NCBI GenBank assembly: GCA_946482545.1
Contig: CAMLRX010000008.1
Location: 1 to 58,021, forward strand
Source: an uncultured Flavihumibacter sp.
GTDB lineage: Bacteria; Bacteroidota; Bacteroidia; Chitinophagales; Chitinophagaceae
DNA: 58,021 nt
Reading direction: 5' to 3'
Below, one piece after another: positions 1-58,021 of this stretch. The number at the start of each line of letters is the position of its first letter. The stretch's first letter is position 1. A model generated the notes under the pieces. It was given only the letters and a program-made list of their open reading frames with translations, ran no database searches and had not been told where the DNA came from. Made by a program: the position numbers and the translations under genes.

Positions 1-1232
1 ATGTATTGAAAGGCGGGCCATCTGATAAAGCAGGACTTCAGGCCGGCGATAAACTCATCAGCGCAGACGGTAAACCGCTTACCAAACCAAATATACAATC
101 TGAAGATATCCGCGTATTGCTCCGTGGTCCACGTAATAGTAAAGTGGAACTCGGTATCATCAGGGGAGGCAAACAAATTAAAGCAACCGTAACACGTGGC
201 CGCATTCCCCTGCCTGCGCTGGACGCGGCATATATGATAGAACCGGGAACCGGGTTCATCCGCATCAGCAAATTTTCGGAGACTACTTACGAAGAATTTA
301 TGCAGTCGCTGGAAAAACTTCAGGCACAAGGCATGAAGAAACTCATCCTCGATCTACGCAGCAACGGCGGCGGATTGCTGAACGAAGCCATTGATATGGC
401 CGATGAGTTCCTGGACGACAATAAACTTATTGTTTATACGGAAGGAAACAAAGTGCCCCGCCAGGATTACCGGGCCCGAAGGATGGGACTTTTCGAAAAA
501 GGAGACCTCGTGTTGCTGATGGACGAAAGTTCTGCCTCTGCAAGTGAAGTGCTTGCAGGCGCATTGCAGGATTGGGACCGCGCCACTATTGTGGGCAGAA
601 GAAGCTTTGGTAAAGGATTGGTGCAGGAACAATACCAATTGGGCGATGGTTCAGCCTTAAGAATCACTGTGGCCAGGTATTATACGCCTCTTGGAAGGAG
701 TATTCAAAAACCTTATGATAAAGGCGTGAAAATTTACCAGGAAGAAGTAAGCGAACGCTTTCATAATGGAGAAATTCTCCGCGCCGATACCGCTTACGCA
801 GTGAACGGGAAAACATACAATACCAAAGCGGGTAAAAAACTGTACGGCGGTGGCGGCATCACGCCAGATGTGTTAGTCCCGATTGACACTTCACTCTACG
901 CGCCGGTATTAAGTGAGTTGTATGTAAAAAACACGATTTCCAACTTTGTGTACAACTATTACCTTTCCAATAAAAAAGAACTGGATGCGCTGAAAGGTCC
1001 CTCGAACCTTGCGGGGTACCTCAACAACAAGGCCCTTCTTCCGCTCTTGGTTGAATTTGCCAGGAAAGATTCGATCCAGGTTCCTCCCCTGAATACCGTT
1101 CAGCAGAACGAATTGGAACGCAGAACAAGGAACCTGCTCGCCAGGCAAATCTGGCGGAACGAAGGCTATTTTGAACTGAGCAACGCCACTGATCCTATGG
1201 TACAACAGGCTTTGAAAACTTTACACAAATAG
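1..1232 (+). CDS. S41 family C-terminal processing peptidase (5' truncated by window)
   Basis: A periplasmic or envelope serine protease of the CtpA/Prc type, which cleaves protein C-termini. The reading frame is open at the window edge, so the signal peptide and N-terminal part lie upstream. The visible part opens inside a PDZ domain (GGPSDKAGLQAGD) and runs into the S41 catalytic domain. The SASASE motif with the nucleophilic Ser is encoded near 533-550 and the Lys of the Ser-Lys dyad lies in SFGKGLVQ near 603-626. The C-terminal 130 or so residues are the extension common in Bacteroidota homologues. The next gene starts 25 bases downstream on the same strand. The family is sure; the substrate is unknown. 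Confidence 0.93.
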   Translation, partial: VLKGGPSDKAGLQAGDKLISADGKPLTKPNIQSEDIRVLLRGPRNSKVELGIIRGGKQIKATVTRGRIPLPALDAAYMIEPGTGFIRISKFSETTYEEFMQSLEKLQAQGMKKLILDLRSNGGGLLNEAIDMADEFLDDNKLIVYTEGNKVPRQDYRARRMGLFEKGDLVLLMDESSASASEVLAGALQDWDRATIVGRRSFGKGLVQEQYQLGDGSALRITVARYYTPLGRSIQKPYDKGVKIYQEEVSERFHNGEILRADTAYAVNGKTYNTKAGKKLYGGGGITPDVLVPIDTSLYAPVLSELYVKNTISNFVYNYYLSNKKELDALKGPSNLAGYLNNKALLPLLVEFARKDSIQVPPLNTVQQNELERRTRNLLARQIWRNEGYFELSNATDPMVQQALKTLHK

Positions 1233-1257
1233 TTCCCCGGAACGGAAACACCTGCCA

Positions 1258-2235
1258 ATGGACATCAAAAACAACATCTTAGAAACCATCGGAAACACGC
1301 CGATGGTAAGGTTGAACAGTATTACCAAAGATCTTCCCTACCCTGTGCTGGCGAAGGTGGAATACTTTAATCCCGGTAATTCCATTAAAGACCGGATGGC
1401 CCTTAAAATGGTGGAAGTGGCCGAAAAAGAAGGTAAACTAAAGCCTGGCGGTACCATTATAGAATGCACCTCCGGCAATACCGGTATGGGCCTTGCACTG
1501 GCCGCGGTTGTGAAAGGGTACAAGTGTATCTTCACCACCACCGATAAGCAGTCCAAAGAAAAACTGGATATCCTCCGGGCCGTAGGCGCTGAAGTGATTG
1601 TTTGTCCAACCGATGTGGAACCCGAAGATCCGCGCTCTTACTATTCCGTGGCCCGCAAACTGGCGGCGGAAACCCCCAATTCATTTCATTGTAACCAATA
1701 CGACAACTTCGCCAACCGCCAGGCGCATTTTGAAACGACCGGTCCTGAGATCTGGGAACAAACCGACGGTAAGGTGACGCACCTTATTGTGGCTACGGGC
1801 ACGGGCGGCACCATCACCGGTACCGCGCAGTACCTGAAAAAGATGAACCCAGACATCCAGGTTTGGGCCATAGACCCCTATGGCTCGCTGCTCGCGCACT
1901 ATTTTGAGACCGGGGAAGTGGACATGAGTCAGGTTCATCCTTATATATCTGAAGGCATTGGCGAAGACTTTGTGCCGAAGAACTACGATATGAGCGTGGT
2001 GGACCGTTTCGAAAAAGTAACCGATAAAGAAGGCGCCATAATGGCCAGGAGAATCGCACTGGAAGAAGGCATTTTCGCAGGATACAGTGCCGGTACTGCT
2101 TTGCAGGGACTGATGCAGTTAGCCAACCTGCTGAGCAAGGATAGTTTACCCGTTGTAATTTTCCACGACCATGGCAGCCGTTATGTGGGGAAAATTTACA
2201 ACGATACGTGGATGAAGGAAAAAGGATTCCTCTAG
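1258..2235 (+). CDS. PLP-dependent cysteine synthase / cystathionine beta-synthase-like enzyme
   Basis: A 325-residue fold-type II PLP enzyme that makes cysteine from O-acetylserine and sulfide, or cystathionine from serine and homocysteine. The Schiff-base lysine is K44 in NSIKDRM, the substrate loop is TSGNTG near residue 70, and the phosphate-binding glycine loop is GTGGTITG near 180. The EGIGEDFVP segment is closer to cystathionine beta-synthases than to CysK. The C-terminal CBS regulatory domains are absent, so only the catalytic core is present. The gene may be transcribed with the protease gene upstream and ends at a strong terminator. The family is certain; the choice between CysK and CBS activity is open. 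Confidence 0.9.
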   Translation: MDIKNNILETIGNTPMVRLNSITKDLPYPVLAKVEYFNPGNSIKDRMALKMVEVAEKEGKLKPGGTIIECTSGNTGMGLALAAVVKGYKCIFTTTDKQSKEKLDILRAVGAEVIVCPTDVEPEDPRSYYSVARKLAAETPNSFHCNQYDNFANRQAHFETTGPEIWEQTDGKVTHLIVATGTGGTITGTAQYLKKMNPDIQVWAIDPYGSLLAHYFETGEVDMSQVHPYISEGIGEDFVPKNYDMSVVDRFEKVTDKEGAIMARRIALEEGIFAGYSAGTALQGLMQLANLLSKDSLPVVIFHDHGSRYVGKIYNDTWMKEKGFL

Positions 2236-2281
2236 TATAAAATTACATGCCAGCTTATCCGTGAAATCACGGATGCGGAAA

Positions 2282-2335
2282 ATCCCGCAACAGATTAATC
2301 TCAACCTTAATCCGTTGCGGGATCGCTTATTTTTA
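2282..2335 (+). terminator. Intrinsic terminator after the cysteine synthase-like gene
   Basis: The arms at 2282-2291 (ATCCCGCAAC) and 2314-2323 (GTTGCGGGAT) pair perfectly. After one mismatch the stem continues as GATTAA/TTAATC inside. A T-rich tract follows at 2327-2335. Confidence 0.85.
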
Positions 2336-2404
2336 AGAGGTTCTACTTAGTTTATCACATGATTCATAGTAAAAAATAGTAGTTATACGATGTTTTAGAT
2401 CGTA

Positions 2405-2429
2405 ATTCAACAGCCTTACAATGTTGAAT
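2405..2429. promoter_or_regulatory. 8-bp inverted repeat upstream of ncRNA copy A promoter
   Basis: ATTCAACA (2405-2412) and TGTTGAAT (2422-2429) form a perfect inverted repeat with a 9-base spacer, about 50 bases upstream of the TTG box at 2481. It could be an operator or a hairpin. No counterpart was found at the same place before copy B. Confidence 0.35.
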
Positions 2430-2480
2430 GTCCGAGATACAGGGGAAATACTGAAGAATATAAATAGGGCAATAATGCGC

Positions 2481-2511
2481 TTGTACAGGGAATGGTGGCG
2501 TTGTACTTTTG
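2481..2511 (+). promoter_or_regulatory. Bacteroidota-type promoter of ncRNA copy A
   Basis: TTG at 2481-2483, 20 bases, then TACTTTTG at 2504-2511, matching the TTG/TAnnTTTG consensus of the Bacteroidota housekeeping sigma factor. The element preceding copy B has the same -7 octamer and the same 20-base spacing. The predicted start is about 2516-2517, at the first base of the conserved helix. Confidence 0.75.
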
Positions 2512-2516
2512 TATCG

Positions 2517-2877
2517 GAAGTTGATTGATAGAGTTGCTCAAATCCAATATCCGGTTGATAGAACCAACCAATATCCAAGAAATCCAAGAAGACCGTCCAA
2601 AAAGTATTTCCAATTCCTACAAAAAAACCGAAGCAAAATCCAATATCAATCAGCTTCTTCCTTTTTTCCAATATCCACCTGAAATAGCCGCCAATTCCTG
2701 GAGAACCGCATCCAATCCTTAGAACGAAACCTGAACCGTTTCAAACCTTATTGTATCCAATCCATCCTTCGTAAAAACCGGAACTTAAAATCGTCCTGGA
2801 AAAATCTATTATCCACTATCTATTAGATCTTAGCCATTAATCCAATACCCTCCTGCTGACCGCAATTCAGCAGGAGG
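2517..2877 (+). ncRNA. Putative structured non-coding RNA, copy A
   Basis: No database family was recognised. The predicted transcript begins with GAAGTTGATTGATA (2517-2530), which pairs over 14 bp with 2644-2657 (TATCAATCAGCTTC, one G-U pair) and closes a loop of about 113 bases. It ends with an 11-bp hairpin, 2849-2859 with 2867-2877, that has no T-tract. The RNA is visibly poor in G and carries TCCAAT at 2543, 2609, 2639, 2667, 2711, 2756 and 2841. The only forward reading frame of any size (2525-2722, TTG start) is not kept in copy B, so coding is unlikely. Promoter spacing, helix and 3' hairpin are all shared with copy B. The function is unknown. A Rho-loading leader or a decaying repeat are the main alternatives. 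Confidence 0.6.
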
Positions 2878-3037
2878 CAAAGTGAAAGGAGTCCTTCCCG
2901 GTAACTTTCTACAACTACTCTCCCATTTCAGGCACAGTTTTTGAAAACTACATCAGCAACCCCGCTTTAACAATTCTGTTTTTCAAACTTTTCCCCTCCC
3001 TGTTCACAATTCATTAATAATCAAACGATATGCCGGT

Positions 3038-3053
3038 GTAGTAAATTTACTAC
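3038..3053. promoter_or_regulatory. 16-bp perfect palindrome upstream of ncRNA copy B promoter
   Basis: GTAGTAAATTTACTAC is a perfect 16-bp palindrome with no spacer. It lies 45 bases upstream of the TTG box of copy B, where an activator or repressor could bind. No matching protein gene is identifiable nearby. Confidence 0.4.
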
Positions 3054-3097
3054 CCCCACCGTATTTTCTGAAACGTTAAAATCCAGCATATCTCCTC

Positions 3098-3128
3098 TTG
3101 TGCAAGTTTTACCACATTTATACTTTTG
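3098..3128 (+). promoter_or_regulatory. Bacteroidota-type promoter of ncRNA copy B
   Basis: TTG at 3098-3100, 20 bases, TACTTTTG at 3121-3128. The conserved GAAGTTGATTGATA begins six bases after the -7 box, exactly as in copy A. Confidence 0.75.
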
Positions 3129-3133
3129 ATCCA

Positions 3134-3468
3134 GAAGTTGATTGATAACAATTGGTATCCAATATCCAAAAAAACCAAGATCACTAAATCCAATTATCCG
3201 ATTAAGAAACCGTCCTGAAAGAGTTCCAGATCCTTGAAAAACCAGCGACAAAATCCAATATCAGTCAGCTTCTTATTTTGTCCAATATCCGGGTCCTTAA
3301 AAGACCTGCTAAATATGAAAACCGAAAGTCCAAAATGTCCAAGTCCATCTGATCCGATGATCCTGATGAAAACCGTCCAAAATCCATCCGAAAGGAAAAC
3401 CAGATCTGTCCTGTAGAGAACTTTATGAAATCCAATACCCTCCAGCTAAATGAATTTTTAGCTGGAGG
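3134..3468 (+). ncRNA. Putative structured non-coding RNA, copy B
   Basis: A diverged tandem partner of copy A. The arm at 3134-3147 is identical to that of copy A and pairs with 3259-3272 over 14 bp with two G-U pairs. The block 3249-3274 matches 2634-2659 of copy A with one substitution, and that substitution keeps the pairing as U-G. AATCCAATACCCTCC (3429-3443) is identical to 2839-2853. The closing hairpin is 3439-3450 with 3457-3468, 12 bp, with a stem sequence different from copy A but still complementary. TCCAAT occurs at 3158, 3189, 3254, 3281 and 3431. A small hairpin ATTGG/CCAAT sits at 3151-3163. The copy ends 33 bases before the start codon of the next gene, so it could also act as its 5' leader. 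Confidence 0.6.
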
Positions 3469-3486
3469 TAAAAGGGAAGGAAAATG

Positions 3487-3494
3487 TACCTTTA
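3487..3494 (+). promoter_or_regulatory. Possible -7 box before the periplasmic-binding-like gene
   Basis: TACCTTTA differs by one base from TAnnTTTG and ends 7 bases before the ATG at 3502. It would give a nearly leaderless transcript. No TTG lies at the expected distance, so this is a weak call. Confidence 0.3.
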
Positions 3495-3501
3495 GCCCTT
3501 T

Positions 3502-4287
3502 ATGGAAATCACTACCGACCAAATGGGAAGAACCGTTTCAATTCCCGCTCCTCCTCAAAAAATTGTTTCCCTCGTTCCTTCCATCACTGAATTATTGTGC
3601 GCACTGGGTTTAGAAGACCGAATTGCGGGCATTACCCGTTACTGTATTTTTCCTGGTCATTTACTCCAGGAAAAAACGGTGGTGGGTGGTACGAAAAAAA
3701 CGGTACCGGAACGCATCCATGGCATTTCACCTGATCTGATCATCGCTTCCAAAGAAGAAAATATACAGGCTGAGGTTGAAATGTATGCGGAGCAGTACCC
3801 GGTATGGGTAAGCGATGTGGCATCCCTGGAAGACGCGCTTCAACTTATCCGCAGCATCGGACAACTTACCGGCACCAGTTCCACCGCTGAACAGATGATT
3901 GAAACCATTCAGGCCCGCTTCAAAGCGCTCCCTGCCGTTCAACCGGTAAAAGGTGCCTACCTCATCTGGAAAGATCCGGTAATGACCATCGGCAACGACA
4001 CGTTCATTCATGATATGATGCGCATTGCCGGTATCCGTAATGTTTTCGATTCAGAAAAAAGATATCCCGTCACCACACTTGAAGCCATTGCCGCGCTGTC
4101 GCCAGACGTAATATTACTTTCTTCGGAGCCCTATCCATTCAGACCGGAACACATCACGTGGATTAAAGACCAATTGGGCAATGTACCGGTGCACCTCGTG
4201 GATGGCACGTATTTTAGTTGGTACGGCAGCAGGCTACTGGATGCCCCGGCTTATTTTCGTTCAGATATTCTTCCGATAATAACCTGA
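3502..4287 (+). CDS. Helical-backbone metal receptor / BtuF-like substrate-binding protein
   Basis: A 261-residue protein of the TroA/BtuF-like fold that binds corrinoids, haem or chelated metal for ABC import. The family pattern shows as an early strand with the RIVSLVPS-type motif (here KIVSLVPSITELL near residue 24), followed by GGT and PDLIIAS segments and a second lobe ending in DGTYFSW. There is no signal peptide: the protein starts MEITTDQMGR. This is common for this Bacteroidota subgroup and argues against a free periplasmic binding protein. No permease or ATPase gene is adjacent. The start is chosen because the family begins with the MGR-type strand. The ligand is not known. Confidence 0.8.
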   Translation: MEITTDQMGRTVSIPAPPQKIVSLVPSITELLCALGLEDRIAGITRYCIFPGHLLQEKTVVGGTKKTVPERIHGISPDLIIASKEENIQAEVEMYAEQYPVWVSDVASLEDALQLIRSIGQLTGTSSTAEQMIETIQARFKALPAVQPVKGAYLIWKDPVMTIGNDTFIHDMMRIAGIRNVFDSEKRYPVTTLEAIAALSPDVILLSSEPYPFRPEHITWIKDQLGNVPVHLVDGTYFSWYGSRLLDAPAYFRSDILPIIT

Positions 4288-4398
4288 AAAGAATAAAGTA
4301 AAATGTATCTTAGCGGCGCATAATTTATTGCCTGCTTTCATCGAAAAAGCCTGCTGGCATGGATCAGCACCGCATTTTTCACAAACCAATTCAGATAG

Positions 4399-5466
4399 AT
4401 GAAAAAGTACAAACCGGGCGTACTCTTTGGTGAAGAGTTGCTTGCCCTTTACAACGACGCTAAAGACAACCAGTTCGCGCTGCCCGCGGTAAATACCATC
4501 GGCACCAATTCCATCAACGCCACGCTGGAAACAGCCGCGAAGGTGAATTCTCCTGTAATCATTCAATTCTCCAACGGTGGCGCACAGTTCATTGCCGGTA
4601 AAGCTATGCCGAACGATAACCTGCAGGCCAATATTTACGGCGCTATTTCCGGTGCGCTGCACATTCATACCGTGGCCAAATATTATGGTGTACCCGTAGT
4701 ATTGCATACCGACCATGCCGCGAAAAAATGGTTGCCCTGGATCAGCGCGCTGATTGATGCAGGCGAAACTTTCCATAAAGAAAAAGGTCAGCCCCTGTTC
4801 AGCTCACACATGCTGGACCTTTCTGAAGAATCCATCGAAGAAAATATTGAGACTTCCGTTGAATATTTCAAACGTATGGCCCCATTGGGAATGGCCATTG
4901 AAATTGAACTGGGTGTTACAGGTGGCGAAGAAGACGGTGTGGACAACAGCGGCGTAGAGAACGATAAACTCTATACGCAGCCACAACACGTAGCTTACGC
5001 TTACGAAGAACTCAGCAAAGTAGGTAAACTGTTCAGTGTGGCAGCCGCTTTCGGTAACGTTCACGGCGTTTACAGCCCAGGCAACGTGGAACTGCGCCCC
5101 GTGATTCTGAAAAACAGCCAGGATTATATCCAGGAGCAATTTAAAACAGCGGAGAAGCCTGTTTACTTCGTGTTCCATGGTGGTTCAGGTTCTCCTCAAC
5201 ACCAGATCAGGGAAGCAATTGGTTACGGCGCCATCAAAATGAACATCGATACCGATATGCAGTGGGCTTTCTGGGAAGGTGTGAAGAACAACTATGTGAA
5301 GAATGAAGCTTACCTCCAGGCACAACTGGGCAACCCCGAAGGTGCGGAGAAACCTAATAAAAAATACTACGATCCGCGTGTGTGGCTCAGAAAAGGAGAA
5401 GAATCTTTTGTGAAAAGGCTGGAAGTAGCTTTTGAAGATTTGAATTGTATTAACAGGAACGCGTAG
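4399..5466 (+). CDS. fbaA: Class II fructose-bisphosphate aldolase
   Basis: A 355-residue zinc-dependent aldolase that splits fructose 1,6-bisphosphate into dihydroxyacetone phosphate and glyceraldehyde 3-phosphate in glycolysis, and does the reverse in gluconeogenesis. Visible marks are the PAVNTIGTNSINA N-terminus, the VVLHTDHAAKKW metal/substrate segment near residue 110, the EIELGVTGGEEDGVDN loop near 170-185, the AAFGNVHGVY zinc-histidine segment and FHGGSGS near 265. Length and motifs fit the class IIA (FbaA) type. A likely -7 box resembling TATCTTAG lies upstream at about 4305. The gene ends just before a GC-rich hairpin and a good terminator. Confidence 0.95.
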   Translation: MKKYKPGVLFGEELLALYNDAKDNQFALPAVNTIGTNSINATLETAAKVNSPVIIQFSNGGAQFIAGKAMPNDNLQANIYGAISGALHIHTVAKYYGVPVVLHTDHAAKKWLPWISALIDAGETFHKEKGQPLFSSHMLDLSEESIEENIETSVEYFKRMAPLGMAIEIELGVTGGEEDGVDNSGVENDKLYTQPQHVAYAYEELSKVGKLFSVAAAFGNVHGVYSPGNVELRPVILKNSQDYIQEQFKTAEKPVYFVFHGGSGSPQHQIREAIGYGAIKMNIDTDMQWAFWEGVKNNYVKNEAYLQAQLGNPEGAEKPNKKYYDPRVWLRKGEESFVKRLEVAFEDLNCINRNA

Positions 5467-5470
5467 GCCT

Positions 5471-5500
5471 CACCCCGCCCCCTCTCCCAGGGGAGAGGGG
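5471..5500. repeat. REP-like GC-rich hairpin
   Basis: CCCCTCTCCC (5479-5488) and GGGAGAGGGG (5491-5500) are exactly complementary with a two-base centre, preceded by CACCCCGCC. It sits immediately after the aldolase stop codon and ahead of its terminator. It looks like a dispersed extragenic palindrome, but only one copy is present in the window. Confidence 0.55.
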
Positions 5501-5542
5501 CAATGTTCAGTGGAATCGAGGTATTTCGTTTTCTAAATAATG

Positions 5543-5582
5543 ATCCGGAAGTGAACCTGTTTTCGCTTCCGGATTTTTTTTT
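5543..5582 (+). terminator. Intrinsic terminator of fbaA
   Basis: ATCCGGAAG (5543-5551) pairs with CTTCCGGAT (5566-5574), followed by nine T at 5574-5582. Confidence 0.9.
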
Positions 5583-5597
5583 GAAACTGAAACCTAT

Positions 5598-5633
5598 AAA
5601 AACAACAAACCCTCCACAAATGCGGAGGGTTTG
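5598..5633 (-). terminator. Intrinsic terminator of the small lipoprotein gene
   Basis: On the minus strand CAAACCCTCC (5633-5624) pairs with GGAGGGTTTG (5615-5606), and the strand continues TTGTTTTTATAG. The hairpin lies between two converging genes and closes the leftward one. Confidence 0.8.
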
Positions 5634-5711
5634 CCTTTCATGATAAGTTTCCACTAAACCAACCAGCGGCGGTTTTTCGGGGCAATTACCATATTAGTAG
5701 TGCGGTCTGAC

Positions 5712-5921
5712 TTATTTTGCAGAATCAGCAGCAGCTTTCAGAGAATCTACAGCAGCGTTAGCAGTAGAATCTACAACGTTGATAGCGCTGTCAGCAGTAG
5801 CATTGATAGAATCAGTTGCTGCGTTAGCAGTTGAATCGATAGCAGCTTCAGTTGTTTCAGCGGCGTTGTTACAAGCGGCGAAAGCAGCAGCGATAGCGAG
5901 AACGGCAAATACTTTTTTCAT
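5712..5921 (-). CDS. Small alanine-rich repeat lipoprotein
   Basis: A 69-residue secreted protein. The start is placed at the ATG followed by KKVFAVLAIAAAFAACNN, a complete lipoprotein signal with the lipobox Cys at residue 17. An upstream in-frame start at 5957 would put 12 extra charged residues before the signal and is less likely. The mature part consists of about four degenerate 11-residue units built on A-x-D-S-x-x-x-A (DSTANAATDS, DSINATADS, DSTANAAVDS). These resemble the amphipathic 11-mers of LEA-like or apolipoprotein-like helices. The ATG is preceded by an A-rich leader and no SD site. The function is unknown; an envelope-attached helical stress or spacer protein would fit the composition. 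Confidence 0.75.
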   Translation of the reverse strand: MKKVFAVLAIAAAFAACNNAAETTEAAIDSTANAATDSINATADSAINVVDSTANAAVDSLKAAADSAK

Positions 5922-6056
5922 TTTTAGATTTTTACGTTTAAACGAATAATTTGACATTTATACCCGGAACGGCAAAAGGTAACCCGCCTTTCAGAAAAAA
6001 ATTTTCACTTATTTTTTGGGTTACTATTTTACTTTTCAGGTATTAAATACAGACTT

Positions 6057-6623
6057 GTGAAAACGGATCATAACGAACAACATTTATTGGAAGGGTTGGC
6101 GCAGAACGACAGAGAGGCCATTGAAAGTATTTACCGTTCGCATTACAATGTGATTCAAACATTGATAATCAATAATAACGGGAGTGCCGACGATGCCAGG
6201 GATATATTTCAGGAGGCGCTGGTGGTTTTATTTGAAAAAGTGCGCTCAGGCTCTTTTGAATTGCATTGCCAGATCAGAACCTACCTTTATTCTGTTGCTA
6301 AAAGATTGTGGCTGAAAAGATTACAGCAAATTAAGCCTTTCACCGGGGACATTGCCTATGCGGAAGAAACCATTTCGGTGGAGGAAGATGCTGAATTGCA
6401 CGATAAAAAACAGGAGTCGTTCCGGATCATGGAAAATTCCCTCGATCACCTGGGAGAACCCTGTCGCAGTCTTTTGAAAGCTTATTATATGGAAAAGCAA
6501 CCAATGGCGGAAATTGCCGCTCATTTTGGTTACACCAATGCCGATAACGCGAAGAACCAGAAGTACAAATGTTTGACCCGATTGAAGAAAATATTCTTCG
6601 CTCAATATAAAAACGATGTGTGA
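6057..6623 (+). CDS. ECF-type RNA polymerase sigma factor
   Basis: A 188-residue sigma-70 family protein of the extracytoplasmic-function group. Region 2 shows the usual run of AIESIYRSHYNVI, then DDARDIFQEALVVLFEKV near residues 41-60 and the -10-binding segment IRTYLYSVAKRLWLKRL. Region 4 holds a helix-turn-helix, MEKQPMAEIAAHFGYTNADNAKNQKYKCLTRLKK, near 145-180. The start codon is GTG. The stop codon overlaps the next gene in TGATG, so the two are translationally coupled. In such pairs the second gene normally encodes the anti-sigma factor; here that partner also carries a protease domain. Target promoters are not known. Confidence 0.9.
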   Translation: MKTDHNEQHLLEGLAQNDREAIESIYRSHYNVIQTLIINNNGSADDARDIFQEALVVLFEKVRSGSFELHCQIRTYLYSVAKRLWLKRLQQIKPFTGDIAYAEETISVEEDAELHDKKQESFRIMENSLDHLGEPCRSLLKAYYMEKQPMAEIAAHFGYTNADNAKNQKYKCLTRLKKIFFAQYKNDV

Positions 6624-7723
6624 TGGATGAATTGATACTCTTGGATGCTGTGGAAAGATACCTCCGGAACGAAATGAACGGTGACGAAAAAGCCATGTTC
6701 GAAAAACTCCGGCGGGATTCGCCTGATGTGGACCAAATGGTAGTGGAACACCAGCTTTTCCTCCGTGAAATGGAAGAATATGCCGACCATAGTCATTTCA
6801 GGTCTAACCTGCACCAGGTGCACCAGGAACTGGAAGAAGCCGGCGCTTTCAAAAAAGCAGATGCGCCTGCTAAAGGTAAACTGGTTCAGTTCTGGAACCG
6901 GAACCATAAAACCATTTCCGTAGCCGCCACCATCGCTGGCATTACCGCCATCGCTATGAGTGGACTGGTGAACCTCTTCTCTCCTTCCGCTAAAATCCCA
7001 CAATCAGAGGTAAAGCAGCTTTCCATAGAACTCAACCGTACCAAGCTGAAGGTGGATAAACTGGATAGTGAATTGAAGGAGAAAGAAGCCGGTATCAGAA
7101 TGGCGCCCTCCAAACGGGATGGAACAGGCTTCCTCGTAGATGGATCGGGCTACCTCGTTACCAATGTGCACGTGGTGAAGATGGCAGATTCTGTTTATGT
7201 GGAAAACACCAAAGGCGAGTTCTTCAAAGCCGCTGTGGTGCATGTGAACGATAAGACCGATGTGGCCATCCTCAAAATAGACGACAAACGTTTCACGCCC
7301 GTGAAATCGCTGCCTTACGGTCTTCGCAACAAGCCCGCGGATATTGGAGAAGAAGTGTTCACACTGGGTTTCCCCCGTCCTGAAATTGTATACGACAAAG
7401 GTTATTTGAGTGCAAAGACCGGTTACAACGGAGATACTATTTCCTACCAGGTAGCTATCGCTGCCAATCCGGGTAACTCGGGTGCACCGTTGTTCAATAA
7501 CCATGGAGAAGTGATCGGGGTGGTGAGTGGCAAACAAACCACTGCTGAAGGCGTGGTGTTCGCGGTGAAATCAAAGAATATCTTCAATGCGCTGGACGCG
7601 TTGAAACAAAACAGCAATTACGGTAAAGTAAAAGTAAATACGGTATCACACGTGAAACACCTTTCAAGGGTGGAACAGATCAGGAAGATGGAAGAATGTG
7701 TATTTATCGTGAAGAGTTACTAA
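6623..7723 (+). CDS. Anti-sigma-like, membrane-anchored trypsin-like serine protease
   Basis: 366 residues when read from the ATG that overlaps the sigma factor stop (a GTG one codon earlier is possible). The parts in order are a cytoplasmic helical N-terminus of about 95 residues (VERYLRNEMNGDEKAMFEKL) resembling anti-sigma or sigma-interacting heads but without the HxxxCxxC zinc motif, one membrane helix near 98-119, a charged coiled-coil near 126-158, and an HtrA/DegP-like protease domain. The catalytic triad is intact: His183 in NVHVV, Asp213 in TDVAIL, Ser286 in GNSGAP. No PDZ domain is present. The overlap with the sigma gene suggests the protein controls that sigma factor, perhaps by sensing envelope damage through the outer protease domain. 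That role is inference. Confidence 0.88.
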   Translation: MDELILLDAVERYLRNEMNGDEKAMFEKLRRDSPDVDQMVVEHQLFLREMEEYADHSHFRSNLHQVHQELEEAGAFKKADAPAKGKLVQFWNRNHKTISVAATIAGITAIAMSGLVNLFSPSAKIPQSEVKQLSIELNRTKLKVDKLDSELKEKEAGIRMAPSKRDGTGFLVDGSGYLVTNVHVVKMADSVYVENTKGEFFKAAVVHVNDKTDVAILKIDDKRFTPVKSLPYGLRNKPADIGEEVFTLGFPRPEIVYDKGYLSAKTGYNGDTISYQVAIAANPGNSGAPLFNNHGEVIGVVSGKQTTAEGVVFAVKSKNIFNALDALKQNSNYGKVKVNTVSHVKHLSRVEQIRKMEECVFIVKSY

Positions 7724-7742
7724 GCTGAATATATTAAAGTAA

Positions 7743-7776
7743 AAGTCCCGGTTCAACAGTTGAACCGGGACTTTTT
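7743..7776. terminator. Bidirectional terminator between converging genes
   Basis: AAGTCCCGGTTCAA (7743-7756) pairs with TTGAACCGGGACTT (7760-7773), 14 bp with a three-base loop. T-tracts lie on the plus-strand 3' side (7772-7776), with A-rich sequence at 7737-7744 serving the minus strand. Confidence 0.9.
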
Positions 7777-7793
7777 ATATAACACCAGGCTTA

Positions 7794-8693
7794 TCAGGCC
7801 CAGAGATTGGATGGATATTCTCCTGAAGCTACCAGGTCGTTAATGGACTGTTGCACCACGGGCGCATCTTCCTTATAAGTAACGCCGAACCATTGTGATG
7901 AGGTTGGGATCACATTTACAACACCCATTCCCTCTTTTACATACTGATCGGCCACGATGGGGATGAAGAATTCCGACTTGGGATCTTCAATATTTGAAGT
8001 GAGAAACTGCTGGAACATTTTTTCAGATACACCGAAAACACCGTCGTCAAAACACCAGAAGTTCATGGAAACTTTTGAATCTTCAGCTACTTCATACTGA
8101 ACGCCATTGTCTTCGTATTTGATTTTCCCATCGAAACGGGCAATCTTGGTGCGTTCATTGATGGCGGCCATATCACCTTTTTCGTCCAGGTCTACCACGC
8201 CCCTGCTCACTGTTCCGTGGTCGGAAAGCGTATTAGCGAGTTCATACCCGATGATGGCATACCGGGAAGGGCTGCAATCTCTTGTGAGGAACTGGTAGGC
8301 CTTTTCGAATGCGTCACGGCCATAAAAATCATCCGCATTGATGACGGCGAAAGGTTCTTTCACCACTTCGCGGGCACACAATACAGCGTGGGCTGTTCCC
8401 CAGGGTTTGGTGCGTCCTTCAGGCACCTGGAAGTCGCCCATGTGCGCGGACATCTCCTGGAAAACATAATCGATCTCAATCTTTCCTTTCAAACGGGGTT
8501 CAAATATATCTTTGAAATCCTGGGCAAAATCTTTACGGATGATGAACACCACTTTGCCGAAACCGGCGCGGATGGCATCGTAAATAGAGTAATCCATAAT
8601 GGTTTCACCTGAAGGACCAAAACCTGCGATCTGTTTCAAACTTCCATACCTGGAGGCCATTCCTGCTGCCAGGATCAATAAGGTTGGTTTCAT
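7794..8693 (-). CDS. Sugar-phosphate nucleotidyltransferase family protein
   Basis: A 299-residue NTP-transferase (Rossmann-like) protein. The nucleotide-binding loop LAAGMASRYGSLKQ lies at residues 8-21. It is followed by GSLKQIAGFGPSGETIMDYSIYDA, WGTAHAVL and the metal-binding VINADDFYG near 120. Such enzymes join a sugar 1-phosphate to UTP or dTTP to give NDP-sugars for cell-surface polymers. The loop differs from the GxGTRxxP of classical RfbA/GalU enzymes. No sugar pathway genes are adjacent, so the sugar cannot be named. Cytoplasmic; it converges on the protease gene through a shared terminator. Confidence 0.85.
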   Translation of the reverse strand: MKPTLLILAAGMASRYGSLKQIAGFGPSGETIMDYSIYDAIRAGFGKVVFIIRKDFAQDFKDIFEPRLKGKIEIDYVFQEMSAHMGDFQVPEGRTKPWGTAHAVLCAREVVKEPFAVINADDFYGRDAFEKAYQFLTRDCSPSRYAIIGYELANTLSDHGTVSRGVVDLDEKGDMAAINERTKIARFDGKIKYEDNGVQYEVAEDSKVSMNFWCFDDGVFGVSEKMFQQFLTSNIEDPKSEFFIPIVADQYVKEGMGVVNVIPTSSQWFGVTYKEDAPVVQQSINDLVASGEYPSNLWA

Positions 8694-8853
8694 CTGCTGT
8701 TTTTTCTTTTGGTTTGCATTGCCCGGCTATTTTGCTGTGTAATGGAATAGCATGGGCAACGCGTGTTATGATTGGTTAAATTAACTTGGGCCTTGCGGAA
8801 AGCGGAACGAAAATAAAAAAATATCGTACTTAGCGTTTAAAAACTTTCATTAT

Positions 8854-9771
8854 ATGTCGCTTCCGCACCTCCATTTTCCCTCCAAACTGCCGGTTCAAAC
8901 CATTGCGCAAAATTTTTCCGGAAAGGTGGATGTGCTGCGTCTGGACGAACTTCACCCGGTTATTTCCGGCAACAAATGGTTCAAACTGAAAGAGCACCTG
9001 CACCTTGCGGTAACGGAAAAAGCGACCGGACTGGTTACTTATGGCGGCGCATGGTCCAACCACCTGGTTGCCGTAGCTTATGCTGCCCGACAGTTGAAGT
9101 TGCCTTCTGCCGGTATCGTTCGGGGTGAATCCCTTCCCTTTTCAGCGCTTTCTCAAACGTTGAAAGATTGCCTAAATTATGGCATGCAGTTGTTTTTTCT
9201 CTCCCGGGAGGATTATGCGCACAAAGACGAACTCACGGCCATAGCTTCTGTTCAGCAACAATTCCCCGGTTATCACCGCATTCCGGAAGGCGCCGCCGAT
9301 GCAGCAGGCGTTCACGGCGCTGCTACCATTGTAAATACCGTTCCAGCATTCCATACCTATACCCATATCTGCTGTTCTATAGGCACCGGTACTATGCTGG
9401 CCTGAATTGCGTCCGCCTGTTCCCCGAACCAGACGGCAATTGGGTTTTCAGTATTCAAAAACGCCGATGGCACCAGGGAAATGGTGGAGGTCCTGCTTCC
9501 CGCAGGAGACATACCAGCGCGTTTTGAACTGGAAACCGGGTATAGCTTCGGCGGTTATGGGAAGTTTCCACCCGAACTCATTGATTTTATGAATCGTTTC
9601 TATGAAGAAACCTCCATTCCTACCGATATCGTGTATTCTGCAAAACTGATGGCCGGTGTTTCAGATTTATTTAACAAAGGGCGTTTCCCGCATGGGGCAA
9701 AGGTGCTGGCCGTGCATTGCGGCGGCTTACAGGGCAATCGTTCCCTTCCCGCAGGCGCGCTACTTTTCTAA
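8854..9771 (+). pseudogene. D-cysteine desulfhydrase / ACC deaminase family gene with in-frame UGA
   Basis: A PLP-dependent fold-type II enzyme family. The frame starts at ATG 8854 with the PLP-lysine motif SGNKWFKL (K41), then TYGGAWSNH near 70 and the SIGTGTMLA loop. A single TGA at 9403-9405 interrupts it, where homologues carry a Gly (GGA would need one base change). Downstream the same frame continues without indels through IASACSPNQTAIGFSV and KVLAVHCGGLQGNRS to the stop at 9769-9771. The intact length would be about 305 residues, normal for the family. Either this is a recent nonsense mutation, a sequencing error, or UGA readthrough. The first fragment alone lacks the second half of the active site and is unlikely to work. 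Confidence 0.85.
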
Positions 9772-9785
9772 GCGGAGCAAAACCT

Positions 9786-9793
9786 TATCTTTG
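9786..9793 (+). promoter_or_regulatory. -7 promoter box giving a nearly leaderless transcript
   Basis: TATCTTTG fits TAnnTTTG exactly and is followed after five bases by the ATG at 9799, so the transcript would begin at or next to the start codon. No clear TTG box was found upstream. Confidence 0.45.
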
Positions 9794-9798
9794 TGCCC

Positions 9799-10644
9799 AT
9801 GCAAAGGCTTTGGGCAATTCTCGTTTTAATTTTCAGTGTAACCCTTTCTTACGGGCAGGATACCTTACCAGACTTCTCCGTTAAAAAAAGAGAAAAAGGC
9901 AAACCCGTGATCAGTTGGCGCAACCAGTACCCCAACGTGCGACAGTTGACCATCCAGCGGTCTCCCACAGGAAAAAATCCTTACAAGTCTATTCTTACGT
10001 TGCCGGATCCTAATCTTCCGGAAAACGGCTTCATGGATGTTTCCGCCCCGCACGACAGCATGTATTACCGGTTGTATATCCTGCTGGATAGCGGAAAATA
10101 TGTTTTCTCCACACCACAAAAGGCCGTGCTTGATACGAGTTCAGCCCGGGAGCCATCTAATATGACCACGGGTAACGTTTCTACAGGAAGAATTCCGGGC
10201 GCAACCAATCTACCCCCTTCCACAGGTCAGCCAGTACATATTAAAGTGAAGGATTCCCTCGCGGGGATGATCTACGATTCCCAACTGAAAAGGTTCCGCG
10301 ATTCCGTATTGTACAGAACAAAGGATACCCTGCTGTTCCTCACGAAAGATACCTTGCAGATCAGGCCATTCGTTCCCAAAGAAATTTACAGGCCATCCCT
10401 CTACGTATTCACCGGAAAAGACGGTAACGTCCAACTTTCCTTACCGCCGCTGCAACAACCCTATAAAGTGCGGTTCTTCGAGTTTGACACCAACGATTTC
10501 CTTTTTGAACTGGAAAAGATCAAACCCGGTACACTCACGCTGGATAAGGCGAACTTTATAAAATCGGGCTGGTACTGGTTTGAACTATTTGAAGGCGATA
10601 AGTTGAAAGAACGGCACAAGTTGTATATCCCGAAAGATTTCTAG
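9799..10644 (+). CDS. Secreted protein of unknown function
   Basis: Not recognised. The protein is about 281 residues from the ATG at 9799; an in-frame GTG lies six bases earlier. It has a signal peptide (MQRLWAILVLIFSVTLSYGQ) ending at an AQ/GQ-type site, then a Ser/Thr/Pro-rich middle and a C-terminal half with beta-strand-like segments (RPSLYVFTGKDGNVQLSLPP, FIKSGWYWFELFEGDKL). The first third (VISWRNQYPNVRQLTIQRS) resembles fibronectin-like domains that Bacteroidota use in exported proteins. A periplasmic or cell-surface location is expected. Its stop codon lies within a CTAG shared with lipB on the other strand, so the two genes overlap tail to tail by four bases. Confidence 0.7.
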   Translation: MQRLWAILVLIFSVTLSYGQDTLPDFSVKKREKGKPVISWRNQYPNVRQLTIQRSPTGKNPYKSILTLPDPNLPENGFMDVSAPHDSMYYRLYILLDSGKYVFSTPQKAVLDTSSAREPSNMTTGNVSTGRIPGATNLPPSTGQPVHIKVKDSLAGMIYDSQLKRFRDSVLYRTKDTLLFLTKDTLQIRPFVPKEIYRPSLYVFTGKDGNVQLSLPPLQQPYKVRFFEFDTNDFLFELEKIKPGTLTLDKANFIKSGWYWFELFEGDKLKERHKLYIPKDF

Positions 10645-11372
10645 GCCATCACCTGCTCCGCGTAAGTAACCTCGAACACTTCGCTGAAATAGTGTTTCCA
10701 TTTGGATTTCACTGCTTCCATATCCAGTTCGCGCCCCAGTTCTTTTTGAAGGGAGGTCACTGCTTTATCCTGAATGCCGCAGGGCACGATATAATTGAAG
10801 TAAGAAAGATCGGTATTTACATTGAATGCGAAGCCGTGCATGGTGATCCATCGGCTGCACCGCACGCCCATCGCGCAAATCTTACGTTCTTTTCCTTTGA
10901 TGGAAGCATCCAGCCAAACGCCTGTTTCTCCGGGAGAGCGTTCGCCTTTTAACCCATAATCCGCCAGCACACGAATCACCACTTCTTCCAGGTTGCGGAG
11001 GTATTTGCCGATGTCGGTATAAAACTTTTCAAGATCAAGTATGGGGTATCCCACCAGTTGTCCGGGTCCGTGAAAAGTAATGTCACCACCCCTGTTTATT
11101 TTGAAGAAAGAAATCCCTTTCTCCCTTTGTTCTTCTTCGGATATCAGCACATGTTCCATGTGACCACTTTTCCCCAAAGTATATACCGGAGGATGTTCCA
11201 CCAGTAAAACCTGGTGCTTTGTGGGTACGATGTCGGGATCGGTAATCCCTTCTTCCCGGGCATTGGCTTTGGCATCCAGGTTTTCCTTCAAAATCTTCTC
11301 CTGAAGATCCCATGTTTCCTTGTATTCCTTTCTGCCCAGGTCGGTAAGGTGAATAAGTCGGCTTTCCTTCAT
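10641..11372 (-). CDS. lipB: Lipoyl(octanoyl) transferase
   Basis: 243 residues. It moves octanoyl from acyl carrier protein to the lipoyl domains of 2-oxoacid dehydrogenases and the glycine cleavage H protein, in the cytoplasm. Family marks are VEHPPVYTLGKSG near residue 60, INRGGDITFHGPGQLVGYPI near 92-112, ICAMGVRCSRWITMHGFAFNV near 165-185 and the catalytic Cys in IVPCGI. The start follows a TAACTTTG box (11387-11380, minus strand) by seven bases. Divergent from the pseudouridine synthase gene across only 40 bases. lipA is not in the window. Confidence 0.95.
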   Translation of the reverse strand: MKESRLIHLTDLGRKEYKETWDLQEKILKENLDAKANAREEGITDPDIVPTKHQVLLVEHPPVYTLGKSGHMEHVLISEEEQREKGISFFKINRGGDITFHGPGQLVGYPILDLEKFYTDIGKYLRNLEEVVIRVLADYGLKGERSPGETGVWLDASIKGKERKICAMGVRCSRWITMHGFAFNVNTDLSYFNYIVPCGIQDKAVTSLQKELGRELDMEAVKSKWKHYFSEVFEVTYAEQVMA

Positions 11373-11379
11373 AATATTG

Positions 11380-11387
11380 CAAAGTTA
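11380..11387 (-). promoter_or_regulatory. -7 promoter box of lipB
   Basis: TAACTTTG on the minus strand matches TAnnTTTG and ends seven bases before the lipB ATG. No clear TTG lies at the -33 distance. Confidence 0.45.
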
Positions 11388-11412
11388 ACAGAAGCCCACT
11401 AAATTCACGCTG

Positions 11413-12468
11413 ATGATGGATGATGATAAGGATTTGCAGGAAAGTTCAGAAGAACTGTATGAACGCCAGACTATTGTAACCAACAAAGGACAGGAGCCTT
11501 ACCGCATCGACAAGTTCCTGATGAACCGGATTGAAGGCGCCACGCGCAACAAAGTGCAGCAGGCCATTGAAGCCGGTCGGGTACTCGTGGATGGCAAGCA
11601 GGTGAAATCGAACTTTAAAGTGAAGGCGAACATGGAAATCGTGGTCTATTCCGACCGCGAACATATTGGTGAAGAGATTATCCCGGAAGAGATGCCCCTC
11701 AACATCTTCCACGAAGACGAGGATATCATCATCATCAATAAGCCCGCCGGACTGGTGGTGCACCCGGGTTCCGGCAACAGATCGGGCACGCTCATCAACG
11801 GCGTAGCCTGGTACCTGCAGCAGCAGAACAAAGCCATCAGCGAAGAAACACTGCCCCGCTTCGGACTGGTGCACCGCATCGACAAAAACACCAGCGGACT
11901 AATGGTATTGGCCAAAACTTCCAAAGCAGTGAGTTCACTGGCCAAACAATTCTTCGATCACACGGTACACCGCCGGTACATCGCCCTGGTTTGGGGAGAT
12001 GTGCAGGAAGAAGAAGGCACCATCATCGCCCATGTGGGCCGTCACCAGCGTTTCCGGAAGTTGTTTGAAGCCTATCCTGAAGGGGAATACGGAAAAGATG
12101 CCATCACCCATTACAAAGTGCTGGAACGTTTCGGGTATGTAACACTGGTAGAATGCAGATTGGAAACAGGCAGAACCCACCAGATCCGCGTACACATGAA
12201 ACACCTGGGTCATCCGCTTTTCAACGATGATTTTTACGGTGGCGACAAGATCGTGAAAGGAACCGTGTTCACGAAATACAAACAGTTCGTGGACAATTGC
12301 TTCGAAATATGTCCACGGCACGCGTTGCACGCGAAGGAACTCGGTTTTGTGCATCCGGGCACAAAGGAGTTTATACTATTCAACAGCGATATTCCGCAGG
12401 ATATGGAAAGGGTGATTGAGAAGTGGCGTGGGTATGCGAAGGTGAAGCCGGGGAATATGCCGGAGTAA
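11413..12468 (+). CDS. RluD-family 23S rRNA pseudouridine synthase
   Basis: 351 residues. An N-terminal S4 RNA-binding domain covers about residues 28-80 (RIDKFLMNRIEGATRNKVQQAIEAGRVLVDG), followed by the RluA/RluD catalytic domain. The signature HRIDKNTSGLMVLAKT with the catalytic Asp is near residue 155, and the LETGRTHQIRVHM segment near 255. It likely isomerises uridines of 23S rRNA helix 69 as RluD does. Two ATG codons stand together at 11413 and 11416; the first is used here. Its stop codon abuts the nested inverted-repeat element. Confidence 0.92.
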   Translation: MMDDDKDLQESSEELYERQTIVTNKGQEPYRIDKFLMNRIEGATRNKVQQAIEAGRVLVDGKQVKSNFKVKANMEIVVYSDREHIGEEIIPEEMPLNIFHEDEDIIIINKPAGLVVHPGSGNRSGTLINGVAWYLQQQNKAISEETLPRFGLVHRIDKNTSGLMVLAKTSKAVSSLAKQFFDHTVHRRYIALVWGDVQEEEGTIIAHVGRHQRFRKLFEAYPEGEYGKDAITHYKVLERFGYVTLVECRLETGRTHQIRVHMKHLGHPLFNDDFYGGDKIVKGTVFTKYKQFVDNCFEICPRHALHAKELGFVHPGTKEFILFNSDIPQDMERVIEKWRGYAKVKPGNMPE

Positions 12469-12951
12469 TTTTCACGCGAAGACGCAAGGGAGCGAAGACG
12501 CAAAGCCTTGTTTGTATTTGAGCTGGTTTAGTTTCGATAGCAGTTTTTTACGCCCTTGCTCCTCTGTGCTGCGCACTGCGCAACGTAAAGGAGCAAGGGT
12601 GCAAGGAGCGGTTGAGGTGTTACTTGTGGAATTTTTTGTTTCACGCAACGACGCCACGGCGCGACGAACTGTTCAGTTGGGAATGGTTGATTTTTTAGAA
12701 TCAATTTATTTTATAAGAACCTTTACTTTTTTCTGTGGCTCTTCCAATATATTTAATTAATTACCTGCTGTTATTAATAACCTCAACAAGAAATTAAATA
12801 GCGCTCTAACGTGGCGTCGTGGCGAGAAAAAATACATCCGAAATAATCTGTCTAAACACAAACAAGGCTTTGCGTCTCCACTCCTTTGCGTTGCGCCGTG
12901 CGCAGCACAAAGCAATCGCGTGGCTCTGAGGAAGGATGCAGTGCGTGAAAA
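12469..12951. repeat. Nested inverted-repeat (MITE-like) element
   Basis: The whole space between two converging genes is one inverted-repeat structure. The outer ends are TTTTCACGC (12469-12477) and GCGTGAAAA (12943-12951). Further in, 12497-12515 and 12858-12876 are perfect 19-base inverted repeats rich in GACGCAAAG. A left-side hairpin has arms 12553-12562 and 12590-12599 (CCCTTGCTCC/GGAGCAAGGG). An inner pair, CGACGCCACG (12649-12658) and CGTGGCGTCG (12810-12819), looks like the ends of a second element inserted inside the first. No transposase is encoded, and the small reading frames inside have no recognisable product. Confidence 0.75.
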
Positions 12952-12953
12952 AA

Positions 12954-13532
12954 TTATTTAGGGAACAACATCCTGTAATCCACCCGGATCTTCCCTTTGG
13001 AAATATCGTCCAGCTTACCTTTCAGCAGCTTTCTTTTCAAGGGTTTAAGGTAGTCGATGAACAGCTTTCCTTCGATGTGGTCGTATTCGTGCTGGATGAT
13101 GCGTGCGGTAAGGCCGTTGAACGTTTTTACCTGCGGCTGAAAATTTACATCGAGGTATTCCATTGTGATTGTTGCGGGACGGTACACATCTTCCCTTACT
13201 TTGGGGATGCTGAGGCAGCCTTCGCTGTACGCCCATTCATCACCTTCATAAGCGGTGATTTTTGCATTGATGAACGTTTCCCTGATACCGGGTTCATCGG
13301 GGTATTCTCCTTTTTCATCTTCTTCCTGGCTTTCAAATATCTGGGCGCTGTCCACCACGAAAAGGCGGATGGGTTTATTGATCTGAGGTGCGGCCAAACC
13401 TACGCCGTTACTGGCGTACATGGTTTCCCACATATCGGCGATCAGTTTTTCAAGTCCGGGATAATCTTTTGTGATGTCGTCAGCAACTTTTCTCAAGACC
13501 GGCAATCCGTAAGCAACGATCGGTAAAATCAT
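12954..13532 (-). CDS. def: Peptide deformylase
   Basis: 192 residues. A metalloenzyme that removes the formyl group from the initiator methionine of new proteins. The three family motifs are present: GVGLAAPQI near residue 45, EGCLSIP near 108 with the metal Cys, and QHEYDHIEGKLF near 155 with the two metal histidines and the catalytic Glu. It has its own TACCTTTG box on the minus strand at 13557-13550, in the gap after ruvX. The start codon is clear. Confidence 0.96.
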   Translation of the reverse strand: MILPIVAYGLPVLRKVADDITKDYPGLEKLIADMWETMYASNGVGLAAPQINKPIRLFVVDSAQIFESQEEDEKGEYPDEPGIRETFINAKITAYEGDEWAYSEGCLSIPKVREDVYRPATITMEYLDVNFQPQVKTFNGLTARIIQHEYDHIEGKLFIDYLKPLKRKLLKGKLDDISKGKIRVDYRMLFPK

Positions 13533-13549
13533 AGATTAGTCTTAATGGG

Positions 13550-13557
13550 CAAAGGTA
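13550..13557 (-). promoter_or_regulatory. -7 promoter box of def
   Basis: TACCTTTG on the minus strand, 17 bases before the def ATG, fits TAnnTTTG. The -33 TTG is not obvious. Confidence 0.5.
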
Positions 13558-13579
13558 AGATTTTTTCAGAGCGGAGCGG

Positions 13580-13990
13580 TTACATCCTGTTCATGTATTC
13601 CTGTAATAAAATGGTGGCGGCTATTTCATCCACCAGCGCCTTGTTCCTTCTGGCTTTTTTCTTCAGACCGCTGTCGATCATGGTTTGGACGGCCATCTTT
13701 GAAGTATAGCGCTCGTCAACCCTTTCGAGGGGAATATGTGGGAATTCTTTCTGCAACTTTTTAATGGCCGCTTCCACGAGTGGTGTGGCGTGCGTATCGG
13801 AATCGTCCCAGTTTTTGGGTTCCCCGATGATGATCTGGCCCACCTGTTCCTGCTGGAAATATTTTTTCAGGAACGGGATCAGTTCCTGGGAAGGAATGGT
13901 GGTGAGCCCGGTTGCGATGATGCGCAGGGGGTCGGTGACGGCGATACCGGTTCTTTTTCCGCCATAATCTATAGACAGTATCCTCGACAT
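13580..13990 (-). CDS. ruvX: Holliday junction resolvase-like protein RuvX/YqgF
   Basis: 136 residues with an RNase H-like fold. The family acts in 16S rRNA 5' maturation and possibly recombination. Motifs: ILSIDYGGKRTGIAVTD at the N-terminus with the first acidic residue, IIIGEPKNW near 72, ERVDERYTSKMA near 105 and VDEIAATILLQEYM near the end with the last Asp. Ten bases separate it from the prenyltransferase gene upstream, so it belongs to that leftward transcript. Confidence 0.93.
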   Translation of the reverse strand: MSRILSIDYGGKRTGIAVTDPLRIIATGLTTIPSQELIPFLKKYFQQEQVGQIIIGEPKNWDDSDTHATPLVEAAIKKLQKEFPHIPLERVDERYTSKMAVQTMIDSGLKKKARRNKALVDEIAATILLQEYMNRM

Positions 13991-13999
13991 AATTTCAGT

Positions 14000-14926
14000 T
14001 TAAAAAACAAGCATATCGGCCACAACAAAAATGGCGAAAGCCACGCTTGCAATACCGTTTGCGGTCATAAAAGCGATGTTCACCCTGGAAAGATCATCGG
14101 GCTTAACAATGGAGTGCTGGTAAATGAGCATTCCAATGAACAAAGCAGCGCCCAACCAGTACAGGATATGGAAATGGCCCATGAATCCGATAACAAGCAC
14201 AAGAAGTCCCGCCACAACATGCAACAGTTCAGAGAACCGGAGCGCATTCTTCCTGCCCAGCCATACCGGGATGGAATGCAGTGCCTGCGAACGGTCGAAT
14301 TCTTCATCCTGCAAAGCATAAATGATATCGAACCCACTCACCCAACACAGGACCACAAACGAGAATAACACAGGTACAATATGAAAAACGCCGGTTACCG
14401 CCAGGTATGCCCCGATGGGCGCCAGAGACAGCCCAAGGCCGAGCACCAGGTGACACAAAGGTGTGAAGCGTTTGGTATAACTGTAAAAAAGGATCACGAA
14501 CAAGGCCACGAACGACAGGTAAAAACAAAGCGCGTTGATGAACCAGGTGGTGACCACGAACCCGATGCAATTAAAGACCACAAACAACAAAGCGCTGTTG
14601 GCTGAAATGATGCCCGCCGGAATTTCCCTTATGGCCGTTCTGGGATTCTTCGCGTCGAAATGTTTGTCGAGCCAGCGGTTGAACGCCATGGCTGCGCTGC
14701 GTGCGAACACCATACAAAGCAATACCAACAGGAAAGTGACCCACAAAGGTTTGGGGCTTTCAAGATGCCAGGACGAAGGCGTCGCATCTGCATTGAAGAC
14801 ATTGGCGAGCCATAATTTTACCGGCTCCGCCGTTGCCAGAAAAAAGCCAATCACCGCAAACGGCAACGCAAAAATGGTATGCGAAAATTTGATGAGGGAT
14901 AAATAACTGTTGACCTTACTACGCAT
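14000..14926 (-). CDS. UbiA-family prenyltransferase (4-hydroxybenzoate/menaquinone precursor type)
   Basis: A 308-residue polytopic inner-membrane protein that attaches a polyprenyl chain to an aromatic acid in quinone synthesis. The first Asp-rich motif is AFNRWLDKHFDAKNPRT near residue 82, and the second is FDIIYALQDEEFDR near 205. About eight hydrophobic helices are visible. The protein resembles the group annotated as 4-hydroxybenzoate polyprenyltransferase in menaquinone-only bacteria, where it is thought to serve the futalosine (Mqn) route. No mqn gene is in the window to confirm this. It overlaps the end of the upstream methyltransferase gene by eight bases. Confidence 0.88.
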   Translation of the reverse strand: MRSKVNSYLSLIKFSHTIFALPFAVIGFFLATAEPVKLWLANVFNADATPSSWHLESPKPLWVTFLLVLLCMVFARSAAMAFNRWLDKHFDAKNPRTAIREIPAGIISANSALLFVVFNCIGFVVTTWFINALCFYLSFVALFVILFYSYTKRFTPLCHLVLGLGLSLAPIGAYLAVTGVFHIVPVLFSFVVLCWVSGFDIIYALQDEEFDRSQALHSIPVWLGRKNALRFSELLHVVAGLLVLVIGFMGHFHILYWLGAALFIGMLIYQHSIVKPDDLSRVNIAFMTANGIASVAFAIFVVADMLVF

Positions 14927-15455
14927 TGCTCCTGATTTTTGAAAAAAGATCCCATGCCACGATGCCCGCCGTTACCGACACGTTAAGGGAATGTTTCATG
15001 CCCAACTGCGGCACTTCAATGCAGCCTTCGCACAAAGGCAATACGGAAGCCTGGACACCTTCCACTTCATTGCCGAGGATCAGGGCCAGCTTCTCTCCTG
15101 CTTCCGGTTTAAATTCGTTCAGCATTTTGCTGCCTTCCGCCTGCTCTATCGCCCACACTTTATAGCCGGTTTTAACCAGTTCTTCAACGGCTTCTATCAA
15201 TGAAGCGGCATAGCGCCATTGCACGGTTTCCGTGGCACCCAGCGCTGTTTTATGGATGTCGCGGTGCGGCGGTTGCGGCGTGTAACCACACAATACAATA
15301 CTTTCCAGCAGGAAGGCATCGGCCGTTCTGAAAATGCTGCCCACATTGTGCATACTCCGCACATTGTCGAGTACTAATACCAGCGGTGTTTTTTCTGAAA
15401 GACGGAATTCCTGGACGGTCTTACGCCCCAGTTCATCCATACTTAATTTTCGCAT
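14919..15455 (-). CDS. SpoU/TrmH-family RNA 2'-O-methyltransferase
   Basis: 178 residues with a SPOUT (trefoil knot) fold; it methylates a ribose 2'-OH in tRNA or rRNA using S-adenosylmethionine. The three motifs are DNVRSMHNVGSIFRTADAF near residue 30, LALILGNEVEGVQ near 125 and QLGMKHSLNVSVTAGIVAWDLF near 150-172. It lacks the N-terminal substrate-binding domain of RlmB. The exact target is unknown. Eighteen bases separate it from the transporter gene upstream, and it overlaps the prenyltransferase gene. Confidence 0.9.
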   Translation of the reverse strand: MRKLSMDELGRKTVQEFRLSEKTPLVLVLDNVRSMHNVGSIFRTADAFLLESIVLCGYTPQPPHRDIHKTALGATETVQWRYAASLIEAVEELVKTGYKVWAIEQAEGSKMLNEFKPEAGEKLALILGNEVEGVQASVLPLCEGCIEVPQLGMKHSLNVSVTAGIVAWDLFSKIRSNA

Positions 15456-15473
15456 GGGCGCAAAGTTAAGCCT

Positions 15474-16646
15474 TTAAGCCGCTAAAATCTGAATGATCAT
15501 CCAGGTGAGAAAGGCCACGAGCGTCCAGCCTGCATACAGGAGCCATTTAGGGTATTTATAAGAAGCAGGAAGCACCTTCCCCTGGTGTACGCCAATTAAA
15601 AGCAGGGCCACTGCTACCGGAAGAATGAATCCGTTCATGGTGCCCGCCCATACCAATACCTGAACAGGGTTTCCGATAAAAATAAAGGCAAGTGCAGATA
15701 ACCAAATGAATATCAGTATTATAATGCGGTAATTATTTTCTATTACAGGATGAACAGAACGAAGAAAACTGATGGAAGTATAAGCGCAGCCCACCACGGA
15801 AGTGATGGCCGCCGCCCAAAGTATAAAACCAAAAATCATCCTGCCGGCATCCCCCAAGGCAAACTGAAATACCATGGCCGCGGGATTGGCCCCACCTTCC
15901 AGGTTTGCACCCGCCAGCACCACGCCCAGCGCTACCAGGTAAAGCAGACAGCGCATTACCGTTGCGAGTAAAATCCCTCTTACACTGCTGCGCGTAACTT
16001 CCGGAACAGCAGATACGCCCTTCACACCCGCTTCCAATAAGCGGTGCGCTCCGGCAAAACTGATGTAACCGCCTACGGTTCCGCCCACCAATGTAACAAT
16101 GGCCCTGGCGCTCATTTGTTCGGGCCATACAAAGCCTTTCAAAACGGCGGTTCCCGGAATGGAAACGCCACTTAAAACAAATATCATCATACCAATCATG
16201 GTAACGCCAAGTATCTTCGTAAACCAGTCCAGCGCTTTCCCGGCATCTTTCACTGAAAATATAATGGTCGCAATTACAGCGCTGATGAGTACGCCAGTTT
16301 TTACCGGAATACCAGCCAATGATTCTAACCCCATCCCTGTTCCTGCGAAGTTCCCGATGTTGAATACCAGTCCGCCGGCCACAATCAGCAACGATAAAAC
16401 GGTGCCCATGCCGGGCAGAACCCTGTTCACGATATCCGGCGCCTTTTGTTCCGCCACTGTAACGATGCGCCAGATGTTCAGTTGCGCCACTATGTCCAGC
16501 AGCACCGAAACAAGTATTACGAATCCAAATGAGGTGAGCAGTTCTTTGGTAAAAATGGTGGTTTGGGTAATGAAACCCGGACCAATAGCCGAAGTGGCCA
16601 TAAGAAATGCCGCCCCCCAGAACGGTGTTGTTTTTTTTATAGACAT
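15474..16646 (-). CDS. NRAMP-like transporter linked to 5-oxoprolinase
   Basis: 390 residues from MSIKKTTPFWG; a longer frame from 16727 would overlap pxpA by 74 bases and lacks sense as a start. About eleven membrane helices. The N-terminal helix reads ATSAIGPGFITQTTIFT, matching the NRAMP fold position where metal transporters have DPGN; here the Asp and Asn are replaced, so a metal substrate is doubtful. The same type of protein (YcsG) accompanies the kipI/kipA/ycsF genes in Bacillus subtilis. The gene starts eight bases after the pxpA stop, so it probably imports a compound used by the 5-oxoprolinase, such as pyroglutamate. That substrate is inference. Confidence 0.82.
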   Translation of the reverse strand: MSIKKTTPFWGAAFLMATSAIGPGFITQTTIFTKELLTSFGFVILVSVLLDIVAQLNIWRIVTVAEQKAPDIVNRVLPGMGTVLSLLIVAGGLVFNIGNFAGTGMGLESLAGIPVKTGVLISAVIATIIFSVKDAGKALDWFTKILGVTMIGMMIFVLSGVSIPGTAVLKGFVWPEQMSARAIVTLVGGTVGGYISFAGAHRLLEAGVKGVSAVPEVTRSSVRGILLATVMRCLLYLVALGVVLAGANLEGGANPAAMVFQFALGDAGRMIFGFILWAAAITSVVGCAYTSISFLRSVHPVIENNYRIIILIFIWLSALAFIFIGNPVQVLVWAGTMNGFILPVAVALLLIGVHQGKVLPASYKYPKWLLYAGWTLVAFLTWMIIQILAA

Positions 16647-16653
16647 AACCTTT

Positions 16654-17373
16654 TCAGGAAGGATTTGTGAAAGATAAATGTAAGGTACGTGCGATATCCA
16701 ACGCATTGGGATGGTCGCCATGAACACAAAGCGTGTCGGCTTCTACCGGAATTACTGTTCCATCGGATGTATGGATTTCTTTTCTGAAAACCATATTACG
16801 CGCATGTATAAGCGCTTTTTCAGGATGAAAGATGACTGCATCAGGTTGTGACCTCGGCAGTAATTTTCCGGTTGACGAATAATTCCTGTCCGCGAAGACT
16901 TCGCTGGCGGTTCTTAAACCCAGTGCTTGCGCTTCAGTGATCATACAACTGCCGCTGAGTCCGTAAAAAACAAGTTCCGGATCAACCTGCAAGGTTGCTT
17001 CCGCAAGCGTTGTGGCCATTTCCCTGTTCTCCGCAGCCATATTGTATAGTGCGCCGTGTGGTTTTACATGGTGCAGTTTCAAACCAAGTTTCATGGCGAG
17101 TTCGAAGGCATCTTTTACCTGGCTGTAAACCAATTCGTACAGTTCGTTTCTTTCAAGTTTGATTTCTTTTCTGCCAAAATGCTCCTTGTCATCAAAACCC
17201 GGATGCGCCCCGATGTTTACCTGGAAAGCATGGCACAGCCGCATAGTATGTTCCATCAGCTCCAGGCTCCCGGCATGGCGGCCACAGGCGATGTTGGCGG
17301 AATGAATATAGGGCATGAGCGCGGCATCGTTGGGAATCCCTTCGCCCATATCGCAATTGATGTCTACCTGCAT
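16654..17373 (-). CDS. pxpA: 5-oxoprolinase subunit A (LamB/YcsF family)
   Basis: 239 residues. One of three subunits of the bacterial ATP-dependent 5-oxoprolinase, which opens pyroglutamate to glutamate. It begins with the family signature VDINCDMGEG and continues with ANIACGRHAG, NIGAHPGFDD near residue 60, HVKPHGALYNMA near 108 and CVHGDHPNA near the C-terminus. It overlaps pxpC by ten bases, so the two are translationally coupled. Confidence 0.96.
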   Translation of the reverse strand: MQVDINCDMGEGIPNDAALMPYIHSANIACGRHAGSLELMEHTMRLCHAFQVNIGAHPGFDDKEHFGRKEIKLERNELYELVYSQVKDAFELAMKLGLKLHHVKPHGALYNMAAENREMATTLAEATLQVDPELVFYGLSGSCMITEAQALGLRTASEVFADRNYSSTGKLLPRSQPDAVIFHPEKALIHARNMVFRKEIHTSDGTVIPVEADTLCVHGDHPNALDIARTLHLSFTNPS

Positions 17374-18359
17374 TTGTATTGTTTGAGATGCGCGTCTGTT
17401 GCGGCCTGAAGGATGTGCAGTTCCTGCTCCATGGCATAACAGAGTTTTTCCGCCACAGACAGTTCAGCGGTATGGAAACGAACGAATTGTCCGGGTTTAA
17501 GCTGTGCGAGTTTGGGAAGATGTGCGCTGATGACATGTCCCACCCGTGGGTATCCTCCGGTGGTTTGATGATCTGCGGCGAGAATAATAAGTTGTCCCGA
17601 AGGCAGCAGTTGGATGGTGCCCGAAGTAACGGCGGAAGAAACCAGTTCTTCGTCGTGTACTCGTTTCAGTGCTGGGCCCTGTAACTGGTACCCCATTCTA
17701 TCGGATGCTGGTTTTACCATGAAGCCCTGTGAGGATACCGCATAGCGCGATGTTTCGGTTAACGTATCCCATTCTTTTCCCCGCGTGAAGAAAAGTGTAT
17801 TCGGATTGTGGTACACGGGTGCTACATTGGCCTTCCAGGGTAGGGTTTGCAACAGATGGTCATCGTGTACCCAGGTTTGCCAGTCGATTTCACATTCTTT
17901 AAAACTGATCGTATCTCCGTTCTGCAATCGGCGGCCTTTGAACCCTCCTTTGCCAATGCTCAAACCTGTTCCGGTACTGCCGAGCCAGCTTTCGGCCTCA
18001 ATGCCACCGGCGATGGCGAGGTAACCACGCATGCCGGAACCGCCGCCCCTGAACTGGAGAATGGTATTTCGCCGCACGATAACTGGTTGCCAAACGGGCA
18101 ATGGACGATCGTTGAGGAAGGGTTGCCATTCCGCGCCACCAATGGCGATGAGCGCATCTTTCTCGAAAAGGAACTGCCCGGAGGGGAAATGCATTTCGAT
18201 CACCGTTTCATTCATAGGATTCCCCACCAGCAGGTTCACCACCCGCGCCGCGTAGCGGTCAACGGCGCCCCCAGGATTGATGCCCCAATGCTGAAAGCCA
18301 TATCTGCCCGTATCCTGGAGCGTATCCAGCACACCTTGTCTGATCACTTTAATGCTCAT
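17364..18359 (-). CDS. pxpC: 5-oxoprolinase subunit C (biotin-dependent carboxyltransferase/KipA family)
   Basis: 331 residues. It starts IKVIRQGVLDTLQDTGRYGFQHWGINPGGAVDRYA, typical of the family, with GGSGMRGYLAIAGGIE near 115 and HQTTGGYPRVGHVISAHLPKLAQL near 270. It works with PxpA and PxpB in pyroglutamate hydrolysis. It overlaps pxpB by eleven bases and pxpA by ten. Confidence 0.96.
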   Translation of the reverse strand: MSIKVIRQGVLDTLQDTGRYGFQHWGINPGGAVDRYAARVVNLLVGNPMNETVIEMHFPSGQFLFEKDALIAIGGAEWQPFLNDRPLPVWQPVIVRRNTILQFRGGGSGMRGYLAIAGGIEAESWLGSTGTGLSIGKGGFKGRRLQNGDTISFKECEIDWQTWVHDDHLLQTLPWKANVAPVYHNPNTLFFTRGKEWDTLTETSRYAVSSQGFMVKPASDRMGYQLQGPALKRVHDEELVSSAVTSGTIQLLPSGQLIILAADHQTTGGYPRVGHVISAHLPKLAQLKPGQFVRFHTAELSVAEKLCYAMEQELHILQAATDAHLKQYKCR

Positions 18360-19074
18360 CGGGACTGTGTTTTTCTTTTATCATCCTGAATTCTTCTGCG
18401 GACACCGGGTAAAACTGCACCTGGTCGCCTGCGGCGAAGTAGGTAGGGTGTTCCTGCGAAGGATCGAACATGGGAACCGGGGTACAACCCAGAATACACC
18501 ATCCACCGGGAGAACTTACGGGGTAAATACCTGTTTGTCCTGCGGCTATCCCCACACTGCCGGCCGGCACCTGCTGACGCGGCGTTTCTTTCCTGGCCAC
18601 TTTAAGTACATCGGGCAACACGCCCATATAAGGAAAGCCCGGCAGGAACCCGAGCAGGAATACCTGGTACACTCTTTCTGAATGCAGTTTTACAATGTCT
18701 TCCCAATGCAATCCAGTGGCCTGCATCACTTCCTGCTTATCCAGGCAATAAGGTTCTTCGTAACAAACCGGGAGCCGGTTTACGGGCAACGCTGTTCTTG
18801 GGGCAGGAACGGCTTTTTGCCAGGCTTCTTCCAATCGTTCCCGCATAAATGCAGCCGCATCAGGCGCCCCGGATTTACGGATCGGGTACACATCATATAT
18901 AATAGTAACGGAATTGTAAGATGGAATGGCATCCTGCAGGCCTGTGATGTGTTGCTGGCGCAGCCACTCGGCCATGGTCACCATTTTCGCATTCACCGGC
19001 AGGCTGATCTTATCCCCGGTTTGGAGCGTAAGGCTGTGATCTCCAAGGGAAAATATTTCGTACACTTTACTCAT
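18349..19074 (-). CDS. pxpB: 5-oxoprolinase subunit B (allophanate hydrolase subunit 1/KipI family)
   Basis: 241 residues and the first gene of the leftward pxp cluster. Marks are PSYNSVTIIYDV near 50, the LHSERVYQVFLLGFLPGFPYMGVLP segment near 130-155, and PAGSVGIAAGQTGIYPVSSPGGWCILGCTP near 170-200. KipI of Bacillus also inhibits a sporulation kinase, but the intact three-gene set here speaks for the enzyme role. Confidence 0.95.
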   Translation of the reverse strand: MSKVYEIFSLGDHSLTLQTGDKISLPVNAKMVTMAEWLRQQHITGLQDAIPSYNSVTIIYDVYPIRKSGAPDAAAFMRERLEEAWQKAVPAPRTALPVNRLPVCYEEPYCLDKQEVMQATGLHWEDIVKLHSERVYQVFLLGFLPGFPYMGVLPDVLKVARKETPRQQVPAGSVGIAAGQTGIYPVSSPGGWCILGCTPVPMFDPSQEHPTYFAAGDQVQFYPVSAEEFRMIKEKHSPDEH

Positions 19075-19192
19075 ATCGGGTTGGTGGTATGAATTTAAGA
19101 CAATCTCCCGGCAGCAGATGCAATTTTTTATTTTCGGCGTTATACACTAAACTTGCATCGAAGCGAGGCATAATTCATCATTATAATTGAAT

Positions 19193-21784
19193 ATGGCAAA
19201 GAATTTACTGATCGTGGAGTCGCCGGCCAAAGCCAAAACCATCGAGAAGATCCTGGGAAAAGATTTCGAGGTGAAGAGTTGTTATGGGCATATCCGCGAC
19301 CTGGAGAAAGATGATATGGGAATTGATATAGCCAATAACTATCAACCCCGCTACACCGTTCCTGATGAAAAGGAGAAGGTGGTGCGCGACCTGCGGCAGC
19401 TTGCCAAAAAAGCCGATGAGGTCTGGCTCGCATCGGATGAGGACCGGGAAGGAGAAAGTATATCCTGGCACCTCGCGGAAGTGCTGGGACTCGACCCGGC
19501 TACTACCAAACGTATTGTTTTCCATGAAATCACCGCTCCCGCCATTAAAAAAGCGGTGAGCAACCCAAGACATATCAACCTCAACCTGGTGAATGCGCAA
19601 CAGGCCCGCCGTGTACTCGACAGGCTCGTGGGCTTCGAACTGAGTCCCGTTCTCTGGCGGAAAGTAGGCATGCAACGCAGTCTGAGCGCCGGAAGGGTAC
19701 AGAGCGTGGCCGTAAGGCTTATCGTGGAAAGGGAACGTGAAATCAATAACTTCCTGCCGGAAAGCAGCTATAAAGTAGAAGCTTTCTTCTCCGCCCTCAA
19801 CATCAGCAATAAAAAAGTAACCTTCAAGGCCGAAGGTCCTTCCAAACTGAATAATCCTGAAACCGCGGAAAAATTCCTGGAAAGCTGTAAAGGCGCGAAT
19901 TACCGTGTTTCAGACATCCAGGTGAAGCCCGCCAAACGCACACCGGCTGCACCTTTCACCACTTCTACCCTTCAGCAGGAAGCTTCGAGGAAGTTAGGAT
20001 ATGGTGTAAGCAGAACCATGTTGCTCGCGCAGAAACTGTACGAAAGCGGTAACATCACCTACATGCGTACGGACAGTATCAACCTGAGTGATACGGCCAT
20101 GGAAGACATCAAAAGTGAGATCAACCGTTCCTACGGCGGCAATTATTACCAGCCCAGGAAGTACAAGAATAAAAACGAAAGCGCGCAGGAAGCGCACGAA
20201 GCCATCCGCCCCACCTACATGAGCAATCATACCGTAGATGATCCGGATGCCAAAAGATTATACGACCTGATCTGGAAAAGGACCATCGCCTCGCAAATGA
20301 GCGACGCAGAGTTCGAAAAAACCATCGCAAAAATCGATATCTCTACCAACCGGGAGCAACTTACCGCCACAGGTGAAGTACTGAAATTCGACGGTTTCCT
20401 AAAAGCCTATACCGAAGGAAAAGATGAGGAAGAAGAAGATGGTGATGCGGAAGGCATGCTGCCGCCACTGGCCGTGAACCAGCAACTTGACCTTGAGGAA
20501 ATGACGGCCACCGAAAAATTCACCCGCCCCGCGCCACGTTATACGGAAGCATCTCTTGTAAAAAAACTGGAAGAGCTCGGCATTGGACGCCCCTCCACTT
20601 ATGCACCCACGATCACCACGATCATGAAACGCAACTACGTGGAGAAACGCGATAAAGACGGCATCAAGCGCGAAGTGCACATCATCCGCCTTGATAAAGG
20701 CAATCAACTTAAAAAAGAAGTTACCGTTGAGAATACCGGCGCTGAAAAAGGAAAATTGTTCCCCACCGACCTCGGTATGGTGGTCACCGATTTCCTGAAG
20801 CAACATTTCAAAAACGTGATGGACTACAACTTCACGGCCAAGATCGAAGAAGAATTTGATGAGATCGCCGATGGTAAGCTGAAGTGGAACAAAATGATCG
20901 ACAGCTTCTACCGGCCCTTCCACAGCGATATCGAAGTAACACTTGAAACCGCTGAACGTGCCAAAGGAGAACGCGAACTCGGTGTTGAACCTGAAACCGG
21001 AAAGCGCGTGATCGCCAGGATGGGACGTTATGGCCCCATGGTACAGATCGGAGAAGCCACTGATGAAGAAAAACCACGCTTCGCCAAACTGAAAACCGAC
21101 CAGAGCATTGAGACCATCTCCATGGAAGAAGCCATGGACCTGTTCAAACTCCCGCTCACCCTGGGGGAGTACAAAGAGAAGGAAGTTGCTGTAAACGTAG
21201 GCAGGTTCGGCCCTTATGTGAAATGGGGCGAGGAATACATCTCCCTTCCCAAAGGAGAAGACCCGCTAACCGTAGACATCGACCGCGCCATTCAACTGAT
21301 CGGCGAGAAAGAACTTGCGGACGCGCCGATCGCCATGTATGAAGGCAAACCAGTTACCAAAGGCAAGGGCAGGTTTGGTCCTTTCATTAAGTGGAACGAT
21401 CTTTTCATAAACATACCACGGGCTTACAATTTTGACCAGCTTACACAGGCGGATTGCCGGGAACTGATCGAAAAAAAACTGGATAAAGAAGCGAACAGGT
21501 TCATCCAGCAATGGCCTGCGGAAAAGATATCCATTGAGAACGGAAGATGGGGGCCATTTGTACGCTTCGGTAAAAAGATGCTTAAATTGGGCAGGAAAGC
21601 GGACAATACAAAATACACCGCTGAAGAAGCCGCAGAAATTGGCCTGGAAGAAGTAAAAAAGATGATTGAAGCTGAATTGCCGGATGCTTTTACGAAAAAA
21701 GCGCCCGCAAAAAAAGCGGCACCAAAGAAAGCAGCCGCCAAAAAAACAGCTCCAAAAAAGGCCGCACCTAAAAAGAAGGCCTAA
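19193..21784 (+). CDS. topA: DNA topoisomerase I with Lys/Ala-rich tail
   Basis: 863 residues from the ATG before AKNLLIVESPAKAKTI; a TTG two codons earlier is less likely. The Toprim domain holds the glutamate (VESPAK) and the acidic triad in SDEDREGE near 80. The active-site Tyr lies in ITYMRTDS near 290. Instead of zinc fingers the C-terminus has repeats of the TopA_C type (RFGPYVKWG, RFGPFIKWND, RWGPFVRFGKK). The last 29 or so residues are a run of KKA/PKK repeats like histone H1 tails, likely to bind DNA. The enzyme relaxes negative supercoils. The downstream gene begins 16 bases after the stop. Confidence 0.96.
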   Translation: MAKNLLIVESPAKAKTIEKILGKDFEVKSCYGHIRDLEKDDMGIDIANNYQPRYTVPDEKEKVVRDLRQLAKKADEVWLASDEDREGESISWHLAEVLGLDPATTKRIVFHEITAPAIKKAVSNPRHINLNLVNAQQARRVLDRLVGFELSPVLWRKVGMQRSLSAGRVQSVAVRLIVEREREINNFLPESSYKVEAFFSALNISNKKVTFKAEGPSKLNNPETAEKFLESCKGANYRVSDIQVKPAKRTPAAPFTTSTLQQEASRKLGYGVSRTMLLAQKLYESGNITYMRTDSINLSDTAMEDIKSEINRSYGGNYYQPRKYKNKNESAQEAHEAIRPTYMSNHTVDDPDAKRLYDLIWKRTIASQMSDAEFEKTIAKIDISTNREQLTATGEVLKFDGFLKAYTEGKDEEEEDGDAEGMLPPLAVNQQLDLEEMTATEKFTRPAPRYTEASLVKKLEELGIGRPSTYAPTITTIMKRNYVEKRDKDGIKREVHIIRLDKGNQLKKEVTVENTGAEKGKLFPTDLGMVVTDFLKQHFKNVMDYNFTAKIEEEFDEIADGKLKWNKMIDSFYRPFHSDIEVTLETAERAKGERELGVEPETGKRVIARMGRYGPMVQIGEATDEEKPRFAKLKTDQSIETISMEEAMDLFKLPLTLGEYKEKEVAVNVGRFGPYVKWGEEYISLPKGEDPLTVDIDRAIQLIGEKELADAPIAMYEGKPVTKGKGRFGPFIKWNDLFINIPRAYNFDQLTQADCRELIEKKLDKEANRFIQQWPAEKISIENGRWGPFVRFGKKMLKLGRKADNTKYTAEEAAEIGLEEVKKMIEAELPDAFTKKAPAKKAAPKKAAAKKTAPKKAAPKKKA

Positions 21785-21800
21785 ACGTTTACAGCGCAGC

Positions 21801-22673
21801 ATGAATGAAACGAAAGAAATATCGGCCCTTTTTCATTTGATAGACGACCCCGATGAAGAAGTTTTCAGCACGGTGGCGAACAGGATCGTGGGCTATGGAA
21901 AACCTATCATTCCGAACCTGGAAAACCTTTGGGAAAATACCCCCCAGGAAGCGGTGCAATTGCGCATCGAATTACTGATCCACCGGTTGCATTATAAGGA
22001 CCTCCTCGCCGATTTCACCCAATGGGCATCGATGAAGGAACCGGATTTGCTTTCCGGCGCCATACTGGTCGCGCGTTTTCAATACCCGGATCTCGTCGTG
22101 AGCCAGGTATTGCAGGAAGTGGAAAAACTCCGCCGGAACGTATGGCTCGAACTCAACACTTACCTCACTTCACTGGAACAGGCCAATGTACTGGGTACCA
22201 TCCTTTATAATTATTTCAACCTGAAAGGACTGGAAACCTCTTACCAGCAACCCAACGATTTTCTCCTCAATAAAGTGCTGGACGCCAAAAAAGGCAACCC
22301 GGTAGGCAATGGCATATTGTACCTGATCCTCTGCGAAATGCTGGAAGTGTCCATTAAAGTAATCAATATTCCCCGCCAGTTTATCCTCGCTTATTTCGAT
22401 TCAGAATTCGATTTCGAAGAAATGCGGCAGGAACCGGAAGATAAAATACAGTTTTACATCGACCCGATGAACGGACATGTATATACGCAGCAGGACATAG
22501 AAACATATTTTAAACGGATATCCGTTCCCCCCACTGTTTCTTACTTCAAGCCCTTCAGCAACAAAAGGGTAATCCAGCACCTGCTGGAAGAACTCGCCAA
22601 ATGTTTCGAGGACGAGAAGAACGTGTATAAGAAGGAAGAATTGATGCAACTGGCCAATATCGTTCATCCATAA
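21801..22673 (+). CDS. SirB1-type transglutaminase-like family protein
   Basis: 290 residues. The start at ATG 21801 keeps it outside topA; the open frame itself reaches back into topA. The protein has the SirB1 layout: an N-terminal helical part (LIDDPDEEVFSTVANRIVGYGKPIIPNLE), then the transglutaminase-like core with NDFLLNKVLDAKKGNPVGNGILYLILCEML near 160-190 and IYVDPMNG-type FYIDPMNGHVYT near 230. The Cys normally preceding the core helix is not apparent (GNPVGNG in place of GxPxxLs), so enzymatic activity is doubtful. Cytoplasmic. Its stop overlaps the next start in TAATG. Confidence 0.82.
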   Translation: MNETKEISALFHLIDDPDEEVFSTVANRIVGYGKPIIPNLENLWENTPQEAVQLRIELLIHRLHYKDLLADFTQWASMKEPDLLSGAILVARFQYPDLVVSQVLQEVEKLRRNVWLELNTYLTSLEQANVLGTILYNYFNLKGLETSYQQPNDFLLNKVLDAKKGNPVGNGILYLILCEMLEVSIKVINIPRQFILAYFDSEFDFEEMRQEPEDKIQFYIDPMNGHVYTQQDIETYFKRISVPPTVSYFKPFSNKRVIQHLLEELAKCFEDEKNVYKKEELMQLANIVHP

Positions 22674-23284
22674 TGTCCATTCAAAGTTCCGGCTGGCAAA
22701 CAGATGCTTTGGTAACAATTCCAGAATCGTTACTGCTCTCTTATGCCTGGTATTGTTTTGCCAGTGCGCATGAAGTCTTTTATACGCATCTGTTAACCGG
22801 TGGAATCATACTTTCGGGTTTTGTGGCATTGCTGATGTGCGCGGGCGCATGGCTGGCATGGAAAAAAGAAATACGGGAAAATGAAGCTGTAAACGAGGCA
22901 CAACGCATGCGCACGTTGGATATGGAGGAAAACATCCTTAACGAAGCTGTGAAAGACCACGAGCTGGATCAGCTAAAGTGGAACGAGATGATCCGTGAAA
23001 ACATCGGCACCACACCGTTAAAACACCGTCCTATTTTACCTATCCTCCTCCGTACATTTGTGTTCGCGTTCCTCGCCTGTTGTTCCCTTCCATTGCTGCA
23101 TGCTTCCGGGTGGATGCAGTATGACTTGCAATTGCATACGGCGGCGGCCGCACTGCTGGCAATTGTGGGCGCGTGGAAGTTCGGTATTACAGGCAGGAAA
23201 ACATGGTCCGGCGCCTTGCGGATGCTGGCCAACGGCGCGGTTTTATATGTAGTGGTGAAAGTATTGTTTGCGATTACAGGATGA
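22673..23284 (+). CDS. Membrane protein of unknown function, distantly VIT/CCC1-like
   Basis: 203 residues. One hydrophobic helix lies near residues 40-63, a charged cytoplasmic helical stretch of about 50 residues rich in Glu and Asn follows (EIRENEAVNEAQRMRTLDM), then three hydrophobic helices fill the C-terminal half. The ending GAWKFGITGRKTWSGALRMLANGAV has the TG-x-GALRML pattern seen at the C-terminus of VIT/CCC1-type iron or manganese transporters, but the similarity is weak and the N-terminal half does not fit well. The overlap with the SirB1-type gene suggests co-expression. Function not known. Confidence 0.6.
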   Translation: MSIQSSGWQTDALVTIPESLLLSYAWYCFASAHEVFYTHLLTGGIILSGFVALLMCAGAWLAWKKEIRENEAVNEAQRMRTLDMEENILNEAVKDHELDQLKWNEMIRENIGTTPLKHRPILPILLRTFVFAFLACCSLPLLHASGWMQYDLQLHTAAAALLAIVGAWKFGITGRKTWSGALRMLANGAVLYVVVKVLFAITG

Positions 23285-23361
23285 GATCAAATGGAACAGT
23301 TTAAATCGTTAGCCTTTCATACAAAGTATTGGCTTAAATGAAATGCTGCGAAAATATATTC

Positions 23362-23760
23362 CTACCCATTTTTTTGCTCTGGTAATTTCATGGCGGGGAA
23401 AAGCGAAGCGATCAGCATACCAACTGATGCCACCTGCGCAAGGATGATGCCCAGCTTCAGTTCCGGACATTCGCCTGCGTAACAGACATTCATGAGCAAC
23501 AGGTTGCGGATACTCCAGGCCAGGTTTGCGCCGCAGAAGAAGAAATTATACCGTTTTGCCCAAACTTTCGGGATCAGGAAGAAAGCGATGGCAGCCGCGG
23601 TAAAAACGAGGTTCATATATGCGGGTCGGCCAAAGTTCGTTCCTTCCGCGTGTAACCCTGTTACCGTGATGTCCTTCGACTCAATGTATATCCATGGAAG
23701 GAAAACGGAAACGATCATCAGCAACGATGCCACAAGGCCTGTTTGAGTGGAATACTTCAT
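23362..23760 (-). CDS. Small four-helix membrane protein of unknown function
   Basis: 132 residues, not recognised. Four hydrophobic segments are visible near residues 7-25, 50-65, 72-92 and 103-122. Two Cys pairs (FFFCGANL and NVCYAGECPEL) may be structural. An inner-membrane location is likely. The gene stands alone between the rightward topA group and the leftward fucosidase gene. Confidence 0.6.
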   Translation of the reverse strand: MKYSTQTGLVASLLMIVSVFLPWIYIESKDITVTGLHAEGTNFGRPAYMNLVFTAAAIAFFLIPKVWAKRYNFFFCGANLAWSIRNLLLMNVCYAGECPELKLGIILAQVASVGMLIASLFPAMKLPEQKNG

Positions 23761-23821
23761 CCGGAGAATTTTCGCAAAAATAAGGTATTCAACCGCTTCG
23801 GAGGTTATTCTTTACCGGCAT

Positions 23822-25204
23822 CTATTCAAGGATGAGTTCAATTACGGGAACCTCCACGCCTGGTTTAACAACGGGCAGTTGGAGTACCACATCCCAGGCG
23901 TTACCCGTTTCTGTGGTATGGCTTCCGGAAGCAGCAGGGGAACTGAACCTGATTTCAGAACCATCATGCAGGAACTGGGCATAACGGAACTTACCTTTAT
24001 ACCCGGGCAGGTGCAGTGATTTAAAGGGCCATTGCAGCACATGGATATAGAGCCTTTTGGTAGTGGCATTGTAGGTGAGCAGGCAGTTCGCGGGTTTGCT
24101 GAAAGTGGCGGGCGCTTCCGTGCAACCATAGATAGAACGGTTGTTGAAACGCATCCATTTACCGATGCCTTCCAGTCGTTCTGTGGCACGTTCATCAAAG
24201 TTACCCCGTGCCGTTGGTCCGACGTTCAGCAACAGGTTGCCGCCTTTGCTTACTGTTTCGATCAACATTACGATGAGTTGGTTTACGGATTTCCAGGTGT
24301 TTTCGTCACGGTGATAACCCCAGGATCCGGAGAAAGTCTGGCAGGTTTCCCAGGGCACTTTCACGCCATTCACCTTCACCCATTCAGAAGGCATGAACTG
24401 TTCCGGGGTTTTATAATCCCACCCCCAGTCAGTATCGTTAAGTTCCAGCCTGTCGTTCACGATGATCTGCGGCTGGAGCTGGCGCACCAGTTTCAGCAGG
24501 TTTTCCGAATCCCATTCGTTCCGGCCTTTTCCATTGTAGGAGAAGTCGAGGAACAGTTCATCTATTTTCCCGTATTGCGTCAGCAATTCGCGCAGTTGGT
24601 CCTTCATGTACTGCTGGTACACTTTCATATCGCGCTTCGCATTTTCTTCCGCTCTTTTCGCGGGATCGGTTGGTGTGGGAGGATGGCTCGCATCCATACT
24701 GAAATGCGGATGGTTCCAATCGATGAGCGAATAATAGAATCCAATGCGGATGCCTTCGGCTCTGAAAGCTTCCACCATAGGCTTTATCAGGTCTTTGCCG
24801 TAAGGCGTATTGGTAATCTTGTATTCCGTGAACTTTGTATCCCAGAGACAAAAACCTTCATGGTGTTTGGTGGTGATCACCATATATTTCATGCCGGCCA
24901 GTTTTGCCTGCCGGGCCCATTCTTTCGGATCGAACATGTCGGGATTGAACAGGGAGAAATATTTGCGGTAGTTTTCGGGCGATATCTTCTCGTGTTGTTG
25001 CACCCATTCGTGGCGCGCGGGCATGGCATAAAGTCCCCAGTGGATAAAAAGTCCGAAGCGATCATTCGTCCACCAGGCCATTCTTTTTTCTTTCTGCTCG
25101 GGTGTTTCTTTTGCCCAGGCCGGACGCTGCTGCGCAAAAGTTACACTTAGTAAAAAAAGCAGGGCAAGGCAGCAGTATAGCTTCTTAAAGGAGAAAAACA
25201 TCAT
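23822..25204 (-). CDS. Alpha-L-fucosidase, GH29
   Basis: About 460 residues. The start is set at the ATG before MFFSFKKLYCCLALLFLLSVTFAQQ, a clear signal peptide; an earlier in-frame ATG at 25228 would add eight residues. GH29 marks are WWTNDRFGLFIHWGLYAMPARHEW near 40, KLAGMKYMVITTKHHEGFCLWDT near 100, and the nucleophile Asp in LFLDFSYNG near 210. LLLNVGPTARGNFDER near 320 is also typical. It releases terminal fucose from glycans in the periplasm or outside the cell. It stands divergent from the outer-membrane receptor gene, next to the sialic acid locus, which fits use of mucin-like glycans. Confidence 0.93.
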   Translation of the reverse strand: MMFFSFKKLYCCLALLFLLSVTFAQQRPAWAKETPEQKEKRMAWWTNDRFGLFIHWGLYAMPARHEWVQQHEKISPENYRKYFSLFNPDMFDPKEWARQAKLAGMKYMVITTKHHEGFCLWDTKFTEYKITNTPYGKDLIKPMVEAFRAEGIRIGFYYSLIDWNHPHFSMDASHPPTPTDPAKRAEENAKRDMKVYQQYMKDQLRELLTQYGKIDELFLDFSYNGKGRNEWDSENLLKLVRQLQPQIIVNDRLELNDTDWGWDYKTPEQFMPSEWVKVNGVKVPWETCQTFSGSWGYHRDENTWKSVNQLIVMLIETVSKGGNLLLNVGPTARGNFDERATERLEGIGKWMRFNNRSIYGCTEAPATFSKPANCLLTYNATTKRLYIHVLQWPFKSLHLPGYKGKFRYAQFLHDGSEIRFSSPAASGSHTTETGNAWDVVLQLPVVKPGVEVPVIELILE

Positions 25205-25460
25205 GGCAAATCGTTTTATATGGCACAAATTAACTGGTTGCCCGATGCATTAATTTGTTGGAATTGGCCGAATTATAAAGAATTTTGGCCGACATTCTAC
25301 GCAAACCTTTGCGTAAACATCCGCCACTGTTAAGATTTATTTAACAGTTTTTAGCCGCTTTACTGCCCAGAAACACGGGAAACGAACGCAAGTTTCATTG
25401 TGTCTTGCCGTCTTAATCCGTGTTCGTCAGGCTCATTAACCACCACATACCCAATCGCTC

Positions 25461-28205
25461 ATGAATAAACGTATCAGCATTTTACTGATCGTTGTGTTAG
25501 TAACCTTTGCCAAATCTTCTCTTTTCGCGCAAACCAAGGGGGATATCCGCGGCGTTGTCATCAGCGCTGAAACGGGTAAACCCCTTGAGAACGCGACCAT
25601 CAATGTGCTCCTTCAGAAAGACTCTTCCACGGTCGGTTACAAAATCACCGATAAAAAAGGAGAATTCTCTATCGCCAACCTTAATTACGGCTCCTACATT
25701 CTAAGCCTTACTTTTATTGGCCATGAATACAGGGAAGTGCCTTTTGTGCTGGATAAAAAATCACTTTTACTGGATACTGTATCCTTAATGAACTCTGCGG
25801 CCACGCTCGACGAAGTGGTAGTGAGTTTCAAAAAACCGCCCATGGTGGTGAAAGAAGATACCGTTGAATTTAATGCGGATTCCTATAAAGTAAAGCCAGA
25901 GGCGCTTGCAGAAGACCTGCTCAAAAAACTCCCGGGCATTGAAGTGGACAGAGACGGCAACATCACAGCGCATGGTCAGCAGATCACCCAGGTATATGTG
26001 GATGGAAAACCATTCTTTGGCGGAGACTTCAAAATGGCCACGCAGAATCTTCCCGCCAATATCCTGGATAAGATTCAGGTGGTAGACAAAAAAACGGACA
26101 AGGCGCGTTTCACTAAAGTGGACGATGGCCAAAGGGAAAAGATCATCAACATTACGATTAAAAAAGACAAACGCTTCGGCTATTTCGGACGTGGAAACGC
26201 AGGGTACGGCAGCGATGACCGTTACAATGGCCGCCTAATGTTCAACCGTTTCAAAGGTGATCGCCAGATTTCCGTTTTCGGCTCCGCAGGCAACATCAAC
26301 GCCGGTGGCCGCGGAAACGATCAGCGCGCCAGTGATGGGCTGAACACCAACCAGCGGCTGGGCGTTAATTACAGGAACAATTACGATAAAAAACTGGATA
26401 TTGCCTCGTCGGTTTCCGTTAACAATAACGAATCTTTTAACATCAACAATACAAAAAGGCAAACCATCGCGGCGCCAGTATTCATCTATGACGAATTGCA
26501 GCGTGGAGACAGAAAAAATAAAGGACTAAACTGGAACGCGGAGATCGAATACAAGCCCGATACCATGACTGAAGTAAGGGGCAGATTAAACGCCACTTAC
26601 GGAGACAATAGTACGCAGCAACGTAATCTTTTTTACAATACGCGGGAAACTGGAGACACCATAAGTTCCGGATTCAGGAACAACTTCAATAGCGGCAATA
26701 CGCTCAATTTTAGCGGTGAATTAAACGTAATGCACCGCTTCAAAAAAGACAGGAGAAGCATGACTTTCGGACTGAACTCCAATAACGGATTCAGCGATAT
26801 GGAAAACTTCGTCAACTCCCTGAATGAAGGCGTTGATACGCTTGGAAACCCATTCAGCATAGCTACAGACAGGCTTACCAATAATAATTCTTCGAACAAT
26901 AGGGTCAACTTAACTTTTTCTTACACCGAGCCTATATTCAAATCAAACCTGATCGAATTTACCTACGGCTATAATTGGAGCATCAATAAAAGTGACAGGA
27001 CAACTTTCGATGGCGACAATGGCAAGTATGAGGAAATTAATGATTCGCTTTCCAATCGTTTCAGAAACTCAAGCAATTTCCAAAGGGCGGGTCTGAAATT
27101 CGTTGGCATAGGAAACTTCTACAATTACAACATTGGCGTAGACATGCAGGATATGGACCAGCGCAACAACAATATCTCGAAAGATTCGCTTGTTACGCAA
27201 AGGTTTACCAACTTTTTACCTTCCGCAGGAATTACATTCTTCAACAAAAAAGGAAGAAATATTAATATCTTCTATAACGGACAGATACAGCAACCCACCA
27301 TTCAGCAATTACAGCCAATTCCAGATCCCAGTGATCCATTATACCGGTTTATAGGCAACCCCGATCTTCAAAACGAATTCACCCATAACATCAATTACAA
27401 ATACAATGAGGTGCTTCGTAATTCTGAAATCAACATCAACTTTTCCGGGAATTACAGTAAGACACAGGACAAGATCATCAACAATACAAGATTCAACAGG
27501 GTAACAGGTGAAAGAACCGTAATGCCTGTTAACGTGGATGGCGTATGGACCACCGGATCCAGATTAGGCTTTGGTATGCCGATTATTAAAAAGATATTAC
27601 GGTATTCTTTGGATGCAGGTATAAATTATGGAAATGGTGTTTCATTTTTTGACGACGCTGAAAACAAGTCGACCAATTTTAACTACAACGTGGGCGGAAG
27701 AATTAACGCAGATGTGGGAGAATGGCTGGAATTCAGCTACAGCACACGCTTTAACAGGAATAGCGTAAAATATTCACTTGACCAGACAAGAAACAACGTC
27801 TTCTACACCACCAACCACAGTTTTGATATTTCCGTAGAAGCCCCCGGCGGCGTTGAACTGAAATCCGGTTTCGATATCCGCGAGAACAGGGGCAATACTG
27901 CGCAGTTCAACCAAACGGTTTCGCTCCTGAATGCGGAACTGGTAAAACACCTTATGAAAAGAAGGATGCAGATTTCCATCCAGGGATTTGACCTGCTGAA
28001 CCAGAACCAGAACATCAACCGGACGGTTACCCCCGAATTCATCCTTGATGAAGTTCGGAACACGCTTACCCGTTATTTCATGCTGAACATCTCTTACCGT
28101 TTTGGTAAGTTCGGTGGTGGCGGCGGTGGAAGAGGGCCAGGTGGACCAGGCGGCGGGCCACGAGGTGGTGGCGGCGGTTTCGGCGGCGGAAGGGGTAGGA
28201 TGTAG
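25461..28205 (+). CDS. TonB-dependent receptor-like outer-membrane beta-barrel protein
   Basis: 914 residues. A signal peptide ends at LFAQ. A carboxypeptidase-regulatory-like (Ig-type) domain covers about 29-110 (GDIRGVVISAETGKPLENATI), then a plug domain with LLKKLPGIEVDRDGNI and QQITQVYVDGKPFFGGD near 160-190, then a long beta-barrel rich in Asn. The sequence is not SusC: the SusC signature and a SusD neighbour are missing. The barrel should end at ISYRFGKF near 884. After it comes an unusual 30-residue tail of almost only Gly, Arg and Pro. Substrate unknown. It converges with the GH20 gene, with two bases between the stops. Confidence 0.88.
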   Translation: MNKRISILLIVVLVTFAKSSLFAQTKGDIRGVVISAETGKPLENATINVLLQKDSSTVGYKITDKKGEFSIANLNYGSYILSLTFIGHEYREVPFVLDKKSLLLDTVSLMNSAATLDEVVVSFKKPPMVVKEDTVEFNADSYKVKPEALAEDLLKKLPGIEVDRDGNITAHGQQITQVYVDGKPFFGGDFKMATQNLPANILDKIQVVDKKTDKARFTKVDDGQREKIINITIKKDKRFGYFGRGNAGYGSDDRYNGRLMFNRFKGDRQISVFGSAGNINAGGRGNDQRASDGLNTNQRLGVNYRNNYDKKLDIASSVSVNNNESFNINNTKRQTIAAPVFIYDELQRGDRKNKGLNWNAEIEYKPDTMTEVRGRLNATYGDNSTQQRNLFYNTRETGDTISSGFRNNFNSGNTLNFSGELNVMHRFKKDRRSMTFGLNSNNGFSDMENFVNSLNEGVDTLGNPFSIATDRLTNNNSSNNRVNLTFSYTEPIFKSNLIEFTYGYNWSINKSDRTTFDGDNGKYEEINDSLSNRFRNSSNFQRAGLKFVGIGNFYNYNIGVDMQDMDQRNNNISKDSLVTQRFTNFLPSAGITFFNKKGRNINIFYNGQIQQPTIQQLQPIPDPSDPLYRFIGNPDLQNEFTHNINYKYNEVLRNSEININFSGNYSKTQDKIINNTRFNRVTGERTVMPVNVDGVWTTGSRLGFGMPIIKKILRYSLDAGINYGNGVSFFDDAENKSTNFNYNVGGRINADVGEWLEFSYSTRFNRNSVKYSLDQTRNNVFYTTNHSFDISVEAPGGVELKSGFDIRENRGNTAQFNQTVSLLNAELVKHLMKRRMQISIQGFDLLNQNQNINRTVTPEFILDEVRNTLTRYFMLNISYRFGKFGGGGGGRGPGGPGGGPRGGGGGFGGGRGRM

Positions 28206-28207
28206 AT

Positions 28208-30148
28208 TCATTCAAGTGGGACAAAGGTGAACATCCATTTCACTGGGTTCTGCCAGTCCTTTCCCTTGAAACTTCCCACAGGCAGCTTTATCAATACTGT
28301 ATTCCAGCCTTTTTTCACCGGAACTTTTGTGGGTGTACGATATTCGTAACCCTCATCCTCTAAAGGGATTTCGATGTATCCTTTCCTACCGGCCCGTTTC
28401 CATTCGGGTGCGGGAACAAGGCGGTTATTCACCCATATCCTGCTTTTTTTGTGGTCCCATTCACCTGCTGGCGGTGTATCTGTTGCGGGCGAGCGGGAAA
28501 GGTTATTGAAACCGATCCAGCAATCCACCGTTCCGGCATTTTCACTCCAGAACTTCGTGGTGGCGTACCAGGTAGTACTGTCTTCCGGATGGAGCAGTGC
28601 GCCACTGATCAATGGTGCCCACCAGTGCCGGAGGATGATGGTGGCACCGGTTTGTATAAACTTAGCATTGCTGGTATCCTGATTGAAGCCAGTTGATTCA
28701 GGGGGAAATATTTTTGCCAGGTCTCCGTTGTTCAAAAATGGTCCCAACAGTTTCCATTCCAGATGCGATTGCCGTACATAAGGAAATGACAGGTGTGCGT
28801 AATAACGCAGTTTGTGGTCAAGCAATCTTTCTTCAAATGCAGCAAAGGCTTTTGCTTCAGGGGAGCCAGCCGCTCCAATATTGGCCTTCCACCCTTCGCT
28901 TCCGCCGCCCCGCCACGAACGTTCGGCGAAAGCGAGCATGCCCGGATAGACGGGATTCATGGTAAGGATATCCATTTCATCGCGTACGGCCCTGTCGTGC
29001 CACATACAAATGGTGCCGCCCAGCAGCAGCGTATCGCCCACCGACTTATCAGCGATGCGGCGGTGAAAAATGGTGGCCACGCCTTCCAATGGGTCCATGT
29101 GGTTCAGGTAAAGATGCCTCGAATCAATGAACTGCCATTGTGCGGTATTGCTGCGGTGCGCGTTATCGTCCATCCACAACTGCCGGATGGTGCTTCCTGA
29201 AAAATTGCCGCCCGGCTGCCATCCGATCACGCGCTTTCCGAAACCTTCTATGAACGCAGTCATTTCAAGGATAAAGCGTTTGTTCGTGATCTTTACTTCA
29301 TCCGCGCCAATATGCATATAATCCACTTCATAAGTGGTGAGGAATTCCTCCAGAATGTTCTTAACAATGGCCATACCGCTATCAGCCTGCATGTCAGTTC
29401 CCATGGCGCGCCGGAAGGCAGCGCTGTGTCCGGGCATATCTATCTCGGGTACAAAACGGATATGGCGTTCTTTGCAATAAGCGATCAGTTCCTTTATTTC
29501 CGCCTCGCTGTAAAACTTCCCTTTGTTGCGCAGCATGTGTGCGGCATCTGTTAGCTGCGGATATTTTTTTATGGCTATCCGCCAGGCGATGTCTTCCGTA
29601 GCATGGAAATGAAAAACATTCAATTTATTGGCGGCCATTACATCGATCTGTTGTTTCAGGGCAGGCATCGACATGTAATTCCTTCCCACATCAATCATAT
29701 ATCCACGCCAGGAAAAAGCAGGCCAGTCGGTAATGGAACAGAAAGCTATTTTCCCATTAAACAGCAGTTGTTTCAAGGTTTGTATGCCGTTGAATATGCC
29801 GTGCGGCATATTGGCTGTAAGTTGAATTCCTGAAGCCGTTACTTTGAGTTGATAGGCCTCGTTGAGCTGCCTGGGGGCATTTACTTTTCCGATAGAAATT
29901 GTTAAGGATAATCCCTGTACATTTTTATCCGTAATGTTCATTTTTACCCCAGCCTGCTGAAAATACTGTTGCAGTTGAAGGGCCTCTGGCAGCAGCGATG
30001 CATCTTTTACTACGATATTCCTGCATTGCGCCAGGGACAATGTCCCATTTCCACCATCAAACTGTTGTGGCAGGGGAATCAGGGAAACTTTTTGCGCGTA
30101 AGTTGAAATGGCGAGGAGTAAGCAAAAGCAGCAAAAAACAGGTCTCAT
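28208..30148 (-). CDS. GH20 beta-N-acetylhexosaminidase
   Basis: 646 residues with a signal peptide (FCCFCLLLAISTYAQ). An N-terminal GH20b domain (IPLPQQFDGGNGTLSL) precedes the TIM-barrel, with WRGYMIDVGRNYMS near 147, RFVPEIDMPGHSAAF near 235 and the catalytic Asp-Glu pair in HIGADEVKI near 285. A C-terminal beta domain of about 180 residues follows. It removes terminal GlcNAc or GalNAc, the sugars exposed after sialic acid is released. Last gene of the leftward operon; its ATG overlaps the esterase stop by four bases. Confidence 0.92.
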   Translation of the reverse strand: MRPVFCCFCLLLAISTYAQKVSLIPLPQQFDGGNGTLSLAQCRNIVVKDASLLPEALQLQQYFQQAGVKMNITDKNVQGLSLTISIGKVNAPRQLNEAYQLKVTASGIQLTANMPHGIFNGIQTLKQLLFNGKIAFCSITDWPAFSWRGYMIDVGRNYMSMPALKQQIDVMAANKLNVFHFHATEDIAWRIAIKKYPQLTDAAHMLRNKGKFYSEAEIKELIAYCKERHIRFVPEIDMPGHSAAFRRAMGTDMQADSGMAIVKNILEEFLTTYEVDYMHIGADEVKITNKRFILEMTAFIEGFGKRVIGWQPGGNFSGSTIRQLWMDDNAHRSNTAQWQFIDSRHLYLNHMDPLEGVATIFHRRIADKSVGDTLLLGGTICMWHDRAVRDEMDILTMNPVYPGMLAFAERSWRGGGSEGWKANIGAAGSPEAKAFAAFEERLLDHKLRYYAHLSFPYVRQSHLEWKLLGPFLNNGDLAKIFPPESTGFNQDTSNAKFIQTGATIILRHWWAPLISGALLHPEDSTTWYATTKFWSENAGTVDCWIGFNNLSRSPATDTPPAGEWDHKKSRIWVNNRLVPAPEWKRAGRKGYIEIPLEDEGYEYRTPTKVPVKKGWNTVLIKLPVGSFKGKDWQNPVKWMFTFVPLE

Positions 30149-31638
30149 TTCACTTTCAGTTTAAAGGTGGATGCAGGGAGGTTGGCGTCATTTACCAGGT
30201 TTCCGTTGCTGAAAGAATTCCATCCATAATAAATATAAACGGGTCTTTCAGGGGCTGCAACGACGACGCGTTTGTTCCGGATGAATGCTTCAGATGGTAA
30301 CTGGCCATCGGTGGAAAAGCCTTTCAACACAGCGCCATCTGAAGGGTGTAGTCCTTTTGCATACCGGAACGATATGCTGATAAATCCGTTCCTGTACTTC
30401 GCACGCAAGGCCAAAGGCCCCGATGGTATAACGTTTTTCTTATAGTGATGGCGGAGCGCCCATGCGGCCAGTCGTTCCCCCACCACTTTCTTATTGGTCG
30501 GATGCACATCATTGCGCGCACCGGCATCGCTGCTTACGGCCATGCCACTGTTCGGCAGCAGCTGTAGTATTTTTCTTTGCTCGTCCCTGAACCATGGCCA
30601 CAGTTGTCCTTTATAGTGCACCGTATCTATCGACGACAGTTGCACAAAATAATAAGGCAAACGTTTCTTCCATTTCCTCCGCAGTTCCTGTACCATCAAC
30701 CTATTCAGTGCGGCATACTCCTTCACCCGTTCTGTTTCCTGCGCATTGCTTTCGCCCTGGTAGTTGATGATGCCCGATACCGCCATCGGAAGTATGGGTT
30801 CAATGCCCGCCTGGTAGGCGAAGCCGGGTTTGTAAGCATGAAACTTCCCGTTTTCATCTGAAGGAACATGTTTTAGGGCGCCAACATTTTGCTTCCCCCT
30901 TTCACGCACCCAAACCGGCAAGGCCTCATTCTCCATCCAATCGCCGTTTACTTTAGAAGTGAACTCCCCGCTATTCCGAAGCGCTTCAGGGGCAATAAAT
31001 GTTTCCAGCGGCGCTCCTCCGATGGACAAGTTGATGAGTCCCACCGGAACGCCAGTTTCAGCGCCAATCTTTCTTCCGAAATACCAGGCAACGGCGCTCA
31101 TCGTCCGGAAAGAACTGCTGTCGCTTACCTGCCAGTTGCCGCTGTAAAAAGAATCTTTGTGCAGCAATTGAACAACCGAATCAGAGAAGGAAGCCGCGAA
31201 AATATTTTTTCCAGCGTAAGTCGGGTTATAAAAACGCAGCATTGGCTGATGGCTGTCTTTAACCGTTTCCCTGTAATGCAGTTCCCGGTACATGGGCCAT
31301 TCCATATTGCTCTGCCCGATGCACAGCCATACATCACCCATCAGCAGGTTATTGAGTTCAATGGATGCCATGCCGCTCCTGATGTGCATCCGCTGCCCGT
31401 TTGTATCAGCGGGACGGGGACGAAAATGAACGATCCATCCAGAATCGGCACCTGCGATAGTTTTTCTGGTATCCCTTCCGAACTGAACAAATACGGTGTC
31501 CCCCGGAATTGCCTTCCCCCAAACCGCGATGGGCGCGTTTCTTTGAAGCACCATATTGCCGGAGAATATGGGTGGTAATTTTAATTGCGCCGTCACCGTA
31601 ACCGGCAGGATCAGCAGGAGTAAAATAAGTATTCTCAT
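30145..31638 (-). CDS. Sialate O-acetylesterase
   Basis: About 497 residues from MRILILLLLILPVTVTAQ, a signal peptide; the open frame runs further upstream into the epimerase gene but has no better start. The SGNH/SASA esterase motif CIGQSNMEWPM gives the catalytic Ser, and ARNDVHPTNKKVVGERLA near 385 the Asp-x-x-His pair. The segment LPPIFSGNMVLQRNAPIAVWG is typical of the family's N-terminal domain. It removes O-acetyl groups from sialic acids so that sialidase and lyase can act. ATGA overlaps couple it to both neighbours. Confidence 0.93.
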   Translation of the reverse strand: MRILILLLLILPVTVTAQLKLPPIFSGNMVLQRNAPIAVWGKAIPGDTVFVQFGRDTRKTIAGADSGWIVHFRPRPADTNGQRMHIRSGMASIELNNLLMGDVWLCIGQSNMEWPMYRELHYRETVKDSHQPMLRFYNPTYAGKNIFAASFSDSVVQLLHKDSFYSGNWQVSDSSSFRTMSAVAWYFGRKIGAETGVPVGLINLSIGGAPLETFIAPEALRNSGEFTSKVNGDWMENEALPVWVRERGKQNVGALKHVPSDENGKFHAYKPGFAYQAGIEPILPMAVSGIINYQGESNAQETERVKEYAALNRLMVQELRRKWKKRLPYYFVQLSSIDTVHYKGQLWPWFRDEQRKILQLLPNSGMAVSSDAGARNDVHPTNKKVVGERLAAWALRHHYKKNVIPSGPLALRAKYRNGFISISFRYAKGLHPSDGAVLKGFSTDGQLPSEAFIRNKRVVVAAPERPVYIYYGWNSFSNGNLVNDANLPASTFKLKVK

Positions 31639-32861
31639 TTTGGTTGAAAGCATTGGCCGGATTGCGTATTGTGTTGTAACTCCTTCAGGTGTTCCTGCAA
31701 TATCCTGCTGCAATACCATTCCTGCCGCGGCAGGTGAAACGGCCCCTTGAATAAGTTGCCTTTCGCAGGCTGGGCAACGGTGCCGTCTCTATGCAGGTAG
31801 CCGTACCATTCCCCCTGTTCACGGTCATGGAAATGCCGGTAGGCATACTCGTGTATCTGCCTGTGCCATTGCGCGTACTTTTCGTTGCCCGTTATCAGGT
31901 AAGCCAGCAGGGTGGCGATGATGGTTTCATTTTGTGGCCACCAGAATTTCATATCCTGCCAGTATTCCTGTACGGGTTTATTGTACACATCTCTGTAATA
32001 CAGGATACCGCCGTATTGTGGGTCCCAGCCGCGTTCCCACATATAGTCGAGCATCCGGCATCCAAGGGCTGTCAGCCTTTTATCGTTGTTGCGGTATTTT
32101 GCTTCGTGGAGGATGAACCATGCGCCTTCAATGGCGTGTCCCGGGTTAAGGGTTCGCCCATCAATGTGGTCGATGATGCTGCCATCGGGGGCCACCTGTT
32201 CCATCACGCAACGGATATCATCTTTCACGAAATAAGTTTCAATTTCAGTGATCCACTGGTCGATGAGTGCATCACAGCGTTCATCTCCAACCAGTTCGCG
32301 CAGTTGCTGTGCCGTATTGATCATGATCATGGGTATCCCGATGCCGCGGGCTGGCCTTGTTGAAGTAAATTTATGCGGCAGTTTCTTTTCGCCGTTCGCG
32401 TATTGAATGCATTTACTGAAAACAGTCCTTGCTTTGTCAGCGGCATCCCCGTCGCCAGTGGCTTTGGCGTAAGCGGCCATCGCGATCACATAGAAGGTTT
32501 CGGAAAAAAAATAGCGCCGTTTACGGATAGGCCTACCATCTCTTGTAACATGGAAGAACATTTGTCCGTCGCTGTCGAAACAGTGTTTATGCAGAAAATC
32601 ATACCCGAGCACGGCACCATCGAGCCATTCTTTTTTTTGTTCCACGGTATTGTATAAAGTGGAAAGCAGCCAGGTGGCGCGGCCCTGTATCCATACGGCT
32701 TTATCATCGTCGATGAGCGATCCGTCCCTGTCGCGCATCAGCAGGTAACCTCCATGTTCCAGATCGAAGGAACGCGGGAACCAGAAGGGAACGGTATCGT
32801 GGAGCAATTGGTGCGTATAGAATTTTTCGAGTGCCACCAACTCTTCTGTTGAGTATGCCAT
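31635..32861 (-). CDS. AGE-family epimerase (N-acylglucosamine 2-epimerase type)
   Basis: 408 residues from MAYSTEELVAL; thirteen residues of open frame before it do not fit the family start. An (alpha/alpha)6-barrel protein that interconverts N-acetylmannosamine and N-acetylglucosamine. Visible marks are WFPRSFDLEHGGYLLMRDRDGSL near residue 22, KAVWIQGRATWLLSTLY near 48, LNPGHAIEGAWFIL near 232, and WWPQNETIIA near 310 with a conserved catalytic His region. No signal peptide, so cytoplasmic. In Bacteroides the nan pathway uses such an enzyme rather than a ManNAc kinase, and no kinase is present here. Confidence 0.92.
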   Translation of the reverse strand: MAYSTEELVALEKFYTHQLLHDTVPFWFPRSFDLEHGGYLLMRDRDGSLIDDDKAVWIQGRATWLLSTLYNTVEQKKEWLDGAVLGYDFLHKHCFDSDGQMFFHVTRDGRPIRKRRYFFSETFYVIAMAAYAKATGDGDAADKARTVFSKCIQYANGEKKLPHKFTSTRPARGIGIPMIMINTAQQLRELVGDERCDALIDQWITEIETYFVKDDIRCVMEQVAPDGSIIDHIDGRTLNPGHAIEGAWFILHEAKYRNNDKRLTALGCRMLDYMWERGWDPQYGGILYYRDVYNKPVQEYWQDMKFWWPQNETIIATLLAYLITGNEKYAQWHRQIHEYAYRHFHDREQGEWYGYLHRDGTVAQPAKGNLFKGPFHLPRQEWYCSRILQEHLKELQHNTQSGQCFQPK

Positions 32862-32921
32862 TCTAAATCTTTTGAAATACCTTCCCCTGCTCCAATTCAT
32901 CAGGAACAGGACAAATCGTTT

Positions 32922-34556
32922 TTAGGTGTTTTTTATCCCTTTGCGTTTATTCTTCCCCGTGGCTGGCTGAAGGATGTCTTTCACAGGAATGCGCATAAAA
33001 TAAAGGGCGCCTGTTCCTTCGTACAATAAGCCCAGGGTATCGTCATCTATTTTGGTGAGTACCGAATACCCCCAACTGCCCCTGGTGTCCAGGAGCAATT
33101 CGTGTTGGGGTTTCCAGGTTTCACCGAGGTCAAGGCTTGCTTTAATGGTGGTATTGATTCTTGCGCGGTCGGAATTGACATTACTGAAGAACACCACGTC
33201 TTTCATTTTCCCCTCCAGGTTCACTTTTACTTTGATGATACTGGCCTGGCAAACGGGGTCGGGCAAAGCCTGGAAGGAAGTGGGGTGTTCGGTCCAGGTG
33301 CTGCCCATATCGGTGGTGGTGGCAACGCTTCTGAAACGGCCCCTGTTGTCGCGCATGTTCAGCATCAATGTGCCCGGTGTTGTTTCAATCACCTGCGCTT
33401 CGGTGGTATTGCTTTTGGCGCCGGTACCGCTTTTCCAGGACAGCCCATGATCGGTGCTGTAGATGATGGCGGAATGCGGAATGCCTACTGAGGACGGGGT
33501 TGTTGTTTCGTCCCAGTATTGTGAGGGAAATACCAGTGTGCCGTTCTGCATGGCGATGCCGTTGCCGGGTCCGTTAAAGTACAGGTGCCATGAAGGGTGC
33601 TTTACCTGCTTCGTAATGCTTTCCGGTGCGCTCCATGTTTTGCCGTCATCGCTGCTGTGCACCAGCACGAACTGACCGGTGGTGTCGGGTGAAAGGCCCG
33701 GTTTCGAGCCTGCGATGGACCGGTTTCCCTTGCTCCACAACGCAGCTACCCATAACTTTTTTGTAACGGGATCGAATAGAATACAGGGATCTCCGATCCC
33801 GTTGTTTTCATGGGGTGCGCCCATATCCATGATAATTTTCATTGGCTCCCAGGTTTGTCCGCCATCTATACTGCGGCTCATACCCACATCAATATTTCCG
33901 GGAAGGTCGCCACTGTTTTTGTACCGTACATCATACACGGCAATGAGGGTGCCTTTGTCGGTGGTAATGATGCCGGGAATACGGTAAGAATGAACGTTAT
34001 CATCGCCGGCCAGGCGCACCGCTTCCGCCACACGGTGGGTATTGGAGGAGGGAATAAGCGCGGTACCTTTTTGCGCTTCAATCAGCTGCTTTTCGTTATT
34101 ATCCGCCAGGAAATGTACAGCTTCAGCAATAAATGACGCGCCTACCTGAGCGGTTTCTTTCAATGAGGCGGACACCACCAGGTTGGTGATACCGGGCTGA
34201 AAGGTATACTGAAAGGGCAATGCCGTGAGGTGTGCAATTTTTTCGGATGCGGAAAGCTGCGTGGATGATCTGTTAATGGTGGTCTCCGTTCCGGTATGAT
34301 ACAATTCGATCTTTGCGATCGATTGAACAGCCGTCTCATCCAAACGAAGTTGTAATTCCCGGTACGTGATGGTTCTTCCCGCAGGAACATAAATACGGAG
34401 TTGGATCAGCATATTCCGGTCCACTCTTTTAACAGTAGGTATCACGGGTGAAATGGCTGTTACTTTAATTCCCGTTTCCTTTTTTTGCTGCGCATGAGCG
34501 GCAGGAAAAAATCCCAACAGGAACAACCATAAAAAACAAGCGCTTAACTTTTTCAT
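32922..34556 (-). CDS. Exo-alpha-sialidase, GH33
   Basis: About 544 residues from MKKLSACFLWLFLLGFFPAAHAQQ (signal peptide); the open frame before it is not protein-like. An N-terminal beta-sandwich of about 150 residues precedes the six-blade propeller. The YRIPGI motif with the first catalytic Arg is near residue 185. Asp-boxes follow: SIDGGQTW, SSDDGKTW, STDHGLSW, TTDMGSTW and SLDLGETW. The family cleaves terminal sialic acid from glycoproteins and glycolipids. Exported, probably periplasmic or surface-bound. 23 bases separate it from the transporter gene. Confidence 0.93.
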   Translation of the reverse strand: MKKLSACFLWLFLLGFFPAAHAQQKKETGIKVTAISPVIPTVKRVDRNMLIQLRIYVPAGRTITYRELQLRLDETAVQSIAKIELYHTGTETTINRSSTQLSASEKIAHLTALPFQYTFQPGITNLVVSASLKETAQVGASFIAEAVHFLADNNEKQLIEAQKGTALIPSSNTHRVAEAVRLAGDDNVHSYRIPGIITTDKGTLIAVYDVRYKNSGDLPGNIDVGMSRSIDGGQTWEPMKIIMDMGAPHENNGIGDPCILFDPVTKKLWVAALWSKGNRSIAGSKPGLSPDTTGQFVLVHSSDDGKTWSAPESITKQVKHPSWHLYFNGPGNGIAMQNGTLVFPSQYWDETTTPSSVGIPHSAIIYSTDHGLSWKSGTGAKSNTTEAQVIETTPGTLMLNMRDNRGRFRSVATTTDMGSTWTEHPTSFQALPDPVCQASIIKVKVNLEGKMKDVVFFSNVNSDRARINTTIKASLDLGETWKPQHELLLDTRGSWGYSVLTKIDDDTLGLLYEGTGALYFMRIPVKDILQPATGKNKRKGIKNT

Positions 34557-34579
34557 ATCATCAATTTGCGTAGAACAGA

Positions 34580-35800
34580 TCAGGATAGTTCCCTTGATTT
34601 TGGTTTCAGAAAGAAGAGTTGCACCAACAATGCGAGCAGTACGATGCCTGCGAGCAGGGAGAAATCTCTTCCCAGGTTGCCGGCGTCGGTGGATCGTCCC
34701 AGCCAATCGGTTACAAAGGCGCCAGCGAATACGCCGGCCATATTCATTAACCCGTAAGCCGTGGCGCGGTATTTCGCGGGCACGAACTGGCAGAGGATGG
34801 GCATGTTGTTCGCGTCGAACATACCGAAGCCAAAACCAAAACAGAAAGCCGCGCCCACCACGCTGAAGAGGGAATGGCCGAAGCCCACGAACAATAGTGA
34901 TGGAATGGTAAGTCCTAATCCAATGGCGCTGGTGTATATCCTTCCCCGGATATTTTTCTGCACCCAGCGGTCGGATAGAATTCCTCCGAAGATCACGCCA
35001 ATGAAGGAAGATGCGGCGATGGTAATGGTGGAAAGCGGTCCCGCTTCAGCCATTTCAATGCCCAGACTTTCAGAAAACAAGGTAGGCAGCCAGTTTTTTA
35101 CGCCCCAACCTGGTAAGCTCGGCATGGCAAAATAGAACAGGATGATCCAGAAAGAAATATTCGTGAACAACAACATCAGTCCCTTCCCGATCCCTGGTGC
35201 AACCATCCTTTCCGTGTGCGCTGCCGGTAGTTTCTTTTCCTTTAAAAAAAGTACCAGCACCAGGGCGTACACCATGCCGATGATGCCAAAACTATGAAAA
35301 GCCGTTTTCCAGGAGTAGGCCGTGGCAATGGTGGCGCCGAAACCGCCCAGGGCCTGGCCCACGTACAGCCCGGTCATGTGAATGCCTACGGCCAGCGACC
35401 TGGTTTTATCGGTATGATAATCCGCTATCAACGACAATCCCGCAGGAATATACAAGGCTTCACTCACCCCCATAATGGCGCGGAGCCAGTACAGTTGAGA
35501 GAAAGTTTGCGCATATCCCATAGCAAGCGTAACGGCGCTCCACACGAATAAGCTGGTGATGATGAGCCATTTCCTGTTCACCCGGTCGGCTATAATACCC
35601 GCCACCGGACTCATGAATCCGTAAATCCACAGGAAGATAGCCATGAGTCTGCCAAAGTTGGTGGCCGTTTGTAATTCAGCTATATCCAGCATCATGGATG
35701 GTTTCATGGTGCTCAGCATCTGGCGGTCCATGTAATTGAGTAATGCCACCACCCAAAGCAGTCCTACCACTATCCAGGGATATGTTTTCGACCGGTTCAT
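34580..35800 (-). CDS. MFS transporter, likely for sialic acid
   Basis: 406 residues with twelve predicted membrane helices. The N-terminus WVVALLNYMDRQMLSTMKP has the NYxDRQ motif of the anion:cation symporter group, followed by RADRV-like IADRVNRKWLI near 70. The inner-membrane permease sits between the mutarotase and sialidase genes, which points to import of N-acetylneuraminate released in the periplasm, like NanT of Bacteroides. The specificity is inferred from context. Its ATG overlaps the mutarotase stop by four bases. Confidence 0.87.
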   Translation of the reverse strand: MNRSKTYPWIVVGLLWVVALLNYMDRQMLSTMKPSMMLDIAELQTATNFGRLMAIFLWIYGFMSPVAGIIADRVNRKWLIITSLFVWSAVTLAMGYAQTFSQLYWLRAIMGVSEALYIPAGLSLIADYHTDKTRSLAVGIHMTGLYVGQALGGFGATIATAYSWKTAFHSFGIIGMVYALVLVLFLKEKKLPAAHTERMVAPGIGKGLMLLFTNISFWIILFYFAMPSLPGWGVKNWLPTLFSESLGIEMAEAGPLSTITIAASSFIGVIFGGILSDRWVQKNIRGRIYTSAIGLGLTIPSLLFVGFGHSLFSVVGAAFCFGFGFGMFDANNMPILCQFVPAKYRATAYGLMNMAGVFAGAFVTDWLGRSTDAGNLGRDFSLLAGIVLLALLVQLFFLKPKSRELS

Positions 35801-36939
35801 TTGTGCATCAGTTTAGCGGATAGAATGAACGGAGAACGAATACCGGCTTTTATTTCGCCACTTGGAAGGAAAAAATTTGCGTTCCACACCAAAGCCGTTG
35901 TGGTAACAGGTGTTGGGAAAGGGATATGTCCTGCTGTTTCCCATGTATCCGCAATAATATTGTAAGCAAGAACTTCATTGCTGAACCCGGGATGCTCGTT
36001 TTGAAGTGTCGCTTTTTCAGCCGTAAGTCGTGCCTTTTCTTTTTCATCTCTGCTATTGGCGATAGCGTTGATCAGGGTTTCGGTACGGTGGAAGGCGTCT
36101 CCTTTATCGCCGCCAAAAACGAATAGGGTATTGTGGTGCACAACGCCTGTTCCGGCGCTCAAAGCATAGGGTAAAGCCGTTTTTTCTTTCCATTCCATGC
36201 TGTTTATATTGAATACGGATACCGTTTTGTATAATACACTGGTGTTGTTGTGACGCTTCATTCTTCCGCCGATAAGGTAAACACTTGCGTTGTGCTGCAG
36301 CAGTATGGCATGCGATACCGGTTTGGGCAGAACAGGTAATACCTGCCATCCTGCTTCCGTATTGTCGAGGTCCAGCAGCAGGAACTGGTTGCTCACGCCC
36401 GCTGTTGTTTCACCGCCCGCGAGGTAAATTCTGTTTCCAATGGCAGTAGCCGATGCATTTGTTACGGGAACAGGAAGATCGGGTAATGCACTGAAGCTGA
36501 TGTTCCGGCCTTTCTCCGGTAATTCAACCAGGAACGTATGTTTGCTGATGCCGTTTTCATTTTCACCACCAGCATACACGATCCCTTTTCCAGTTGAGCA
36601 ATTGGCGGTATAAGCCACATTCATGGGCAGCGTATCCATATTTTCCAGCACCAGTTTCTCCCCTGTACTTCTATATACATACACCTGATTGTAGTACCGT
36701 TTCTTTCCGCCATTCCAGGGCATTCCTTCCGGGAAATTTGCTCCTCCTGCCACCAGCAATCTGTTTGCATGAATACCTGTTACCGGACCGGCGAACCCTA
36801 TGGAACTTTGCCCGGAACGGTTAGCAGGAAGTTCGGCTGCAATACGCCATTGCAGCGTTTGCTCCCTTACTTTTTGCGCATGTATGGTTGCTGATAAAAA
36901 CATGAGTGGTAGTAAAAGTGATATGGTTGTTCTATTCAT
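35797..36939 (-). CDS. Cyclically permuted mutarotase (NanM-like Kelch protein)
   Basis: 380 residues with a signal peptide (ISLLLPLMFLSATIHAQ). Kelch-type repeats are visible as RLLVAGGANFP, GIVYAGGENENG, RIYLAGGETTAG, SVYLIGGRMKRH and TLFVFGGDKGD. The family speeds the alpha to beta change of N-acetylneuraminate after sialidase releases it. In this Bacteroidota subfamily the blades are circularly permuted relative to E. coli NanM. It acts in the periplasm. Six bases separate it from the lyase gene. Confidence 0.92.
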   Translation of the reverse strand: MNRTTISLLLPLMFLSATIHAQKVREQTLQWRIAAELPANRSGQSSIGFAGPVTGIHANRLLVAGGANFPEGMPWNGGKKRYYNQVYVYRSTGEKLVLENMDTLPMNVAYTANCSTGKGIVYAGGENENGISKHTFLVELPEKGRNISFSALPDLPVPVTNASATAIGNRIYLAGGETTAGVSNQFLLLDLDNTEAGWQVLPVLPKPVSHAILLQHNASVYLIGGRMKRHNNTSVLYKTVSVFNINSMEWKEKTALPYALSAGTGVVHHNTLFVFGGDKGDAFHRTETLINAIANSRDEKEKARLTAEKATLQNEHPGFSNEVLAYNIIADTWETAGHIPFPTPVTTTALVWNANFFLPSGEIKAGIRSPFILSAKLMHK

Positions 36940-36945
36940 GATGGT

Positions 36946-37887
36946 TTATACCTGAACACCAGGTGCATGATGAGATGAAAAATTACGAAAGCCCAGTTTT
37001 TCAGTTTCGGCTTTAAATGCGGCGTAAGCTTCAGCAGACATATTCCGGACCGGCAAACGGAAGGCGCCGCAATCGATGCCGAGTAGTTTCATATAAGCTT
37101 TGCCAGTGGCGATGCCGCCGTATTTTCCCAGCAGCGTGATCATATCGATGGAAGTCTGTTGTAACCTGTTCGCTGTTTTAAGGTCTCCGTTGCGGAACGC
37201 GTCCATCAGTTGGTAGTACAGCGGGGCGGCATAATTGAAGGTGCTTCCAACTGCAGCCTTTGTACCTAACGCGAGCGCGGAAAGCATGTTTTCATCTCTT
37301 CCCCAGAGCATATCATATTTCCCGTTGGCGAAGTTCATGCAGGAAAGAAAATCCATAAAATCTTCATGGGTATATTTAATGCCTGCGAAATTGGGAAGGT
37401 TTTCGTCCACAGCTTTCAACAGATCGATCATCGGAAAGTTCACACCGGTGAGCACCGGGATGTGGTAATAATAGAATGGCAGGTCAGGAACAGCGTTCGC
37501 CACTTCCTTGCAACAAGCGGCCAGCAGTTGTACCGAAGCCGGTTTGAAGTAGAAGGGCGCTGTAAAAGAAACGGCATCCATGCCGGCTTCCCGTGCGTGA
37601 ATGGCGAGTTCGATGCAATCCGCAAGGCAGGTACCGCCCAATAAAGGCATTGCTATAAAATCAGGATCATTTTTGGTGTGGATAGCCCATGCTTCCACCA
37701 CCAGTTTTTTCTCTTTCAATGATAAGGAAACGCCTTCGCCTGTGGACCCGCAAATGAACGCACCTTTCACGCCGTTCGCTTTCAGCATTTCATAGTACAT
37801 GGGAATTAAGGAAAGTTTCAGTGCCCCATCATCGTGCATGGGCGTAAATGGTGCTGCAATCAATCCTTCCAGGTGCTTTCTGTTCAT
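36946..37887 (-). CDS. nanA: N-acetylneuraminate lyase (DapA/NanA family)
   Basis: 313 residues, a cytoplasmic class I aldolase of the dihydrodipicolinate synthase family. The carboxylate-binding GSTGEG is at 47-52, the catalytic Tyr lies in FYYYHIP at 138-144, and the Schiff-base Lys is K171 in AGIKYTHEDFMDF. The YHIP and FAGIKYT sequences and the gene's neighbours match sialic acid lyases rather than DapA. It splits N-acetylneuraminate into ManNAc and pyruvate. A hairpin separates it from susD. Confidence 0.93.
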   Translation of the reverse strand: MNRKHLEGLIAAPFTPMHDDGALKLSLIPMYYEMLKANGVKGAFICGSTGEGVSLSLKEKKLVVEAWAIHTKNDPDFIAMPLLGGTCLADCIELAIHAREAGMDAVSFTAPFYFKPASVQLLAACCKEVANAVPDLPFYYYHIPVLTGVNFPMIDLLKAVDENLPNFAGIKYTHEDFMDFLSCMNFANGKYDMLWGRDENMLSALALGTKAAVGSTFNYAAPLYYQLMDAFRNGDLKTANRLQQTSIDMITLLGKYGGIATGKAYMKLLGIDCGAFRLPVRNMSAEAYAAFKAETEKLGFRNFSSHHAPGVQV

Positions 37888-37928
37888 ACACTTCGTTGTT
37901 AAGTATAAATTTGGGATAATTTTTTAGA

Positions 37929-37952
37929 ACCGGGAGCACGAAAACTCCCGGT
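37929..37952 (-). promoter_or_regulatory. Intra-operon hairpin between susD and nanA
   Basis: ACCGGGAG and CTCCCGGT (8 bp, 8-base loop) sit in the 104-base gap after susD. No T-tract follows on the minus strand, so it is better read as an mRNA 3'-end stabiliser or partial terminator that lowers expression of the enzyme genes relative to susCD. Confidence 0.55.
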
Positions 37953-37991
37953 GTTTACTGCTTACGAGTACCCTTTCCTGTGAAAAATTTA

Positions 37992-39524
37992 TCAGGGCCT
38001 TGGGTAGCCTGTTGTCTGGTCCAGCAAGGGGTCCGCGTTCAACATCGCCTGCGAAAGCGGTAGTAAGAATTTAGCTGCCGTGGTGGGTGAAAAATAATTG
38101 GGGTCCAGCGCCGCGTAAACATAGCTATCCCCTGCCCTCCTCAAAGCCCACCAGCGTTTGCCTTCTGCGATAAACTCCCGCAGGTACTCTTCCAGAATGG
38201 CATTCATATTCTCAGTAATGTTGCCATTGGTGTATGGCGTTGCCGCGCTACCATAAGCTCTTTGCCTGATGGCGTTTATTTCCGCAGAAGGGTCTTCGCC
38301 CAGTTTTGCTTTGGCTTCCGCCAGCAGCAACAGTACATCCGCATAACGGTAAACGGGATAATCGTTGTTGTAAATTTGTGTGGTGCCCGAGGTGGTGCCA
38401 ATGTATTTGGTCAGGAAAATACCCCTGGTGCCAAACGGAGCGGCAGTTGAATACATTACGCGGAAGGTATTGGCAATACGCTGGTCGGCGGCTCCGGAAC
38501 TCAGCCGGTTGATCATGGCCTGGTTCATCCCTACCCTGTTGGCGCCGCCCACATAAGGATAAACGGAAGACACCGTAGGTGTGGCCGCCTGTGCGAACGA
38601 CAAAGTATTCGCCTGGATCGCATTCACCAGGAAACTGCCGAAAACACCAAGTTGTGCCTGTTGCAGTTCATAGTTCACCGCGAAGATCATCTCCTTGTTG
38701 TTCACTTTTTTGGTGGGATCGAAGATGTCGGCGTAATTGGTTTGCAGTCCCAGTGTGGCCCCTTCCAGGTTCTTCACTTCCTGCAAAGCTGTTTTCGCCA
38801 CGTTAAAATCGGCATTGCCGCCGCCGTGGTGCGTACCCGACCATAGGAAAACATCTCCTTTCAGGATCAAAGTTGCCACTCTGCTCCAATACACACGTTT
38901 TCCCGCGGGAAGGGTATTCGCGGTACCGAACAGCCGCAGCGATTCTTCGATATCGGCTTTCACCTGCAACAGGATACTGTCGGCAGAAGTACGGCGTTTA
39001 TAAGTCTCCGCCGCATTGCTGATGCTTTCCACCGGTTCAGTATTCAGGGGAACAGCGCCCCAGGTTCTCAACATGGTATAATACACATAAGCGCGCAGGC
39101 CATATACTTCTGCAAGCGCCTTCGATTTTTCATCCTCCGGCAAAGGCGTTTGCGGATACAATTTGATGACGTTGTTGAAATTATAGATCAGGTTGTAGAA
39201 ACCTGCCCAGTTGGCGAACGGCACGTTGAGGTGACTGATGTTGTGCCGGTACAGGTTCTGGAAACCACCTTCCACGGATTCCGTGAAAAGCCCGTCCACC
39301 CATATATCGGAGCGCATTTCCCCCAACTGGAAGAAGGTTCCGGTGAAGCCCCTGAACTGCCCGTATAAGCCATGATAGAGTGTGCGTGCCGCGTTCGGGT
39401 CTTTGAGCGCCTGCTCTTTGCTTACGGCATCCTGCGGCACCACTTCATCCAGTTGTTTTGTACAGGACGACGCGGAGAGCAGTGTGGTGAAAACGGCGAT
39501 CGTTAATAATGTATGCTGTTTCAT
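37992..39524 (-). CDS. SusD-like surface glycan-binding lipoprotein
   Basis: 510 residues. The lipoprotein signal ends at LLSASSCTKQ. The TPR-like SusD fold shows as QALKDPNAARTLYHGLYGQFRG near 40, AEVYGLRAYVYYTMLRTWGAVPL near 140 and YPVYRYADVLLLLAEAKAKLGE near 395. It ends with LREFIAEGKRWWALRR near 450. It forms the lid of the SusC channel on the outer membrane and catches the glycan. Placed 31 bases after susC. Confidence 0.95.
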   Translation of the reverse strand: MKQHTLLTIAVFTTLLSASSCTKQLDEVVPQDAVSKEQALKDPNAARTLYHGLYGQFRGFTGTFFQLGEMRSDIWVDGLFTESVEGGFQNLYRHNISHLNVPFANWAGFYNLIYNFNNVIKLYPQTPLPEDEKSKALAEVYGLRAYVYYTMLRTWGAVPLNTEPVESISNAAETYKRRTSADSILLQVKADIEESLRLFGTANTLPAGKRVYWSRVATLILKGDVFLWSGTHHGGGNADFNVAKTALQEVKNLEGATLGLQTNYADIFDPTKKVNNKEMIFAVNYELQQAQLGVFGSFLVNAIQANTLSFAQAATPTVSSVYPYVGGANRVGMNQAMINRLSSGAADQRIANTFRVMYSTAAPFGTRGIFLTKYIGTTSGTTQIYNNDYPVYRYADVLLLLAEAKAKLGEDPSAEINAIRQRAYGSAATPYTNGNITENMNAILEEYLREFIAEGKRWWALRRAGDSYVYAALDPNYFSPTTAAKFLLPLSQAMLNADPLLDQTTGYPRP

Positions 39525-39555
39525 CTTTCTTTTGTTTGGAATGATCAGATCTGTG

Positions 39556-42500
39556 TTAGAGGGTTATCCTTGCGCCGATGGTGAGTCGTCTGGGCAAAGG
39601 ATATTTGCCCTGGTCTATTCCACCCACCTCGGGGAAGTTGCCACTGTAGCCACTCATGTAAAAGAGGTTGCTGCCGGTTACGTTCACGCTTACGCCTTTG
39701 ATGGTACCACCCAGCTTTTCAAGAAGAGTATTGGTGAGCGCATAGCTCAATGTAAGTTCGCGCAACATTACATAGTCGCCTTTTTCCCACATATTGGCCG
39801 GGGGATTATTTCCGGAGGCATCGGTGGCGTAGTTGCGTCCCTGGTTGGCCCAGTAATAGCGGGGCAAAGTACCGTTGGTATTAACAGGCGACCATGTGTT
39901 CAGTACTTCGGAAGTGGAATTTTGCGATCCCTGCACCTGGCTGAGTCCGCGCAGTATTTCGTTGTTGAGGATGACGAAACCGAAGGCATAATCAAAGCCC
40001 GCATACAGGCGGATATTTTTAAAAGCGCTGCTGATGTTGAATCCACCGATTTGCTGTGGCGTGGTTCTGCCCACATACGTGAACTGCCTGCTGTCGATGG
40101 TATCGTTCGCATATACCTGGTGCCATTGCGCGTCGCCAAGTTGTTTGATTCTTTTATTGGCGTAAGGAAGGAATGCGTTGTACACGTTCGCATCGGTGGC
40201 CAGTTTGGAAAGATCGGTATAGATGCCGTCCCATTTCGGTGCCCAGACTTCATCTAATCCGATTCTTTGTCCTTCCGACATTCCACCCACGTACAATTGT
40301 TGCCCCGGGTTTTTAGGATCCCATACAAAGAAACCGTTGGACCTGTTCCCCGGAAGACTGTTGAATGGAAGTTTCTTGGCGAAACTTTTCACATGGAAAT
40401 AGTTCGCGCCCAGTTCCAGGCTGAAGCCATCCGCTGTTCGCGGTGCGATCACTCTTGCATTCAGTGCCAGTTCCACACCTTTGTTCTGCAATTGCCCGAG
40501 GTTTGTGGTATAACTGCCGAAGCCTGTTTGGGAGGAAATATTCAGTCCTGCGAGTTTGTCGAATACGTTGCGGATAAAATAATCGGCGGTAAGCGTGATC
40601 CGGTCGTTCAGGAAACCGAGATCGGCGCCGAAGTTCAAACTGTTGGTACGTTCCCACCTGAGGTCGGAATTGATGTAGGAAGCGGCGTAAGTGCCCCCGA
40701 GACCGTTGTAAGTACCCGCATTGTTATATACCTGTGCGGTGGCGTACAGTCCAAGGGAGCTCACGTTCCCGTTCACGCCGTAGCTTACCCGTGGTTTGAT
40801 GGTGCTGATGTAGTCCGACAAAACACTGCCCGCGTAGAAATCTTCGTTGTGCAGGTTCCAACCGGCCGATACACCGGGGAAGGCACCGAAATAATTTGCT
40901 TTGTTGAGCCTGCTGGAGCCATCAATACGAATCACACCTTCCAGGAGGTATTTGTTCCTGAAAATATAGTTCACCCTTCCGATGCCGGAGGTTATTCTTT
41001 CCCATGCGTTAAAATTGGAAGAAGCGCCCGCGGGATTGGTGATGGTTGTTCCCTGCACACCGGGTGGCGTGGATGCCGTGAGCCAGGGAATAAGGTCTGT
41101 TGGCGCCCCCTGCGCAAACCCGGACTGCACATAACTTTTGTAATCATAAAACTCACCGCCGGCCATCGCTGTTAAGGAATGATCGTTGAATTTTTTATTG
41201 AACTGAAGAAAAGCATTGGTGGTGTATTGTTCGATCCGGCTGTTGTTGAAACTCGCTGCCCGGTTGGTATTGAACGCGCCGCCATTGCCCTGTTGAAATG
41301 CTTTGGTAAAGAAATTATTATTCGTGTACTGGTAGTAACCTGAACCGCTGGCCAGCAACTTCAGGAACGGCAGTATCGTATATTCTATGTTGATGCCCCC
41401 CAGGAAACGTTGCTGGTTGGTGCTGTTCACATATATATCTTTCCAGTACAAGGGATTACCTAAAGTAGCATCATTGGGGCCGGGCAACATTACGCCGGAA
41501 GTATCATTCTTATAACGCACCGTGGGCGCCACGCCAATAAAGCGCTGCATCAGTCCGCCGGCAGCACCGCCTTCAGGGTCAGTATAAGGCAGGGCCTGCT
41601 TCACCGCATAAGCCGCGATGTTGGAGGTTACTTTCAGGTTCTTTCCGATATTCAATCCACCATTGAAGTTCATGTTCATTCTTTTCAACATGGAGCCTAC
41701 AATGATGCCGTTGTCTTTCACCGTACCAAGCGATAAAGCATAAGAACCCTGTTCATTCGCGCCGGAGAAGTTCACATTGTGTTCCACGGTATTCACCTGC
41801 TGCAGGATCATGCGTTCCCTTTCCTGAACACTGAGGTCGGTGAACAGGATACTGTCCATCATGGCGGTGTTGAATGGGTTGGGATCTACGAGCAACTTCC
41901 AGCCTGGCGTATTCAGTAAAAGCCTGTTCTGGTTGTTCAGCAATTGCGTGGTATAAAGTCCTTCCGCTGATCTCCACCCGTTACTTAACGCCCATCCCCA
42001 TGCGCCGAGGATCTGGTTGCGGTCTGTATTCATGGCATTCGTATTGTTGTCCAGTGAATCGCCACGAAACCTTGACTGGATACCAAGACGGTTCATGCGG
42101 ATATAATCCGAAGCATTGAGGTATTCCGATGAATTGGGCCTGATATAATTGGCCGTATGGCTGAAAGAATAAACCACCTGCGCTTTTCCCCACTTTCCTT
42201 TTTTAGTGGTGACCAATACCACCCCGTTTGCCGCACGCGCGCCGTAAATGGCGGTAGATGCTGCATCTTTGAGCAGATCGATGCTGGCGATGTCGTTGAT
42301 ATCGAGACCATATAACGAAGGAACAATCACACCATCCACGATAAACAAAGGAGTGCCCCCTCCGCCGAATTCGGTTCCTCCCCGGAATGAAATAGAAGGT
42401 GTGGTTCCAGGCTGGCCGGTACGCTGCTGTACCCGTAAACCCGGTGCATTGCCCTGTAATACGGTAGCCACATTCGTGGTAGGCGTGTGCTCAAACGCTT

Positions 42501-42885
42501 TCTGGTTCACCGTGGAAACGGCGCCGGTTAATTGCCGCCGCGACTGCGTACCATACCCCACCACCACCACTTCATCCATTTTTGAAACGGATGCTTCCAA
42601 AAGAATGGTAGGTGTTGCGTCCGCCACTGCCACTACTTCCTGAGAAAGAAAACCCACAGATGAAAAGACCAGCACATCCAGGGGAGCCGCCTCAATTGTA
42701 AAGCGTCCTTCAGCACTGGTTTGGGTGGCGGCGCTTTTGCCTTTTACCCGCACCGTAACACCCTGCACCGGGGTGTTCCCTTCTTTCGAAAGCACCAGCC
42801 CGGAAATTCTGACCGACTGGGCAAACACCGGTAAAGTGAAAAGCATTATTACCGATGTCCAGACAAATAACTTAAATGATCTCAT
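39556..42885 (-). CDS. SusC-like TonB-dependent glycan transporter
   Basis: 1109 residues. A signal peptide ends at LPVFAQ. A carboxypeptidase-like beta-sandwich domain covers about 25-105, then the SusC signature MDEVVVVGYGTQSRRQLTGAV near 110-130. The plug includes LFIVDGV, DIASIDLLKDAASTAIYGARAANGVVLVTTKKG near 180-230. A 22-strand barrel ends in LTIGARITL. It imports sialylated glycan pieces or sialic acid with TonB energy. First gene of the operon; an operator-like palindrome lies 24-42 bases upstream of its start. Confidence 0.95.
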   Translation of the reverse strand: MRSFKLFVWTSVIMLFTLPVFAQSVRISGLVLSKEGNTPVQGVTVRVKGKSAATQTSAEGRFTIEAAPLDVLVFSSVGFLSQEVVAVADATPTILLEASVSKMDEVVVVGYGTQSRRQLTGAVSTVNQKAFEHTPTTNVATVLQGNAPGLRVQQRTGQPGTTPSISFRGGTEFGGGGTPLFIVDGVIVPSLYGLDINDIASIDLLKDAASTAIYGARAANGVVLVTTKKGKWGKAQVVYSFSHTANYIRPNSSEYLNASDYIRMNRLGIQSRFRGDSLDNNTNAMNTDRNQILGAWGWALSNGWRSAEGLYTTQLLNNQNRLLLNTPGWKLLVDPNPFNTAMMDSILFTDLSVQERERMILQQVNTVEHNVNFSGANEQGSYALSLGTVKDNGIIVGSMLKRMNMNFNGGLNIGKNLKVTSNIAAYAVKQALPYTDPEGGAAGGLMQRFIGVAPTVRYKNDTSGVMLPGPNDATLGNPLYWKDIYVNSTNQQRFLGGINIEYTILPFLKLLASGSGYYQYTNNNFFTKAFQQGNGGAFNTNRAASFNNSRIEQYTTNAFLQFNKKFNDHSLTAMAGGEFYDYKSYVQSGFAQGAPTDLIPWLTASTPPGVQGTTITNPAGASSNFNAWERITSGIGRVNYIFRNKYLLEGVIRIDGSSRLNKANYFGAFPGVSAGWNLHNEDFYAGSVLSDYISTIKPRVSYGVNGNVSSLGLYATAQVYNNAGTYNGLGGTYAASYINSDLRWERTNSLNFGADLGFLNDRITLTADYFIRNVFDKLAGLNISSQTGFGSYTTNLGQLQNKGVELALNARVIAPRTADGFSLELGANYFHVKSFAKKLPFNSLPGNRSNGFFVWDPKNPGQQLYVGGMSEGQRIGLDEVWAPKWDGIYTDLSKLATDANVYNAFLPYANKRIKQLGDAQWHQVYANDTIDSRQFTYVGRTTPQQIGGFNISSAFKNIRLYAGFDYAFGFVILNNEILRGLSQVQGSQNSTSEVLNTWSPVNTNGTLPRYYWANQGRNYATDASGNNPPANMWEKGDYVMLRELTLSYALTNTLLEKLGGTIKGVSVNVTGSNLFYMSGYSGNFPEVGGIDQGKYPLPRRLTIGARITL

Positions 42886-42908
42886 ACAGCTTGATTTGGT
42901 TAGATTTG

Positions 42909-42927
42909 TATTATGTATGACATAATA
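42909..42927. promoter_or_regulatory. Palindromic operator site 1 (FadR-type regulator)
   Basis: TATTATGTATGACATAATA is a perfect 8-bp inverted repeat around ATG. The core GT-N3-AC fits the pattern of FadR-subfamily operators. It lies 24 bases from the susC start codon, where bound protein would block the susC promoter. Confidence 0.75.
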
Positions 42928-43029
42928 AAGTTAACAACAAATCAAGTTTTTCACCAAATAAATTTAGCTGTGTTTAATAACTGCTTTATAATCAATAATT
43001 CCGACAACTTCTAAATGCCCATCATTTTG

Positions 43030-43037
43030 TATTTTTG
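43030..43037 (+). promoter_or_regulatory. -7 promoter box of the FadR-type regulator gene
   Basis: TATTTTTG matches TAnnTTTG and is followed after four bases by operator site 2, which would overlap the transcript start. Confidence 0.5.
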
Positions 43038-43041
43038 CCAT

Positions 43042-43060
43042 TATTAAGTTCTACATAATA
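43042..43060. promoter_or_regulatory. Palindromic operator site 2, at the regulator start codon
   Basis: TATTAAGTTCTACATAATA equals site 1 in 15 of 19 positions and keeps the GT-N3-AC core and the whole right arm. It ends on the first base of the regulator's ATG, so binding would repress its own gene. Confidence 0.75.
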
Positions 43061-43770
43061 TGAGCAAGACCTTATTAAACAGCCACTTCAAAAGCATTGA
43101 GACCAGCAGTCTGGTGGATAAAGTAGAAGCCAACCTGGTGGAACTCCTGCAGCAGCAGAAGCTGAAAGTGGGCGACAGCATTCCTAAAGAAATGGAACTG
43201 GCCGAAGCGCTTGGGGTGAGCCGCACTGTTGTACGGGAAGCCTTGCTGCGCTTACGTTTGATGGGACTTATAGCATCGAAGAAGAAGAAAGGCGCGGTGA
43301 TTACAAGTCCGGATATTTTCGGCATCCTTGGCAAAAGCATGCACCCGCATATTCTTGCGCCCGAAACATTAAAGGAAGTATTCGAGATAAGGCTCGTCCT
43401 GGAAATAGGTATGGCCGATTTCCTTTTTCACCGCATTACCAAAGCGGATATCGAGGAATTAAAACAGATTGTACAGAATGAACCGCCCGCCGCACAGGAC
43501 CATCTTTTTAATGTGCAACACGAAATCGCGTTCCACGGCAAGTTGTATGAAATCACCGGTAATGAAACGATGAAGAAATTCCAAAAGATGCTGTTGCCAG
43601 TTTTCGACTATGTACACAACAGTGGTTTGTTGAAAAAGCAGCCCTTACTGAAAACATTCGTATCGCATAAGGAGTTGGTGGAGTTGCTGGAAAATGGCAC
43701 GCCGGAGCTTTTCAGGAATGGCATGCGGAATCATTTGGAGAATCACTTTGTAAGGATATTTGAAGCCTGA
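43060..43770 (+). CDS. FadR/GntR-family transcriptional regulator of the sialic acid operon
   Basis: 236 residues. The N-terminal winged helix-turn-helix spans about 20-85 (IPKEMELAEALGVSRTVVREALLRLRLMGLIASKKKKGAVI). The C-terminal FCD ligand-binding domain follows, with EIRLVLEIGMADF near 112, and metal-binding His in EIAFHGKLYEITGN, FVSHKELVELL and RNHLENHF. It faces the susC gene and has a palindrome at each promoter, so it very probably represses both until a sialic acid metabolite binds, as NanR does in enterobacteria. Ligand is inferred. It converges on coaD with six bases between. Confidence 0.9.
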   Translation: MSKTLLNSHFKSIETSSLVDKVEANLVELLQQQKLKVGDSIPKEMELAEALGVSRTVVREALLRLRLMGLIASKKKKGAVITSPDIFGILGKSMHPHILAPETLKEVFEIRLVLEIGMADFLFHRITKADIEELKQIVQNEPPAAQDHLFNVQHEIAFHGKLYEITGNETMKKFQKMLLPVFDYVHNSGLLKKQPLLKTFVSHKELVELLENGTPELFRNGMRNHLENHFVRIFEA

Positions 43771-43776
43771 CAATTC

Positions 43777-44244
43777 CTACAAACTCTTCACTACAATCTC
43801 CGGTAAAAACGCCGAAGCATCTCCCCCGTTCCGCAATATATCGCGCACAATTGTAGAAGCAATAGAAGTGTATTTCGGTTCGCAGGTCAGGAAGATGGTC
43901 TCAATTTCAGGGTCCATCGCACGGTTGGCATCCGCGATGGTTTTTTCATATTCAAAATCGGCTACGTAACGGATCCCCCTTAGAATAAACCTTGCGCCGA
44001 TCGATTCACAGAAGTGAACGGTGAGCCCTGAATAGGAAGCCGCTTCCACTTTAGGTTCATCCGCGAAAATCTCTTTGATCCACAGCAACCTTTGTTCATC
44101 GGAGAACATGGGCGTTTTATTGGTATTCGTTCCTATTCCTACCACGATTTTATCGAACAGGTGCAGGGAACGACGGATCACATCCACGTGCCCCAGGGTG
44201 ATGGGATCGAATGTTCCGGGGAAGAGACAGATTCTTTGATTCAT
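43777..44244 (-). CDS. coaD: Phosphopantetheine adenylyltransferase
   Basis: 155 residues from MNQRICLFPGTFDPITLGHVDVI; the open frame before this Met runs into pyrB and is not used. The nucleotidyltransferase T/HxGH motif (TLGHVD) and the ISSTxxR-type SIASTIVRD near 127 are present. It makes dephospho-coenzyme A from 4'-phosphopantetheine and ATP. Seventeen bases after pyrB. Confidence 0.95.
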   Translation of the reverse strand: MNQRICLFPGTFDPITLGHVDVIRRSLHLFDKIVVGIGTNTNKTPMFSDEQRLLWIKEIFADEPKVEAASYSGLTVHFCESIGARFILRGIRYVADFEYEKTIADANRAMDPEIETIFLTCEPKYTSIASTIVRDILRNGGDASAFLPEIVVKSL

Positions 44245-44261
44245 ATAGCGGGGTTCAATCG

Positions 44262-45194
44262 TTACGATTCTGGGAGCTTTCCGGAGAGCAGGTACAGCAC
44301 CGCCATCCTGACGGCCACACCGTTCTCCACCTGTTGCAGGATGATCGACTGATCGCTGTCGGCCGCATCCGTTGAGAGTTCCACCCCACGGTTGATGGGC
44401 CCGGGGTGCATGATGGTTATTTTTTTGGAGAGACTGTCCAGCATTTTTTTGTTGATGCCGTAGGTAAGGCTGTATTCGCGCAGCGAAGAGAACAATACCT
44501 GGTTCTGCCTTTCCAGTTGGATGCGCAGTACGTTGGCCACATCGCACCATTCCAGCGCTTTCCTCACATCATATTCCACGCGCACGTTGAATGCTTCTTT
44601 CATGTAGGTGGGAATAAGTGTGGGCGGACCTGCCACCGTTACTTCGGCACCCATTTTCTGTAAGAGGTAAATATTGGAGAGCGCTACGCGCGAGTGCATG
44701 ATGTCACCTATAATGGCAACCTTTCTGCCTTCCAATCCACCAGTCGCTTCCTTGATGGAAAAGGCATCCAGCAAAGCCTGTGTGGGGTGTTCGTTGATGC
44801 CGTCGCCAGCATTCACAATGGCCGCCGGAATATGTTTGGCGAGAAAGTGTGGTGCCCCGCTGGCACTGTGGCGCATCACCACCATATCCACTTTCATCGA
44901 GAGGATATTGTTTACGGTATCGCGCAGTGTTTCTCCTTTGGAAACGGAGGAACCGCTGGCGGTAAAATTAATGGTATCGGCGCTGAGTCGTTTTTCAGCC
45001 AGTTCGAAAGATATCCTGGTGCGGGTGGAGTTCTCGTAGAATAAATTAACTATCGTCACGTCCCGGAGGGCCGGCACTTTCTTAATGGGTCGTTGTAATA
45101 CTTCTTTAAATTCTTCTGCCGTTGTGAGGATCTTTTCAATATCACTGCGGGTAAGATCCTTTATGCCCAATAGGTGTTTAGTTGATAGCTGCAT
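44262..45194 (-). CDS. pyrB: Aspartate carbamoyltransferase catalytic subunit
   Basis: 310 residues from MQLSTKHLLGI, with four more codons of open frame upstream. The carbamoyl-phosphate motif YENSTRTRISFE is near residue 53; other marks are HPTQALLDAFSI near 133, IIGDIMHSRVALSN near 158, and MHPGPINRGVE near 263. It catalyses the first committed step of pyrimidine synthesis. No pyrI regulatory gene is adjacent; length and motifs fit the B-type enzyme. It lies after pyrR in one leftward transcript. Confidence 0.95.
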   Translation of the reverse strand: MQLSTKHLLGIKDLTRSDIEKILTTAEEFKEVLQRPIKKVPALRDVTIVNLFYENSTRTRISFELAEKRLSADTINFTASGSSVSKGETLRDTVNNILSMKVDMVVMRHSASGAPHFLAKHIPAAIVNAGDGINEHPTQALLDAFSIKEATGGLEGRKVAIIGDIMHSRVALSNIYLLQKMGAEVTVAGPPTLIPTYMKEAFNVRVEYDVRKALEWCDVANVLRIQLERQNQVLFSSLREYSLTYGINKKMLDSLSKKITIMHPGPINRGVELSTDAADSDQSIILQQVENGVAVRMAVLYLLSGKLPES

Positions 45195-45242
45195 GGTAAG
45201 CCGCAAAATTACAGGTTAAAGGGAAATAAGCCAAGAAATCTG

Positions 45243-45770
45243 CTATTCGTCGAGTAGTACCACTTCTTCGCTGCCATCGCGTTCGTTCCACAGCACTTTT
45301 ACTTTCTGGGTGATAATACTGTCGATGGAGCGGCCGGTAAAGTCGGGCTGAATAGGCAACTGCCTGCTGAAGCGGCGGTCGATCAGCACACAAAGCGCGA
45401 TGCGGGCCGGTCGGCCATAATCGAGCAGGGCATCCATGGCGGAACGGATGGTTCTTCCCGTGTACAGCACATCATCCACGAGAATCACCGTTTTGTTTTC
45501 TATGGAGAAAGGAATTTCCGTTTTATTGGGAATATGCAGCTCTTTCCTGAAATCATCGCGGTAGAAGGTGATGTCCAGTTTGCCATAGGCTACTTTGTCT
45601 ACCCCTTTCATTGTTTTCAGGTGTTGCACGATCCTGTCGGAGAAGAATACGCCCCTGGGTTGCATGCCGATGATGACGGTATCCGTCAGTGCGGGGTGGT
45701 TCTCCAGTATCTGGTGACTGAGCCTTTGAATGGTTAAACCGAGCTGTTGTGAATTGATAATCTGCTTCAT
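45243..45770 (-). CDS. pyrR: PyrR-type uracil phosphoribosyltransferase / pyrimidine regulator
   Basis: 175 residues from MKQIINSQQLGL; the 51-codon extension before it is not family-like. The PRPP-binding loop VILVDDVLYTGRTIRSAMDAL is near residue 98. PyrR proteins salvage uracil and, in Firmicutes, bind pyr mRNA to cause attenuation. The 82 bases upstream here hold only the terminator of the previous gene and no PyrR-binding loop, so RNA control is not supported locally. Followed by pyrB after 48 bases. Confidence 0.93.
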   Translation of the reverse strand: MKQIINSQQLGLTIQRLSHQILENHPALTDTVIIGMQPRGVFFSDRIVQHLKTMKGVDKVAYGKLDITFYRDDFRKELHIPNKTEIPFSIENKTVILVDDVLYTGRTIRSAMDALLDYGRPARIALCVLIDRRFSRQLPIQPDFTGRSIDSIITQKVKVLWNERDGSEEVVLLDE

Positions 45771-45789
45771 AAACGCAGTAAAGTTAAAA

Positions 45790-45830
45790 ATTTTAAGGTT
45801 CGGAAAAGCATGTGCCTTCCGAACCTTAAA
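45790..45830 (-). terminator. Intrinsic terminator of pruA
   Basis: AAGGTTCGGAA (45795-45805) pairs with TTCCGAACCTT (45817-45827), 11 bp. On the minus strand it runs into TAAAATTTTTAAC, which ends the dehydrogenase transcript before pyrR. Confidence 0.75.
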
Positions 45831-45852
45831 ACCAATGTAATTGCTGTTCGAA

Positions 45853-47484
45853 TTAGTCTTCGGCCAGGAAAGGATATTTGTAATCCGTAGGCGGATTAAA
45901 TGTTTCCTTAATGGTTCTTGCACTGAGCCAGCGGTACAGATTCAGCATACTTCCCGCCTTATCATTGGTGCCGGATGCGCGTGCGCCGCCGAAAGGCTGC
46001 TGTCCTACTACCGCGCCGGTGGGTTTATCGTTGATGTAGAAGTTCCCAGCCGCGTTGCGAAGCCTTGCAGTAGCCAGGGCCACCGCTTCCCTGTCGGTAG
46101 CGATGATGGAACCGGTAAGCGCGTAAGGTGAAGTGGCATCCACCAGGTCGAGTGCGCGCTCAAACTGATCGGCATCGTACACATAAATGGTGAGCACGGG
46201 TCCGAAGAGCTCTTCGCACATGGTCACGTATCTGGGATCGGTGGTTTCGATAACGGTAGGCTCAATGAAATAACCCACAGACTTATCACAGTTACCACCC
46301 ACGAGTATCTTCGCTTTCCGGTCTTTCTTCGCGTTGTCGATGTATTTCTTTAGCTTATCGAAACTTTTCTGGTCAATCACCGCGTTGATGAAGTTGGAGA
46401 AGTCTTCTGTGGAGCCCATTTTCATGGAGTTCACCTGGTCGATGAGTTTCTTCTTCACCTGCTCCGCGATATTGGAAGGAATATAAGCGCGGGAAGCCGC
46501 GGAACATTTTTGTCCCTGGAACTCGAAAGCGCCACGGGCCAGTGCGGTGGCCACTACCGCTGGATCTGCGGAAGAATGGGCGATCACGAAATCTTTTCCG
46601 CCGGTTTCACCTACAATGCGGGGATAGGTTTTGTATTTGGAAATATTTTCTCCGATGGTGGCCCACATCTGATTGAATACACCGGTGGAACCGGTAAAAT
46701 GCACACCAGCGAAATCGGGATGTGTGAAGCATACTTTCCCGAGTGTGGGTCCATCCACATAAATGAGGTTGATTACGCCATCGGGCAAACCTGCTTCCTG
46801 GAGGATGCGCATGAACATCTGGGCGGAATACACCTGTGTGTTGGCGGGTTTCCATACCACCGTATTGCCGCAAAGCGCAGCGGAAGTGGGTAGGTTACCA
46901 CCGATTGCGGTGAAGTTAAAAGGTGTAATGGCCAGCACAAATCCTTCCAGCGGACGGTATTCGAGCCTGTTGTGCATACCCGGCGCGCTGATAGGCTGCT
47001 GAGCATATATTTCGCGGAGGAAATGAACGTTGAAACGGAGGAAGTCAATCAGTTCACAGGCACTGTCTATCTCGGCCTGGTAAGCGTTTTTGCTTTGCCC
47101 TAACATGGTGGTACCGTTCATGTGGAAACGGTATTTGGTTGCGATGAGGTCAGCCGCTTTCAGGAAGATACCGGCGCGTTCTTCAAAAGGCATATCGGCC
47201 CAGGCTTGTTTGGCCTTCAAAGCCGCGTCTATCGCCTGTTTCACATGCTTCTCCTCTCCTGCATGGAAATAACCCAGTACATGTGCTTTTTCGTGCGGGG
47301 GATGGATGGCTATCTTATTGCCCGTTCTGATGGATTTTCCCCCGATGTACATGGGGATATCGATGGGCTTCTTCTTCAGTTCCGCGAGTGTTTTCTGTAA
47401 AGCGGCCCTTTCGGGTGTTCCGGGGGCGTAAGACAGTACCGGTTCGTTTACCGGCATGGGATAGTTGAAATTTCCAAAGTGCAT
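45853..47484 (-). CDS. pruA: L-glutamate gamma-semialdehyde (1-pyrroline-5-carboxylate) dehydrogenase
   Basis: 543 residues from the ATG at 47484; a TTG two codons earlier is less likely. An aldehyde dehydrogenase with TPFNFTAIGGNLP near 185, the catalytic Glu in VGETGGKDFVIAHS near 285, and the catalytic Cys in FQGQKCSAASRAY near 320. The N-terminal part (VNEPVLSYAPGTPER) is that of P5C dehydrogenases of the mitochondrial-like group. It oxidises glutamate semialdehyde, from proline or ornithine, to glutamate with NAD. PutA's proline dehydrogenase domain is not fused. Confidence 0.94.
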   Translation of the reverse strand: MHFGNFNYPMPVNEPVLSYAPGTPERAALQKTLAELKKKPIDIPMYIGGKSIRTGNKIAIHPPHEKAHVLGYFHAGEEKHVKQAIDAALKAKQAWADMPFEERAGIFLKAADLIATKYRFHMNGTTMLGQSKNAYQAEIDSACELIDFLRFNVHFLREIYAQQPISAPGMHNRLEYRPLEGFVLAITPFNFTAIGGNLPTSAALCGNTVVWKPANTQVYSAQMFMRILQEAGLPDGVINLIYVDGPTLGKVCFTHPDFAGVHFTGSTGVFNQMWATIGENISKYKTYPRIVGETGGKDFVIAHSSADPAVVATALARGAFEFQGQKCSAASRAYIPSNIAEQVKKKLIDQVNSMKMGSTEDFSNFINAVIDQKSFDKLKKYIDNAKKDRKAKILVGGNCDKSVGYFIEPTVIETTDPRYVTMCEELFGPVLTIYVYDADQFERALDLVDATSPYALTGSIIATDREAVALATARLRNAAGNFYINDKPTGAVVGQQPFGGARASGTNDKAGSMLNLYRWLSARTIKETFNPPTDYKYPFLAED

Positions 47485-47506
47485 GGTCAATTGGATTATG
47501 GTGTTT

Positions 47507-48602
47507 TTAGGTAGTTTCTGTTTCTTTCGCGCTCATGAGCCAGGCTTTGATGAAGCCGTCCAGTTCGCCGTCCATCACGGGGCCCACGTTGCCTACTTCA
47601 TAATCGGTTCTGTGGTCCTTGATCATTTTATAGGGATGGAACACGTAAGAACGTATTTGCGATCCCCATTCAATTTTCTGCTTGGTGCTGTTGGTGGCGT
47701 TCTTCATTTCTTCCCGCTTGCGGAGTTCTTCCTCATACAAACGGCTCTTCAACATCTTGAGGGCTTTCTCACGGTTGGCGCCCTGGGTACGATCCTGCTG
47801 GCATTCCACAATAATTCCCGAGGGAATATGTTTCAAACGCACGGCCGTTTCCACTTTATTTACGTTTTGTCCGCCCTTACCACCACTGCGGTAGAATTCC
47901 CATTCAAGGTCGGCCGGACTCACTTCAATTTCGATGGAATCATCTACCAACGGATAGGCGAATACGCTTGCGAAAGAGGTGTGCCTGCGGGCGTTGGAAT
48001 CGAAGGGTGAAATACGTACCAGACGGTGTACACCACTTTCTCCTTTCAGAAATCCATAAGAGAAAGGGCCATCGAACTGCAGTGTAGCCGATTTGATACC
48101 GGCACCGTCACCCCATTGCACATCAAGTTCACTCACGGTCCAACCCTGCTTTTCGCCGTACATGCGGTACATGCGCATCAGCATTTCGGCCCAGTCCTGG
48201 CTTTCCGTTCCACCTGCACCACTGTTGATTTCCAGCACGGCGGGCATTTCATCTTCAGGCTGGTTCAGCGTACTTTTGAATTCCGCTTCTTCAATGCTTT
48301 TAAGGGCCTTATCGTAGGCTTGTTTCACATCTTCTTCGGTCCCCTCTCCTTCTTTCCAGAATTCAAACAAGACGGCGAAATCTTCCACATCCGTGTGCAC
48401 CTGTTCATACAACTGCACCCAGAATTCATCCAGTTTGATCTGTTTTACAATGGCAGTGGCGCGCTTGTTGTCATCCCAGAAACCGGGAGATAAGGTCAGT
48501 TGCTTATCCTGTGCTATTTTTTCCTGACGGTTAGCGACGTCAAAGAAACCTCCTCAGAACCAGGAGGCGGTCCCTCATATCTTTTAAATGCTCTTGTGTC
48601 AT
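47507..48602 (-). CDS. prfB: Peptide chain release factor 2, with programmed +1 frameshift
   Basis: It ends translation at UGA and UAA. The start is ATG 48602-48600. The first 20 codons ([20 protein letters not shown]) run into a UGA at 48542-48540. A +1 shift at CUU UGA C continues as [14 protein letters not shown] and reads through to the stop at 47507, giving 364 residues, the usual RF2 length. The classical signal is complete: AGGAGG (48554-48549) three bases before CUU, then UGA followed by C. Further marks are the stop-codon-reading SPF motif ([12 protein letters not shown]) and GGQ in [14 protein letters not shown] box TACCTTCG lies six bases before the ATG. Confidence 0.95.
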
Positions 48603-48737
48603 AGTTTGCGAAGGTAAGGCGATTTTATATTTGAAGCGTCTATTTTGAACGAAAGCGGCTATTCGATGGAAGATTCACGTTTCTTTGTATATGAATGCAT
48701 TACGCAAACGTTTCACCAATTAAAATTTTCAAAGGAT

Positions 48738-49760
48738 ATGACCATAGACCTCCGCTCCGACACCTTCACCCAACCTACCAAAGGAATGCTGGAAGCCATG
48801 ATGAATGCCCGTACCGGCGATGATGTTTTCGGCGAGGATCCTACCGTGAACGAACTGGAACACCGCATGGCCGGCCTTTTCGGGATGGAAGCGGCATTGT
48901 ATTGCCCCACCGGCACCATGAGCAACCAGGTCGCTATTAAAGTGCATACCCAACCCGGAGATGAAGTGATCTGCGAACAGAACGCCCACATTTATATTTA
49001 TGAAGGTGGTGGCATAGCCCTGAATTCCGGTGCGCAGGTGCGGGCGCTCCCCGGAAAAAACGGTCTTATTTCTGCCGATGCCGTGGAAGCCGCCATCAAC
49101 CCAGACGATGTACATAAAGCACGTACTTCGCTGGTTGCGCTGGAAAACACTTCCAACAGGGGCGGCGGCACCTGCTATGCCTGGGAGACTATCGAAAGTG
49201 TTTCGGCTGTTTGTAAAACGCACGGACTCTCTTTTCACCTCGATGGGGCCAGGCTTTTTAATGCACTGGTAAAAACGGGGCAGAAGCCTGAAATGTATGG
49301 AAAGGTATTCAACAGTATTTCTGTTTGCCTGAACAAAGGACTGGGATGCCCGATGGGGAGCGTTCTCCTGGGTAATGCAGCGTTTATTAAACAGGCCCGG
49401 CGCATCCGGAAAGTGTTTGGCGGCGGAATGCGTCAGGCCGGGTATATGGCAGCAGCAGGGTTGTATGCGCTGGGACATCATGTCGAAAGATTGGCGGAAG
49501 ATCATGTGCACGCATGTAGGCTGGCGGAGGCGTGGAAGTCAAAATCATTTGTGAAAGAATTTGAGATACCTGAAACTAATATTTTGATTTTCAGTGTAAA
49601 AGATGGGTTGTCTCCAAATATAATTATAGAACTGTTGAATAATAAAGGTATTCGCTGCATGGCGATCTCTCCAACACAGATCAGGATGGTGACGCACCTT
49701 GATGTTTCAGGTGAGATGGTAGATTATTGCTGTGAAGTAATTGAAGCGCTAAGTATATAG
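48738..49760 (+). CDS. Low-specificity L-threonine aldolase family protein
   Basis: 340 residues from [13 protein letters not shown]; 31 upstream codons of open frame are not part of the family. A fold-type I PLP enzyme that splits threonine or allo-threonine to glycine and acetaldehyde. Motifs: [11 protein letters not shown] at the start, [15 protein letters not shown] near 28, [12 protein letters not shown] near 55, [10 protein letters not shown] near 167 and the PLP lysine K200 in [12 protein letters not shown]. Cytoplasmic. Converges on tilS. Confidence 0.93.
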
Positions 49761-49775
49761 ATACAGCCTGTAATG

Positions 49776-51104
49776 TTATTCTGCTTTGAAAAACTTCAGC
49801 TCCAGCATTGAAGCCGTGCTTTCTTTTATTCTGAAACGTTCGTCAATCCGGTAACCAATTACCCAGGCAATGCGGCCCGCGGATTCAAGTACGTATATGC
49901 GTTCCTTTTGATGCACGGGTATTTTCAGATCGATAAGGAACCGGCTGATTTTCTTCTTTTTCTTCATCCCCAACGGATAAAAATAATCTCCGGTTTTCCA
50001 GGGACGGACAATGAGGGGATAACTGATTTCATTCCTATTCAACTGTGCAGCAGTTGCTTCCTGCTGCGGTTGCCAGTTATCAGCTTTGCTCCTGGTTTCT
50101 ATAGAAAATGTACCCACGGCAAAATCTACCTGCCGCTCCCCTTCTTCCACTACAACGATACCTTCCGGACGCGGTTTAACTTCCGTAATCACCAACCAGT
50201 TCCGGTGCCGGATGATCCGGTGGCTGGAAGATTGCACCTGCCTGCCCGATTGCGCATCCAGTAACCGCAGTACTTCAGGTACCTGTGCCGCCGAAAAACC
50301 ATAAGGCTTCAGCAGTTCATAAGTGATGGTATGCAACCCGGGCTGCTTTGCCAGCAGTAATACCGGGATGCCTTTGGGTTGAATAAGTTTCTTTCGGAGT
50401 TTTTCAATGTAAACCGAATACAGTTCATGCGTGTCCCTGAAGCGATGGATGTTTCCCAGTAAGTTCTGTTCCACCTGCGGATAGACTTCTTTCAATAAAG
50501 GAAGTACCGCATGGCGAAAATAGTTCCGTGTATATTTATCGGAGAGGTTGGAAGAATCTTCTACGTAAGCAATGTTGTGCTGTTTTGCGTATTCAAGCAA
50601 TTCGGCTTTCCTGGCGAACAACAAAGGGCGTAACAACTTTTGCTGGCGCGGTTCCATGCCACAAAGTCCGTTCAATCCCGTTCCCCGGAAGAACTGCATC
50701 AGCAGCGTCTCTATATTATCATCCGCATGGTGTGCGGTGAGTATAATATCAGCAACCGGTTCTGTTCCCTGTGTAAGGCTGTTGAACCAGCCATAACGCA
50801 GGTCCCGTGCAAGTTCCTGGATTCCTTTTCCAGAAGCTTCCGCCAGTTGTATGGTATCAAAATGTTGTACAAGCAACGGCACCCCGAGTTCACTGGACAA
50901 AGCACGCACAAACGTTTCATCCCGTTCACTTTCTTCCCCACGCAATTGGAAATTGCAATGCGCAAGCGTAACCTGATAACGGGCTTCCACACAAAAACGG
51001 GCGAGCAATACCGAATCCACGCCACCACTAACGGCAACGAGCAGCCGTTCATGGGGATGAATCAGTTTTTTATCCTTGATGTATTGTTTGAATAATGGAA
51101 GCAT
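49776..51104 (-). CDS. tilS: tRNA(Ile)-lysidine synthetase
   Basis: 442 residues. The N-type ATP pyrophosphatase P-loop SGGVDSVLLARF is near 26. HCNFQLRGEESERDE near 49, HHADDNIETLLMQFFRGTG near 124 and YVEDSSNLSDKYTRNYFRH near 175 follow, with a C-terminal TilS domain. It changes C34 of the CAU tRNA to lysidine so that it reads AUA, and is essential. The start lies a few bases before the 130-base inverted repeat. Confidence 0.95.
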   Translation of the reverse strand: MLPLFKQYIKDKKLIHPHERLLVAVSGGVDSVLLARFCVEARYQVTLAHCNFQLRGEESERDETFVRALSSELGVPLLVQHFDTIQLAEASGKGIQELARDLRYGWFNSLTQGTEPVADIILTAHHADDNIETLLMQFFRGTGLNGLCGMEPRQQKLLRPLLFARKAELLEYAKQHNIAYVEDSSNLSDKYTRNYFRHAVLPLLKEVYPQVEQNLLGNIHRFRDTHELYSVYIEKLRKKLIQPKGIPVLLLAKQPGLHTITYELLKPYGFSAAQVPEVLRLLDAQSGRQVQSSSHRIIRHRNWLVITEVKPRPEGIVVVEEGERQVDFAVGTFSIETRSKADNWQPQQEATAAQLNRNEISYPLIVRPWKTGDYFYPLGMKKKKKISRFLIDLKIPVHQKERIYVLESAGRIAWVIGYRIDERFRIKESTASMLELKFFKAE

Positions 51105-51110
51105 GAAATA

Positions 51111-51240
51111 ATTTTGAATGATGAATTTTGGATGTTGAATTTTGAATGGAGCGACAACATGCTGGCTATTGCGTTTGCGGTCCTAAACCTCAGAACAGCC
51201 ATCCCCCCACATCCAACATTCAAAATCCATCATTCAAAAT
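51111..51240. repeat. 130-base imperfect inverted repeat
   Basis: The arm 51111-51141 and the complement of 51210-51240 agree in 27 of 31 positions, both beginning ATTTTGAATGATG and built on a loose GAATTTTGNATG repeat. It fills the gap between the glnS and tilS genes, which point the same way. Probably a dispersed Bacteroidota intergenic element; no coding content. Confidence 0.7.
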
Positions 51241-51245
51241 TCCTA

Positions 51246-52919
51246 TTATCCTTTCTTGACTTCTTTGGCCCACGCGTCTTTCAGCGTAACAGTGCGGTTG
51301 AATACCAGTTTTTCGGGCGTACTATCAGTATCCAGGCAGAAATAGCCTTTGCGGATAAACTGGTAAGCGTTAGCATTATCAGCATCCAGCAAAGCTGGTT
51401 CAATGTAAGCATCCGCTATCACCTGCAGGCTGTCTGGGTTAATGTATTCCTTGAAATCACCTTCTTCCGAAGCGGGATTTTCGACTTTGAATAAGCGGTC
51501 GTACAAACGCACTTCCGCTTTGGCGGCATGTTGCACGCTCACCCAATGGATTGTTCCTTTTACGTTGATCCCGCTGGTATCGGCGCCACTTTTACTCTCG
51601 GGAATATAAGTACAGTGAATTTCAGTGATATTACCGGCCGCATCCTTTTTGAAATCCTCACATTTTACAATGTAGGCGTGCTTCAAACGGGCCATCAGTC
51701 CCGGTCCGAGGCGGAAGAACTTCTTGGGAGGGTTCTCCATAAAATCTTCTCTTTCGATCCAGAGCTCACGGGTAAAAGGAATGGTACGGGAGCCGCCGCC
51801 GTTTTCCGCTTCCGGATTGTTCTCTCCTTCCAGCTCCTCCACCTGCCCTTCCGGATAATTGGTGATCACCATTTTAATGGGATCCAGCACAGCCATCCTG
51901 CGGAGCGCGGTTTTGTTGAGTTCTTCCCGGATGCAGAATTCGAGCAGACTCATATCAATCACGTTCTCTCTTTTCTGAATCCCGATTTTATCGCAGAAAG
52001 TTCGGATGCTGGAAGGCGTGTATCCTCTCCTTCTGAAACCGGAAATCGTGGGCATCCTTGGGTCGTTCCAGCCCGAAACATGCTTTTCGTTCACCAGTTG
52101 CAGCAGTTTGCGCTTACTCATTACCGTGTAGGTAAGGTTGAGGCGGGCGAATTCAAACTGTTTGGAAGGGAATATGCCGAGTTGTTCTATGAACCAGTCG
52201 TAGAGCGGACGGTGGGGAATAAACTCCAGCGTACAGATAGAGTGTGTGATGTTTTCAATGCTGTCGCTTTGTCCGTGGGCGAAATCGTACATCGGGTAAA
52301 CGCACCATTTATCACCTGTACGGTGGTGGTGGGCGTGTTTGATGCGGTAGATAATCGGATCCCTGAAGTGCATATTGGGAGAAGCGAGGTCGATTTTCGC
52401 ACGAAGCACTTTGGCGCCGTCGGCGAATTCCCCGTTCTTCATGCGGGTGAACAGGTCGAGGTTCTCCTCTACTGTTCTGCTGCGGTATGGCGTGGGCACA
52501 CCGGGTTCGGTAGGCGTGCCTTTGCCTGCGGCGATTTGTTCAGGCGTGCTGTCGTCTACATAAGCGAGTCCTTTCTGAATAAGGGCCACGGCGAACGCAT
52601 AAAGCTGATCGAAATAATCCGAGGCGTACAATTCATTTTCCCATTCAAAACCTAGCCAGCGTACATCTTCCTTGATGCTGTCCACATATTCAGTGTCTTC
52701 GGTAACGGGGTTGGTATCATCGAAACGGAGGTTGGTTTTTCCCCCGTATTTGGCGGCGATGCCGAAATTCAGGCAGATGCTTTTGGCGTGGCCAATATGC
52801 AGGTATCCGTTTGGCTCAGGCGGGAAGCGGGTTTGAACGCGGCCGCCATGCTTACCGGAACGGATGTCTTCTTCAATAATTTCTTCCAGGAAATTCAATG
52901 GTTTTTTCTCTTCGCTCAT
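51246..52919 (-). CDS. glnS: Glutamine--tRNA ligase
   Basis: 557 residues, class I aminoacyl-tRNA synthetase. The HIGH signature appears as [15 protein letters not shown] near 33 and the KMSKS-like signature as VMSKRKL near 268. The C-terminal third has the anticodon-binding beta-barrels of the GlnRS type, and the catalytic core carries [28 protein letters not shown] near 210, which sets GlnRS apart from bacterial GluRS. The organism thus charges glutamine directly. A large antisense frame on the other strand is a shadow. Confidence 0.96.
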
Positions 52920-52959
52920 CTAAAGAAACTTTATAAGTTGTGGCAAATGTACGGGAATG

Positions 52960-53271
52960 TTAATATACGAGGTCTTCCCAGGCAGCCTGTAGTTCGTTGT
53001 ACGCATGTTGATCGCCCGCTGCTTTGGCCTGTTCCATTCCTTTTTCGTACCACTGCACCGCCGCTTCAGTAGCACCCGTTCTTTCCAGCAATTTTCCAAG
53101 GTGGTAATAAGAACCGATATAACCGGGCTCCCGTGTGAGTATGGCCTCGAACAACTGTTGCGCAGCGGACTCATCGCCCAGTTTAATGTATTCCAGCGCA
53201 AGCGCGTGTTGCAGGAACGAATCGGTGGGATTCTGTTCTAAAAATGCTTTCAATTTCACAATCCTGTCCAT
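52960..53271 (-). CDS. Small tetratricopeptide-repeat protein
   Basis: 103 residues. At least two TPR units are visible: FLQHALALEYIKLGDESAAQQLFEAIL near 19-45 and IGSYYHLGKLLERTGATEAAVQWYEKGM near 52-79, plus a capping helix. No signal peptide. A protein-interaction scaffold of unknown partner; it is upstream of glnS by 40 bases and may share its transcript. Divergent from etfB. Confidence 0.8.
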   Translation of the reverse strand: MDRIVKLKAFLEQNPTDSFLQHALALEYIKLGDESAAQQLFEAILTREPGYIGSYYHLGKLLERTGATEAAVQWYEKGMEQAKAAGDQHAYNELQAAWEDLVY

Positions 53272-53316
53272 AAAATGACATCCATTTTTTTATTACCAGG
53301 TAATTGAATCTATCTT

Positions 53317-53354
53317 TACATTTGTAACAAGGTAGTTGCATAAGCAACTTTTTT
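53317..53354 (+). promoter_or_regulatory. Promoter and short attenuator-like hairpin before etfBA
   Basis: TACATTTG (53317-53324) matches TAnnTTTG. Immediately downstream, AGTTGC (53334-53339) and GCAACT (53344-53349) form a 6-bp stem with a 4-base loop, followed by six T. This is the form of a small intrinsic terminator in the 5' leader, 20 bases before the etfB ATG. Confidence 0.5.
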
Positions 53355-53373
53355 CACACACAAAATACCTGGA

Positions 53374-54117
53374 ATGAAGATTTTAGTTTGTATCAGTAAA
53401 ACGCCGGACACAACGGCAAAAATAGCTTTCACCGACAACAATACGAAATTCGCATCCGACGGTGTTCAGTACATCATCAACCCTTACGACGAGTGGTACT
53501 CGCTGGTGCGCGCCATTGAACTGAAAGAAAAGGACGCATCCATTGCGCTGCACCTGGTAACGGTGGGCGGCGCCGATGCAGAACCTATCATACGCAAGGC
53601 GCTCGCGCTGGGCGGTGATGAAGCCATCCGCGTAAATTCCGACAACACAGACTCCTTTAACATTGCCAGCCAGATCGCGGCCGTAGCAAAAGAAGGTGGT
53701 TACGACCTGGTATTTACCGGGAAGGAAACCATCGACTACAATGGCTCTTCCATTGGTGGCATGGTGGCCGAACTCCTGGATATGCCTTATATTTCATTGG
53801 CCACCAAACTGGAGCTGAATGGTGCCGTGGCTACGGTGAACCGCGAAATTGAAGGCGGGGAAGAAACCAATGAAGTTACTCTTCCTGCCGTGATCAGCTG
53901 CCAGAAAGGTATGGCCGAAGCACGCATCCCCAATATGAGAGGTATTATGGCGGCACGTTCCAAACCCTTAAAAGTGGTAGAACCCACTGCTGCCGATTCG
54001 CTTACTTCCATTGCCGGATTTGAACTGCCTCCCGCGAAAGCAGGCGTGAAACTGATTGCTCCGGATAATGTGGGCGAACTGGTGAAACTGCTGCACGAGG
54101 AAGCACGCGTTATTTAA
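53374..54117 (+). CDS. etfB: Electron transfer flavoprotein, beta subunit
   Basis: 247 residues. It starts KILVCISKTPDTTAKIAF, and has YDEWYSLVRAIELKE near 40 and FTGKETIDYNGSSIGGMVAELLDMP near 117, all typical of the AMP-binding beta subunit. With EtfA it carries electrons from acyl-CoA dehydrogenases to the quinone pool. EtfA follows after 52 bases. Confidence 0.95.
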   Translation: MKILVCISKTPDTTAKIAFTDNNTKFASDGVQYIINPYDEWYSLVRAIELKEKDASIALHLVTVGGADAEPIIRKALALGGDEAIRVNSDNTDSFNIASQIAAVAKEGGYDLVFTGKETIDYNGSSIGGMVAELLDMPYISLATKLELNGAVATVNREIEGGEETNEVTLPAVISCQKGMAEARIPNMRGIMAARSKPLKVVEPTAADSLTSIAGFELPPAKAGVKLIAPDNVGELVKLLHEEARVI

Positions 54118-54169
54118 GCGCGCTCCTGTCAGTTCCATATTACTTCATACTTAACTACAGCTTACTATT

Positions 54170-55129
54170 ATGTCGGTATTAATATTCATCGATCAGGCCG
54201 ATGGCCATGTAAAAAAATCTGCTCTTGAAGCATTGTCTTATGGCGCTGCCGTTGCCGCACAGGCAGGTACAACCGCGGAAGCCGTGGTACTGGGTTCCGT
54301 AAAAGAGGATCTTTCTGCACTGGGTAAATACGGTATTGCAAAAATTCACCACATCAGCGATGCAGCGCTTGACCACGTTGATGCACAGGTGTATGCGCAG
54401 GTGGTGGCGGAAGCCGCGCAAAAAGCCAACGCGACCATTGTTATTTTATCGCACAATACAACGGGTAAAGCTGTTGCACCAAGATTGTCTGCACGGCTGA
54501 AAGCCGGACTGGTAGCAGGTGCAGTTGCGGTTCCCGAATCTGTTGCTCCTTTTATCGTTAAGAAGAATGTATTCTCCGGGAAAGCGTTCGCGCGCATCCA
54601 GGTGGATACGCCTGTGAAGATCGTTTCGCTGAACCCGAATGCTTACGCCATCAAAGAAACCGGCGGTTCCGCTACGGTGGAAACACTCCAGGTAAATGTT
54701 CCCGCTCCTAAAGTGAAGGTAACGGCCACCAATAAGGTTTCAGGAGAAATCCCCCTGAGTGAGGCAGAAAGAGTGGTGAGTGGCGGTCGTGGTTTGAAAG
54801 GCCCTGAAAACTGGGGACTGGTAGAAGACCTCGCCAAAGCACTGGATGCTGCCACCGCCTGCAGCCGCCCAGTTTCCGATACGCACTGGCGTCCGCACCA
54901 CGAACACGTTGGTCAGACTGGTCTCGCCATCGCGCCCAACCTCTACATCGCCATTGGTATCTCTGGCGCAATTCAACACCTCGCGGGCGTGAACAGAAGT
55001 AAGGTAATCGTGGTCATCAATAAAGACCCCGAAGCGCCATTCTTCAAAGCCGCGGACTATGGTATTGTGGGCGATGCTTTTGAAGTAGTGCCGAAGTTGA
55101 TAGAAGAAGTGAAGAAACTGAAGTCGTGA
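54170..55129 (+). CDS. etfA: Electron transfer flavoprotein, alpha subunit
   Basis: 319 residues. The N-terminal half resembles EtfB. The C-terminal FAD-binding domain has RVVSGGRGLKGPENWGLVEDLAKAL near 202, GQTGLAIAPNLYIAIGISGAIQHLAG near 255-280 and VVINKDPEAPFFKAADYGIVGDAFEVVPKL near the end. Forms the heterodimer with EtfB. A terminator lies 73 bases downstream. Confidence 0.96.
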   Translation: MSVLIFIDQADGHVKKSALEALSYGAAVAAQAGTTAEAVVLGSVKEDLSALGKYGIAKIHHISDAALDHVDAQVYAQVVAEAAQKANATIVILSHNTTGKAVAPRLSARLKAGLVAGAVAVPESVAPFIVKKNVFSGKAFARIQVDTPVKIVSLNPNAYAIKETGGSATVETLQVNVPAPKVKVTATNKVSGEIPLSEAERVVSGGRGLKGPENWGLVEDLAKALDAATACSRPVSDTHWRPHHEHVGQTGLAIAPNLYIAIGISGAIQHLAGVNRSKVIVVINKDPEAPFFKAADYGIVGDAFEVVPKLIEEVKKLKS

Positions 55130-55202
55130 TTTTCAGCATGAGCACAGCAAGGAAATGAAACTTTCCCTACTGACGCTATTTTCATACATGTTTTTAGAAG
55201 CA

Positions 55203-55237
55203 AGAGGGTGTATCGTATTTGATACACCCTCTCTTTA
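55203..55237 (+). terminator. Intrinsic terminator of etfBA
   Basis: AGAGGGTGTATC (55203-55214) pairs with GATACACCCTCT (55221-55232), 12 bp with a 6-base loop, followed by a short T run. Confidence 0.88.
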
Positions 55238-55473
55238 TAAAGCACGCTGATGGAGACAATTTTCGTTTATGCGATGCTCCAAAGCCTTCCTTTAATTTTA
55301 AGTTCCCCACTTTACTTTCCTCGAAATCCTTCCCGCCCCGTTCCAAGCCAATACTGATTTCATTCCATTCAATGCGCTGGCGCGGCCTTTAAAACTTATC
55401 TGTCAAAACAAACTATTCCTTCTCAAAAAATACTATTTTCGGGCTTCAAATTGAACAAATTCCGAGCGTTGGT
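55238..55473. other. Intergenic stretch with no recognised element
   Basis: The gap between etfA and the nuclease gene is 344 bases. Apart from the etfBA terminator nothing clear is seen. The last 50 bases are AT-rich and hold a weak promoter-like TACTATTTTC. A 32-codon frame starting at 55155 runs through the terminator and is taken as chance. Confidence 0.5.
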
Positions 55474-56073
55474 ATGAAGAAAATAGAACTGGAAATAGTT
55501 GCCTTGTCCCACAGTATTACGCAAACCCATTCGTATGCGGTGGTATTGGGCGAAGTGAACGGTTTGCGCAGGCTGCCTATTGTAATCGGTGGTTTTGAGG
55601 CCCAGGCCATTGCGGTTGCGTTGGAAAAAATGCAGCCCAGCCGCCCCCTCACCCACGACCTGATGAAGAATTTCATGAACGCCTTTGGCGTAGAACTCCA
55701 GGAAATCGTCATCAGCGATCTGCAGGAAGGTATTTTCTATTCCAGGTTGGTTTGCCACAACGACCGCGATACTGTTGAGATTGATTCCCGTACTTCGGAT
55801 GCGCTCGCCCTGGCGGTTCGCTTCGGATGTCCCATATTTACTTACGACCATATTCTCGAAAGTGCAGGCATCCTGATGGAAGATACCGGAGGTAAAAAGA
55901 AGAAGTCTTCTACCCAGCAAGCCCCGGCCAGCACCACTTCAGAAGTTACACACGACGACCTGAAGGCGCTCTCGCTCGAAGAACTGAATACCCTTCTGAA
56001 CGAAGTGGTGGAACAGGAAGATTATATCCGGGCCATCGCTATCCGTAACGAGATCAATAGCCGGAAAGCTTAA
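55474..56073 (+). CDS. Bifunctional nuclease family protein with C-terminal UvrB/C motif
   Basis: 199 residues. The BFN (DUF151) domain fills about 1-130: KIELEIVALSHSITQTHSYAVVLGEV, RRLPIVIGGFEAQAIAVALE near 30-50, RPLTHDLMKNFMNAFGVEL near 57-75 and RTSDALALAVRFGCPIFT near 105-122. A Lys/Ser/Ala-rich linker leads to a helical UvrB/UvrC-like segment (LNEVVEQEDYIRAIAIRNEI). Plant and bacterial relatives cut RNA and DNA, but the role in Bacteroidota is uncertain. Six bases before ispE. Confidence 0.9.
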   Translation: MKKIELEIVALSHSITQTHSYAVVLGEVNGLRRLPIVIGGFEAQAIAVALEKMQPSRPLTHDLMKNFMNAFGVELQEIVISDLQEGIFYSRLVCHNDRDTVEIDSRTSDALALAVRFGCPIFTYDHILESAGILMEDTGGKKKKSSTQQAPASTTSEVTHDDLKALSLEELNTLLNEVVEQEDYIRAIAIRNEINSRKA

Positions 56074-56078
56074 TTCAG

Positions 56079-56897
56079 ATGGTGGTTTTCCCCAATGGAA
56101 AGATCAACCTCGGCCTGTACATCACTGGTAAAAGGCCCGATGGCTACCACAACCTGGAAACGGTGTTCTTCCCTGTCCCCATCAAAGATGCACTGGAAAT
56201 ACTTCCGTTTAAAAACGGAACCGAAGATGTTTTTACACTTACAGGGTTGCCCGTAGAAGGAGATGCCACAGGTAACCTCTGCCTGAAAGCGGTTCAGTTA
56301 ATGAGGATGCGCCATCCTTCCATTCCCTTTCTGCGTATGCACCTCCACAAGGTGATTCCTATGGGCGCAGGTCTGGGTGGCGGTTCGGCTGATGGCGCAT
56401 TCACCCTTTCGTTGCTGAATAAACTTTTCAGGATCGGACTTACCTCGGATCAGCTAAAAACTTATGCGCTTCAACTGGGCAGTGATTGTCCCTTTTTTAT
56501 AGACAACGCTCCTTCTTATGCCGAAGGTCGGGGTGAGTTGTTGACGCCTGTTCAGATCGATCTTTCCGCCTATACACTGGTATTGGTGAATCCCCGGATT
56601 CACGTTTCAACCGCCCTTGCTTTTGCCGGCATCACCCCATCTCCTGCCCCGGTCCGTTTACAGGAAGTTATTACGCAACCTGTCGATACCTGGAAAGAAC
56701 AACTCCACAATGATTTTGAGCGGAATGTTTTTGAAAAGTTCCCCGAAATAGCGGCAGTGAAGACACAACTATATCAGGCGGGCGCCACTTATGCCGCCAT
56801 GAGCGGAACCGGCTCCACCGTATTTGGGCTGTTTGAATCAGCACCTGAACTGAAGCTGCCGGAAAACTACCTCGTGTTGCAACTGAAGTTGGGATGA
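56079..56897 (+). CDS. ispE: 4-diphosphocytidyl-2-C-methyl-D-erythritol kinase
   Basis: 272 residues, GHMP kinase family. It starts MVVFPNGKINLGLYITGKRPDGYHNLETVF; the ATP-binding loop PMGAGLGGGSADGAF is near 90, and AAMSGTGSTVFGLF near 240 is the third GHMP motif. It phosphorylates CDP-methylerythritol in the MEP isoprenoid pathway. Cytoplasmic. Confidence 0.95.
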   Translation: MVVFPNGKINLGLYITGKRPDGYHNLETVFFPVPIKDALEILPFKNGTEDVFTLTGLPVEGDATGNLCLKAVQLMRMRHPSIPFLRMHLHKVIPMGAGLGGGSADGAFTLSLLNKLFRIGLTSDQLKTYALQLGSDCPFFIDNAPSYAEGRGELLTPVQIDLSAYTLVLVNPRIHVSTALAFAGITPSPAPVRLQEVITQPVDTWKEQLHNDFERNVFEKFPEIAAVKTQLYQAGATYAAMSGTGSTVFGLFESAPELKLPENYLVLQLKLG

Positions 56898-56902
56898 TTT
56901 TG

Positions 56903-56910
56903 TACCTTTG
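56903..56910 (+). promoter_or_regulatory. -7 promoter box of the rocD leader
   Basis: TACCTTTG fits TAnnTTTG; a TTG stands 23 bases upstream at 56877-56879, within ispE. Transcription from here would give a leader of about 315 bases before the aminotransferase gene. Confidence 0.5.
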
Positions 56911-56915
56911 GCGCA

Positions 56916-56984
56916 ATGTTTCAATTCTCCACGATAGATTTCTTAGGCCAGAACCTTGATTTTCTGGATCATCCCGTTGGGTAA
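56916..56984 (+). CDS. Possible 22-residue leader peptide
   Basis: ATG 56916 stands five bases after the TACCTTTG box, the same spacing as at 9786-9799, and opens a frame MFQFSTIDFLGQNLDFLDHPVG ending TAA at 56982-56984, written here as 22 codons in two parts: MFQFSTIDFLG then QNLDFLDHPVG. It would be translated without a leader. It has no arginine, ornithine-related codon run or other attenuation signature. It may equally be a chance frame or the remnant of a lost gene. Confidence 0.25.
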   Translation: MFQFSTIDFLGQNLDFLDHPVG

Positions 56985-57151
56985 TCACCATCTTCATATC
57001 AGCTTATCGTTTGAAGACAGCTACTGCATTCTGTTTTCACTTAATACATTGATCGGTTTCTAAGGCATTGAACCTTCCTTCATTCGTTGTACACGTTAGC
57101 GGTACAATAAGAAAGTTTTCATCCCTTAGGCAAAGGATTGTCGAATAATGT

Positions 57152-57203
57152 TTCAGGAAAAACCTGAACTCATGGATACCAATAATAGAAATTTCAGGTT
57201 TTT
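57152..57203 (+). promoter_or_regulatory. Attenuator-like leader of the aminotransferase gene
   Basis: Three segments can pair in two exclusive ways. TTCAGG (57152-57157) pairs with CCTGAA (57163-57168) as a small hairpin. AAAAACCTGAA (57158-57168) pairs instead with TTCAGGTTTTT (57193-57203) over 11 bp, giving a stem that ends in a T-tract like a terminator. The start codon is 27 bases on. Confidence 0.45.
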
Positions 57204-57230
57204 AATCAGAACAGCTTAACATTCAAATAC

Positions 57231-58021
57231 ATGAATACGCAATCAATAAACTCATTGTCAACAGCTTATTACCTCGAACTGGAAGAAAAATATGGGGCAC
57301 ACAATTACCATCCGTTACCCGTTGTTTTGGAGAAGGGTGAAGGTGTCTTTATGTGGGATATTGAAGGAAAAAGATACTACGATTTTCTCAGTGGTTATTC
57401 CGCGGTAAACCAGGGGCATTGTCACCCACGGATCATCCGTGCTTTAACGGAGCAGGCGGGGAAACTTACACTTACCTCACGGGCGTTCCACAACAATTTA
57501 CTGGGTGAATATGCGCAGTACATTACAGCGTATTTCGGTTACGATAAAGTGCTTCCCATGAACACCGGCGTGGAAGGTGGGGAAACCGCTATTAAACTGG
57601 CCAGGCGTTGGGCGTACACTAAGAAGGGCGTTGCCGGAAACCAGGCGAAGATCATTTTCGCTGAAGACAATTTCTGGGGAAGAACCATGGCCGCTATTTC
57701 CTCTTCCACCGATCCATCCAGTTACAAAGGATTCGGCCCCTATATGCCCGGCTTTGAATTGGTGCCGTACAACGATCTTAACGCGCTGGAAAATGCGCTC
57801 CGGGATAACAATGTCGCGGCCTTCATGGTGGAACCCATCCAGGGTGAAGCCGGTGTAGTGGTACCGGATGAAGGCTACCTGAAAGGTGTTCGTGCCTTGT
57901 GCGATCAATACAATGTGCTGTTCATCGCCGATGAAATCCAGACAGGCCTTTGCCGCACGGGAAGAATGCTCGCCTGCGACCATGAAAATGTTCGTCCGGA
58001 TATCCTCATTCTCGGCAAAGC
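57231..58021 (+). CDS. rocD: Ornithine aminotransferase (3' truncated by window)
   Basis: At least 263 residues, open at the window end. A class III aminotransferase. It begins [24 protein letters not shown], the N-terminus typical of ornithine--oxo-acid transaminases. Further marks are [14 protein letters not shown] near 61, [18 protein letters not shown] near 110 and [16 protein letters not shown] near 232. The last codons LILGKA carry the PLP lysine, so the C-terminal third is outside the window. It turns ornithine into glutamate semialdehyde, the substrate of the pruA product encoded at 45853-47484. Confidence 0.93.

Follow-up and report, generated by a model that had tools for sequence, protein, structure and literature searches.

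A multi-copy family of UCC-repeat noncoding RNA genes in Chitinophagaceae, with a conserved promoter and linked two-component regulators

What are the two similar sequences that follow each other at positions 2481–3470 of this DNA, and what could a genome use them for? The window (the whole stretch analysed, 58,021 nucleotides of a contig from an uncultured Flavihumibacter sp.) had been described in an earlier note as holding there a tandem pair of a possibly new structured RNA gene, each copy with the same promoter, 14-base start, internal block, end motif and closing hairpin, and with the same distance from promoter to helix. All these landmarks were recovered: GAAGTTGATTGATA opens both copies (2517–2530 and 3134–3147), in each case 5 nt past the −7 box; the internal blocks at 2634–2659 and 3249–3274 differ by a single base; and AATCCAATACCCTCC recurs at 2839–2853 and 3429–3443. 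Sequence comparison confirmed that 2481–3470 holds two diverged copies of one conserved noncoding RNA gene, 617 nt apart from start to start, each made of a Bacteroidota-type promoter, a 14-bp helix around a G-poor loop, 21–22 UCC motifs and a 3′ hairpin. The tandem pair is real, but it is only one site of a multi-copy set. The parts of the two copies are as follows:

2444–2480, + strand: upstream promoter element, copy 1 (GGAAATACTGAA at 2444–2455, GGGCAATAATGCGC at 2467–2480; kept in the 134-member alignment and in promoter model R2)
2481–2511, + strand: core promoter, copy 1 (TTG at 2481–2483, N20, TACTTTTG at 2504–2511)
2517–2530, + strand: predicted 5′ arm of the closing helix, copy 1 (fold; covariation in 109 distinct relatives)
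2531–2643, + strand: UCC-rich loop, copy 1 (mostly single-stranded by prediction; motif enriched in 140 loops)
2644–2657, + strand: predicted 3′ arm of the closing helix, copy 1 (fold, covariation)
2658–2848, + strand: second UCC-rich region, copy 1 (ends in AATCCAATACCCTCC, 2839–2853)
2849–2877, + strand: predicted 3′ hairpin, copy 1 (arms 2849–2859 and 2867–2877; 11 bp, without a U-run)
3046–3072, + strand: upstream promoter element, copy 2 (TTTAC-N10-GTATTTTCTGAA)
3098–3128, + strand: core promoter, copy 2 (TTG at 3098–3100, N20, TACTTTTG at 3121–3128)
3134–3147, + strand: predicted 5′ arm of the closing helix, copy 2 (fold, covariation)
3148–3258, + strand: UCC-rich loop, copy 2 (fold, motif enrichment)
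3259–3272, + strand: predicted 3′ arm of the closing helix, copy 2 (fold, covariation)
3273–3438, + strand: second UCC-rich region, copy 2 (ends in AATCCAATACCCTCC, 3429–3443)
3439–3468, + strand: predicted 3′ hairpin, copy 2 (arms 3439–3450 and 3457–3468; 12 bp, without a U-run)

Copy 1 is 364 nt long and carries 21 UCC against 4 GGA, copy 2 is 337 nt long and carries 22 against 2; the G content between helix and 3′ hairpin is 13–15%. A 17-bp inverted repeat at 2282–2323, after cysM and ahead of the first RNA promoter, is perhaps the terminator of cysM.

Chance as the source of the resemblance is ruled out because the conservation extends outside the window. BLAST found homologues in 10 of 59 relatives, and scanning a genome collection for a pattern made of both helix arms returned at least 119 stretches; among the 80 listed, the titles name Bacteroidota lineages, many of them Chitinophagaceae, to which we take the genera concerned to belong. 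Searches with a covariance model (R1, built from 20 sequences and 14 pairs) matched 114 of 294 Chitinophagaceae genomes, with from at least 1 to at least 10 matches each, copy numbers per genome being lower bounds since a limited number of candidates was scored in each; in an even draw across the phylum, which included at least 11 Chitinophagaceae genomes, the model matched 5 of 296, all five of them Chitinophagaceae. The comparisons below use 140 members obtained by BLAST and by the pattern scan requiring both arms; identical 5′ domains are counted once, which drops copy 2 of the window, identical in that domain to another member (L001).

A protein gene was considered and rejected: stop codons interrupt all three forward frames of both copies, the lengths of the 5′ domain of the 140 members spread over the three remainders modulo 3 (58/40/42), and some frame of this domain is open in just 29 members on the plus strand and 40 on the minus strand. 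The few antisense frames that are shared (KLIDIG...) look like a by-product of conserved nucleotides. This family, judged from its sequences, is thus almost certainly a conserved RNA gene family of Chitinophagaceae, as the earlier note had proposed when it set aside a protein gene and a recent duplication; homologues do exist elsewhere, and their lengths drift out of frame instead of showing codon-type conservation. Its remark that no known RNA class was recognisable also held. Indeed, none of the 4,227 models of Rfam release 15 matched the window at the gathering threshold, and the five matches found in 2200–3600 at E up to 5 all lie on the opposite strand, far below cut-off; 20 related loci behind the same promoter gave no Rfam match either, with two matches below threshold. 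The literature searched, mostly without subscription papers and preprints, contained no report that we recognised as the UCC-repeat RNA. A noncoding RNA with a closing helix is, in itself, a trait shared with many Rfam families.

The closing helix is formed by GAAGTTGATTGATA pairing with TATCARTCAGCTTC, about 125 bases downstream in both copies (2517–2530 with 2644–2657 in copy 1, 3134–3147 with 3259–3272 in copy 2), so that each RNA would open with a closed domain. Helped by this pairing of the arms, the predicted folds are better than nearly all dinucleotide shuffles, with z −2.66 and 1 of 100 shuffles equally good for copy 1, and z −2.88 and 2 of 100 for copy 2. Of the helix cells in 109 distinct sequences, 98.2% are paired; changes on both sides occur in 3 of the 14 pairs, in 42 cells against 14.6 after shuffling, and 37 of these 42 are a U-A to C-G change at one pair, while 7 of the 14 pairs are invariant. 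Covariation therefore supports the closing helix, mostly through one pair. The conserved structure is limited to this 14-bp helix, joined in some members by a 3′ hairpin: a CCTCC..GGAGG hairpin is found in 14 of the 140 members and a U-rich terminator in 21. The label “structured RNA” given in the earlier note fits these two elements; it does not fit most of the RNA, which is predicted to be single-stranded and where the recurring feature is the UCC motif.

Upstream of the helix, conservation covers a promoter of about 90 bp, which also drives RNAs other than the class found in the window (class I). Its consensus upstream of 134 members reads TTTACGA-N8-GTAAATAC, GAA, AAAAT-G-GCAAT--TGCTCTTG, then TATTTTTG; between TTG and the −7 box, the spacing is exactly N20 in every one of the 100 members, out of 140, in which it could be read. 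A dyad TTAC-N-GTA precedes 63 of 137 members, 51 of them with N10, compared with 4 of 137 when each was shuffled once, and GnGCA-N4-TGCnC is exact in 50 of 140, a count made without a control. Such an arrangement could in principle be read at the level of DNA, as an array of binding sites from which no RNA is made. We find this reading barely credible, given the fixed spacing of the promoter, the compensatory U-A/C-G change in the helix and the U-rich terminators of 21 members. A promoter-only model (R2) matched 63 of 97 family genomes at E up to 0.01 and 38 of them at E below 1e-6, with up to at least 13 matches in one genome; these 38 promoter-positive genomes include all 35 that were positive with the RNA model among the 97. 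Outside Chitinophagaceae, the promoter was considered in a genome of another family (G769) and discarded there, as the two matches are weak and the DNA downstream is not UCC-rich; palindromic GGGGTAAAATTACCCC-type sites account for weak promoter matches of this genome (L214 and L217).

What recurs along the single-stranded part is the UCC motif. When UCC minus GGA is counted in all 5,770 windows of 340 nt along the 58 kb (both strands), the two copies come first with 22 and 18, the best value elsewhere being 14, on the minus strand near 362–442. In the 140 members, the loop has a median length of 87 nt and holds 4.9 TCC against 0.59 GGA; AUCCAA occurs 283 times in these loops against 42 in dinucleotide shuffles, UCCAAU 142 against 22 and ACCGUCC 79 against 1, and neighbouring CC sites favour distances of 4 (116 against 38) and 7 (142 against 33), shared ancestry being left in all of these counts. 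UCC and ACC motifs often stand 7–8 nt apart, as in UCCAAUAUCC, and the RNA measures roughly 230–425 nt among members with a readable end. A target mRNA with a UCC cluster was searched for on both strands of about 1 Mb of fetched DNA, a sample centred on the RNAs, and none was found: 138 UCC-cluster windows exceeded the threshold, 6 of them in long open frames, and the others are, by our own reading, members or diverged members of the family.

The transcription terminator Rho prefers C-rich, G-poor RNA with repeated YC, and the RNAs could accordingly serve as a decoy for a general single-strand binder of this kind rather than for a dedicated regulator. Their composition (12% G, 24% C), open loops and many CC sites would suit such a role; on the other hand, AUCCAA, ACCGUCC and the distances of 4 and 7–8 look more specific than a YC binder needs, and in the draws made the RNAs occur in a single family, so that we regard a Rho decoy as distinctly unlikely.

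The motif is also found where the helix is not. We fetched 20 strong promoter matches that stop before the helix arms, a subset of all the arm-less ones, and none was recognised by RNA model R1 at E 0.01 (best 0.025). The first 250 nt of these bodies hold on average 10.45 TCC against 3.65 in a control taken 500–750 nt downstream, and 1.25 GGA against 3.4; at least 8 TCC are present in 19 of the 20, the exception being L194. The same k-mers as in class I recur, and CC distances of 7 and 8 are seen 51 and 44 times against about 12. Yet the bodies themselves differ: BLAST sorts them into nine groups with no similarity from one group to another, 15 of the 20 gave no match to class I and 5 a short one, and 6 retain the TTGATT start. 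One group, beside an oxidoreductase-like gene (labelled by eye), has a conserved 3′ end, and another, also by eye, has its own closing repeat. In one locus (L026, 2344–2563), the body is built of a 26-nt unit carrying CC motifs, repeated 8.6 times in tandem, and a terminator-like hairpin and a U-run come after it. Eight loci behind the same promoter (L190, L192, L193, L195, L196, L199, L201 and L209) have in common the 3′ end AATTTGTACC..GTACAAA and a conserved middle part, which may form a second structured domain; they gave no Rfam match.

The RNA body seems to vary while the number and spacing of the motifs stay the same, which favours reading these genes as sponge RNAs that would titrate an RNA-binding protein through the UCC motif; this is the interpretation we prefer, with a confidence somewhat above even. 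An RNA sequestering something else by its structure, with the closing helix as a protein site, for example, and UCC as a secondary trait, would explain why the helix is so strongly conserved (7 of 14 pairs invariant); as the motif persists in RNAs that follow the same promoter without having the helix, we hold this to be very unlikely.

The neighbouring genes offer a candidate switch. Among the 140 members, 56 start within 500 bp of a NarL/LuxR-type response-regulator frame and diverge from it, 37 lie downstream of cysM as in the window, and 47 are elsewhere; in the window itself, no regulator gene adjoins the pair. The linked regulators have Response_reg and GerE domains, and the kinase encoded nearby has HisKA_3 and HATPase_c domains. 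The regulator subfamily tested has MctR and UvrY/SirA/GacA as its closest models, without reaching their cut-offs (119.7 bits for the GacA model, whose cut-off is 280). At E below 1e-100, this subfamily is present in 36 of the 38 genomes with a strong promoter match against 1 of the 59 without (Fisher p = 5e-23, not corrected for phylogeny); in one of the 36 (G024), the gene is cut short by the end of a contig and was included on the strength of its identity, and the two genomes that lack the subfamily (G062 and G110) are split into about 400 and 900 contigs. In locus L156, from the nearest relative compared with the window, an RNA copy that ends in a terminator-like hairpin and U-run stands between two regulators. 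From this linkage and co-occurrence, we infer that the two-component system probably controls the RNAs.

A protein of 120–140 aa is encoded past the second regulator in L156 (1865–3100) and in L046, L058, L096, L136, L205 and L208; in L156, it is preceded by a promoter-like match without a UCC-rich RNA, and one of the promoter matches of G769 lies upstream of an apparent homologue, recognised by eye. As examined beside the second regulator, at 120–136 aa, this protein has no Pfam or NCBIfam match; among 120 of its 611 homologues that were listed, names are mostly “hypothetical protein” where given, and its AlphaFold model (mean pLDDT 47.5) is too weak to use.

Several RNAs per genome, many copies of a short motif in differing bodies, and promoters linked to a NarL/FixJ-type regulator (GacA/UvrY) are well known from the Csr/Rsm systems, with CsrB, CsrC and RsmX/Y/Z, whose families are present in Rfam. 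The RNAs described here share these three traits, the regulator being of NarL type. They differ from Csr/Rsm in the motif, which is UCC and not GGA (4.9 TCC against 0.59 GGA per loop), in the regulator, which stays under the GacA cut-off, in having no match in Rfam, and in the protein: CsrA was found in none of the 97 family genomes, while control genomes were positive. Because two defining features, GGA and CsrA, fail, the UCC-repeat RNA is not a member of Csr/Rsm, and the layout deduced from the sequences resembles that of CsrB/RsmZ under GacA.

The mechanism that we propose follows the scheme GacA → RsmZ/CsrB ⊣ CsrA, in which both the motif and the protein would be different ones. The copies in the window would be paralogous genes of a multi-copy small RNA acting as a multivalent decoy: a HisKA_3-type kinase and NarL/LuxR-type regulators would drive the conserved promoter, the UCC/ACC motifs in single-stranded stretches would bind and titrate an RNA-binding protein, and titration would release the target mRNAs of that protein. 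Transcription, control by the linked regulators, protein binding and titration are deduced here, and what was computed is the family, its promoter, the covariation of the helix, the repetition of the motif across bodies without detectable similarity, and the linkage and co-occurrence of the regulators. The broader view, for which we see the case as evenly balanced, is that Chitinophagaceae have evolved, apart from Csr/Rsm, a global post-transcriptional switch in which up to about a dozen UCC sponge RNAs, driven by a two-component system, titrate one undescribed UCC-binding protein. If true, the system would stand beside Gac/Rsm as its convergent counterpart, one that preserves the number of motifs as its RNA bodies vary.

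Which protein could be titrated? CsrA was found in 0 of the 97 family genomes, and Hfq passed the cut-off in 0 of the 38 promoter-positive ones (two weaker matches were seen). Judging from the domain searches, RRM_1 proteins are a candidate partner: all 38 promoter-positive genomes have at least two, with a mean of 4.6 against 2.4 and 0.89 against 0.56 per Mb. They occur in 91 of the 97 genomes and are thus not specific to the promoter-positive ones. An RRM subtype was considered as the specific partner, being commoner in a hand sample of promoter-positive genomes, and was rejected as it is present in many negatives among the 97.

An RRM partner is already known in the phylum: FopS, a multi-copy sRNA family of Bacteroides thetaiotaomicron, works with the RRM protein RbpB, and its RNAs of about 65–70 nt repress PUL mRNAs through a conserved seed, R1′ (PMC11697453). 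The RNAs described here could likewise be multi-copy base-pairing sRNAs, whose UCC would pair with GGA-containing mRNAs with the help of an RRM chaperone. Besides this precedent in Bacteroidota genomes with RRM proteins (PMC11697453), the presence of RRM_1 in 38 of 38 promoter-positive genomes and of Hfq over cut-off in 0 of 38 speaks for such a role. Against it, FopS RNAs are short and rely on a conserved seed, while no long seed is common to the RNAs here: their bodies differ, short motifs recur at fixed distances, and a tandem array makes up one of the bodies. The present RNAs also differ from FopS in their greater length (where ends are readable) and in their repeated UCC. RbpB is reported to bind GUAGGAUA and not a probe with the UCC-containing UCCUGUGC (PMC12119571), which also counts against an RRM protein as the partner of a UCC sponge. 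On balance, we judge base-pairing unlikely, and the sponge reading is the one we retain.

In the sponge reading, the promoter-defined set of sponge-like RNAs would provide a bait (the UCC repeat), a switch (the linked regulators) and a catalogue of sites across the genome, with which the missing RNA-binding protein and the regulon it controls can be tested for directly. Near the 140 class-I copies, neither an RRM nor a cold-shock frame was found. Elsewhere, in L254 (genome G067), an RRM gene and a gene that we take, from its motif, to be cold-shock-like are located about 1 kb from an RNA copy.
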